Positions 1 to 36,252 of a stretch of DNA of 36,252 nucleotides are shown here, piece after piece. The notes below the pieces were generated by a model. It did no database searches and was not told the DNA's origin. It saw only the letters and a program-made list of their open reading frames with translations. The stretch lies in IMG/VR virus record IMGVR_UViG_3300028177_000014, positions 1 through 36,252 of that record; one strand, given 5' to 3'. Source of the stretch: a virus. Each line of letters starts with the position of its first letter. Within the stretch, counting starts at the first letter, position 1. The translations under genes and the position numbers were made by a program.

Positions 1-1972
1 CATCAAAGTTCGTAGCGGTCAACCTGGAAGCCGATCCAATTGAAGTAACATTAGGCTGTGCCGCGGTGTTCAATGTTCCATTGATTGCGGTGAAGTCTCC
101 ATTGCTTGCGGTGATCCGGTTCATGGATCCAACGCTTGTGATATTTGGTTGTGCCGCAGTCTGAAGAGTTCCCGTGATATTTGTTCCGTTGAAATTCGTT
201 CCGTCAAAATCGGTTGCAGTTAGCCGGGAAGCCGATCCAATTGAAGTTATATTAAGTTGTGCCGCGGTTCCAATTGCCCCATTGATTGTTGTGAAATTCC
301 CGGTTGTTGCGGTAACTGTCTGAAACTTCCCATCACTAGCTGAGGTTTGCCCGATTGGTGTGCCATCAATTACCCCGCCATCAACATCAATATCTGAAAA
401 TGTTTTTGTTCCGTTTACTGTTTCATTGGTTGCCGTATGGACAACGCCACCAATCCCGGAACCATTGCCGTTCAAGAAATTGAAGGTTCCAGTATCCCCG
501 GTAACAAGTGCCGTAACCGAAAGCGTTGTTCCGGAAAGAGTTCCGGTGCTGGTAATATCCGCGCCTGAGATATCCCCGGTTGCGCCAATGGTTCCAGCCG
601 CTTCGAAGTCACCATTTACAACCAGTTCTTTCGAAGGCGTTGGAGTTCCAATGCCAACCTTGCCCGTTGGTGATATTGTCATCCTGACAGAATCCGCAGT
701 ATAAAGCCGCAGGGTATCATCATCGGCGGTAAGCTCTGCGAGAATCTTGGTATCCGTATCCGCATCCGAAATACTTGTTCCGCCGGCTATGTTGGTAAGG
801 TTGGAACCGTCACCATAAAAGGAAGCGGCCGTAACATTTACCGCAACATCAACGGAACCAAGGATTGTTGAAATGTTTGCGTAAGTTACCGAAGCGGTTG
901 TTCCCGAAAGCGTTGGACCTGACACAGTTCCAGAAAAAGAAACATCAACAACGCTTGAGATATCACCGGAAATTGAGGCGTCCCCAGAAAGAGAAAGATC
1001 GGTTCCCGATATTGTTGAAGAGAAGGTTCCCCCGGCGCTGGTAAGATAAGCGAAGCGGGCAATTGAACTGGTTGTTTGCCCAATGGAACTGGAATCCAAA
1101 GTTGAAGCGGTGATTGCTACCGCCCCCAGGGTTCCGCCATCAATTGAAACATTGCCATCATCTTCAAGTGCCATTGAACCCAGGCCAAGCAAGGTTCTTT
1201 GAGTAGCGGTGTTGACTTCTGATATTGCGCCCGATTGATAGGCAAAGAAGATATTAGCCGCGGTTGGTGTAATGTCTGCGATATCTTGAACATTAGAATT
1301 GCCAAAGGTTCCAGCAAAACTTGACCCCGCTATCGCCGCACCGTCAATTGTTCCACCATCAATATTCACGGAATCATTTGTTTGATAGGCCATTGCCGCA
1401 AGCCCAAGTTGGGCCTTCCGATTGTCGGTTGTATACTTGGTAAGGTTAGCGCCGTCGTAAGCTAGAATCTCACCGGCATTCAAACTAATTTGGGCCAACT
1501 CATCCAGCCGGCTATCATGGCCTTGAACATCTTGCCCAATGTTCAAATCCGCCAATCCAATAAATTGATCGGTTGTAATGTTCACATAGGAATTACCCGA
1601 TACCCAAAGCATTGTTTGATTCGAGGTACTACCAAAGAACCTCATTTCCCAGGTATCGGGATCGTATCCAATAACATCGCATTCATCTGTTACCGGATCC
1701 TGGGAATCTTCACCGCAAATTCTAATTTCCAAAACTTCACGAAGTCCCGCAAGTTCTTCATCGGTATAGCTTCCAACGACCAATTGCAATGTTGTGATTG
1801 CAAAATTTCCCGCTGACCCGGTTGTAAGAGTTCCGGTTGTTGCCGTTATAGACTGCGCGGAAAGGTTGGAATGGAAAGGGTATAAAGTGTTGGCGTTGGT
1901 GTCAGCCGAAAAACAAAGTGTGAATGAGGACAAAAGGAAAAACAATGCCCCGATTGTAATAAATCTTTTCAT
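1..1972 (-). CDS. Tail fibre protein, N-terminal part (gene continues at 36252)
   Basis: This is the first 657 codons of a fibre gene that leaves the window at position 1 and resumes in frame at 36252; the joined protein is 1205 residues. The ATG at 1972 opens a Sec-like signal peptide: KR, then a hydrophobic stretch of about 16 residues, then a possible signal peptidase I site after FSA. Next come beta-rich segments, a module with GDGSNLTNI and VGIGTPTPSKELVVNG as found in many fibre and adhesin stalks, and the first copies of a repeat of the type TAAQPNITSVGS-RLTAT. The repeats suggest a long trimeric beta shaft. The role is probably receptor binding at the tail tip. The gene lies directly downstream of a 390-residue fibre-like paralogue. 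The fibre-like nature is clear; the receptor is unknown, and a signal peptide on a virion protein is odd. Confidence 0.85.
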   Translation of the reverse strand, partial: MKRFITIGALFFLLSSFTLCFSADTNANTLYPFHSNLSAQSITATTGTLTTGSAGNFAITTLQLVVGSYTDEELAGLREVLEIRICGEDSQDPVTDECDVIGYDPDTWEMRFFGSTSNQTMLWVSGNSYVNITTDQFIGLADLNIGQDVQGHDSRLDELAQISLNAGEILAYDGANLTKYTTDNRKAQLGLAAMAYQTNDSVNIDGGTIDGAAIAGSSFAGTFGNSNVQDIADITPTAANIFFAYQSGAISEVNTATQRTLLGLGSMALEDDGNVSIDGGTLGAVAITASTLDSSSIGQTTSSIARFAYLTSAGGTFSSTISGTDLSLSGDASISGDISSVVDVSFSGTVSGPTLSGTTASVTYANISTILGSVDVAVNVTAASFYGDGSNLTNIAGGTSISDADTDTKILAELTADDDTLRLYTADSVRMTISPTGKVGIGTPTPSKELVVNGDFEAAGTIGATGDISGADITSTGTLSGTTLSVTALVTGDTGTFNFLNGNGSGIGGVVHTATNETVNGTKTFSDIDVDGGVIDGTPIGQTSASDGKFQTVTATTGNFTTINGAIGTAAQLNITSIGSASRLTATDFDGTNFNGTNITGTLQTAAQPNITSVGSMNRITASNGDFTAINGTLNTAAQPNVTSIGSASRLTATNFD

Positions 1973-1993
1973 CCTCATTCACTCCCTTATTCC

Positions 1994-3166
1994 TTAGTGA
2001 GAATTACAAGTATAGGAACTTGCTCCAGTTCCAAAACAATGAATCCTCATCCCATCGTCGGCCAACTGCAAACTGTTACCGCTCCCGTTTATGGTGTTGC
2101 CATCACCGGGATCAATGTAAGCGTTGGTTGTTGCAAGAGTTCTTCCGGCATCTTCAAAAGGATAGTACCGCCCGGCCGCGGTTGTATCCGGAAGAGTTAC
2201 ACGAAAAGCGGAAGCCGCGGAAGAAGTATCAATTAAATTCAAGCCCCCGTGGGAAACCTGGGTTCCCGCGGTGATAACTGTGTAATTGAACTTATAAGTG
2301 TTGTTAGCTTCAAGGGTTGTATTGGTAACGGTCACACCGTCGATGCTTCCCCCGTCGATATCAACATTGTTCTTGTCCTGGGTATGAATGTCTCCAAGCT
2401 CTCCAAACCTTACAAGCTCGGTTGCTTCGTCGGCCGCTTCACTAGACTTTGGAGCGGATCCAAAGGTTTTCACACCGTTGACGGTTTGATTCCCCGTGAG
2501 AACTACAACATTAGAAAGCCCCGAACCATCGCCGCTAATGGATCCGGAAAAGCTAATGTCCGCGGAAGCGGAAAGGGTTGTTGCTGAAATGGTTCCACTT
2601 GAAGAAGCGTCCCCATTAACAACCAAAGCTCTATCCGGTGTAGCGGTTCCAATTCCAACGGATCCGGTTGGTAACACCGTGAGCGCAACCGATGAATCCA
2701 TTGTTATTTGGAAATAGGAACCATCCGTCACCGTGGCGTTAGAATCCCCATCCGTGATATTAGATCCCGCGCTTAAGTTGGTGAGTCCGGAACCGTCCCC
2801 TGAAAAGGTTGCCCCGGTAACATTGCCGCTAAAGTTTGCGGAAGTTCCCGAAATGCTTGTTACCCCCAGGGTTGTAATTGCGCCATCAGAAGCGGTGAAA
2901 CCGCCGTCATCATCAACACTCAAAACGGTTGCGCCACCATCGTTTTTTAAGTTGATCCCGTTTCCGTCCGGTGCCTGTAAATTGCTGACTCCGATTCTTT
3001 CCCCGGCCTTTTGATCCCAGGAATTTGCAACGTAAGTGAAAAAGGTTTCCGCGTTCGTGTCGGCCGCCTTCAATACAAGAGGCATTGCAAATGCCCCAAC
3101 AAACAAAATTGCCATTAGCCCGTTTAGGGCGCTGGCGTGTTTTCTGAACCATCCAAAAATGTTCAT
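1994..3166 (-). CDS. Fibre-like stalk protein with signal peptide
   Basis: A 390-residue protein related to the long fibre downstream. I place the start at the ATG at 3166 because GAAGGG lies just upstream and the protein then begins with a signal peptide (basic WFRKH, a hydrophobic run ending PLVLKA). The longer reading frame from 3256 has a non-phage-like arginine-rich start overlapping the previous gene. The mature N-terminus reads ADTNAET, almost the same as ADTNANT in the long fibre. It also shares the GDGSGLTNL, VGIGTATPDRALVVNG and NQTVNGVKTF motifs with that fibre. The C-terminal 130 residues differ and may form the tip, with YTCNSH at the end. Probable role: an additional tail fibre or fibre base. 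It could instead be an exported adhesin expressed during infection. Confidence 0.7.
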   Translation of the reverse strand: MNIFGWFRKHASALNGLMAILFVGAFAMPLVLKAADTNAETFFTYVANSWDQKAGERIGVSNLQAPDGNGINLKNDGGATVLSVDDDGGFTASDGAITTLGVTSISGTSANFSGNVTGATFSGDGSGLTNLSAGSNITDGDSNATVTDGSYFQITMDSSVALTVLPTGSVGIGTATPDRALVVNGDASSSGTISATTLSASADISFSGSISGDGSGLSNVVVLTGNQTVNGVKTFGSAPKSSEAADEATELVRFGELGDIHTQDKNNVDIDGGSIDGVTVTNTTLEANNTYKFNYTVITAGTQVSHGGLNLIDTSSAASAFRVTLPDTTAAGRYYPFEDAGRTLATTNAYIDPGDGNTINGSGNSLQLADDGMRIHCFGTGASSYTCNSH

Positions 3167-3185
3167 AACATCGTCCCTTCGCCCT

Positions 3186-3878
3186 CTATGGGGCCTTAAT
3201 TCTCCAACCCGTCGAAGCTCCCAGGTAAACCAGGAACAACCGGGTATAGTTGTCATTGATTAGAATATTATTTGTTTCACTCATTATCTTTGCGCCACCT
3301 GTCAAAATGCGGATTGAATTCACAGAAGCGTTCCCCGCGTCGTAAACCTCAAACCAATTCCCAATGGAAGTTGTTGGCGGTGTTATCTCACAAGAGGCAA
3401 CAAGCGTGTTGCAAATAATTCTTTCCTTGTTTCCCGCCGTATAATCAGAAGCCGTAACAACAACGCTTGGAAGTGATGAAGCGCCCGTTGGAACATTGGT
3501 CAACTGGGAACCATCGCCTATGAATGCGCCGGCCCTGACCTCGCCTTCAACATCAAGTTCCTTTTCCGGAACCTTCTGGATTCCAACCTTTACCCCGGCA
3601 ACATCAATGAAAATAATATCCGAAGTTCCCGCTTTATTCTGAACCCGAATATTATTGTCATCGGTTGTCGGCCGGATCTTATCGGCGCTGATATGATCCG
3701 TTGTTTCAATAACGCCGGTTGTTTGAATATTGACACCCGTTGACCATGTTCCGGTTGCTGGTAGCAGGGTTGAATTGAGAGTTCCCGTTGTAATGCGGTC
3801 GGCGTTGATCGAACGCCGAACAAGATTATTTGCCCCAAGGATTGAGGCCGCAAGAAAGAATACTAGAACTAATTTCAT
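3186..3878 (-). CDS. Short fibre-like protein with signal peptide
   Basis: A 230-residue protein that begins MKLVLVFFLAASILGA, a typical Sec signal peptide. The mature part carries VGIQKVPEKELDVEG followed by GDGSQLTNVP, the same module order as in the two longer fibre proteins, so it is a third member of this fibre set. The C-terminal 100 residues, with an NWFEVYDAGNAS segment, look like a small beta-sandwich tip. Its ATG overlaps the stop of the 105-residue gene upstream by four bases (ATGA), so the two are translationally coupled in the tail operon. The exact role is unknown. Confidence 0.65.
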   Translation of the reverse strand: MKLVLVFFLAASILGANNLVRRSINADRITTGTLNSTLLPATGTWSTGVNIQTTGVIETTDHISADKIRPTTDDNNIRVQNKAGTSDIIFIDVAGVKVGIQKVPEKELDVEGEVRAGAFIGDGSQLTNVPTGASSLPSVVVTASDYTAGNKERIICNTLVASCEITPPTTSIGNWFEVYDAGNASVNSIRILTGGAKIMSETNNILINDNYTRLFLVYLGASTGWRIKAP

Positions 3879-4192
3879 GTCAAAGAAGAATTGGAAACCG
3901 TATCACCGGAAAAAGACCATTTCCCGTTGAAGTGGGTATTGGCAATTTCGTGTAGATTCAAGATGTTTCCGTTTACTCCCAAGGTAACGTAATCATCTTG
4001 AAGAACATTTATTGCAAATGCTGTATCTGTATCGCCCGATCTTGAATACTTCCCGCCCGCTGGATCGGTACAAGTGCAAATGACTCTAATTGTGGTATTT
4101 CCGTTTGCCGGGCTTCTTATTGCTTCCGGCATTTTTGCATTGCTTAATGTTTCTTCTGCTTCAACCGGCGCATCCCTAACAATCAATCTCAT
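3875..4192 (-). CDS. Small tail-region protein, unknown function
   Basis: 105 residues that I do not recognise. The start ATG at 4192 lies 42 bases after the tail tip gene, with no clear ribosome binding site. The stop overlaps the next gene by four bases. The protein begins with a short charged segment and then a polar, beta-prone region. It has no signal peptide, no membrane segment, and one CTC cysteine pair near residue 40. The position between the tip protein and three fibre-like proteins suggests a baseplate or fibre attachment role, by context only. Confidence 0.55.
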   Translation of the reverse strand: MRLIVRDAPVEAEETLSNAKMPEAIRSPANGNTTIRVICTCTDPAGGKYSRSGDTDTAFAINVLQDDYVTLGVNGNILNLHEIANTHFNGKWSFSGDTVSNSSLT

Positions 4193-4234
4193 AACTTTAT
4201 AGTAAAACGGATTGAAAAAAGTTGCAAAGAAAAC

Positions 4235-7200
4235 CTAGACCGTGATTGGTCCGGCGGCGGCGGATTCGTTTTCACCCAGGTCAACCGCAGTCACCCAGAA
4301 ATCCCCAACTTCCGTTGAAGAAACAAAGGATTGCGCAAAGGCGGCATCCCGAATTGTTGCGGCACCAAAGCCCGCACCAACCGCCCCCTTGTAAAGATTG
4401 AACTGCGTGATCTTCCAGGTTGCGGAATTGCTTGTGTCCCATCTGAAATTGTAAAGGTTCCCAAGATCGGTATTGGTGAAGTTCGTTGGAACGCTTGGCG
4501 CCGTTACCGTGAAAGCTTTTTCATAAGTGTTCACCGATTCATTCCCGGCGGTATCAACGGCCTTGATATGATAAATGAAATCCCCGGTTCCAAATGGCGT
4601 TTCAGAAAAGAAAGTTGCCGGGCCATCAAAAACAATATCGGCGGTTGCCCAGGTTGAAGCCCCATCCCCGCGCTTGAGAATATATCTTTCCACGTCGGCC
4701 GCTTGAACCGCGGTCCAATTGATCGAAACACTCAAAGCGGAAAGAGTAAAGTTGGCCGCAACAACATCATCCGGCGGCGTTCCCTTTCCGATAATCGTAT
4801 GAGGACCGAAAGCAACCCAACCGCTAACCTCTCCAAATCTAGTCATGTACCGAATGTATCCGGAATACTCAATGCCGGTTTCAACATCTGAAAAGATCAA
4901 TTCATTGTTGTCGGCGGAAGTGATCGGCGGAGATTCCCAACCGGACCCAGGGGAATCGGTTCTTCTGAAAAGAGCATGAAGAGTTTCCGCCGCCGCATTG
5001 GAGGCAATAGGCGGCCGCAAAACAACTTTCATTACAGCCCGAAAAGATCCATCAGAATCACGGATCATTACCGATTCATCTGAAATGATTTGATCAACAA
5101 CCGGATCCGGCGGCCTGATTCGTGGCGAAGACTTGGGAACTGTGATATTCGAAGTATAGGCCGGGATTCCACCGGAAACCGCATCATCCAAACCAGGATA
5201 CGCATGATCAACGCAATGAATCGTTGCGCCCAACTCTTCCTTGTAAACGATTTTCTCAACTACAAGTTCAATGGATTCGGAACCCTGTTCCCCAACCTGG
5301 GTAAGATCCCCATTCACAACAAGACCTTCATCCAAATCCGATGAAACTTCGAAGGTATCGTTGAAACCGCTTGCCAAAACTGTCACCGTGATAAGATTTG
5401 AATCCGCATCATCTTCACGGATCCGCATTGAATAGTTGGTTGCTATCAGGGTATCGATCTTTTGCACTAGTTGAATTTGAGTGACCTTGCCCCCGGCAAT
5501 AGTAAGCGCCTTTATCCGGCCCCAACCAAGACCAACTAGAATCACATCATGCGTAAAATGGATTAAATCACCCCTGGTACAAATCAGGTTTTCAACATCA
5601 GTTTCAAATTGGTGTCCTTCCGGCCGAAGCTTTGCTTCCGCAATATAGATTCTTCCAAGCGTCCAAACTTGATCCGGATCCGTGACCCCCCAAAGATCCA
5701 TATCCTCCAACTCGGTTGCATTGTTTTCAGTGTAGCCATCATCATAAACAATACGTTCGTCCATTTGGAAACCGGCGTTTTCGTTTTCAAAGCGGATCCG
5801 TAAGCCATGCGGGATCCTTTGAAATTTCTTTTGCCCGGAATAGTTGCGGGAATTTGCCGGCGTGAAGTGTTGAACAACAATGCTCTTTTCCTCATCAATC
5901 AAAACAGTGAATTTCCCATCAACGGAAATAAACTTTCCCCGGCCGGTTGCGGCTAAGTTTTGGCACACCTCAAAAAGCGGGCTAACCGTATCAATAACAA
6001 CATTTACGGCGTACCCCTTAGCGGTGCAATGATCGGCAAAAGCTTTGATTCCATCAAAATCAATCTTGCTTGCGGCAATGGTTCGCTTGAAAGCGTTGCC
6101 GGTGAGTGCATCCAAGATTGCCCAGCCAGGGTTGTTTGATCTGGCCCGGTTCAAGATTGCCGCCCCATCCCATGAAGGAAGCCGGGAACCAACCCGAATG
6201 TTCCCTTCGGTAATCAATCCATTTAATTGTTCCGTGATCTTGATACGCATCATCCAAAGCAACAACTTATTTGTATTGATAGGGTCGCTTGACTTGAAAA
6301 CCCTTATGGCGGTCAAGTACATCTCATCAATAATGCTTGTTGAAGTGGCGTCGGCCGTGACTCTTTTTACCCGGATATCATAGGCGCCTTCCGCTAACCC
6401 CTGCATTTCATAAGTTTTGCGAACCGTCGAAGATGACGCGGCGGTGATCGTTTTCTTTATGCTTCCGGCGGAAGTCATGAAATCATCATTGACCGGCGCC
6501 CCTGGCGTTGCATACCCGCCAACGAAATGAACACCGCCCAGGCTATCAGCCGCGGCCGCCATCCCATGCCGCCCCAAGGGAAACGGATCATTGGGCGTGA
6601 CAATAAAAGAACCGGAAAGCAAATCAATAATATAGGCTTCAATTACCGCGTTGCCGCTGGTTGCACTTGTGGCACCCCCGGCGTATAGAAGTTTTCGGCC
6701 GCCCAGGGGTACAACGCTTGGCCGGTATGTTGCGGTGTATTCCAATATTCTTTGGGTCCAAGTATAAATCCAAACCTTTGCACCACCGCCCAAATCCTCA
6801 TACTTCAATACCAAGTTTTGCATATCATCATTCATGGTTCCGTCAATATAGGATCCGCCGAACAGGTAAATATATTGTTGATCGGTTCCAACATCGCCTT
6901 CATCAACATGAGCTTCCGCGCCAATGTAGTTATCATCCGGGTAACTACCCTGAGTATAGAAATCAAAATCAATTGCATTGCCGGCGAAATCAACCAGAAA
7001 CATCGAATCCGCGCCGGGCTTGGCTGTCCCGTAACCATCCCGCCCACCGTAAACCGTGATGATATCTCCAACACTCGGCAAGTTTTGATGAAGCGCAACA
7101 TGATCTTTTCTTTGCTGGTTTGCGGAAAGAGCGAATCCGTCGGACCAAGAATCCAGAGCAATATCATAAATCCGAACAGTATCTTCCAAAAGAACGCTTG

Positions 7201-8812
7201 TTGTTGTTCCGCCAATACAATAAATTTTGTCATTGAAAAGAATTGCCCGGTGATGAGAAACGCCGGTTGCCCCTGGGTAATCTGCAATTGCTATCCATTG
7301 GCTCGTTGCAAAATCATACTTGTAACAAGCAACGGTGTTTGTTGCGCCGGTAGTAGTTCCAGAGATGACATACATCGCATTCGTTATCGGGTCATAAACG
7401 GAAGCGGCATTTGCAATATCGATTGGGTAATTGTCTCCGCTAACCGAAAGAACGCCGGAAGTGTCCACGAAGGGAACCCAGTTTGAACCGCCGGTTGGTG
7501 CTATCTCTAAATTGAATTCAACTGTTCGCGGTGTTCGTGCGCCGCTGGAATTGAAAGTTGCCAAACCTTTTGGGAAAGTAATATCAACGCTAACACCCCG
7601 CGCGGATCCCGCGCTTGTTCGAACGGTTGCGGCGTCAACTTCCCGAACAAGCACACTTAAGGCATCTTCTTCAATGTTCGGAATCCAAAACGCCTTATCT
7701 GTATCGGTAAGATCCCCCCACCTTGCGAACTTATGATTGATCCCGGAAAAGTTTTCAATTGCGGTTTCGCCTATCTTCACCTGATCAATTTCAAGATCGA
7801 ACAAACTGTTCGCATATCCAACGCCGAACACTACCCGCAAATATTGATCGTTATCAATGACCTCCGTCCATTCGTTTATCTTGTTGGGATAAAGAACCCT
7901 GGTTCCATAAATCTTTGAAAAAGGCCCATATGGGCTGAACTGGTTTGATATCCCGGTTGTTGAATGAACATCTGGATCTCTTGAAACTTGATGACGAACC
8001 GGCAATTGTGGCGGCGGCGCAAGTGAGCTAATCAATAGCCCGGCCCCGAAATTCACTATCCCGGAAGCAATCCTTGTGGATACTCCCAGGGTTCCGGCTA
8101 ATCCTTCCGCCAACGCCGGCCCCAGGGTAAGCAATGCGATTGTTGCGACGACTCCCAGAATATCCTTTGCGTCATCGCTCCCGGCTGGAAGTACCCGAAT
8201 GACAACCGATACCCCTGGGCGCGGCCGGCAATGATCATAGAATTGCGGCATAAGTGGATGCCCGTTCAAGGAAACGGAAACAAAGTGGTTTTCAATTCCC
8301 ATCTGCTCCAACACCTTCTTGATGGAACTTCCGGAAGACACAAAACGGAAACTTCGTTTTGACGAAAGGATCGGGTCAACCTGGGCGATAACCGGAACCA
8401 TCGTTTCAACAACTTCTCGATTCCGATAGTACCCCTCAATTCTCTTGTTCCATCGGATCGAATCCAAGCGCTCGGCCACTACATTACAACCCCGTTTTGA
8501 ATGGATGAAGTATCCATTATCAACGAAAATTCCGATATGCCCAGGAAGCCCATTAAAAGCGAAAAGTACAATATCGAACGGTAAGAGGTCATGCGGATCC
8601 GCGCCTACCCATCCCGGCCGTGACTCTTCAATTTTTCCGCTTATCGCCTTAATATCGCGGACTGATTTGTATTCAAGATGTTCCGGAAGCTCAATCCCCA
8701 ATTCACGTTGATACACCAAGCGGATCAAGCCCCAACAATCAACGCCGGATTCATCCCTTCCGAATTCTTTGAAAGGCAATCCGATATAACTATTTGCCCA
8801 ATCCTTTATCAT
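4235..8812 (-). CDS. Tail tip protein: NlpC/P60 + gpI/gpJ-like fusion with Kelch insert
   Basis: 1525 residues joining functions that are separate in lambda (K, I, J). Residues 1-135 are an NlpC/P60 peptidase: C26 in GVDCWGLI, H92 in GHIGIF and H104 in YFIHSK give the expected Cys-His-His set, probably for cutting peptidoglycan during DNA entry. Residues 137-210 are gpI-like (ubiquitin-like, SLNGHPLMP, RPGVSVVIRVLPAG), followed by a hydrophobic region at 215-265 ending ISSLAPPP, the usual start of the J-type hub. Residues 455-785 are six Kelch-like blades (YVISG, YCIGG, VYGG, LFGG, YAGG, FVGG) inserted in the J region. J-like sequence then resumes, and the last 190 residues contain two fibronectin-type-III-like repeats. 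The start follows a DUF1833 gene with a four-base overlap. Confidence 0.9.
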   Translation of the reverse strand: MIKDWANSYIGLPFKEFGRDESGVDCWGLIRLVYQRELGIELPEHLEYKSVRDIKAISGKIEESRPGWVGADPHDLLPFDIVLFAFNGLPGHIGIFVDNGYFIHSKRGCNVVAERLDSIRWNKRIEGYYRNREVVETMVPVIAQVDPILSSKRSFRFVSSGSSIKKVLEQMGIENHFVSVSLNGHPLMPQFYDHCRPRPGVSVVIRVLPAGSDDAKDILGVVATIALLTLGPALAEGLAGTLGVSTRIASGIVNFGAGLLISSLAPPPQLPVRHQVSRDPDVHSTTGISNQFSPYGPFSKIYGTRVLYPNKINEWTEVIDNDQYLRVVFGVGYANSLFDLEIDQVKIGETAIENFSGINHKFARWGDLTDTDKAFWIPNIEEDALSVLVREVDAATVRTSAGSARGVSVDITFPKGLATFNSSGARTPRTVEFNLEIAPTGGSNWVPFVDTSGVLSVSGDNYPIDIANAASVYDPITNAMYVISGTTTGATNTVACYKYDFATSQWIAIADYPGATGVSHHRAILFNDKIYCIGGTTTSVLLEDTVRIYDIALDSWSDGFALSANQQRKDHVALHQNLPSVGDIITVYGGRDGYGTAKPGADSMFLVDFAGNAIDFDFYTQGSYPDDNYIGAEAHVDEGDVGTDQQYIYLFGGSYIDGTMNDDMQNLVLKYEDLGGGAKVWIYTWTQRILEYTATYRPSVVPLGGRKLLYAGGATSATSGNAVIEAYIIDLLSGSFIVTPNDPFPLGRHGMAAAADSLGGVHFVGGYATPGAPVNDDFMTSAGSIKKTITAASSSTVRKTYEMQGLAEGAYDIRVKRVTADATSTSIIDEMYLTAIRVFKSSDPINTNKLLLWMMRIKITEQLNGLITEGNIRVGSRLPSWDGAAILNRARSNNPGWAILDALTGNAFKRTIAASKIDFDGIKAFADHCTAKGYAVNVVIDTVSPLFEVCQNLAATGRGKFISVDGKFTVLIDEEKSIVVQHFTPANSRNYSGQKKFQRIPHGLRIRFENENAGFQMDERIVYDDGYTENNATELEDMDLWGVTDPDQVWTLGRIYIAEAKLRPEGHQFETDVENLICTRGDLIHFTHDVILVGLGWGRIKALTIAGGKVTQIQLVQKIDTLIATNYSMRIREDDADSNLITVTVLASGFNDTFEVSSDLDEGLVVNGDLTQVGEQGSESIELVVEKIVYKEELGATIHCVDHAYPGLDDAVSGGIPAYTSNITVPKSSPRIRPPDPVVDQIISDESVMIRDSDGSFRAVMKVVLRPPIASNAAAETLHALFRRTDSPGSGWESPPITSADNNELIFSDVETGIEYSGYIRYMTRFGEVSGWVAFGPHTIIGKGTPPDDVVAANFTLSALSVSINWTAVQAADVERYILKRGDGASTWATADIVFDGPATFFSETPFGTGDFIYHIKAVDTAGNESVNTYEKAFTVTAPSVPTNFTNTDLGNLYNFRWDTSNSATWKITQFNLYKGAVGAGFGAATIRDAAFAQSFVSSTEVGDFWVTAVDLGENESAAAGPITV

Positions 8813-9282
8813 ATCTGGAACATTACCGGAACGGTTGACGGCGTGAAAGCATCCGCCGGAAACTTCTCTTGAATAATCGGTTCATAACTTAGTTTGCAAG
8901 AAACCTTTTTTGCGTTGTAGTCGGCGCCAATGATTTCAAGAGAAATCGGGCCAATTACATTATTAGGATCCGACACTAAACAAACTTCAATATCAAAGGT
9001 CGGCGGCGCGCCGGTTGCCGTCCTGATCGCCTGAACAATTTGCCGATCAACATTATCAACCGTAAAAGATACGGCGCTGAATTCATCATCCTGATTTGGA
9101 AGTGCGATATCAAAAAGAGCTGGAACAAATGTCCGGGCGTTGGAAAGAACATTGACGGAATCCGTACATATTCGAATCGGTGTAACAATGCTGGCGTGAT
9201 CAATTGTAATTAAGAGCGCGAAAACTTCGCTTGTTGCCAGGGCGAATATTGCGGATTTGAAAGTTTGAGTGAGTGAGCGCAT
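8809..9282 (-). CDS. DUF1833-family minor tail protein (gpL-like position)
   Basis: 157 residues matching the DUF1833 pattern of siphovirus tail tip proteins: SEVFALLITIDH, PIRICTDS, a DIALP segment, SFTVDNVDRQIVQAIR, and the KLSYEPIIQEKFP end. In lambda the protein at this position (L) sits in the tail tip under the central hub and helps start tube assembly. Its stop overlaps the start of the tail tip gene as ATGA, and it lies between the gpM-like gene and the tip gene, the standard order. No cysteine cluster like that of lambda L is seen. Confidence 0.8.
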   Translation of the reverse strand: MRSLTQTFKSAIFALATSEVFALLITIDHASIVTPIRICTDSVNVLSNARTFVPALFDIALPNQDDEFSAVSFTVDNVDRQIVQAIRTATGAPPTFDIEVCLVSDPNNVIGPISLEIIGADYNAKKVSCKLSYEPIIQEKFPADAFTPSTVPVMFQI

Positions 9283-9284
9283 TT

Positions 9285-9638
9285 CTAAAGCATTTCTTCC
9301 AACAACCCATCAACTTCAAAAGCGGTATCCGACAAAGCGCGGATTGTTGGAACTTGTCGGAATCGGAAATTCAAAAGTGTTCCATCAAGCGGATCTTCCA
9401 TTTGGAATGCCAGGGATCCCCCTTTGATGGTAACGGTAAAGAAAGTAATGAAAGTTGTTCTTTGTGCTAAGGATTCAAAGAGCCATTGAACTTTCAAGGT
9501 TCGAACATTGCTTGTTGCCCGTGGCCTTGATTTTGCTTCCCCGCTGGAAACTTCCGAGCGCAACAATACATCAGGCAAGCTTTCGTTGTACCCTTGAATC
9601 TTTGGGCGTTGCGGTAAAGTCCCGGGCCAGGCCGCCAT
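9285..9638 (-). CDS. Minor tail protein (gpM-like)
   Basis: 117 residues. The opening AAWPGTLPQRP-IQGYNE-LPDVLLRSE and the central GGSLAFQMEDPLDGTLLNFRF fit a common small siphovirus tail tip protein, found between the tape measure and DUF1833 genes, with a beta-sandwich fold and a gpM-like role. The start ATG overlaps the stop of the tape measure gene by one base, and only two bases separate its stop from the next start. Assignment is by motif and position. Confidence 0.7.
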   Translation of the reverse strand: MAAWPGTLPQRPKIQGYNESLPDVLLRSEVSSGEAKSRPRATSNVRTLKVQWLFESLAQRTTFITFFTVTIKGGSLAFQMEDPLDGTLLNFRFRQVPTIRALSDTAFEVDGLLEEML

Positions 9639-11620
9639 TATCTACCCCGCCGCCTCATGCCGAAGCCCTGGTTTAAGTTGTCATCAAAAGCGCGTTCCTG
9701 AAATCCTTCGTTGACCGTATCCTTGATGAAGATCTTCATTTGTCTTTCCCCGGTAGAACTTTTTGATTCCCTTCTTTCCAATGGTGCGCCGCTTTGCCTT
9801 TGATCGAAAAGCTGAACGGTTGTCCCATCGGAGCCGCCGCCCCCTGGTAATGCCGCTAAAGATTTTGAAGATCCGCCGGCGGAAGGTAAAAGAATATTTT
9901 CCAACAACCCGCCACCGCCAAGCAAATTGCCGCCGCCTGGGATAATGCTTCCAACTAGCCCGCCAATCAATGATTCTATTCCTGATCTCTTCAACTGGTT
10001 TCCAATGTTTCGGAAGAATTCCCCAAATTCAAATTCCCCCGTATCCAGGCCCCTATCAATAATATCAACAAGATCATTCATCCATTGCTTGCCTTGTTGT
10101 TCCATATCCCCGAAGCCCTCGGCCACTTCGTCAAACATACTGGAAAACGATTCTTTGCCAGAATCCGAAACCCCTGTCATCTGTTCTTCCAAGGCCTTTA
10201 GCACCTTATTTTCTTCGGTAGAAAGCGGATCAAATAATTCGGCAAAAAAAGGATCCTTGGAAGGATCGCCCAAATCTTTTAGCATCTTGTCTTCTTTTGC
10301 GGTAAGCGGCTTGAATAATTCAGCGAAGAAAGGGTCATTAGCTGGATCAACTACAGATGGCCCCTTGGAGCCGGAAGCCGCGGCCGCGACTGCCGCGGCG
10401 GTTTTGTTGGCATCATTCCGAATATCTTGAAATTGTTGCAAGAGTCCCGAAATATCAACCCCCTCTTCATATGCTTTTCTGGCCTTTTGCCAATCATCAA
10501 AAGCTTCTTCCGTGGCCGCGGCCGAAGCGCCGCCCCACTCATCAAAAAAGCTTTGCCATTCCGGTAACTTTTTTCTCCAATGAAGAATTGCATCGGAAGC
10601 GGCGGAAGCCGATTGCCCAGGGATCGCGGAAAGAATCCCCATCAAGGCATCCGCAATATTATCAATCTGCTCTAACACGCCAGCGGTAATGGAGATAAAC
10701 GCCGATTCAATCGCATGAAGCCCAAGGCGAACGGTTTCAAATGCCAACATCACCCCGTTTAAGGCGTCCATCCAAGCGCCTGTTCCTTTTACCGCATCTT
10801 CAAAAAGGTTCACTATTTTTTCTCTAAGATTCCCGCTTTCCTTTGACGCGCCGATCATCTTATCAACAGCCGCTTTCATGAATGGGGAAATTTCCGAAGT
10901 TGCTACATCAGCCAAAGCGGAAAAGATTGATTTCAATCGATTCATCGAATCGTTGAAGGTTTCGATCTTGGCCGCATCCGCCCTACTCAACAATAGGCCC
11001 ATCTGTTCCATTTCTTCATTCACCGCATCAATTGCTTCCCGGCCGCCCTTCAAAAGATTGACCAAGGCAACCCCTTCCGTATCAAACAACTTGAACGCAA
11101 GACGAACCCGCGTTGACTGATCGCCAACATCTTTGAATTTATCAGCAATTCTTTTCAACGCCTCTTCCGGCCCGGCGGTTTGGAGGTCAACGGCGTCCAA
11201 TCCCATTTCTTTTAACGCATCCTTTGCTTCGCCGGTCCCCTTGGCCGCCTCCGCAATTCTTCGGACCATTCTTTGTATAGCTGTCCCGGTTGCGCTGGCC
11301 TTCACTCCGGCCTGTTCCGCGGCGTCCGTGATTCCCTGTAACCCCTCCATTGAGATTCCAAGTTTGTCGGCAAGTTTTGCTTGGGCGTCAACCGCTTCCA
11401 AAGAGCTTTTGATTAACGCGCCCAGGCCAAGCGCACCGGCGGCGGCCGCCAACATGGGAACCATTCCCCCCAGGGAATTTACAAGCCGGCGCGAAGCTTT
11501 CGCCGCGCCCCCCAGGGAAGCACCAATGTTCTTGGCAAGTCCCTTGGATTTATTAGCGGCCCTCTGTAGCCCCTTAGTATCTCCGCCGATCCTTACAAAC
11601 AAGTCACCAATTGAAGCCAT
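9638..11620 (-). CDS. Tail tape measure protein
   Basis: 660 residues with the usual traits of tape measure proteins: an alanine- and glycine-rich start with regularly spaced basic residues (LFVRIGGDTKGLQRAANKSK), hydrophobic segments at about residues 53-75 and 288-340, long helical stretches, and a glycine-rich C-terminal part around GGNLLGGGGLLENILL. Tape measure proteins set tail length and leave the tail first during DNA entry. At about 0.15 nm per residue the tail would be near 100 nm long, which is only an estimate. The ATG overlaps the stop of the frameshifted chaperone (TAATG). The pair of chaperone frames just upstream supports the call. Confidence 0.93.
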   Translation of the reverse strand: MASIGDLFVRIGGDTKGLQRAANKSKGLAKNIGASLGGAAKASRRLVNSLGGMVPMLAAAAGALGLGALIKSSLEAVDAQAKLADKLGISMEGLQGITDAAEQAGVKASATGTAIQRMVRRIAEAAKGTGEAKDALKEMGLDAVDLQTAGPEEALKRIADKFKDVGDQSTRVRLAFKLFDTEGVALVNLLKGGREAIDAVNEEMEQMGLLLSRADAAKIETFNDSMNRLKSIFSALADVATSEISPFMKAAVDKMIGASKESGNLREKIVNLFEDAVKGTGAWMDALNGVMLAFETVRLGLHAIESAFISITAGVLEQIDNIADALMGILSAIPGQSASAASDAILHWRKKLPEWQSFFDEWGGASAAATEEAFDDWQKARKAYEEGVDISGLLQQFQDIRNDANKTAAAVAAAASGSKGPSVVDPANDPFFAELFKPLTAKEDKMLKDLGDPSKDPFFAELFDPLSTEENKVLKALEEQMTGVSDSGKESFSSMFDEVAEGFGDMEQQGKQWMNDLVDIIDRGLDTGEFEFGEFFRNIGNQLKRSGIESLIGGLVGSIIPGGGNLLGGGGLLENILLPSAGGSSKSLAALPGGGGSDGTTVQLFDQRQSGAPLERRESKSSTGERQMKIFIKDTVNEGFQERAFDDNLNQGFGMRRRGR

Positions 11621-12176
11621 TACCTTTTCCCTTTTCCCCTCTTCGTTGCTTTTTCTATTGCTTTATCTTTTAAGGTAAACCATTCATACCAAAGAAACAA
11701 TTCCGAATAAGGGATTGCGCCAAGTTCACAAAGGGTTTTGCCAAGCCTGTCACCAACAAACAATTGCGCCCGCAAGAGCGCGTCAGACTCTATTTTTTTT
11801 TAGGGCTTGGCTCGGATTTCTTGGTTGGTGCTATATAGGCATAGGCCGCGGATCCAAGGGTTGTAACAAATGAGGAAGCGGGCGCCGCTTTGAGGGATTC
11901 CAAATCCCCAACCTCATAAACCTTTTCTTCTGTCCCTGGAACATAAGTGCAAAGGATCAAGGCCCAAACGTGAAGTTCCCCGGTGTTGGGTAGCACGCCC
12001 TTTTCAATCTTTCCGTCCGGGTATCCTTTCCGAAGGATTTCATGGGCATCCGCAACGGTAGGTTCCCGAATCTCAAAATCAACGCCGTCGAATTCAACGA
12101 TCTTAGAGCGGAAGGTTTTCTTGGATCCAACCGTTTTTGCTCTGAGCTTATCGCGTAGGTTTTCGGGTTTACTCAT
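11620..12176 (-). CDS. Tail assembly chaperone GT fusion via -1 frameshift
   Basis: Predicted long form of 185 residues: 128 residues in the 0 frame, a -1 slip on the A run at 11793-11801, then 57 residues (IESDALLRAQLFVGDRLG at the start, YSELFLWYEW in the middle) to a TAA at 11620-11622. The extension has the PYSEL--W motif common in gpT-type tails, and its stop overlaps the tape measure ATG as TAATG, so the whole gap between the two genes is coding. In lambda the G/GT ratio set by this slip matters for tail assembly. The 171-base extension has no start codon with a ribosome binding site of its own, which favours the fusion over a separate gene. Confidence 0.8.
11790..12176 (-). CDS. Tail assembly chaperone, short form (gpG-like)
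   Basis: 128 residues, the 0-frame product directly upstream of the tape measure gene. It has the helical, charged make-up of gpG-type chaperones (EFDGVDFEIREPTVADA, then a WALILCTYVP helix) and ends SPKKK at a run of nine A bases followed at once by TAG. Such chaperones bind the tape measure during tail assembly and are not expected in the finished virion. The stop sits directly on a slippery run, and the -1 frame beyond it is open up to the tape measure start, so a longer fusion is also made. The ATG overlaps the stop of the upstream tube gene. Confidence 0.85.
   Translation of the reverse strand: MSKPENLRDKLRAKTVGSKKTFRSKIVEFDGVDFEIREPTVADAHEILRKGYPDGKIEKGVLPNTGELHVWALILCTYVPGTEEKVYEVGDLESLKAAPASSFVTTLGSAAYAYIAPTKKSEPSPKKK
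11793..11801 (-). promoter_or_regulatory. Slippery A9 sequence for -1 ribosomal frameshift
   Basis: On the minus strand the codons read CCT AAA AAA AAA TAG. A slip of one base back on the last lysine codons avoids the TAG and enters the gpT-like frame. The position, just before the tape measure gene, is where nearly all long-tailed phages carry such a site. A downstream stimulating hairpin was not identified with confidence. Confidence 0.8.
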
Positions 12177-12787
12177 TATAGAAAGGCAAAATCCGCATTC
12201 GGGATTCCGGCGCCATCAAGAGCAAATGATACTTCTTCATCTTCGATCCCGTCAATATCCCCGCTCCATCCAACATCAGGAATTACCATCCAAGCGCGCA
12301 TAATTGGATCCGCGCCCCCTGGCTTTATTTCGAAAACCAAGGGTAAGCGCGCCAAGAGGGACGCAATGAAAAAACCATTAGCCCAATTCAAACGAAGGGT
12401 TGCGGATACATCAATGAGGCCAATGACGCGGGATCTGTAGCCGGCATCACCAAACGCGGTATCGTCTAGCTCCGTTGCCGTAAGCTCAACCGAAAATTCC
12501 TTTCCGGTTGCGACAACTGTCATTGGAATATATTTCCCGGAAATTGTAACAACACCCCCAGGCGGCGCGGGCAATGTTACCGAGCCATCAAGATAGTTTA
12601 TTTCATCGGGAACAACGGGAACCCCGCCATCTTCTACAACTGGAACGGTTGCCCGATCAAAGATTTGTTTTGTTGCGTCCGTGACTTGATAAACATTGCC
12701 GCTCGTATTGGTCGTTGCTTCATCCGTAAACGTGGTTGCGGTCCCCGGTTGCTTGATTGCGGTATTATAAGAAGCTGTCCCCGTCAT
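12176..12787 (-). CDS. Tail tube protein paralogue 2 (203 residues)
   Basis: Begins MTGTASYNTAIKQP and shares an MTGTA-Y--IK start and the segment ELDDTAFGDAGYRSRVIGLID with the 142-residue protein just upstream, so the two come from a duplication. It has an added N-terminal region of about 80 residues (beta-rich, with YLDGSVTLPAPPGGVVTISG). The core resembles tail tube proteins of the lambda V type. It may be the second ring type of the tube, a tail terminator-proximal ring, or the tube protein itself. It is coupled to the chaperone gene by an overlapping stop and start. Confidence 0.7.
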   Translation of the reverse strand: MTGTASYNTAIKQPGTATTFTDEATTNTSGNVYQVTDATKQIFDRATVPVVEDGGVPVVPDEINYLDGSVTLPAPPGGVVTISGKYIPMTVVATGKEFSVELTATELDDTAFGDAGYRSRVIGLIDVSATLRLNWANGFFIASLLARLPLVFEIKPGGADPIMRAWMVIPDVGWSGDIDGIEDEEVSFALDGAGIPNADFAFL

Positions 12788-12790
12788 GGC

Positions 12791-13219
12791 TTAGGCCGGC
12801 GGATCGGACGCCGCCGCAGTCACCGCGCCATCCCCTTTTAGTTCAAATGACACAACTTCTTTTCCATCGACTCCGCCGGCTTGCTTGTAATTCAAGATCT
12901 TGCATGGAATATCAAAGCCATCAGCCAAGACGCCAGAAGGAAGATATTGAAAATAAGTTGTTGCCCTGGCTAAGAACTGAGAACGAACCGTTGCAAGCGC
13001 AGTATTCAGCGCGCCGCCGGTAATCATGTATTCACAAGTCACAGAAAGGCCGGAATCCAAAAGGCCCATGATTCTTGACCGAACCCCCGCATCCAAAGAG
13101 GACGTATCATCCAATTCGGCCGCCTCAAGATCAAGGTTTCCATCGGCTTGCGGCAACTCTAGCCAGTTTGCCCCATCGGATACTTTTATCTTTTTCCCAT
13201 ATGCCGCGGTTCCAGTCAT
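12791..13219 (-). CDS. Tail tube (major tail) protein paralogue 1
   Basis: 142 residues: MTGTAAYGKKIKVSDG, then LDLEAAELDDTSSLDAGVRSRIMGLLDSG, then a beta-rich core ending VSFELKGDGAV. This layout is usual for siphovirus tail tube subunits that stack as hexamers around the tape measure. It lies between a DUF3168 tail completion gene and the second tube paralogue, in the expected place. Which of the two paralogues builds most of the tube cannot be told from sequence; this one is closer in length to compact tube proteins. Confidence 0.75.
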   Translation of the reverse strand: MTGTAAYGKKIKVSDGANWLELPQADGNLDLEAAELDDTSSLDAGVRSRIMGLLDSGLSVTCEYMITGGALNTALATVRSQFLARATTYFQYLPSGVLADGFDIPCKILNYKQAGGVDGKEVVSFELKGDGAVTAAASDPPA

Positions 13220-13228
13220 TACCGCCCC

Positions 13229-13618
13229 CTATTGTTCAAAAAACGCCAAGAAATCATTTGATGTTTGATAAGCATCTTCGTCATCGTCGTAAAAATGCTG
13301 TCGATTGTTCATCATAATTGCCTGTATTATTAGCCCGTCAATAGTTCCATTGTATCCATCAAGCGAAATTCTTACAAGTTCGGAAACTACATTTGCCGAT
13401 TCCCTGGAAGCCGCGAATACATCAACATCGATTCCGGCCTTTGGTAAATCATCAACCCCGCCCGCAATTGGATTGTGAGTTTCCGAGGTAAGAACAATAC
13501 GGATTGCGGGATATTCAACATTTTGAGGAAGCTTGTCCGGATAAATCCTATTGGAGACTTTCGCCACAACATCAGCATCATTTGAAAGCAAGGAAAAGAA
13601 AGCTTCATCTATTGTCAT
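13229..13618 (-). CDS. DUF3168-like tail completion/terminator protein
   Basis: 129 residues from the ATG at 13618, chosen because it overlaps the preceding stop (ATGA) and is preceded by AAGGGA. An upstream in-frame ATG at 13717 lies inside the previous gene. The opening IDEAFFSLLSNDADVVAKV-NRIYPDKLPQNVEYPAI fits the DUF3168 family (SPP1 gp17-like), which caps the tail tube at the neck. The central VDVFAASRESANVVSEL helix also fits. It stands between the HK97 gp10-like and tail tube genes, the normal order. Confidence 0.78.
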   Translation of the reverse strand: MTIDEAFFSLLSNDADVVAKVSNRIYPDKLPQNVEYPAIRIVLTSETHNPIAGGVDDLPKAGIDVDVFAASRESANVVSELVRISLDGYNGTIDGLIIQAIMMNNRQHFYDDDEDAYQTSNDFLAFFEQ

Positions 13619-14088
13619 CGTTTTCCCTTGGCTTCCAACTTTCGGATATGCTTTCCAATACGGATCCGCATTTCTTCGGAAAAGATCCGCATTGACGCGC
13701 CCTTGTTTGCTTGCCAAGCCGGGCGCACAAAAGGCCGCTTTTCATGTTGCTTGGATCCGTATTCAAAAAAGATTCCATAATAGTTTTCAGACCTTGGGCC
13801 AACGATAATTATCACCGGCGCATTCTTCCCGCGCTTGCCCATCTTCAAAGACTTGATAATGATTCCGCGAGATAACGGCCGCTTGACGACTTTCCCGCGC
13901 ACTTTGGTTTTGTGCTTCGCGGCCTTGGGCGCCCGGATCTGGATTCCCTCTTTCACGGGCTTTGCTGATTTTCTTAATGAAGTCCTAAGCGCTGAACGCG
14001 GCAACCCTTCCGGAATATCTCCCAGGTTGGCAAGAACCGTTTTCAATCCAATGATATCCGGATCGCGGGCAAATCCAAGGTCACTCAC
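13615..14088 (-). CDS. HK97 gp10-like neck/tail connector protein
   Basis: 157 residues, very basic. The N-terminal half has LKTVLANLGDIPEGLPRSALRTSLRKSAKPVKEGIQIRAP in pieces typical of HK97 gp10 family proteins, and the C-terminal half has the hallmark YYGIFFEYGSKQHEKRPFVRPAW. These proteins act at the head-tail joint. It overlaps both neighbours by four bases. Confidence 0.82.
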   Translation of the reverse strand: MSDLGFARDPDIIGLKTVLANLGDIPEGLPRSALRTSLRKSAKPVKEGIQIRAPKAAKHKTKVRGKVVKRPLSRGIIIKSLKMGKRGKNAPVIIIVGPRSENYYGIFFEYGSKQHEKRPFVRPAWQANKGASMRIFSEEMRIRIGKHIRKLEAKGKR

Positions 14089-14408
14089 AATTGAACCTCT
14101 TTACAATGGATCTCAATCCTTTCATGCTTTTCTTCTACATCAATTGTATTCTTGATCTCGAAAATGCGGGTTCCATAAAGAATTCTTTGCTTTACCGAAA
14201 GCCCTGGGATAAATCGAATGATAACAACGTGGGAAATCTCGGATACCAATTGAGCGGAAGTGAATATTTGCTTGGCGGTTCTTGGCTCAACCCCGGCATA
14301 TACAGTTCTGAAATGCACCCAGGTTATAACTTCGCCACCGGCGGCGCCTTTCGCAACCACCGGGCTTTGAATTATTACCCTATGTTTTAACCTTCCCGCT
14401 CGTATCAT
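14085..14408 (-). CDS. Head closure / head-tail adaptor protein (gp16/gp7-like)
   Basis: 107 residues with the pattern of SPP1 gp16-type head closure proteins: MIRAGRLKHRVIIQSP, WVHFRTVYAGVEPRTAKQ, then a VVIIRFIPGLSVKQRI segment and a final IEIHCKEV strand. It forms a ring beneath the connector and closes the filled head. The stop overlaps the gp10-like start, and its ATG overlaps the connector stop by one base. Confidence 0.85.
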   Translation of the reverse strand: MIRAGRLKHRVIIQSPVVAKGAAGGEVITWVHFRTVYAGVEPRTAKQIFTSAQLVSEISHVVIIRFIPGLSVKQRILYGTRIFEIKNTIDVEEKHERIEIHCKEVQL

Positions 14409-15340
14409 CAGTATGGAATTTCATAACTTTTATAAACCGCTAACGTGGCATCTGGAATCCTGGAAGAAGGAACACCGAAGAGAAGAAACCCTTCCCGGTT
14501 CTCATACATGAAACCCAAGTGCGCTAACATAGCTTGTTTGATTGGCGCCGGAACATCGGCCGGATTGCCATAGCCCGCAATGAATTCTATTTCAATCGGG
14601 TTCAATACCCCGCTTGTTCTGACACTCGGCCAACCTTCACCATAAGCCGGAAGAATCGCTTCCCGCCCTGGCCTAGTGCCAACAACATACTTTGCCGAAT
14701 CCCAGGTTTGGAGAACGCCATTAGTATCAATGTATTTTACGGAAGTAATTGATTGCAAAGGCGCCCTTGGAATTATCAATCCGGTCCCCGAACTATCTGG
14801 AAAAGCTTTTGGATAGTAAGTCAAAGTCTGAGTGATCAAGGCCCGTCCGGTATGCTTTTCTGCCTGAGTTCTTACATTCTCAATCAAAAGAGTAAGTTGT
14901 GGATCCAAGGTTGAATTGATTGCCGGGATATCCGCGCCCAGGTTCGCATCGGAAATATTATCTTGATAAGTGGTTGCGGTGTTATCGGCTACCGTGGCAA
15001 CCAATTTGAAAACGGATCCACCGGCGGCGGTCCGGTATACCTTCCGGCCTGTTACCAGGGAACCCCCAATTGGAAGCGTGATATCTGCCTTGCCCTGGCC
15101 GGCGTCGGTTGTAAGAACTTCGGAACCTGGGCTTCCGGTTGTTTCACCGTCGGCCGTTTGAAAAGTGATTTTCCATTGGTGCGCCCCGTTGTCTACGTTC
15201 CCGGCTTCGGCAACAAGCGCAACGGTTGGAAGTGGCGGCGCGGGTTCACCGTCTGTTAGATCAAGACGCCGATCCCGCTTTACCTCTTCGATTGTGAGCG
15301 GTTCCAGCGCCGGGCCTGTTTCTACCTCGACACTGAACAT
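14408..15340 (-). CDS. Head-tail connector (HK97 gp6-like) with inserted Ig-like domain
   Basis: 310 residues. The ends match gp6-type connectors: ALEPLTIEEVKRDRRLD at the start, then from about residue 146 DPQLTLLIENVRTQAEKHTGRALITQTL, PRAPLQSITSVKYID, EIEFIAGYGNPADVPAPIKQAML. Between them, residues of about 38-144 form an extra beta-sandwich-like domain with GAHQWKITFQTADGETTGSPG and VTGRKVYRTAAGG, a type frequent in phage fibre and adhesin proteins. Without it the protein would be close to 200 residues, the usual connector length. The extra domain probably sticks out from the neck ring and may bind a surface or a neck fibre. Confidence 0.85.
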   Translation of the reverse strand: MFSVEVETGPALEPLTIEEVKRDRRLDLTDGEPAPPLPTVALVAEAGNVDNGAHQWKITFQTADGETTGSPGSEVLTTDAGQGKADITLPIGGSLVTGRKVYRTAAGGSVFKLVATVADNTATTYQDNISDANLGADIPAINSTLDPQLTLLIENVRTQAEKHTGRALITQTLTYYPKAFPDSSGTGLIIPRAPLQSITSVKYIDTNGVLQTWDSAKYVVGTRPGREAILPAYGEGWPSVRTSGVLNPIEIEFIAGYGNPADVPAPIKQAMLAHLGFMYENREGFLLFGVPSSRIPDATLAVYKSYEIPY

Positions 15341-15345
15341 ACTTT

Positions 15346-15654
15346 TTACCCCTCATCAAATACGGTTCCGCGTAACTCTTCCCCGCCGTCTTCCGGCTCT
15401 TTGGGTTCATCCTTCGGCTTGTCCTTGGCTTTCGCCTTCGGCTTGTCCTTGGGCTTCTCTTCTTCGTCCGGATCCGCGGCCTTTCTCTTCGCTCTATCTT
15501 TCTCGCCCTTGGTAAGTTCTTTTGTCTCTTCCGCTTGTACGGATTTACAAAGTTGTTTCCCAAGTTTTTGATCAACAATGGCGACTTGCCCAGGCCCAAT
15601 TGTTAGTTCGGGCGTGTTCAAGCGCCCGAATACTTTGATTCGCATTGTTTTCAT
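15346..15654 (-). CDS. Small protein with charged disordered tail
   Basis: 102 residues, not recognised. The first 50 residues form a compact beta-rich part (RIKVFGRLNTPELTIGPGQVAIVDQKLGKQL). The rest is low-complexity: repeated KPKDKPKAKAKDKPK followed by acidic residues ending GTVFDEG. The repeat is visible in the DNA as recurring ggcttgtccttg. It is placed between the possible decoration protein and the connector, so a minor head protein is likely, by context. Confidence 0.6.
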   Translation of the reverse strand: MKTMRIKVFGRLNTPELTIGPGQVAIVDQKLGKQLCKSVQAEETKELTKGEKDRAKRKAADPDEEEKPKDKPKAKAKDKPKDEPKEPEDGGEELRGTVFDEG

Positions 15655-15684
15655 AATTTAACCCTCCGCCCCAAAGATACCATT

Positions 15685-16122
15685 TTAGGAAGGGGAAATT
15701 AAGCTAAGGGAATTTATCAGGTCGGCCGACTGTGTTACCGGCTCAATCCTCCCCTTGTACTGAATTGCGATGATCGCGGCCAAGGTTGCATTTGCCGTAC
15801 CAATGACTGATTCTGCGCGAATGTATCGCTTGAGCGGCCGATATACATCAAGCCCCAAAAGTTTATCATCCGCATCGGCGGCCCCGGCGGTGAAGGTTGC
15901 GTTTCCATCGGTGAGCTCGGCGGCATCAGACATATCCGATTGGCCCCCCTCTTGAGCTTTCAAAGTGATAACAGAAGTATCATCAACATCATCAAACTTT
16001 GCCAAGAAAAGAACCCCGTCAAATCCCTGCATATCCAGGGTTGCGCCCTGGACGGTTGCCTGTCCGTCGGCCTGGGCGCCCAGGGAAACACTTATTTTTG
16101 CGCTTTTTAGTAAACCTTGCAT
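15685..16122 (-). CDS. Putative head decoration or minor structural protein
   Basis: 145 residues, one gene after the capsid protein. It has ATLDMQGFDGVLFLAKF near residue 30 and DVYRPLKRYIRAESV near residue 95, a pattern seen in small phage virion proteins encoded between capsid and connector genes. There is no signal or membrane segment. The role is inferred from position and general resemblance; decoration of the capsid surface is the most likely option. Confidence 0.55.
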   Translation of the reverse strand: MQGLLKSAKISVSLGAQADGQATVQGATLDMQGFDGVLFLAKFDDVDDTSVITLKAQEGGQSDMSDAAELTDGNATFTAGAADADDKLLGLDVYRPLKRYIRAESVIGTANATLAAIIAIQYKGRIEPVTQSADLINSLSLISPS

Positions 16123-16186
16123 CTTGTACCCCTTCTCAAAAGAATCATTTTAAGATTGAATTCTTTTAGTTTCTGTTTCCCCTGGC

Positions 16187-17428
16187 TTATGCCGCGCCCA
16201 TTTTTCCGCGCTTGAATGCTTCCGAAAGCACGGGTTGCCCGTCAAACTTCATACGGCCAATATAGCCCGTTTGGTTGTTCTCCGCGTAAAGCTCGGAAAG
16301 AACTTGGATGACAACCTCTTGACTCATTCCAAACCAATAATGGGATAAGTCACCGAACATATACACATAAGCATTTGCGGCGATTGTATTGGGCATATAT
16401 TCAGAAAGAATGATTTCTTTCCCTAAAAGAGTTTCAGGGTCATCAATTTTGGTATTGGGTTCCCAAATGAATTTGTCTTCACCATCGGTAATCCTGGCAA
16501 TATGGGAAAGAATGTCCCGGTGCATTTGCCAAGTTGCTGTAGGCCAATACCCTTCTTTCAACCCATGCTTTGCTCTCATCAGGTTTTTGAAGTCAATTAG
16601 TGCGGCGGTATTGTCGGTTGCAATATCCCGATCCGTATCAATTCCATCGGCGCTTGCTACCATGAAGCCCAGTGGCTCCAGCGCGCCGGATCCGTTTATG
16701 ATCTTGTTTTCCTGAACTGCTTTGAACTTATAGCCAAGGCGCTCATTGACAAGAGCTTCTGGATTCATAACGGCAATTCTCAAGAGTTCATTGGAAACCT
16801 TGATTCTCTTGGCCGCTGGATGCGGAGTGATTCGCCTCTTCTGGAATCCCATTGCGGAATCATCTGATCCGGTTCCTAGTTCCGGAGTCATTTCTGCATC
16901 GTCTGGATCCGCGGTAAGCTCGGCTACTCCGTAGGAATCGGCGGTTGTAGGCGGAAGGGTTCGAACCGCATCTTTCAACCTGAAAGAGTTATCAATGAAC
17001 TTGATGAGTTCGGGAAGGAATTCTTCGGGCATGATCAATGCGCCACCGGCGGCAACGTCATCAGAAGAAAGAGCGCGTTGATTGTCACCCTTGAAAACCA
17101 TTGAACGGAATTCCTCTTGGGAAACTTCGTTTCTTCCACCAATCAAATAGCGGCGAAAGATTTTTTTACGCTGTTCCTTGGGATCATCATTCTTGCCATC
17201 TTTTCGAAGATCATCTTCAAGCTCAAAAGCTTTGCGATTCATGGACCGCTCATTTTCAACCTGGGCGCGTTCGCGCTGAATCTCTTCGACAACAACCCCG
17301 ATCCGAGTATGATTCTCATCAATCTTTTTATTCTCGGCCGCGCCGCGGTTTTCTTGCCCCATTAGGCGCCGGGTATCTTTGGTCAAAGTTACACTTTCCG
17401 CGATGAGTTCCCGTAATTTCTGACTCAT
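16187..17428 (-). CDS. Major capsid protein, HK97 fold
   Basis: 413 residues. About the first 100 are highly charged and helical (delta-domain type, internal scaffold), ending near NQRALSSDD, a plausible place for protease cleavage. The rest follows the HK97 family: GGALIMPEEFLPELIKFID, RLKDAVRTLP, PAAKRIKVSNELL, ERLGYKFKAVQENKIINGSG, then the P-domain and the YWFGMSQEVVIQV strand. It builds the icosahedral shell. A strong AAGGGG site precedes the ATG, which overlaps the protease stop as ATGA; both fit high-level coupled expression. The start at 17428 is well supported. Confidence 0.95.
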   Translation of the reverse strand: MSQKLRELIAESVTLTKDTRRLMGQENRGAAENKKIDENHTRIGVVVEEIQRERAQVENERSMNRKAFELEDDLRKDGKNDDPKEQRKKIFRRYLIGGRNEVSQEEFRSMVFKGDNQRALSSDDVAAGGALIMPEEFLPELIKFIDNSFRLKDAVRTLPPTTADSYGVAELTADPDDAEMTPELGTGSDDSAMGFQKRRITPHPAAKRIKVSNELLRIAVMNPEALVNERLGYKFKAVQENKIINGSGALEPLGFMVASADGIDTDRDIATDNTAALIDFKNLMRAKHGLKEGYWPTATWQMHRDILSHIARITDGEDKFIWEPNTKIDDPETLLGKEIILSEYMPNTIAANAYVYMFGDLSHYWFGMSQEVVIQVLSELYAENNQTGYIGRMKFDGQPVLSEAFKRGKMGAA

Positions 17429-18357
17429 TTTCCATCCCCTTCTAAAAGTTGAAGTTGCGCTTGAGCTTCAAGCTGGTTTTCCAAAAGAAAAATTCTTTCT
17501 TCCATATCTGATAATTTTGATTTGAGGTCTGCAAATTCGGAATCATCCGCGGGCGCCTCGTCTCCCTTTGAATCTTTTCGCAATTCCTTGAATGCCAACT
17601 TTGCTCGTTCCTCGGAAACCTTCAAAATTTCTGCAAATGGGGCAAAGGAAATAACTCTTTTTTCGTTTCCGTTTTCAATCCAATCTTTCATGTCGTCGAA
17701 ACTAAGGCCATCGGAAACCATCATCAACGCTTCAATCACATCTTCGCGGCTTGTCTCGTTGTTGGTTCTTGCGGCAATCAGGGTTTCAATTAGCTTTGGA
17801 TTCTTCGATTCCCCCCGGCTGGCGTGACTGATTGATCGCGCGCTAACTTGAACCGAAGTTTGCGGGTAAGCTGGAATTGTCACCGGCGAAACATCAAACA
17901 ATCTTTCAATCCGGTTTACTTCGCGGATCTCCATTGATAGATCTTCGGGATCCTGCAACCACTTATCCCCGCCGCGTTCAATTGAAAAAGAAAAAGAGCT
18001 TTTATCAATATCTCCGCGCTCTATTGAATGGGCAAGGTTGCGGGCATATTCGGTATCGGGAAGATCAACTTCATACCAAAGGCCATTTTCATCAACGCCA
18101 TACTTTAGAGTTTTTGCCGCGGATCTTCCCAAAACAAGATTATAATCATGATTGAAAAGCGCACGAACATCATCTTCCATTACACCATCAAAGGCGCCCG
18201 GCATGATCCGTTCGCGGAAGAATCCCATGATCGGATCCGATAGTTGATTGAAAACGGCGGCCGTACCGCGTAAGGAAAGAATCTCTTTTCCTTCGTGCAT
18301 CCGGCGCTCAATTTTCAACGCGGATTTATATGATCTTAATTCCCTGCTCATACTCAA
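17425..18357 (-). CDS. Prohead protease, HK97 family, with long C-terminal extension
   Basis: 310 residues. The first 180 are the HK97-type (U35/S78) serine protease: the RGTAAVFN strand, FRERIMPGAFDG, catalytic His in FNHD (H70), LPDTEYARN, and catalytic Ser in DKSSFSF (S121 likely). It would remove the delta domain of the capsid protein during head maturation. HK97 gp4 is about 225 residues, so roughly 100 extra residues follow here: a helical segment, an acidic linker and a coiled coil ending LLENQLEAQAQLQLLEGDGK. The extension may add a scaffolding function. The stop overlaps the capsid start. Confidence 0.92.
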   Translation of the reverse strand: MSMSRELRSYKSALKIERRMHEGKEILSLRGTAAVFNQLSDPIMGFFRERIMPGAFDGVMEDDVRALFNHDYNLVLGRSAAKTLKYGVDENGLWYEVDLPDTEYARNLAHSIERGDIDKSSFSFSIERGGDKWLQDPEDLSMEIREVNRIERLFDVSPVTIPAYPQTSVQVSARSISHASRGESKNPKLIETLIAARTNNETSREDVIEALMMVSDGLSFDDMKDWIENGNEKRVISFAPFAEILKVSEERAKLAFKELRKDSKGDEAPADDSEFADLKSKLSDMEERIFLLENQLEAQAQLQLLEGDGK

Positions 18358-18392
18358 AGATTCTCATGAATTTGGTTTTTTTTCAAATAAAT

Positions 18393-19664
18393 TCATTCTT
18401 CCGAATCTTTGGCAATTTCATCTTTCATGGAATTTGCAGTTTCTACATCAACCATATTCAGGGGAACATAATACTTTTGACCCAGGCCATCCGGAATGGG
18501 ATTCATTTCTTCAAGCTCCCTGATTTCATCTTGATTGATAGCCCCCATGTTGAAGAGAATTTTGTAAAATTCGGCGCGGGCTTTGGAGTCACCCCGAAGA
18601 ATTCCTTCGAATCGAAGCTTTGCATACATTCCTTCGATCCGTTCTTTGCGAGTAAGCAAAGACCAATTGACCTCTTGTTCCATTCTGCGAACCCAGGGAA
18701 GCATTGTTTCGGTCAAGAATTCGATTGCTTGTTGTTCAATGTTCGCCTTGATGGACCTTTCAAGATCCCCAACTTTGTATCCTGGGATTCTCCACATTGC
18801 CGCAACTTGGCCGCGGGTATACTTTCTTGCCATCAACCATTCACTATCTGCCGGTGAAACGGAAATTGGTTTGAATGATGCCCCGCCTTCAAGAACCGCC
18901 GTTTTGTGCTTGTTCTGCAATCCGGAATAGTTCTCTTGCCACTTTCGCCGGAATTCTTCGCGGTTTTCTGGTCCGCCCAGGGTTCCGGGAATCTCCAAAA
19001 CTCCGCCCGGTGTTGCATCGCTTGTGAAGTGGCGGTTTCCATATTCTCGCAACGCCAATGATGCACCGATGGTTTCCCTGGCGTGTTCAATCCGGTTCAT
19101 TCCTTCAATGCCGTCCAAGCTTATATCCGTGAAGTGAACAATTTCTTCTCGATTAAAAATCAATAATCGGCCGGCGGTGTCCCGGTGCGCGAATGCTTTG
19201 TGACCATCTTCCCCGCGGAAGGCTCTTGTTCTATCTGGATCCAGGGGAACCAATGATTCAACCGGGTTGCCCGCATTGTAATTCACGGCCAAATAAGAAC
19301 GGCCGCGTAACGCCGTAACAAATCCAATGTATTCAAAAAGCTGAACGGCGCTTTGATCTGGATTAGGCCGAAGCGTCAAGAGTTCCCAAAGTGGATGACT
19401 GCGTACCTTTCTAGCAACTCCAAGAGAATTCTTTTGAAGAATTTGCCAAGGGAATATACCCAAGGTTTCGCCAATAATCCGGCAACAAGTCATCACCGCT
19501 TCCTCTTCCATAGAAGTCTTCGGCGTGACCTTGATTCCCGTTGTTGACTGCCCAGGGGAACCGAACACCTTAACGATTCCCGGATCCTTTGGATGACTAA
19601 GATCTACCGCACCGGAAGCCCTTTCTTCGGGATCCTTTTTGAATAAAAAACTTAATAGGCCCAT
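18393..19664 (-). CDS. Portal protein, HK97 family
   Basis: 423 residues, near the 424 of the HK97 portal. Motifs include the first-segment VKVTPKTSMEEEAVMTCCRIIGETLG, HPLWELLTLRPN, SYLAVNYNAGNPVESLVPLDPDR, EIVHFTDISLDGIEGMN, and the ARKYTRGQVAAMWRIP--VGDLE segment common in this family. Twelve copies form the ring through which DNA enters and leaves and where the terminase docks. A 35-base gap separates it from the protease gene. No strong ribosome binding site precedes the ATG at 19664. Confidence 0.93.
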   Translation of the reverse strand: MGLLSFLFKKDPEERASGAVDLSHPKDPGIVKVFGSPGQSTTGIKVTPKTSMEEEAVMTCCRIIGETLGIFPWQILQKNSLGVARKVRSHPLWELLTLRPNPDQSAVQLFEYIGFVTALRGRSYLAVNYNAGNPVESLVPLDPDRTRAFRGEDGHKAFAHRDTAGRLLIFNREEIVHFTDISLDGIEGMNRIEHARETIGASLALREYGNRHFTSDATPGGVLEIPGTLGGPENREEFRRKWQENYSGLQNKHKTAVLEGGASFKPISVSPADSEWLMARKYTRGQVAAMWRIPGYKVGDLERSIKANIEQQAIEFLTETMLPWVRRMEQEVNWSLLTRKERIEGMYAKLRFEGILRGDSKARAEFYKILFNMGAINQDEIRELEEMNPIPDGLGQKYYVPLNMVDVETANSMKDEIAKDSEE

Positions 19665-19683
19665 AGTCTCATAGTATCGAAAA

Positions 19684-21390
19684 TTAAATGACTAATAAAG
19701 GATTCCCGTTTGAATACGGGTTTTCTTCTGGTTCTTCACCTGGGTTTTGCTCTGCATAAATAGCGTTCACAAGTGCTGTAAATCCATCTATCTTCTCTTT
19801 GCTTTTCTTCTTTGAAGGCTTGATGTTTTCGTTGTCATCGGTGATCGCGGTAACATTGCCCGCCATCCATCTAAGCGCCGGATCTTTTCCAAAAAGAATC
19901 TTTTCTTCTAGGTATAGGCGATCCAATTTCTTCATTGGTTCGCTCATTGAAAGTGTACCTTGACGGACCGAAATACAAGGGACCTCCAAGGATTCAACCA
20001 TTGAAATAAACTCTTTTGCATTATGCGGATCGAATCCCAGGTTCTTAATATCAAAAACCTTGTACGCTTGTTTCAAATGCTTGAACACTTCTTTGTAATC
20101 TGTAGTTTTCCCGGCCGTGACCGTGACCAATTTCTTTCTTGCCCAGGTTCGGATCTTGTCTTGAATATGGTTCTTCTTGATATCCAATGCTTTCATTGGA
20201 ACGTAATATTTCCCAAGGGCCGCCGCTTTTCTATCTTCGAATTCCGGAAAATAAAAAATCATAGCGGTGAAGTCTCGAACGGAAGCTAAATCAATTCCAA
20301 CATGACAAGGCCGACCCATGAGGAATTCAAGCGGGTATGCTTTATCGCATTTTTTCCAAGCTTCCGGCTCAATATGGGAATATGCGCTTGTTGTCCAAAT
20401 GTTCAATTCCTTCACCCAAAACTCATTCTGAAACCCTGGCGAATTCTTAGCGAGTCTATGTTGATCGCGCATATAGGAAAAAGATTTTGATATGCCCAAG
20501 TTTGGATTTGCCTTGGCCCAGGCTTCTTCGTTCTCCCAATCATCTTTGTCATCGATTGAATAAATGACTGGAAAGAATGAGTCATCTTCGGAAGTCTCTT
20601 CCAGAATATCGCAACCCAATTCAAACAATTCATATCCGATTGTTGAAATGTCATACCCGGCCGTTGAAATCGAATACATTAGACTTTGGTCCCTGGATCC
20701 GCGCGATGAGTTCACAACATCATAAAGTTGTCGCTGATCAAATGCGTGTACCTCATCGGCTATCACGCCGGAAGCTCCATACCCGTCCATCTTCTTCCAA
20801 TTCGAAGCGAACGGCCGGAACTGAGAAAGAGAGGCATCAATTGTCATGATCTCGGTATAGACTTCAACAATTGCCGCAAGTTCCGGCGAACGGTTGACCA
20901 TAGCCGCCGCCATGTTGAAAACAATGGACGCCTGATCCTTGGAGTTCGCCAGGGAATAAACTTCCGCCCCTGGCTCACCATCCATCACGAAAAGATAGTT
21001 GCCAACCCCGGCGGCTTCCGCCGTCTTCCCGTTTTTCCTGGGAACATACTTGGTCGAAGTTGAAAATCTTCGAAGATCATCTTCATGCCGGCGCCAACCA
21101 AAGAGAAGAAATAGCCAAGTCTTTTGCCACAATTCAAGCTCAAACGGTTTGCCAAAAAACTTGGCGCCCTTGGTATGGCGAAGTATTGGGAAGAAATCAA
21201 TGATCCGCTGACCCTTTTCAGGGTCGAAATAGAACAAATCCTTTTTTAATTCAAGATCTCGGAAATGTCTTTGTGCCGCAAGGCGTACCCACTTGCAATC
21301 ATTCGTCCGGCCTTCTGCGATGTTTCCCAAGTATTTTTCAACTTGCTTCCAGTCTTTCGCATTACCCACGGCCGCCAACCAAAAGATCAT
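19684..21390 (-). CDS. Terminase large subunit (HK97 gp2-like)
   Basis: 568 residues. The ATPase half has a Walker A variant RKNGKT at 118-123 and Walker B VIADEVHAF at 209-217, with an STAGY coupling segment at about 242-246. The nuclease half has D367 in VGIDLASVRDFTA, D454 in GFDPHNAKEF and D535 in KIDGFTALVNA, the three acids expected of the RNase H-like nuclease. It translocates DNA into the prohead and makes the end cuts. The start at 21390 overlaps the small subunit by 29 bases and lacks a clear ribosome binding site; a GTG at 21369 is an alternative that would shorten it by seven residues. Confidence 0.95.
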   Translation of the reverse strand: MIFWLAAVGNAKDWKQVEKYLGNIAEGRTNDCKWVRLAAQRHFRDLELKKDLFYFDPEKGQRIIDFFPILRHTKGAKFFGKPFELELWQKTWLFLLFGWRRHEDDLRRFSTSTKYVPRKNGKTAEAAGVGNYLFVMDGEPGAEVYSLANSKDQASIVFNMAAAMVNRSPELAAIVEVYTEIMTIDASLSQFRPFASNWKKMDGYGASGVIADEVHAFDQRQLYDVVNSSRGSRDQSLMYSISTAGYDISTIGYELFELGCDILEETSEDDSFFPVIYSIDDKDDWENEEAWAKANPNLGISKSFSYMRDQHRLAKNSPGFQNEFWVKELNIWTTSAYSHIEPEAWKKCDKAYPLEFLMGRPCHVGIDLASVRDFTAMIFYFPEFEDRKAAALGKYYVPMKALDIKKNHIQDKIRTWARKKLVTVTAGKTTDYKEVFKHLKQAYKVFDIKNLGFDPHNAKEFISMVESLEVPCISVRQGTLSMSEPMKKLDRLYLEEKILFGKDPALRWMAGNVTAITDDNENIKPSKKKSKEKIDGFTALVNAIYAEQNPGEEPEENPYSNGNPLLVI

Positions 21391-21838
21391 TCATTTTTGA
21401 TTGTTGGGTTTTCGGATCCTTATGGATTCGAGGCCGGTATAGCGGCGTCAATCCAAGGTTTTTCAAATACTGCAACATCAAAGCTTGGGCGTTTTCAATA
21501 ACTGAGATTGCCGGGTTCTTCTTATACTTCTTTGAACCCTGGCCGGTTTCCTCAATCAAAAGGAATCCATGCTTGTTCAATTCCGTTTCCGCCTGTTTAT
21601 AGCGCGCCCAACATCGGCAATAATTGACAAGGCAAGACCGATCAACCGTTGAAAGAGTTCCAAGTGCATCAAGCTCTTTTGTGACTCGAAACCATTCAGC
21701 CTTTCCGTGATAGTCAAGTTGGCCTTTGGGATATTCTGGCGCCCCAGGCGGCGCGGCCGGTGAAGTGGTTGTTGGTCGCTTGTCTTTTCGGCCTTTAACC
21801 GATTTTCTCAAGTCTTCTATGTTCTGAATTTGGGCCAT
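21362..21838 (-). CDS. Terminase small subunit, P27 family
   Basis: 158 residues. Features of the P27-type small terminase: a basic N-terminus followed by a proline-rich linker (SPAAPPGAPEYPKG), a helical core with EWFRVTKELDALGTLSTVDRSCLVNYCRCWARYKQAE, and NPAISVIENAQALMLQYLKNLGLTP. It recognises the packaging start site and regulates the large subunit. It is preceded by an 87-base non-coding stretch, one of the few in the leftward operon, and by a group of small genes including an HNH nuclease. Confidence 0.9.
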   Translation of the reverse strand: MAQIQNIEDLRKSVKGRKDKRPTTTSPAAPPGAPEYPKGQLDYHGKAEWFRVTKELDALGTLSTVDRSCLVNYCRCWARYKQAETELNKHGFLLIEETGQGSKKYKKNPAISVIENAQALMLQYLKNLGLTPLYRPRIHKDPKTQQSKMNDLLVGGRG

Positions 21839-21925
21839 AAACTTTTTTTGGAAAACTTGGCGGCGAAAAAAAGATGACTAGCGCTCGTTGTTCAACACCT
21901 GATTATATCAGATAAAGCGACCCCC
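21839..21925 (-). promoter_or_regulatory. Non-coding stretch upstream of terminase: possible promoter or packaging site
   Basis: An 87-base gap in an operon that is otherwise almost gapless. On the minus strand it contains TATAAT (21902-21907), a perfect -10 hexamer, within the inverted repeat CTGAT-TAT-ATCAG, but no good -35 box lies 16-18 bases upstream. A G-run and an A-run flank it. It may hold a late promoter for packaging and structural genes, or a cos-type cut or binding site for the terminase, since HNH-associated terminases usually make cohesive ends nearby. Nothing here decides between these. Confidence 0.35.
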
Positions 21926-22129
21926 CTACCCTCTTGTGTCTCGATCCTTCGCCCTCTCGACCCCTTTTGACCCTCTTTTTTTACTGCTGGCTGGTTGCTT
22001 TTTCAAGTCCCGAAACGCTGACCCGATCAATCTTTGAACCCAAGCAAGCATCATTGAAGCGACACAATAAACTAAGAGCAAAAGCAAGATCGGGATCAAC
22101 CTATAAAGAGGGATTGGTGATCGGCTCAT
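21926..22129 (-). CDS. Small single-pass membrane protein
   Basis: 67 residues from the ATG at 22129, which overlaps the stop of the gene upstream (TGATG). A strongly hydrophobic segment of about 20 residues (IPILLLLLVYCVASMMLAW) is followed by a very basic tail. No family recognised. The basic tail is expected to face the cytoplasm and could contact nucleic acid or acidic lipid. Confidence 0.6.
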   Translation of the reverse strand: MSRSPIPLYRLIPILLLLLVYCVASMMLAWVQRLIGSAFRDLKKQPASSKKRGSKGVERAKDRDTRG

Positions 22130-22353
22130 CAAAAAAAATAGAACCACCGCTTGATCAAGTGAGCTTCAATCTTTCTTCCGCAAGGCGTGAGGAACAAAGT
22201 ACCCATGAACATATTTCCAACTTGGTAATACCCATACTCTAAATCGGCAACGATCCAACGGGAATCTTCCGGAAGGGTTTCCGGCTGGATCTCAACCGCT
22301 TGATTATAGGGAAGAGACTTCCGCACCGTGACCCATGATTGATTGGTCATCAT
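22129..22353 (-). CDS. Hypothetical protein, 74 residues
   Basis: Not recognised. Mixed alpha and beta character with many aromatic residues (WIVADLEYGYYQVGN) and a C-terminal IKRWFYFF. The ATG overlaps the previous stop as ATGA and its stop overlaps the next start, so it is a true member of the leftward early operon. No cysteine motif. Confidence 0.6.
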   Translation of the reverse strand: MMTNQSWVTVRKSLPYNQAVEIQPETLPEDSRWIVADLEYGYYQVGNMFMGTLFLTPCGRKIEAHLIKRWFYFF

Positions 22354-22583
22354 AAAGAGCGCCCGCGCTTTCCAAGCTTCTCGGCGGCGTTTTTCATCCT
22401 CTCCATGATAATTACAATGGTGTCATCTGTTGTCGCTTGTACTCCACTCTTCAAAGTGATTATAGTCTTGAAGTTCTTCGACGCCGGTGATTCAAATTCT
22501 TGAACCATCATTGCAATTTCTTCCGGATCAATATTGATAAAATCATCCCCATAGCCTAGTTCAATAAACACTCTATCTTTCAT
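22350..22583 (-). CDS. Hypothetical protein, 77 residues
   Basis: I use the ATG at 22583 because AAAGGA lies at a good distance upstream; in-frame starts further out would overlap the zinc-ribbon gene for longer. The protein starts MKDRVFIELGYGDDFINID and ends basic (EKLGKRGRSL). It looks like a small globular protein with a beta hairpin and a C-terminal helix. The role is unknown. Confidence 0.55.
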   Translation of the reverse strand: MKDRVFIELGYGDDFINIDPEEIAMMVQEFESPASKNFKTIITLKSGVQATTDDTIVIIMERMKNAAEKLGKRGRSL

Positions 22584-22833
22584 CTTCGTTCCTTTCGTTT
22601 TCGGTATCATCAATAGTGAATGGGGTAAAGCAATTTGAACAAAAGAAATGATCCCTTTTCTTCTTGTCCGTTGCTAGATACTCCGCTGGTTGACTAAAAC
22701 AATTTGGACACTCAATGGGTTCCGGAAGCCCATCAATGAACCTCTTTTCACCCCTGGCCGCTTCTTCAATTGTTGTCTCTTCGTCATGCTCTGTATAAAT
22801 CAACGCCGGTTGCTTGCACCTTGGACATTTCAT
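22573..22833 (-). CDS. Zinc-ribbon protein
   Basis: 86 residues with CPRC at the start, ECPNC in the middle and CSNC near residue 70, making one or two zinc sites of the ribbon type. The acidic C-terminus reads DDTENERNEDER. Such ribbons occur in proteins that contact nucleic acid or transcription machinery, but no specific role can be given. It overlaps the genes on both sides. Confidence 0.65.
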   Translation of the reverse strand: MKCPRCKQPALIYTEHDEETTIEEAARGEKRFIDGLPEPIECPNCFSQPAEYLATDKKKRDHFFCSNCFTPFTIDDTENERNEDER

Positions 22834-22970
22834 TTTCTAGCAATCCTTTCGCCCAGGCGCTTCATCCGATATTCAATTTCTTTATTCTCCCTTCTTGTTG
22901 GCCTTGCCGGATAGATGACCACCTTCCAATCAATCTTATCTTCCCAGTCTATGAAGATTGATCGAATCAT
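22830..22970 (-). CDS. Very small basic protein
   Basis: 46 residues from the ATG at 22970, preceded by AAGGGG and overlapping the HNH stop as ATGA; its own stop overlaps the zinc-ribbon start. It starts MIRSIFIDWEDKIDWKVVIYPA and continues as a basic helix (RRENKEIEYRMKRLGERIARK). Real by its coupling on both sides; function unknown. Confidence 0.55.
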   Translation of the reverse strand: MIRSIFIDWEDKIDWKVVIYPARPTRRENKEIEYRMKRLGERIARK

Positions 22971-23293
22971 CGCTTCCCCTTCCCTCTTATCGCGTCTCGG
23001 ATATCTTTTGGTGTTCTGCATCCAAGCGGGCTGAAAGTGTTTCTTTCGTCAACTTGCTTTCCCGTTCTATCTCTTCGATCTTCTGCCGTTTTTCTCGAAT
23101 GGCAACTTTTACAAAAAGGTTGAAGGTTGGTTTCGTCATGAGTTCCCCCTTCCACCAACGGAATTTTATGATCAACTTCCGTTGCCGGTGTCACTTGACC
23201 CAAGGCATCACACCCTATACAGAAAGGGAATCTTGCCAAAAAACTGTATCTAATCTTTCTCCATCGTCGGTCATAGGCTTTTGATCTGCTCAT
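22967..23293 (-). CDS. HNH endonuclease
   Basis: 108 residues. Zinc-binding CIGC (25-28) and CKSC (61-64), and the catalytic VDHKIPLVEGG (D41, H42), N56 in DETNLQPF and H65 complete an HNH/beta-beta-alpha metal site. In HK97-type phages an HNH protein next to the terminase helps cleave the cos site, and this one precedes the terminase genes with six small genes between. A homing nuclease is the alternative, but the small size and operon position favour packaging. The start at 23293 is coupled to the upstream stop by a four-base overlap. Confidence 0.88.
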   Translation of the reverse strand: MSRSKAYDRRWRKIRYSFLARFPFCIGCDALGQVTPATEVDHKIPLVEGGTHDETNLQPFCKSCHSRKTAEDRRDRTGKQVDERNTFSPLGCRTPKDIRDAIRGKGKR

Positions 23294-23634
23294 TCGTATT
23301 CCCCTAGAACTTCCTCAAGCTTCTTAAACAGCCCATAAGATGAACGCAATCTTTCAATTTTACTTATGATCTTTTGCCTATTGTTATTTAACCAACAATC
23401 GCGCTCAACCTCTTCAAGTGAAAACGCTACACCGCTAACACCAAAATCACCCGACCCGTTTATATCAACCCTATAATTTCCTGCATAAATATATTTTCTT
23501 CCTACTTTTTCAACTGTTTGCTTTATCCAATGTTTTCTATAAATAAGGCGCCCTTGGTCATCGTAACCCCTTCTGTTGGTATCCTTTATCCATATTGCAT
23601 TGCCCGGCTTTAAGTTTTTTACTTCTTCTCTCAT
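23290..23634 (-). CDS. Hypothetical protein, 114 residues
   Basis: Not recognised. The N-terminal 70 residues are beta-rich (GNAIWIKDTNRRGYDDQGRLIYRKHWIKQTVEKVGRKYIYAG in pieces), like a small SH3-type or nucleic acid-binding barrel, and the C-terminal 45 form a helix. It overlaps the genes on both sides by four bases. An early accessory protein is likely from position. Confidence 0.6.
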   Translation of the reverse strand: MREEVKNLKPGNAIWIKDTNRRGYDDQGRLIYRKHWIKQTVEKVGRKYIYAGNYRVDINGSGDFGVSGVAFSLEEVERDCWLNNNRQKIISKIERLRSSYGLFKKLEEVLGEYE

Positions 23635-24119
23635 CGTTTATCCTTTCCAGTTCCTTCGCAAAGCCAACAACCAATTCGATCATCATCGACGGGCAATGAG
23701 CCATGACCATAACAGGCTTCACAGTCTTTCAAGATATCCGCTTTTCTCTCCCTCAATATCGAAGGCGGAATGCAAACACACTCTTTGAAGTCACGATGAC
23801 ACTTTTCACAACAACCAGGGTTTTTTGACTTCCTGCAAGCTTCACAAGGAATAAATCCCATCGTTGTTTTAACTATCAATTGATCGTCGCAATATTGGCA
23901 GGGATCTTTCTTCAAATCACCCTGGGAGCCTGGGCGCTCTTTTGGCGCAATTGGTATCTTTTCAATTGCACCAATTCTCTTCCAAGTTTTTGTTCTCTTC
24001 TCCGCACCCTTTTCAATCTTGCCCATTTCAGCCCAGGCGGACGCCTGACCCCGCCTATATGACTCTATTCCGACAAGAACAAATCCAATTGAAATAAATA
24101 TTATTGTTACCGGGTCCAT
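23631..24119 (-). CDS. Membrane-anchored cysteine-rich protein
   Basis: 162 residues. An N-terminal hydrophobic segment of about 17 residues (IIFISIGFVLVGIESY) precedes a basic linker, then a region with 16 or so cysteines in CxxC pairs: CQYC, CEAC, CCEKC, CVC, CEACYGHGS and CWLCEGTGK. The last two have the CxxCxGxG form of DnaJ-type zinc fingers. The layout suggests a zinc-binding domain held at the inner face of the membrane. Function unknown. Confidence 0.6.
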   Translation of the reverse strand: MDPVTIIFISIGFVLVGIESYRRGQASAWAEMGKIEKGAEKRTKTWKRIGAIEKIPIAPKERPGSQGDLKKDPCQYCDDQLIVKTTMGFIPCEACRKSKNPGCCEKCHRDFKECVCIPPSILRERKADILKDCEACYGHGSLPVDDDRIGCWLCEGTGKDKR

Positions 24120-24367
24120 TAGTTCCCCGCCTTGTTCATCTTCTCTCTTGTTTCCATTGCAAGGATCTTTGCCTTAATAGTTCTTTCAATTTTTTCATCT
24201 GCAATTGATCGTATCTTTGCAACCTTGGTCAATAGTTGTTGTGTCATGTTGTCACGTTCAATAATTATTCTTCTTTTGAATTGTTTATGATTATGGGTAT
24301 CTGTTATCCAATAACCCATCCCCAGGCCAAGTAAATACATTCCAATACCAATAACAAATATTCTCAT
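24119..24367 (-). CDS. Small membrane protein with coiled coil
   Basis: 82 residues from the ATG at 24367, which overlaps the upstream stop as TGATG (a TTG just before it is not needed). Residues 2-20 are a membrane segment (IFVIGIGMYLLGLGMGYWI) and the rest is a charged helix with heptad spacing. This is the shape of small anchor or spanin-like proteins, but it lies far from the lysis cluster. Function unknown. Confidence 0.55.
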   Translation of the reverse strand: MRIFVIGIGMYLLGLGMGYWITDTHNHKQFKRRIIIERDNMTQQLLTKVAKIRSIADEKIERTIKAKILAMETREKMNKAGN

Positions 24368-24657
24368 CAAATACCCCTTTGCGCTTCCAAGTTTTCAAGT
24401 TTGTTTTCAAATGCCCAAACATGGGCGCGGCCCCACTCTTCACAAGAGCGGGTCAACTTATCCTTATCACCATGAACGATGAACCCGCTAATTTCAGTTT
24501 CCAAGTATCCAATCCTGGCTTGTTGCTTTGGCGAAAACAACGGTTCGGAATCTCCAAATACTCTTTCAACCTTTGCATCCTGTATCAGTCCAAAGATGTA
24601 TTGCGTAACTTGTTCAACTGTCTTTTCCCAAATCCTCCAACCTTTTTTCTCTGTCAT
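24367..24657 (-). CDS. Hypothetical protein, 96 residues
   Basis: Not recognised. A helical protein with several aromatic residues (GWRIWEKTVEQVTQYIFGLIQDA). GAAAGGAAC precedes the ATG by about a dozen bases. It is the first gene after the palindrome-containing gap at 24658-24751, so its expression may depend on that structure. Confidence 0.55.
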   Translation of the reverse strand: MTEKKGWRIWEKTVEQVTQYIFGLIQDAKVERVFGDSEPLFSPKQQARIGYLETEISGFIVHGDKDKLTRSCEEWGRAHVWAFENKLENLEAQRGI

Positions 24658-24751
24658 GATTCTCTTGTTCCTTTCAGGCGGAGAGGAAGGGAAGGGGAGA
24701 TATCCCCCTTAAGGGGGTATATCCCCCTCCCTTCCCGCCCCCCGGATAACT
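24658..24751. repeat. Intergenic GC-rich palindrome with direct repeats
   Basis: The gap holds a perfect 14-base palindrome CCCCCTTAAGGGGG (24704-24717) and a direct repeat ATATCCCCCT at 24700-24709 and 24719-24728. The flanks are a purine tract (gaggaagggaagggga) on the left and a pyrimidine tract (cctcccttcccgcccccc) on the right, so a longer imperfect hairpin can also form. It is not a standard terminator, since no T-run follows in the leftward direction. Possible roles are an operator, an attenuating RNA hairpin or a binding site for a phage protein. Confidence 0.6.
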
Positions 24752-25312
24752 TCATGAGATTATATAATTCCCAAGTGCATCAATCAGGATCTTGAACCGG
24801 CGGTTCTCCGCTTCCGCGGCCCGACGTCCCTTGTCGGCCAAATCTTTATACTCCGCGAGTTCGCAAACACGTTGCTTCAATGATTCTTTATCAACTTGAA
24901 GTTCATGAATTGTCACCCCCTGGGCTTGAATATGGTTCCGAAGTTCGGGGACAAGTTCAAGCGTGGTTGCTTGTTTTATAAGCTCTTCGCGGATCTGCAC
25001 AGTTTCCTTTTCCGCATCAAGGAACTTTTGAAGACTGATCTGCAACGCTTCATTTTCCTTTACAAGAGAACTAATTCTTTCCCCCGCACCCGAATCATTT
25101 GGATCAAACCAATTCAGTTCATCGTTTATTCTTTTTAGAAACTCTCCAAGCGCATTTGCGCCGATGTAAACTTTCATCAAAGATGTATTGTTCTGGGCAA
25201 TTGCTGTTATTAAAAACCGCCGTTCTTCACCCTTCGCGCAAGACTCGTTTTTAATATTTAAGCCGCGCCCAACTTCGTTTCTTAACATTGCGAAAATTCT
25301 AAATTCATTCAT
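24752..25312 (-). CDS. Coiled-coil protein, unknown function
   Basis: 186 residues from the ATG at 25312, preceded by GAAGGAA; an in-frame start at 25363 would lie within the primase gene. The N-terminal 75 residues are globular (MNEFRIFAMLRNEVGRGLNI, then FLITAIAQNN). Residues of about 80-175 are a charged coiled coil (ENEALQISLQKFLDAEKE, then LKQRVCELAEYKDLADKG). It directly follows the primase-helicase with a 14-base gap. A replication accessory role is possible by position; no family recognised. Confidence 0.55.
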   Translation of the reverse strand: MNEFRIFAMLRNEVGRGLNIKNESCAKGEERRFLITAIAQNNTSLMKVYIGANALGEFLKRINDELNWFDPNDSGAGERISSLVKENEALQISLQKFLDAEKETVQIREELIKQATTLELVPELRNHIQAQGVTIHELQVDKESLKQRVCELAEYKDLADKGRRAAEAENRRFKILIDALGNYIIS

Positions 25313-25326
25313 ACAATTTCCTTCGT

Positions 25327-27081
25327 TTATAGCAACCCGAAATGAGAAGCTTGGTATATACACTCTTCAATATCTGATTTGGATAGTCCGGCTTTCTTCA
25401 AGGCGGCCGAACAAGCTGTTTTGGTCCTGGCGATTTCTGGAATCGTCTTGATTAAATCAAGCCCGATAGATTGCGGCCCGCGTTCGCGTTGAAGATCCGC
25501 CAACTCAAAGGCGCCGGCCTTTTCACCTTCCGGATTCCTGTATAAAACAATCTGTTGTCCTGATCTTGAATAATTGGATTTGGCAACGCTAACCGTCACA
25601 TGATCAAAGGCATCCCTGGGAGTCAATCCAAACTTCATTCCTTCGGAATCATCGAAAGCCGATATTGTAATGACATGACGCGCCGAATTTGGAATTGCAA
25701 CGGATCCCATAATTGAAGGACTCTTTTGCTTTGCCTTGGATCCGGCTTTCATCGAATCTTTGTTGTTGTGCGCGAACAACTGGCACATCGCACCCGTTTT
25801 ATCCGAAAGCCGATCCACCAACCCAACAAAGGCGGAAGCTTCACTTTGGGAATTGTGATCCCCCATGAAGAACTTAGAAATTGGATCGATGATAATCAAC
25901 TTCGGCTTGATCCGCTCGGCCATCTGCTCAATCAACCCAAGCATTCCCCCATCATTGGGGAAAATTTGGGTATTTGCTCGGAAGATATCCGGGAAGTGAA
26001 TATTCTTCACCGCTTTTTCGGCTTCTTGGAAACTGATATTTGTTGCCCTGAGAATCGCCTTCATTCGAATCCAGGCGATTTGTCTATCATCTTCGGCATT
26101 GAGTATCAAAACAGGCCCAGGATCCAAGACCTCATATCCAAAGAAATCTTCCCCGGACGCAATCGAAAGCGCCAATTGAAGCGCAAAATATCCTTTCCCT
26201 GTTCCACCTTCCGCGGCAACAACCCCGGTTCGCACCTTGGGAAGAAGACCTTTGACCAAATATGGTTGCGGCGGCGGATCGCTTTGAATCACAAAAGCAA
26301 GAGAAGTGTCGTCATCAACTCCAACTTCCTTCCGCATTCTCTCTTGCCGGCGCTCATGAGTTTTGTTGATCGAATGAGCAATGACCTTTACTTCATCATC
26401 ACTCAAAGGCGGATCAAAATCATTCCAGTTTTTTTCCAGAAGCGCGGCTTTGACTTCCTCCAGAGAGGCGCCGTCATAGAATAACTTTCCGGCTAATTTG
26501 GCTAAAAGATCATTTCTTTCCCCAACCTCAACCTTTCCGGCATCAGTAACCAGGGAACCGGAAAGATCAACTTCCAACTTCTTTTGCTCTTTCTGGGTAA
26601 GGTCCGGGAATTCCGGCAACTCATCCCATTCAATCAACTTGTTTAGAACATAGTTCCGGCCGCTCTTATGGATGGAAGGCGCAATTACTATATACCCGCC
26701 CTCTCCCTTGACCTCAACTTTGCTTCTGGGCTTGGAAGATTTCAACCCCCCTCTTGGAGTTTTGAAAAACCAATGTTCCCCGCCCTCTTCTCTTCCCGTC
26801 TTTTGGTAAACACCTGGGCGCCCAAATCTTTCTTCCGCCCACTTGATCGCATCCGGTGAATCCAGGTCCAAGACACTGATCCCGGAAATCTTCCCGGTGA
26901 CAACCGCTAAGTTGGCCCCTGGGTATTTGTCTTCCCAGGTATCAAGTTCATCTTCCGACGGCAAGCGCCGTTGAAACTCTTCCCAGGGGAACCCAGGGTA
27001 AGGCCGCTTATCACCCTTGCGAATTGGGAATACAGAAAGCCCGGATTCCAAATACTCTAATGCGCAATTCCAAATGCTCAT
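25327..27081 (-). CDS. Primase-polymerase / RepA-like helicase fusion
   Basis: 584 residues. Residues 1-150 are a primase-polymerase (archaeo-eukaryotic type): metal ligands in LDLDS (D72, D74), H103 in GEHWFF, and VKGEGGYIVIAPSIHKSGRNY. Residues 180-245 resemble a PriCT-type helical linker (GERNDLLAKLAGKLFYDGASLEEVK in pieces). Residues 265-480 are a RecA-fold ATPase of the RepA/AAA_25 type: Walker A EGGTGKGY (291-298), LILNAEDD, Walker B KLIIIDPISKF (394-404). It would unwind and prime phage DNA. No replicative DNA polymerase is seen, so host polymerase is presumably used. It follows directly after the HTH gene. Confidence 0.9.
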   Translation of the reverse strand: MSIWNCALEYLESGLSVFPIRKGDKRPYPGFPWEEFQRRLPSEDELDTWEDKYPGANLAVVTGKISGISVLDLDSPDAIKWAEERFGRPGVYQKTGREEGGEHWFFKTPRGGLKSSKPRSKVEVKGEGGYIVIAPSIHKSGRNYVLNKLIEWDELPEFPDLTQKEQKKLEVDLSGSLVTDAGKVEVGERNDLLAKLAGKLFYDGASLEEVKAALLEKNWNDFDPPLSDDEVKVIAHSINKTHERRQERMRKEVGVDDDTSLAFVIQSDPPPQPYLVKGLLPKVRTGVVAAEGGTGKGYFALQLALSIASGEDFFGYEVLDPGPVLILNAEDDRQIAWIRMKAILRATNISFQEAEKAVKNIHFPDIFRANTQIFPNDGGMLGLIEQMAERIKPKLIIIDPISKFFMGDHNSQSEASAFVGLVDRLSDKTGAMCQLFAHNNKDSMKAGSKAKQKSPSIMGSVAIPNSARHVITISAFDDSEGMKFGLTPRDAFDHVTVSVAKSNYSRSGQQIVLYRNPEGEKAGAFELADLQRERGPQSIGLDLIKTIPEIARTKTACSAALKKAGLSKSDIEECIYQASHFGLL

Positions 27082-27318
27082 CTATTCAATTACAACTTTT
27101 TCCGGGCCAACATCGATCAAGGCCGAAGAATACAGATTTGGAAAACCAGCCTGAACACTGGACAAGGGGACATTGAAAAACTCGGAATACTTCCGCGCCG
27201 ATTCAAAAGGGATCTTTCCCCCGTTATAATGGCCCATTACCGTCGAATATGGGATTCCTATCTTCTCCGCCATCTTTGAAAGATTGACGCACTTTTCATC
27301 ACATAATTCCTTGAACAT
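27082..27318 (-). CDS. Small helix-turn-helix regulator
   Basis: 78 residues from the ATG at 27318, chosen because GGAGG stands seven bases upstream; an in-frame ATG at 27336 has no such site. NLSKMAEKIGIPYSTVMGHYNGGKIPFESARKYSEFFNVP fits an XRE-like helix-turn-helix (shown here in the order seen; helices at about 11-32). Cro- and repressor-type proteins have this size. Its promoter faces that of the recombination operon, so it probably controls one or both directions and itself. It stops immediately before the primase-helicase start. No integrase is present, so a role in lysogeny is unproven. Confidence 0.75.
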   Translation of the reverse strand: MFKELCDEKCVNLSKMAEKIGIPYSTVMGHYNGGKIPFESARKYSEFFNVPLSSVQAGFPNLYSSALIDVGPEKVVIE

Positions 27319-27444
27319 TCCAAAACCTCCGTTCATTCAAGTTTTTTCAATATTAGCAATAATTTGTCAATTAGTCACAGATTTCTATTGACTGCTCATA
27401 AGATATTTACTAAGTTTGTTCACATCGTCAAGGAAGGTTTCGGA
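27319..27444. promoter_or_regulatory. Divergent promoter and operator region
   Basis: This 126-base non-coding stretch separates the leftward and rightward operons. Leftward: GTGACT (27373-27378) and TAATAT (27350-27355) with a 17-base spacer. Rightward: TTGACT (27388-27393) with a weak TAAGTT (27411-27416) at 17 bases. An inverted repeat GTCAAT (27366-27371) / ATTGAC (27387-27392) and a nested AGTCA (27373-27377) / TGACT (27389-27393) overlap both -35 boxes, a natural place for the HTH protein to bind. Promoter positions are read by eye. Confidence 0.6.
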
Positions 27445-28158
27445 ATGAGAAAGTTAAAACTTAACAAGTTGAATCGGGTTTCGATCCTTGTATATGGGGA
27501 ACCTGGGATTGGGAAAACTTCGCTTTTACGAACGATCCCAAAGAATGAGCGGGCTTGTGTTTTATCCGCTGAAAGCGGGCTTCTTTCCATCCGGGATCTT
27601 GTCTTGAATAAGACCGTCGAAGGTTTTGAAATCGAATCGTTTCAAGAAATGTATGAAGCTTTTGACCTTCTTTCCGAAGAGAAGAAGGCCAAGGCCAAGT
27701 TCAAATGGATCTTCATTGATTCCCTTTCTGAGATATCACAAAAATGTTATGACTCTTATAAGGAATTGCACCCAAAAAAGAAGGATTCATTTAAGCTTTG
27801 GGAAGAGTATCAAGCATCGCTCTTGAAACTGATAAAGAACTTCCGTGATATCGAACACTACAACATTGTGTTCACTTGCCTTGCATCAACCGCAAGGGAT
27901 GACGACGGATACAGATTCATCCATCCGGAAATCAATGGAAATTCATTGAAGCAAAAGTTGGCCGCCTACTTTGATGAAGTCTTTTACATGACGATTCATG
28001 AAGATGAAGAGAAGGGAAAGCGGCGGATCTTTATCACCGAACCGGCGGAATCCGAAGATGGAAGAGTAACGGCAAAGGATCGTTCCGGCGCCTTGAAACC
28101 AATTGAAAAACCGGATCTATCCGCAATCATCGGAAAGATTCTTAACAAAGGAGTATAA
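27445..28158 (+). CDS. Sak4-like RecA-fold ATPase (AAA_24)
   Basis: 237 residues. Start at the ATG at 27445, preceded by AAGGAAGG; the frame is open further upstream but those starts fall in the promoter region. Walker A GEPGIGKT (18-25), Walker B KWIFIDSLSE (87-96), and VFTCLASTARDDDG as the third motif. Sak4-type proteins are RecA-like single-strand annealing/recombination proteins of phages that work with a phage SSB, and here an SSB-like gene follows after four bases. It is the first gene of the rightward operon. Alternative: another ATPase of the same family with a replication role. Confidence 0.85.
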   Translation: MRKLKLNKLNRVSILVYGEPGIGKTSLLRTIPKNERACVLSAESGLLSIRDLVLNKTVEGFEIESFQEMYEAFDLLSEEKKAKAKFKWIFIDSLSEISQKCYDSYKELHPKKKDSFKLWEEYQASLLKLIKNFRDIEHYNIVFTCLASTARDDDGYRFIHPEINGNSLKQKLAAYFDEVFYMTIHEDEEKGKRRIFITEPAESEDGRVTAKDRSGALKPIEKPDLSAIIGKILNKGV

Positions 28159-28162
28159 GATT

Positions 28163-28630
28163 ATGGGCTTTACCCTTGATCTATCAGACGTTGAACCACA
28201 AGAGGGTTTCGATACCCTGAAACCAGGGAAGTATCGATTGAAAGTTGAAGGATTCGAAAAGAAAACTTCAAAGAATCACAACAAATATGTTGCGGCAACC
28301 TTCAAAGTTGACGCCGGGCAAAAAGGCGCCGGCATGAAACTCTTTGAAAACTTTGCCATTGAAAACGAAGTTGGCCGCCAACGGTTGCGAACCCTGGCAG
28401 TTCGCGCCGGCATCACAAAGCCGAAATTCGATGTTATGAAGCTGGTTGGAAAGACCGTTCTTTGTAAGGTTGGAATCGAAAAGGATGAAGAATACGGCGA
28501 TAAGAACAAGATCATTCAATTCCTCGAGGAAAAGGAAGACGACGATTCAACCGAAGAGACTGAAACCAGTTCCAGCGGATCCGGCAATGCAACACCGGAA
28601 GATATCGACGATGAGGAAATACCCTGGTAA
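28163..28630 (+). CDS. DUF669-family single-stranded DNA-binding protein
   Basis: 155 residues. AAAGGAG lies ten bases before the ATG. FDTLKPGKYRLKVEGFEKK and YVAATFKVDAG match the beta-barrel start of DUF669 proteins, and VGKTVLCKVGIEKDEEYGDKN follows. The C-terminus is a long acidic, serine-rich tail ending DDEEIPW, closely like the acidic DDDIPF tip by which bacterial SSB recruits partners. It would coat single strands for the Sak4-like ATPase, which is encoded just before it. A hairpin terminator follows. Confidence 0.85.
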   Translation: MGFTLDLSDVEPQEGFDTLKPGKYRLKVEGFEKKTSKNHNKYVAATFKVDAGQKGAGMKLFENFAIENEVGRQRLRTLAVRAGITKPKFDVMKLVGKTVLCKVGIEKDEEYGDKNKIIQFLEEKEDDDSTEETETSSSGSGNATPEDIDDEEIPW

Positions 28631-28643
28631 GAGCTAGAAAACA

Positions 28644-28674
28644 AAAGCCCGGCCTTCATTGCGCCGGGCTTTTT
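28644..28674 (+). terminator. Rho-independent terminator inside the rightward operon
   Basis: Ten-base perfect stem AAAGCCCGGC (28644-28653) / GCCGGGCTTT (28663-28672), nine-base loop and a T-run to 28674. It lies 14 bases after the SSB stop and before the next gene, so it probably reduces transcription of the nuclease genes relative to Sak4 and SSB. Confidence 0.88.
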
Positions 28675-28701
28675 GGAATTGCTTATAGAGTGAAAAACAT
28701 T

Positions 28702-28911
28702 ATGTCACAAAAAACCATTGAATTTCAAAGCCGATGTTCTGAGTTCTTCGAAAATGTTTCCAATGAAGAACTAAACCTATTCTATTCCTTCCTCATTGCC
28801 CAAATGGAAATCGAAGGTCAAGAGGAACTGGTTTATCATTTAATGGATCTTGCAACGGATCCGGTTTTCAAAAGGAAGTTTTTAGAAAATGGAAATCGAA
28901 ACACTCATTGA
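28702..28911 (+). CDS. Small helical protein, unknown function
   Basis: 69 residues from the ATG at 28702; a GTG at 28690 in the same frame is possible and neither has a good ribosome binding site. Acidic and helical (ECFENVSNEELNLFYSFLIAQME-like composition), with QEELVYHLMDLATDPVFKRKFLE at the end. It overlaps the nuclease start by 23 bases. Not recognised; a partner of the nuclease is possible by position. Confidence 0.55.
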   Translation: MSQKTIEFQSRCSEFFENVSNEELNLFYSFLIAQMEIEGQEELVYHLMDLATDPVFKRKFLENGNRNTH

Positions 28912-29713
28912 AGGATTGATTGACGATCTTTACGAAATCAACAAGGCCGACTTTGCCAAGCCGAAAGGCTTAGGCCCCTCATGGATCGGTCATCCTTGCG
29001 GCCGGTATATCTGGATGAAATGGCGCGGCTTTGATGCCGGGAACCCGTTTGATTATCGTGATCGCCTGGGCATGATATTCAAAACCGGATCCCTTCTTGA
29101 AAAGCTAATCCTGGATTCACTCATGGAGGCCGGGTACAAAATCAAACAATCCCAAGATTGGATCCGCCTACAATCCATTGCCGGAAAGATTGACGGGATT
29201 CTAGTTGAAAGCGGGCTTGAATATCTCATTGAAGTGAAGAGTGCGAATGATCGGATCTTTGATTTGGTTGTTTCCAAAGGAGTTAAAAAAGGAAAACAGG
29301 CTTGGTATGCCCAGGCTCAACTGTACCTTAGAGCGAAGAAAAAAGAACTTGGACTTCTAATACTAATCAACAAGAACAACGCCAAGATCCACATTGAATT
29401 GATCCGGTACAACACCAAAGACGCGAGTACCTTTCAAAGACGGGCCATTGCAATTAAAAACTCTCCCGAATTACCTGAAATGATATCGGAAGATCAAAAG
29501 CACAGTGAATGCTATTTTTGTGAATTCAAGCTCCCTTGTTCCAGCCCTTCTGGATTTCATCAAGTGAAAAAGAATTGTGGAACTTGCGTTTCCTTTGAAG
29601 GCGAAACAATGATTTGTAACAACCAAAAGAACTTGGAGCTATTTGATGAGCGGCCGGTAATCAAAGACCATAGAAAGAAATGTAAGCGTTGGGACTATCT
29701 CTTTTCCAAATAG
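28889..29713 (+). CDS. RecB/Cas4-like PD-(D/E)XK nuclease with probable Fe-S cluster
   Basis: 274 residues. The nuclease core shows AGKIDGIL (D102) and YLIEVKSA (E115, K117), then a QAWYAQAQLYLRAKK helix, the PD-(D/E)XK order of RecB-family exonucleases. Four cysteines are placed as in Cas4/AddB-type Fe-S nucleases: C37 before the core and C208, C211, C217 after it. A further CGTC and C follow near residues 230-243 and may hold zinc. It probably makes 3' single strands for the Sak4/SSB pair. It lies after an internal terminator in the same operon. Confidence 0.85.
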   Translation: MEIETLIEGLIDDLYEINKADFAKPKGLGPSWIGHPCGRYIWMKWRGFDAGNPFDYRDRLGMIFKTGSLLEKLILDSLMEAGYKIKQSQDWIRLQSIAGKIDGILVESGLEYLIEVKSANDRIFDLVVSKGVKKGKQAWYAQAQLYLRAKKKELGLLILINKNNAKIHIELIRYNTKDASTFQRRAIAIKNSPELPEMISEDQKHSECYFCEFKLPCSSPSGFHQVKKNCGTCVSFEGETMICNNQKNLELFDERPVIKDHRKKCKRWDYLFSK

Positions 29714-29725
29714 AAAGACTCACCT

Positions 29726-30154
29726 ATGAACATTTGTTTGAAGTGTAAAAAGTCCGCGTCTCTTTGCAAGTGCCGCAAGATGCAACGGCCGAAACAATTA
29801 AAATATAGAAACGAAGAAACCAAGGGCTTTGCATCCAAGAAAGAAGAAGGCCGGCACAAAGAACTTCTTCTTCGTGAACACGCCGGCTTGATATCCCGCC
29901 TAGAAATCCAGCCCGTTTTCATTCTCATGGAAGGATTCCGGGATTTGCGCGCCGGGATAACAAAAGATGGAAAGGCAAAAGCGGTTGCGCCAATCAAATA
30001 CATTGCGGACTTCAAATACTTAGAGCATGGGATAACCTGGGTTGTTGAAGATGTCAAAAGCCCGGCCACTAGAAAGAATTCTTTATATAGGGTCAAGATC
30101 CGTTTATTCCTGGCGAATGAGAAGTTTAAGAAGCTAGATTTTAGGGAAATATGA
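29726..30154 (+). CDS. DUF1064-family nuclease with N-terminal zinc motif
   Basis: 142 residues. FASKKEEGRHKELLLREHAGLISRLEIQPVF fits in pieces the start of DUF1064, a phage family related to PD-(D/E)XK nucleases; IKYIADFKYL (D95) and WVVEDVKSPATRKNSLYRVK (D109, K111) complete the active site. The first 16 residues carry CLKC and CKC, a likely zinc site not needed for the fold. It may resolve recombination junctions or cut branched DNA. The stop overlaps the next ATG. Confidence 0.8.
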   Translation: MNICLKCKKSASLCKCRKMQRPKQLKYRNEETKGFASKKEEGRHKELLLREHAGLISRLEIQPVFILMEGFRDLRAGITKDGKAKAVAPIKYIADFKYLEHGITWVVEDVKSPATRKNSLYRVKIRLFLANEKFKKLDFREI

Positions 30155-30312
30155 GAAGCAAAACTTCAAAAGATCGACTTCAAAGAAGAACCTTTAGATT
30201 CTTAAAAGGCTACAAAAAGGAATCCGCGCAAGCCCACATGGACCGGCGCGAACCAATCATTGAAGAATGGGAAGTGAAAGGATCCCTTTACCCAGGTACT
30301 GATAATGAGTGA
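30151..30312 (+). CDS. Tiny basic protein, 53 residues
   Basis: Begins MRSKTSKDRLQRRTFRFLKG and ends GSLYPGTDNE. Start and stop both overlap neighbouring genes (ATGA upstream, and its end overlaps the next ATG by eight bases), which supports it as a real gene despite its size. Basic N-terminal half, acidic end. Not recognised. Confidence 0.5.
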   Translation: MRSKTSKDRLQRRTFRFLKGYKKESAQAHMDRREPIIEEWEVKGSLYPGTDNE

Positions 30313-30469
30313 ATGTAAAAGATGTTATTCAATTCTAATCCGGGAAATCTCTAAAGATTCCTTGATCCGGATTGAAGGCAAAGGAACCCATCATTGTATG
30401 AATTGCGGGCTATCTTTCCCGCGGGAAGGCAAACCAAATGAATCCAATCCAGCTACCAAAGAACCATAA
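30305..30469 (+). CDS. Tiny zinc-ribbon protein, 54 residues
   Basis: CKRC at residues 4-7 and CMNC at 31-34, separated by a beta-prone segment, form a compact zinc ribbon. The tail (PREGKPNESNPATKEP) is probably disordered. It overlaps the preceding gene by eight bases. No specific function can be given; its place in a recombination operon suggests nucleic acid binding. Confidence 0.55.
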   Translation: MSECKRCYSILIREISKDSLIRIEGKGTHHCMNCGLSFPREGKPNESNPATKEP

Positions 30470-30479
30470 GAAGAAATTC

Positions 30480-30620
30480 ATGAAGGCTTATCTTTGCGAC
30501 ACTTGCACCCTAAAGCGTACCCGGTGCGAATGCCCGGAAGGATTTCATATTGTCGGATATGACAAATTAGGGCTAACTGATCTATCAAACATTGACAAGA
30601 ACCTGTTGGAACTTCAATGA
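30480..30620 (+). CDS. Tiny cysteine-rich protein
   Basis: 46 residues from the ATG at 30480, preceded by AAGAAG; an ATG at 30438 is in frame but overlaps the previous gene by 32 bases. CDTC (6-9) and CEC (16-18) form one likely metal site, followed by about 25 residues of mixed sequence. The stop overlaps the next ATG as ATGA. Not recognised. Confidence 0.5.
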   Translation: MKAYLCDTCTLKRTRCECPEGFHIVGYDKLGLTDLSNIDKNLLELQ

Positions 30621-30811
30621 TTGGCGTCATGGTTGAAGAAAATGTTTGTGTTACGTGTAGCGGCCGCGGGCTGATTCCAGTACCAGGGAAAGAAAAGCAT
30701 TTTGACACTTGCCCAGAATGCGAGAATCCCCCGCCCCTGGAAGTTAAAAATACATATAACGGATCGAAGTTTGTTCTTGAAGGAAGAAGATACCGGCCAA
30801 AAAAGAAATGA
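30617..30811 (+). CDS. Tiny zinc protein with DnaJ-type motif
   Basis: 64 residues. CVTCSGRG (11-18) and CPEC (32-35) resemble one zinc finger of DnaJ-type cysteine-rich domains. The C-terminal part is basic (GRRYRPKKK). It is coupled on both sides by four-base overlaps. Function unknown. Confidence 0.55.
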   Translation: MIGVMVEENVCVTCSGRGLIPVPGKEKHFDTCPECENPPPLEVKNTYNGSKFVLEGRRYRPKKK

Positions 30812-31179
30812 AATTGATTCTCTTCTTTGGTATTGTATCAACCCTGGCTTCATGGCCGGTGATCTGGGAACCTATTTCCACAAGCCCACTTGGTATCAAA
30901 TCGGAAGCGGCCGCACTAATCGCAACCGAAACCCCCAAGGTTTACTTGATCCCACGATGGAATGATTTACTTGATGAATCCATTCCCGCGGGCTTGATCG
31001 ATGAAGTGTTCGGGCTTATGCAAAAAAGGCCCGAACACCTTTTCATAGTTTGCACCAAGAACCCTGAAAGACTTCAATGGATGTATGATGAACTTTCCGT
31101 TTATCATCACATCATTATTTTTTCTTCCGGCCCTATCTGGCCGCACGTAAAAGAATACATTTGCGGAATCATCCGCTGA
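30808..31179 (+). CDS. Gp37/Gp68 (DUF5131)-like protein, reduced
   Basis: 123 residues. VYLIPRWNDLLDESIPAGLIDEVFGLMQKRPEHLFIVCTKNPERLQWM resembles the central region of the phage Gp37/Gp68 (DUF5131) family, where a similar DLF...TKRPERL pattern occurs, and WPVIWEPISTSPLG resembles the usual WNP-TGC start. The cysteine triad that would bind an Fe-S cluster in radical-SAM-like members is not seen, so this is a short and possibly non-catalytic form. The first 16 residues are hydrophobic. Family assignment is by motif memory only. Confidence 0.5.
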   Translation: MKLILFFGIVSTLASWPVIWEPISTSPLGIKSEAAALIATETPKVYLIPRWNDLLDESIPAGLIDEVFGLMQKRPEHLFIVCTKNPERLQWMYDELSVYHHIIIFSSGPIWPHVKEYICGIIR

Positions 31180-31192
31180 AAGGAAGCCCCCA

Positions 31193-31627
31193 ATGAATAT
31201 TGAATATGAAAACCTGACCCACGAAAACGCAAAAGCGCTGTTGGAAAAGTTGATTGATCTTTGTTCGGAAGCAAAGAAAGCAAAAATTACCCTGACCCTG
31301 GAACGTGAGAAGGCCGGGCGTGTTGATCTTGTCATTGACGGATCCGGCGAAAAGTCAAAGATCCGCCTGGATCAAAAGAACATTGGTGCGCCGTTTGTAA
31401 TATCGGAAACCAACATTGTTCACAAGTCCGAAGTTGGAAACAAATCCTTGATGAAAGCCGCGTTCGGTGAAGTGTCTTTGAAAGAGCTTCAACCATACAT
31501 CACGGAAGCCGGCGCGAAGAAAGAAGGCCAAGCGGAAGACCCAGGAAGATCGGTTTCAACATCACTTCATAAGATCACCGATGAAGAAGAGGCCGCGGAT
31601 CCGGAAGGCGAAGAAGCGGCCGCCTAA
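31193..31627 (+). CDS. Hypothetical protein with acidic tail, 144 residues
   Basis: Last gene of the rightward operon; AAGGAAG precedes the ATG. The N-terminal 70 residues form a helix plus beta strands (ALLEKLIDLCSEAKKAKITLTLEREKAGRVDLVIDG in pieces). The last 30 residues are acidic and alanine-rich (DEEEAADPEGEEAAA). Not recognised. A terminator follows 14 bases after the stop. Confidence 0.6.
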   Translation: MNIEYENLTHENAKALLEKLIDLCSEAKKAKITLTLEREKAGRVDLVIDGSGEKSKIRLDQKNIGAPFVISETNIVHKSEVGNKSLMKAAFGEVSLKELQPYITEAGAKKEGQAEDPGRSVSTSLHKITDEEEAADPEGEEAAA

Positions 31628-31640
31628 AGTCTGGAAAGAG

Positions 31641-31675
31641 AAAAGCCCGGTAGGAATTTCCCGCCGGGCTTTTTT
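31641..31675. terminator. Bidirectional terminator between converging operons
   Basis: Ten-base stem AAAAGCCCGG (31641-31650) / CCGGGCTTTT (31664-31673) with a T-run on the plus strand and a matching T-run on the minus strand. It ends the rightward operon and, in the other direction, the lysis genes whose last stop is at 31686. The stem core AAAGCCCGG is the same as in the internal terminator at 28644. Confidence 0.85.
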
Positions 31676-31685
31676 GATAGAAAGA

Positions 31686-31937
31686 TCAAAACCTTAAAGC
31701 TAGTCCTCTTGATTCTATCAAAAGATATCGCGCATTCCATACCCCCTTTTCAAAACCCGCCCACCTTTTTAATTCTTCCAGAATTTGATTGCATTGGCAA
31801 ACGGCGCCGCAAAGAGCAAGAGAAAGGACCGCCCAAAGAGATTTGAAAAGAATCCCCTTTTCGGGTTGGAGATACCCGCACAAGTAAACGGTTTGGACAA
31901 CAACGGCAATGACTAGAATCCATTCACTAGCCCTCAT
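31686..31937 (-). CDS. Small two-pass membrane protein (lysis cluster)
   Basis: 83 residues. Two hydrophobic segments, at about 5-22 (WILVIAVVVQTVYLCGYL) and 32-50 (LWAVLSLALCGAVCQC), then a basic cytoplasmic-type tail. The ATG overlaps the stop of the receiver-domain gene as ATGA. Size and topology fit a class II holin or an antiholin, and it is the last gene of the lysis group, but no family signature is visible. Confidence 0.6.
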   Translation of the reverse strand: MRASEWILVIAVVVQTVYLCGYLQPEKGILFKSLWAVLSLALCGAVCQCNQILEELKRWAGFEKGVWNARYLLIESRGLALRF

Positions 31938-32590
31938 TTCTTTACAGATGGAATAAATGCTTTTCCAGCCGCCCCCACAAATGCACCGATCTTTTCATAC
32001 CAAGTTGTCTTTGTGTGAACCTGATCAAACTTTTCAGTGAGGGAACCAACTTGTTTTACCAGGGTATCCAACCCGGCTTTCACCGTCCCAATTTCAGTTT
32101 TGAATTCGCTTCTGAGTTCCATGATATCTTGCTCAACCGATGAAACCCTTGTGTTGGTTTGATTCCTTTCTATCAGCATGAAAGCTTTCTCTTTCAACTC
32201 TTCAAACCCTGGTTCCTTCAAAGCAAACTCTATTCCCTCCGCTTCCGCAAGAACCCGCGCTTCGTTGTGACCTGACATTAAAACAAAAGGATATGATCTT
32301 TGTTCGTTGAATCTTAGCCATAACGAAAAACCAATGCCGGGATGATCGCGGGTAAGCACATTCGCTGGAAGCGAACCGGGAAGAAGATCATCACACATGA
32401 TCAAAGCAATATTATTTGTTTTGGCGGCTCGCATTGCTTGGGAAATTGAACCGTGAATTTCTTGTCTCAACCAAGGCCATCTTGATTTCAATGCAGGGAT
32501 AACGGTTTCTTCAACAAGGCTTGCGTCCCCTTGGCTATCATCCACAATTAAAATTCGGTAATGTTTCGGGCGTTCTTCTGTATCTGTCAC
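31934..32590 (-). CDS. Response-regulator receiver-domain protein with coiled coil
   Basis: 218 residues from a GTG at 32590 that overlaps the endolysin stop as GTGA (a TTG at 32596 is an alternative). Residues of about 10-140 are a receiver (CheY-like) domain: acidic pair D17/D18 in ILIVDDSQGD, phospho-acceptor D67 in IMCDDLLPG (followed by P four residues on), S106 in FVLMSGHN, and K125 in FALKEPGF. All conserved positions are filled. No output DNA-binding domain follows; instead a coiled coil of about 50 residues (VEQDIMELRSEFKTEIG, then VKQVGSLTEKF) and an amphipathic end. It could sense a host phosphorelay and time lysis, or titrate host phosphate. Confidence 0.85.
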   Translation of the reverse strand: MTDTEERPKHYRILIVDDSQGDASLVEETVIPALKSRWPWLRQEIHGSISQAMRAAKTNNIALIMCDDLLPGSLPANVLTRDHPGIGFSLWLRFNEQRSYPFVLMSGHNEARVLAEAEGIEFALKEPGFEELKEKAFMLIERNQTNTRVSSVEQDIMELRSEFKTEIGTVKAGLDTLVKQVGSLTEKFDQVHTKTTWYEKIGAFVGAAGKAFIPSVKK

Positions 32591-33174
32591 GGCCAATAGT
32601 CCAATCTACGTTCCCAGGAAAGAAAGAACCTTTGTGCAAGAATTGCTTTTCCATCCTTTTCCATCAAATGATACCGCTTCCGATAGTATCGAATTCTAAG
32701 ATCATCCAAGGTTTTTGCAACCTCCAATTCATCAAAGAATTGCAATACGAACTTAAGGCGGTAAATAGTGTCAAGATTCTTTCCGGGCATTTCCAGCGCC
32801 TTATCAAGACGGTGATTGAATCGATTGCAAAGCCGGGCAAGGTATCGCCATGAACGGGCGCGGCCAACATTAACCGCGAAATCAAAGAAGCTTTCCGCAA
32901 GTTTCTGATTTTGAATGTATGCCGCCGGTGAACCGCTCCAATATTTTTCCCGGTAGATTTGCGCGGCTTGCCCAAAGGTCAACTTGTCAATCTGGTCCGG
33001 ATCAACAATCCCGAATTCTCCCAGGCGCCGGCGGTTGAATTCATAAGCAATCCCGAAGTTGGTATGAAAACCATCCGCAAAATATAATCCCGTCTTCCCG
33101 TCGGCCGGAAAAACCCCTTCGTTTTCCATTGTCTTTGAAAGGGCTTCCGCAAAGTAATCAAAGTTTTTATCCAT
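32587..33174 (-). CDS. GH108-type muramidase endolysin
   Basis: 195 residues from the ATG at 33174, which overlaps the previous stop; GGAG stands upstream. ENEGVFPADGKTG--FADGFHTNFGI is a variant of the GH108 motif (EGG..D.GG.TN.GI), with E19 as the likely catalytic acid. The C-terminal half has ESFFDFAVNVGRARSWRYLARLCNR, typical of the peptidoglycan-binding part of this family. It cuts the glycan backbone of the cell wall. No signal peptide or anchor is present, so export would need a holin, and several candidates lie upstream. Conservation of GG is poor, but the family call is good. Confidence 0.85.
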   Translation of the reverse strand: MDKNFDYFAEALSKTMENEGVFPADGKTGLYFADGFHTNFGIAYEFNRRRLGEFGIVDPDQIDKLTFGQAAQIYREKYWSGSPAAYIQNQKLAESFFDFAVNVGRARSWRYLARLCNRFNHRLDKALEMPGKNLDTIYRLKFVLQFFDELEVAKTLDDLRIRYYRKRYHLMEKDGKAILAQRFFLSWERRLDYWP

Positions 33175-33610
33175 TGTCTTTGTTCTCCAGCTGTCCCAAT
33201 GAAGCTTGAACCTGGAAATCGGTTTCAATTTCTCGGCCGACACTGGAAGAAGTTTCTTTAACCTCATATTTTACATTGGAATCATCTTCCAAAGAGGTAA
33301 ACCACTTCCGGATCCGGTCCCTGTACTCTTCGGGAATCGTTTCATCAAACAATAAATCTTCCTTGGCCTCTTGGATAACATCAACTGATTTCTTGTGAAC
33401 CCTTTCTACGGATCCAACCAGGATATCGGAAAACAAGGACAGCTCTTCCCGGCCCTGGATCTCTTCTATCAACTTCTTTCGAAGAACACCAACGGCCGCA
33501 ATCAAGGCGGTCCCAATTACCGCGCCAACCGGAACAACAACTTCCGTCCACATGAAATCAACAACGGCAATCCAATCTATCTGAAGTGCAACCCACTCTA
33601 AAAGTTCCAT
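33167..33610 (-). CDS. Holin-like membrane protein with cytoplasmic tail
   Basis: 147 residues from the ATG at 33610, overlapping the upstream stop as TAATG. One clear membrane segment at about 27-47 (EVVVPVGAVIGTALIAAVGVL), with a weaker hydrophobic helix before it, then a long charged helical tail (IQEAKEDLLFDETIPEEYRDRIRKW). This resembles LLH-type phage holins, which sit directly before the endolysin as here. Role inferred from shape and position. Confidence 0.6.
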   Translation of the reverse strand: MELLEWVALQIDWIAVVDFMWTEVVVPVGAVIGTALIAAVGVLRKKLIEEIQGREELSLFSDILVGSVERVHKKSVDVIQEAKEDLLFDETIPEEYRDRIRKWFTSLEDDSNVKYEVKETSSSVGREIETDFQVQASLGQLENKDNG

Positions 33611-33714
33611 TATTTCCTCTTCATCCAATGCTCGACCCAGGCGAAGGCGAGAATCACCAAAAGCAAAAGAACACTTCCAACAATTTCTTCCATCACGGTA
33701 TCAAGAAAGTTCAT
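33610..33714 (-). CDS. Tiny single-pass membrane protein (34 residues)
   Basis: Begins MNFLDTVMEEIVGSVLLLLV and ends AFAWVEHWMKRK: one membrane helix with an acidic front and basic end. The ATG overlaps the upstream stop (ATGA) and its stop overlaps the next start (TAATG), which supports it as a real coupled gene. A longer frame from 33855 lies in the neighbour and is unlikely. It could be a holin, antiholin or pinholin-type peptide. Confidence 0.55.
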   Translation of the reverse strand: MNFLDTVMEEIVGSVLLLLVILAFAWVEHWMKRK

Positions 33715-33947
33715 CGCCCAGGCTCCAAAGTTGATTGGATATCTGAGCAATTTTCGCCCCAAAAAGCGCTTGTGAATGTTGGAGTTTCGGCGGCCGTACA
33801 TTGGCGGACCTTTGAACCTGGGCGCCCCCCCTTCCAACAAGCACAGTTTTTGCAAACCATCGTCTTGAATAGATTGCGCGCCCGATCTTCGCCGGCTTTA
33901 ATCACTGTGTACGGGTCAACAATTAGGTCCACCGGAAATCTCTTCAT
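33711..33947 (-). CDS. Small cysteine-containing protein
   Basis: 78 residues, coupled on both sides by overlapping starts and stops. The middle has CKNCACWKGGRPG and, later, two more single cysteines (QCTAAE and ENCSD), giving five in all, enough for a zinc or disulfide site. Basic overall, no membrane segment. Not recognised. Confidence 0.55.
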   Translation of the reverse strand: MKRFPVDLIVDPYTVIKAGEDRARNLFKTMVCKNCACWKGGRPGSKVRQCTAAETPTFTSAFWGENCSDIQSTLEPGR

Positions 33948-34288
33948 TAGAAACTTTCTGGATCCCCAAGTTCTTCTTCCGGAAGAGTGTCACCATGTAA
34001 GATCTCGGCAATTTGATCATCTGTTAGTTCCTGATCCCTCATGTAACTTTCCGCCCTGGCTAACATAGATTGCAATTGGAAGATATATTTCCCCAGGCGC
34101 TTAACTTCCAGGTATAACCCTTCCGCCCGTTGCTTATATTCTCTAAGTTTTTCGCGGACTTCCCGCGCTACCCAGTAGCGGCCGAACCCCTCAATGATTA
34201 TTGAAACCGCGTTATCCTTTACATCATGAAAGGATCGCTTGAAAGGGTTCCTGATTTCATCCCAAATTTGTTTCCATCGGCTAGCCAT
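33947..34288 (-). CDS. Hypothetical helical protein, 113 residues
   Basis: Mostly charged helix: WKQIWDEIRNPFKRSFHDVKD at the start, then VREKLREYKQRAEGLYLEVKRLGKYIFQLQSML as a coiled coil, and an acidic end (GDTLPEEELGDPESF). No membrane segment. It is located between two small membrane proteins of the lysis group; its stop overlaps the next ATG. Function unknown. Confidence 0.6.
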   Translation of the reverse strand: MASRWKQIWDEIRNPFKRSFHDVKDNAVSIIIEGFGRYWVAREVREKLREYKQRAEGLYLEVKRLGKYIFQLQSMLARAESYMRDQELTDDQIAEILHGDTLPEEELGDPESF

Positions 34289-34289
34289 A

Positions 34290-34550
34290 TCAACCCCGCT
34301 CTATGTAAAAAGTTTTGGTTCGTTTGCGAAGGATCCAACACGAAATAATCCAGGCGATCAATGCCAACGCCGCGGAATCTCCGCCTTCAACATGAAAGAT
34401 TGAATCCGATACCAAGAACCCGGCGAAGATCCAACAATAGAAATGAAATGTTTCCGCGTGTTTGTAGTCTCTTTCTTGAAAGTTCACATAAATAAGAAAG
34501 CCACCTATGAGAATAGAGACTATAGAAAAGAAAGCGTTGAAACAATGCAA
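34290..34550 (-). CDS. Three-segment membrane protein, holin candidate (TTG start)
   Basis: 86 residues. No ATG is available; a TTG at 34550 is preceded seven bases upstream by AGGGG and gives a sensible protein. Hydrophobic segments at about 5-22 (NAFFSIVSILIGGFLIYV), 38-53 (YCWIFAGFLVSDSIF) and 59-74 (AALALIAWIISCWIL), then a basic end. Three short membrane segments and position at the head of the lysis group fit a class I holin. A rare start codon could help keep its level low. Confidence 0.6.
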   Translation of the reverse strand: MHCFNAFFSIVSILIGGFLIYVNFQERDYKHAETFHFYCWIFAGFLVSDSIFHVEGGDSAALALIAWIISCWILRKRTKTFYIERG

Positions 34551-34606
34551 AGAGAACCCCTAGCTTTATAATCTCACAGAAGCAAGGGTTGAAGCAAAAA
34601 AGGGAA

Positions 34607-36252
34607 TTACCGCCCGGCTTCCAAGTTTTTGATTCTTGTGGAAAGATTCTTGATCATCGCGCCCATCTTCTTCAACTCGCGCTCGGATTCTCGTTCTTTG
34701 GCAAGTTGGCGGTTGCGCCTGGAAGCGGCCGCGGGATCAATGTTGATATAAACTCTTTCATCATGAAGCATGAACCCGATATTCTGTCCGTCTTTTGTCA
34801 TGATCTTCCGGCCGGTGATCCGGCATTGCTCAAGATCTACAGGAACATGACCCATCATTCCAACAAGAACCGGGAATTCTGCATTCTCTTTGATTCCGCC
34901 GTTGGCCTTGAATCCAGCGCCCGAACTTGCGATTCCAACCAGGGGATCCCCCTTCTGATATTTCCGAACCATCCCCGTTTGGATATTCAATCCAACAATA
35001 TCTTTTTGGCTTATGGAGCCATCGGAATAAAAGTATTCCGCGTAATCTCCATTAGTTCCATTGTGAGCATCCGCGTAAACTTCACCCTCCGTCATAGCGT
35101 CTTCGCAATCGGTGTTATCTGCACCAACGCAAAGAGCAACTTCCATGAAGTATGCTGTGTCCGCCTGGGATCTTGTTATTTGTGTTGAAGGGTTGCCGCC
35201 TCGAAAACCAAAAGAACCACTTCCGGATAATTTCAAATGGACCCCGCCGGGTATTGCGGAATCATCCCCAACCAATTCATTATTATAGCCGCCGGCAATA
35301 GTGCTCGCTTCCGCATCAACCGAATTGCTTTCCCCTCCGCCAATGGTTGAACTTCCCGCCGTTCCGGTGACGGTGTTGGAGCTTCCGCCGCTTATGGTGT
35401 TGTCTTGATTGGATCCGGAAATTCCATTGTTTCTACCGCCGGCAATCACGCTAAAGTCTGCGCCATAATTTGAAACCGAATTATTATATCCGCCACCAAT
35501 AAAGGAATGCGTTGAAATTGTTGAATTGCTGGTTCCTCCAACAATTGCGGAATAGACGCCTTCTGCAATTACACCATTGGAGCCAACGGAATTTGAGGAT
35601 CCACCAACCAAAACCGTTCCCGTTGATCTGGCCGTATTGTTCACCCCGCCACCAATAAAAACATAGTAAGCGGTTGTTGCTGTGTTCTCAACTGTCGAAT
35701 TGTAGCCGCCAAGAACCGTATTATAATACCCTTCAACGAAATGAGATGACCCGCCAAGAGTGATGGAGTAATCAGAATTATAATCAATTTCATTTGAGGA
35801 TCCGCCGGCAATTATTGAATAATTTGATCGCACCTTGTTTGATGCCCCCCCAAGAATCGTTGAATAGCTTCCATCGAAAATAGAAGAGGCGCCGCCAAAG
35901 ATTCGGGTTGCTGTAAGATTTGCGATTGTCCCCAGGCTTGTAATATATGGTTGTGCGCCGGTTGCTATCGTTCCATTCACTGTTCCGAAATCCCCGGTTG
36001 TTGCTGTGACTCTTCCCAGGGATCCAACGGAAGTTACATTTGGTTGTGCAGAAGTATTCAATGTACCAGTGATCCCGCTATTTGCATCAAGGGTTGTGAA
36101 TTGTCCGGAAGATCTTGTTGCGGATCCAATGGCCGTATTGTCCATTGTTCCGCCGTCGATGTTAGCGGTGTTAGCATTCAATGAAGTAAGGGTTCCCAGG
36201 GAAGTAACATTTCCTTGTGCGGCGGTTTGCAAAGTCCCTGTTAAGCTGACCC
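34607..36252 (-). CDS. Tail fibre protein, C-terminal part (gene begins at 1972)
   Basis: This is the rest of the fibre gene that starts at 1972 and crosses the map origin. The codon split over the junction reads GGG, giving FDGVSLTGTLQTAAQ, which matches the repeat FDG...TGTLQTAAQ seen before it. Residues of about 778-1009 of the joined protein are short repeats of the form S-IIGGSSN-V, resembling the left-handed beta-roll heads of YadA-type trimeric adhesins. A DYAEYF segment at about 1057-1159 resembles the Peptidase_G2-type fibre tip domain, which in some phages cuts itself after trimerisation; I cannot confirm that activity here. The last 38 residues are a charged helix suited to a trimeric coiled coil. 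Membrane and lysis genes follow 56 bases downstream. An apparent start at 36232 is a TTG leucine inside the repeat, not a real start. Confidence 0.85.
   Translation of the reverse strand, partial: VSLTGTLQTAAQGNVTSLGTLTSLNANTANIDGGTMDNTAIGSATRSSGQFTTLDANSGITGTLNTSAQPNVTSVGSLGRVTATTGDFGTVNGTIATGAQPYITSLGTIANLTATRIFGGASSIFDGSYSTILGGASNKVRSNYSIIAGGSSNEIDYNSDYSITLGGSSHFVEGYYNTVLGGYNSTVENTATTAYYVFIGGGVNNTARSTGTVLVGGSSNSVGSNGVIAEGVYSAIVGGTSNSTISTHSFIGGGYNNSVSNYGADFSVIAGGRNNGISGSNQDNTISGGSSNTVTGTAGSSTIGGGESNSVDAEASTIAGGYNNELVGDDSAIPGGVHLKLSGSGSFGFRGGNPSTQITRSQADTAYFMEVALCVGADNTDCEDAMTEGEVYADAHNGTNGDYAEYFYSDGSISQKDIVGLNIQTGMVRKYQKGDPLVGIASSGAGFKANGGIKENAEFPVLVGMMGHVPVDLEQCRITGRKIMTKDGQNIGFMLHDERVYINIDPAAASRRNRQLAKERESERELKKMGAMIKNLSTRIKNLEAGR

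Follow-up and report, generated by a model that had tools for sequence, protein, structure and literature searches.

A predicted Kelch beta-propeller occupies one FNIII-A loop of a lambda gpJ-type phage tail hub and may serve in host-surface binding

The window (the whole stretch of viral DNA analysed here, 36,252 nucleotides) encodes on its minus strand a 1525-residue protein that is a lambda gpJ-type tail hub of a long-tailed bacterial virus. Profile comparison matches it to PHROG 31, annotated 'central tail fiber J' (3.7e-88), and gpJ-type hub sequence makes up most of the chain from residue ~130 onward, apart from a Kelch-type insert. The nearest structures to the predicted hub identified by Foldseek are the tail tips of Sf11 and lambda (5.6e-19 to 1.6e-12). 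In hhalign comparisons, a profile of 74 homologues aligns with lambda gpJ at an E-value of 3.9e-17, the hub domains HDII-HDIV being homologous. The features of the protein are collected in Table 1.

The N-terminus carries an NlpC/P60 domain resembling lambda gpK, followed by a gpI-like segment for which a profile of 131 homologues aligns with lambda gpI (hhalign probability 75.8, E 2.3e-5). With both fused before J, the K-, I- and J-type parts form one chain in the window protein. Neither the NlpC/P60 fusion nor the gpI-like segment was mentioned in the earlier note, which had been made from the sequence alone. NlpC/P60 is a separate gene in most relatives, for example RHph_Y3_1 and RcapMu, and is also joined to J in Curvibacter phage P26059A (L003) and at two other loci, L156 and L189. 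At the C-terminal end, Pfam gave no match to Phage_Tail_Tip or Ig_GpJ_C in the window protein, with the lambda control matching Ig_GpJ_C, and divergent versions of these domains could escape such a search. Two fibre-like genes lie downstream of J on the same strand (window 2-1978 and 1994-3256), with weak BppL_N matches below the cut-off (0.015 and 0.0056, respectively). A 244-codon open frame on the plus strand (window 6752-7486) runs opposite the Kelch segment and nothing marks it as a gene.

Table 1. Coordinates of the hub protein and its parts (window numbering), with loop-insert examples from two other loci.
Feature	Residues	Position	Strand	Basis
gpJ-type tail hub / tip protein	1525 aa	4235..8812	-	ORF; PHROG 31; tail-tip structure matches
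Fused N-terminal NlpC/P60 domain (lambda gpK-like)	13-126	8435..8776	-	Pfam NLPC_P60, 1.8e-11
gpI-like segment with hydrophobic stretch	~177-300	7913..8284	-	lambda gpI 59-196, hhalign
N-terminal half of FNIII-A (HDII-ins2)	~382-445	7478..7669	-	PF24801 profile 4-65, 1.6e-7 alone
Inserted six-bladed Kelch beta-propeller (predicted)	~449-786	6455..7468	-	Pfam; PDB phmmer; AlphaFold; Foldseek; VIA-align; gap in relatives
Blade 1 motif YVISG	481	7358..7372	-	
Blade 2 motif YCIGG	531	7208..7222	-	site of best single Kelch_6 match, residues 520-558
Blade 3 motif VYGG	587	7043..7054	-	
Blade 4 motif LFGG	650	6854..6865	-	
Blade 5 motif YAGG	710	6674..6685	-	
Blade 6 motif FVGG	763	6515..6526	-	
C-terminal half of FNIII-A	~786-838	6299..6457	-	PF24801 profile 70-122, 7.3e-12 alone
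Remaining hub domains (HDII/HDIII/HDIV equivalent)	~840-1124	5441..6295	-	hhalign to lambda gpJ; AlphaFold pLDDT mostly >90
C-terminal Ig/FNIII-like region	~1225-1525	4238..5140	-	Pfam
Examples of ~135-residue loop family		L100:5945-6472, L068:2461-2913		

The Kelch segment interrupts a single loop of the FNIII-A domain. The Pfam family FNIII-A_GpJ (PF24801) matches the window protein in two pieces, one on each side of the insert, and together with the PHROG 31 match this confirms the earlier reading that J-type sequence flanks the insert on both sides. The insert comprises ~338 residues and forms a clean gap in the alignment with seven cultured-phage J proteins. When the 74-homologue profile is aligned with lambda gpJ, the insertion point maps to lambda residues ~148-152. 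The strands that border it (residues 429-439 and 786-791) are confidently modelled in the AlphaFold hub model. In lambda gpJ, FNIII-A comprises residues 72-215, touches the gpI plug and is itself an insertion within the HDII-insertion domain (PMC10721106). Also named HDII-ins2, it rotates at lambda tip opening (PMC11101478). The chain of the window protein is nested, with HDII containing the HDII-insertion domain, the latter containing FNIII-A and FNIII-A containing the Kelch segment. Location of the whole propeller in one FNIII-A loop of a gpJ-type hub is well supported.

The inserted segment is predicted to fold into a six-bladed Kelch beta-propeller. Six regularly spaced blade motifs had been proposed, and each of the six is present once, at successive spacings of 50, 55, 63, 60 and 53 residues. 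The proposed bounds of residues 455-785 fall within the Kelch segment, whose best limits extend a few residues further on the N-terminal side (Table 1). When the isolated segment was searched with Pfam, matches above the respective cut-offs were obtained for Kelch_6 (3.2e-12, 46.4 bits against a cut-off of 25.3, in three stretches), PF24681 (1e-14, 54.8 bits against 50) and Kelch_1 (25.5 bits against 20.1). A phmmer search of the PDB matched the segment to a solved Kelch protein, 9tsn, at 9.9e-15. Given the Pfam and 9tsn scores, the six Kelch motifs exceed chance. An AlphaFold prediction using J homologues only yielded a confident hub and pLDDT values of about 27-63 for the insert. A second model of the insert, based on an alignment of 34 Kelch-type sequences that we selected from other viral loci, reached moderate confidence with a mean pLDDT of 71.7 and a pTM of 0.78. 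The insert model depends on this selection; the sequence matches are independent of it. The model matches the Kelch domain of LZTR1 in Foldseek (9.4e-14) and in VIA-align (Z 31.8, rmsd 2.5 over 290 residues), and its residues 13-344 align with six-bladed Kelch domains. Taken together, the sequence matches and the predicted structure make the assignment of residues ~449-786 to a six-bladed Kelch propeller well supported, in agreement with the fold proposed in the earlier note.

Kelch domains are found elsewhere in phages. Single-sequence searches of cultured phages and of viral and genome contigs, which may leave out near-identical records, identified no close relatives of the Kelch segment, and a single-sequence scan with the whole window protein returned no matches. 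A scan starting from the Kelch side found Kelch proteins at 68 viral loci and a J hub at none of these (0/68). Among these proteins are Mu-like tail fibres (L208-L216, for example L208:3072-5378) that combine a Phage_tail_fib N-terminus with a C-terminal Kelch propeller; it is at this end that fibres usually carry their binding head. Among cultured phages, 84 records contain Kelch proteins, most of them from Pseudomonas jumbo phages, and none of the 60 records listed out of these 84 has a J annotation. A second hub with a comparable insert is encoded by the 4,935-base viral contig L182, whose J protein carries a ~340-residue Kelch-type insert in the same FNIII-A loop (Pfam Kelch_1 2.5e-5, above the cut-off; 9tsn 2.7e-5). 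With one Kelch repeat over the cut-off, the L182 propeller is considered putative. The hubs of L182 and the window are 37% identical (BLAST, 1e-74) and the similarity between their inserts is not significant in BLAST (E 0.08), so that either the inserts have diverged far faster than the hubs or the two were gained separately.

The FNIII-A loop is variable among relatives of the window hub. We gathered J homologues from cultured phages as well as from viral and genome contigs and measured the spacing of the two FNIII-A halves. The loop carries at least 90 extra residues in 41 of 155 distinct J homologues, a proportion that is no general frequency as the searches were seeded with the window's own hub. 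No domain is present there in the other 114, showing that the insert is not a normal part of J. Grouped by BLAST, the 41 inserts comprise a family of 28, a trio, a PA14-linked pair and eight singletons, the last including the window, L182 and a duplicated FNIII-A (L071). The inserts of the 28-member family are ~135 residues long, have no Pfam match and share the recurring pattern 'D..tG....G..P...ItDeR'. The pair consists of L156, whose insert matches Pfam PA14 (L156:6446-7042, 3.1e-8), and L189 (L189:5280-10448), whose insert joins that of L156 by BLAST; the Pfam PA14 match itself is confined to L156. On a tree of 112 J proteins, insert presence requires about 13 changes, at least four of which are forced by well-supported branches. 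In a set of 385 alphaproteobacterial genomes, six contain a J match at 1e-20 and none of these six loci has a Kelch-sized gap; gaps of ~85 and ~180 residues are present in two of them and one match is incomplete. A second variable site, with about 60-160 extra residues, lies nearer the N-terminal side of FNIII-A in L062, L073, L089, L100, L045 and L132. The idea that insert-bearing hubs have shorter C-termini was not supported (medians of 548 and 561 residues). The different loop occupants allow the tentative proposal, which we hold at somewhat below an even chance, that in phages infecting Gram-negative bacteria the FNIII-A loop of lambda-type hubs serves generally as a socket for interchangeable host-binding domains (Kelch, PA14, the ~135-residue family and others). 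It would then be a host-range module that has gone unrecognised alongside the tail fibres and the C-terminal tip.

Propellers in phage host recognition and added modules in hub loops are already known, and a Kelch insert in gpJ is a variant of these arrangements. Lambda gpJ shares the homologous hub domains and FNIII-A with the window protein, but its FNIII-A loop lacks a domain where the window protein has the Kelch propeller. The window protein also differs in containing the NlpC/P60 and gpI-like parts in the same chain and in that no receptor-binding domain of the lambda type is recognisable at its C-terminus. In the evolved Dit and Tal proteins of Gram-positive phages, carbohydrate-binding modules are set into loops of distal tail or hub proteins that are otherwise conserved (PMC7291167). 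This is similar to the loop insertion found in the window protein, although those modules are attached to the galectin domains of Dit or the N-terminus of Tal, whereas the window protein has a Kelch domain in FNIII-A with putative binding function. The receptor-binding protein gp45 of phi11 contains a propeller with a putative GlcNAc cavity and, like PRD1 P2 and PhiKZ gp131C, exemplifies propellers in phage host recognition (PMC4901313). These propellers, however, have five or seven blades and belong to separate proteins, receptor-binding or peripheral ones, and are not Kelch inserts of a hub. The Mu-like fibres share a six-bladed-type Kelch domain in a host-contact protein, but there it caps the fibre C-terminus. 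The earlier note knew of no described J protein with such an insert. We likewise found no description of a Kelch insert in gpJ in the open-access literature; the novelty is qualified by the Kelch-type insert of L182 and by Salmonella phage Jersey gp32, a gpJ-like hub whose HDII-ins finger, in this same part of J, bears an added domain (HDII-ins3, a proposed antireceptor; PMC13243795). The Jersey domain is Ig-like and not a propeller, and Jersey has a weak FNIII-A match that continues through the loop without a break, so that the added domain probably occupies another site.

The Kelch propeller in the FNIII-A loop is most likely a host-surface-binding module, present three times around the tip and docking it before injection, a reading in which we place fair though not high confidence. 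The strands on both sides of the insert are kept and FNIII-A could fold around the propeller, whose first and last strands adjoin, as suits insertion into a loop. J is a trimer in lambda, so that three propellers would be arranged around the tip, both the trimeric state and the exposure of the propeller being argued by analogy with lambda. The insert had been suggested to project from the central hub; its insertion in the hub holds, but FNIII-A is a side domain at the lambda position, which would give three lateral modules instead of one axial module. These modules may bind a surface ligand, probably a glycan or else a protein loop exposed there, as accessory or primary contacts to the host. 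As lambda FNIII-A touches the gpI plug and HDII-ins2 rotates at opening, binding at this domain could, more speculatively, also influence tip opening. Support for a receptor-binding role is indirect and comes from the exchangeable loop domains including PA14, the Kelch-capped phage fibres and the modules inserted in other hubs (PMC7291167). Other observations pull the other way. The same phage has separate fibre-like genes downstream, and most loop occupants come from a single family that has no assigned function, so that the slot may instead have a role in assembly or stability.

Kelch domains are chiefly protein-binding platforms, and many of the top fold matches of the insert model are peptide-binding adaptors. 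The propeller could accordingly be a structural or protein-protein scaffold that stiffens the tip or docks a tail protein, for example a side fibre encoded by the fibre-like genes that follow J. We regard this as unlikely, as the 114 homologues with an empty loop have the same hub and do without a domain there, and as the unrelated folds found in the loop are more in keeping with an outward-facing module open to exchange than with a docking part that stays the same. The Kelch inserts of the window and L182, not detectably alike despite their related hubs, also argue against a scaffold. An enzyme altering host surface sugars, like the Kelch-fold sialic acid epimerase NanM or galactose oxidase, is suggested by alignment of the model with NanM/YjhT (2uvk, VIA-align Z 30.1), but this score is no higher than those of non-enzymatic Kelch domains and the segment has no NANM match in Pfam, whereas stronger phage Kelch proteins did match NANM, making catalysis very improbable. 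Least probable of all is a recent neutral insertion with no selected role in a permissive loop, since, for all that the loop tolerates many inserts, the reading frame and six blades are intact, a comparable domain occurs in the J protein of L182, and the insert and both flanking J stretches have the same GC content (48.2%), which speaks against a very recent foreign piece.

Overall, the earlier note had read the fold and the insertion of the Kelch domain correctly, and the host-binding function it suggested is partly supported. For the lambda hub, host recognition is assigned to the C-terminal tip. Should the FNIII-A loop represent a second, exchangeable binding site, the host range of many environmental siphophages may be set in part there, at a site hidden under the annotation label 'central tail fiber J'. 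With a Kelch domain on the part of gpJ that contacts the plug and moves at lambda tip opening, a link between surface binding and injection becomes directly testable.

Follow-up and report, generated by a model that had tools for sequence, protein, structure and literature searches.

Single-domain receivers that lack an output domain are known phosphate sinks, and the clocks known to time phage lysis are holin accumulation, antiholins and superinfection signals. For alphaproteobacterial phages a CtrA-dependent "lytic deferment" was proposed, lysis being synchronised with a host response regulator (PMC9437464). Receivers carried by phages themselves have been described from Alteromonas phages: R8W gp48 was presented as PhoB-like, an auxiliary metabolic gene for low phosphate (PMC8228385), and V22 gp30 and A5 gp11 as CheY-like auxiliary metabolic genes of the host-recognition module (PMC7289586; PMC10579305). 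It is only under the labels "PhoB" or "CheY-like" auxiliary metabolic gene that these three receivers appear in papers, and a limited literature search, with subscription journals mostly outside it, found none linking phage receivers to lysis clusters.

The locus considered here is P0001, the receiver gene of the 36,252-nt contig IMGVR_UViG_3300028177_000014 (the window, that is, the whole stretch of viral DNA analysed). In lytic deferment a host regulator acts on phage promoters (PMC9437464), whereas P0001 is a phage-encoded receiver without a DNA-binding domain. The single-domain regulators of the Rcp1 type (PDB 1i3c, 1jlk, 1k68) are its best pairwise match and share its active-site residues; unlike them, P0001 is phage-borne, is only 23–28% identical, and carries extra residues behind strand 3 as well as a coiled coil in its C-terminal part. 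The CheY-like proteins of Alteromonas phages (V22 gp30, A5 gp11, R8W gp48, H4/4 gp44, R9Y1 gp12, XX1924 and PB15) are output-less receivers like P0001, and like it they lie in or beside lysis genes with a coiled coil adjoining, the Alteromonas partner being of membrane type. They are, however, stand-alone proteins, probably of another clade, whose coiled coil is a separate gene, while P0001 holds its coiled coil in the same protein. Finally, the XhlA or "hemolysin" proteins (phrog_937), found directly upstream of the XX1924 and PB15 receivers, also carry a coiled coil, followed by a hydrophobic C-terminus, near lysis genes; in contrast, the C-terminal half of P0001 has no match to the XhlA and hemolysin families in Pfam or PHROGs, and its tail is weakly hydrophobic. 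The features of the locus are the following, given in gene order:

34607–36250, minus strand: C-terminal part of a tail-fibre-like gene, directly upstream of the cluster and in frame with 1978–2 if the contig is circular
34290–34550, minus strand: 86-aa protein holding two hydrophobic stretches; only its shape resembles a holin
33947–34288, minus strand: 113-aa helical protein between the tail gene and the lysis genes, without significant family match
33167–33628, minus strand: 153-aa protein with an N-terminal transmembrane segment and then a helical part, overlapping the endolysin start, without family match
32587–33174, minus strand: GH108 endolysin, from an ATG at 33174 (alternative ATG at 33267), overlapping the P0001 start
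31934–32590, minus strand: receiver protein P0001, 218 aa from a GTG, consisting of a receiver domain, a coiled coil and a short, basic, weakly hydrophobic C-terminus
32150–32560, minus strand: receiver domain of P0001, residues 13–149 (220-aa numbering), the AF2-modelled stretch, with D19/D20, D69, S108 and K127
32006–32161, minus strand: predicted coiled coil of P0001, residues ~146–197, heptad pattern 8/8
31937–32005, minus strand: C-terminal tail of P0001, ..TTWYEKIGAFVGAAGKAFIPSVKK, weakly hydrophobic or amphipathic, basic at its end and not hydrophobic enough for a transmembrane helix
31686–31937, minus strand: 83-aa protein, likewise with two hydrophobic segments and holin-like in shape alone, sharing an ATGA overlap with P0001

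The genes of the locus run from the tail-fibre-like gene through small membrane and helical proteins to the endolysin, P0001 and the 83-aa protein, whose gene closes the late operon, a convergent gene block lying beyond. The endolysin is recognised by Pfam PF05838 (4.7e-11, 43.5 bits for a cut-off of 21.2) and by the endolysin family phrog_315 (7.1e-14), while the small membrane proteins of the contig have no holin family match in Pfam or PHROGs. The initial annotation had placed a receiver gene at 31934–32590, overlapping the endolysin stop within a lysis cluster and in a contig that encodes no histidine kinase. These coordinates are correct, and the strand, which it did not give, is minus. 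The GTG start at 32590 sits within the endolysin stop (..CCGTGACAG.., a GTGA overlap), the 3′ end of P0001 shares its ATGA with the 83-aa membrane protein gene, and the placement among lysis genes is supported. Neither a histidine-kinase ATPase domain nor an integrase was found in the contig. Codon usage at the locus favours only the P0001 frame, in which a second start candidate, a TTG at 32596, would give 220 aa, and Rfam has no match in the region. Residues are numbered here on the 220-aa form, so that D19/D20, D69, S108 and K127 are the D17/D18, D67, S106 and K125 of the initial annotation.

As to the genome itself, the terminases closest to that of the contig are only ~38% identical. The contig ends (1–1978 and 34607–36252) make up one repeat-rich tail-fibre-like gene which, once joined, is in frame over ~1,207 aa with a single terminal stop; since both ends fall in one gene and in the same frame, the genome may be nearly complete, circularly permuted and about 36 kb long.

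Searches of Pfam, PHROGs, NCBIfam and PDB sequences with P0001 give no receiver match, and the Pfam receiver model PF00072 misses the protein as well. Curated models being blind to P0001, the motif-based call of a receiver required a real test. A profile of 67 diverse receivers, built without P0001 and without any sequence retrieved using it, scores P0001 at 21.2 bits, when the best of 5000 shuffles reaches 7.6 and the runner-up among the 235 ORFs of the window only 1.6 bits. Comparison with receivers by hhalign gives 96.9% and a score of 58 over residues 9–146 (300 shuffles remain at or below 31% and 24.8). Among the receivers tried in pairwise Smith-Waterman alignments, Rcp1 is the best for P0001 (z 5.7, with 0/1000 shuffles as good). 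A single-sequence search of ten bacterial genomes returns a receiver as its top match (E 0.003), aligned end-to-end with the active-site residues in register, and extending the search to 398 genomes brought no closer match. Two narrower profiles did not separate P0001 from its shuffles, whereas the broader ones did: 3/2000 shuffles reached its score with an eight-sequence profile drawn mostly from the Alteromonas set, and 3/3000 were as high with an Rcp-only profile. No close relatives of P0001 were detected in IMG/VR, GTDB genomes, phages or plasmids.

Structural modelling points the same way. When full-length P0001 was aligned with MAFFT, strand 3 came out misplaced, and this alignment was therefore left out of the modelling. 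With an alignment as input, AF2 models the receiver domain at pLDDT 69 and pTM 0.65, its elements in receiver order but strand 2 unformed, and nearly all top Foldseek matches of this model in the PDB are receivers, Rcp1 included (TM 0.57–0.67); V22 gp30 ranks second among the viral matches. The structure prediction that the initial annotation had proposed as a check thus leads to receivers, but since the input alignment itself held receivers, the model is supportive and not independent evidence. The single-sequence model is poor, and only the long helix at the coiled coil reaches a pLDDT of ~70–84. All five residues put forward earlier as receiver key residues, that is the D19/D20 acid pair, D69, S108 and K127, do align with the catalytic columns of the receiver active site, and the claim of a coiled coil rests on the heptad pattern and the modelled helix. 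The initial observation is confirmed: P0001 has a divergent but intact receiver domain of the CheY/Rcp1 type, then a coiled coil, and lacks an output domain. It carries ~10 additional residues between strand 3 and helix 3, and the best 17-residue hydropathy of its tail is 1.11, versus 2.8 in the XhlA-like protein of XX1924.

Receivers are as uncommon in phages as had been claimed: with CheY as tblastn query, 134 of 50,697 phage records match, and many of those look like bacterial DNA. When phage receivers were added to the queries over the same records, genuine-phage matches were few and many matches fell in unannotated host-like contigs. Three candidates were set aside. The match in Pseudomonas phage Komp_PAO1_1 falls opposite an annotated ORF; Stenotrophomonas phage Bhz63 has a full-length regulator distant from the lysis genes; and the full-length regulator of MW462191 lies amid bacterial-type genes. 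Six PHROGs labelled "unknown function" (731, 5982, 37855, 20458, 22245 and 8810) match receiver domains.

Twelve Alteromonas phage records match the receiver queries. At least five genome types of Alteromonas phage carry the stand-alone receivers; the lysis genes of these phages encode a GH108 or M15 endolysin, a holin and Rz/Rz1 spanins, and in all nine of the phages examined the receiver is within or directly beside the lysis genes. Immediately upstream of the receiver, every lineage examined also encodes a small protein that combines a coiled coil and a hydrophobic segment. The gene orders are:

Foturviruses R8W and H4/4: tail fibre, holin (phrog_1356), transmembrane coiled coil, receiver, membrane protein, terminase
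R9Y type, also in IMG/VR contigs: transmembrane coiled coil, receiver, GH108 endolysin, small protein
XX1924 and PB15: XhlA-like coiled coil with transmembrane segment, receiver, DUF5675 or M15 endolysin, holin with three transmembrane segments
V22, A5 and two IMG/VR contigs: coiled-coil protein that begins with a short hydrophobic stretch, receiver, Rz-like spanin, holin-like gene, with lysin genes near
N4-like V19 and R22Y: coiled coil, receiver and, next to them on the opposite strand, convergent lysis-like genes

A search for receivers next to GH108 lysins, suggested at the outset, was therefore positive, in the phages of the R9Y type. R8W gp48 (L012:3013-3474) is a 153-aa protein with a single receiver at 4–115 and no DNA-binding domain, near the holin gene. 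In V22, A5 and the two contigs grouped with them the end of the receiver overlaps the Rz-like spanin, and an Rz1-like ORF is present in the two contigs. The acid pair, phospho-Asp, Ser and Lys are intact in all Alteromonas lineages but V19/R22Y, where the phospho-Asp, Ser/Thr and Lys are all lost while the acid pair and the adjoining coiled-coil gene are kept (L017:3498-3950, L026:3501-3965). In the case of P0001, the position directly upstream is taken by the GH108 endolysin gene, and no separate coiled-coil membrane gene stands there. The same two elements, receiver and coiled coil, nevertheless recur in unrelated phages, and their union in one protein suggests, by the fusion argument, that both act together in the other phages.

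The partner proteins and their surroundings call for a few remarks. The coiled-coil partners of R8W and R9Y1 (L012:2720-3016, L015:3139-3504) have a common C-terminal motif, RLxxLxMHLxNQR, a possible candidate for a receiver-binding site. Seven comparisons of the P0001 coiled coil with Alteromonas partner proteins were made, and the best was reached by 2/500 heptad-keeping shuffles, a similarity too weak to establish homology. V22 gp28 (L027:9960-10370), whose gene closely precedes those of the coiled coil and the receiver, weakly matches permuted papain-like (C92) amidases and may be a lysin. DUF5675 proteins (phrog_1501, function unassigned) recur near holins (L016:2438-2836, L017:4527-4922, L027:12829-13236), and those of these lysis regions may be lytic enzymes.

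A tree of 73 receivers unites the twelve lysis receivers of Alteromonas phages in one group (support 94/80) and leaves P0001 outside; the latter joins the Rcp1-type receivers, at the end of a very long branch (3.99). That phages of different families share a single receiver clade points to exchange of one module among them, and the exclusion of P0001 from it suggests a separate recruitment. P0001 and the Alteromonas receivers were thus probably recruited independently, although forcing them into one group is 13.3 log units worse with an AU p of 0.21, so that a single clade is unrejected.

Taken with receiver homology, an intact active site, coupled genes and the recurrence of receivers next to coiled-coil membrane proteins in the lysis clusters of unrelated phages, these data allow P0001 to be read, with a probability just short of even, as a receiver adaptor of the lysis cluster through which the phosphorylation state of the host would influence the lysis machinery in the membrane. 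Translated together with the endolysin and a small membrane protein, P0001 would form dimers by way of the coiled coil, close to the inner membrane, and be phosphorylated on D69 by either a host histidine kinase or a small phosphodonor. The receiver surface would then be altered and its contact with a membrane partner, either a holin-like protein or a transmembrane coiled-coil protein, would change, which would help to set when or whether lysis fires. Proximity to lysis genes does not prove a lysis role. That the active site is intact speaks for a function involving phosphorylation.

An intact active site is also consistent with a decoy, a phosphate sink that in late infection drains phosphoryl groups from a host histidine kinase and blocks a host stress or envelope response, with the position among lysis genes reflecting late expression only. 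Such a role is known for output-less single-domain receivers and is consistent with a contig that encodes no kinase, but it leaves unexplained both the membrane-type coiled-coil neighbour immediately upstream in every Alteromonas lineage examined and the survival of V19/R22Y receivers without a phospho-site; we consider it unlikely, though the strongest of the alternatives. V19 and R22Y do show that receiver proteins of such clusters can persist without phosphorylation, which would then not be essential in every one of them. Their receivers, having lost Asp, Ser/Thr and Lys yet staying beside the coiled-coil gene, argue for a non-signalling structural adaptor, whose receiver fold would dock the membrane coiled coil to lysis proteins with no phosphorylation involved, and the long insertion beside the phospho-site of P0001, modelled with low confidence, fits this too. 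Yet P0001 keeps 5/5 catalytic positions despite its extreme divergence (branch length 3.99), as do the Alteromonas lineages other than V19/R22Y keep theirs, and a purely structural role is accordingly doubtful, ranking just below the sink. That these receivers are auxiliary metabolic genes, tuning host metabolism under low phosphate or chemotaxis in a CheY/PhoB-like manner unrelated to lysis, as the R8W, V22 and A5 relatives were labelled (PMC8228385; PMC7289586; PMC10579305), is improbable given that all these proteins lack a DNA-binding output domain and that their genes lie in or beside lysis clusters, those of V22 and A5 even overlapping the Rz-like spanin.

If the lysis-adaptor reading of P0001 is extended to the other phages, a receiver able to be phosphorylated would have been placed beneath a membrane coiled coil in the lysis clusters of tailed phages at least twice independently, giving a "lysis response regulator" through which the two-component phosphorylation state of the host sets the time of cell opening; this wider proposal is possible but speculative, and less probable than the reading of P0001 itself. 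If true, the lysis-cluster receiver would be a direct link from host two-component signalling to lysis time, and the "PhoB" and "CheY-like" auxiliary metabolic genes would need reinterpretation. Cultivated Alteromonas phages with such genes (R8W, R9Y1, V22, A5 and PB15) make the idea testable at once. The comparison as a whole suggests that the coupling of a host-type phosphorylation switch to the genes for cell opening has arisen in phages on more than one occasion.
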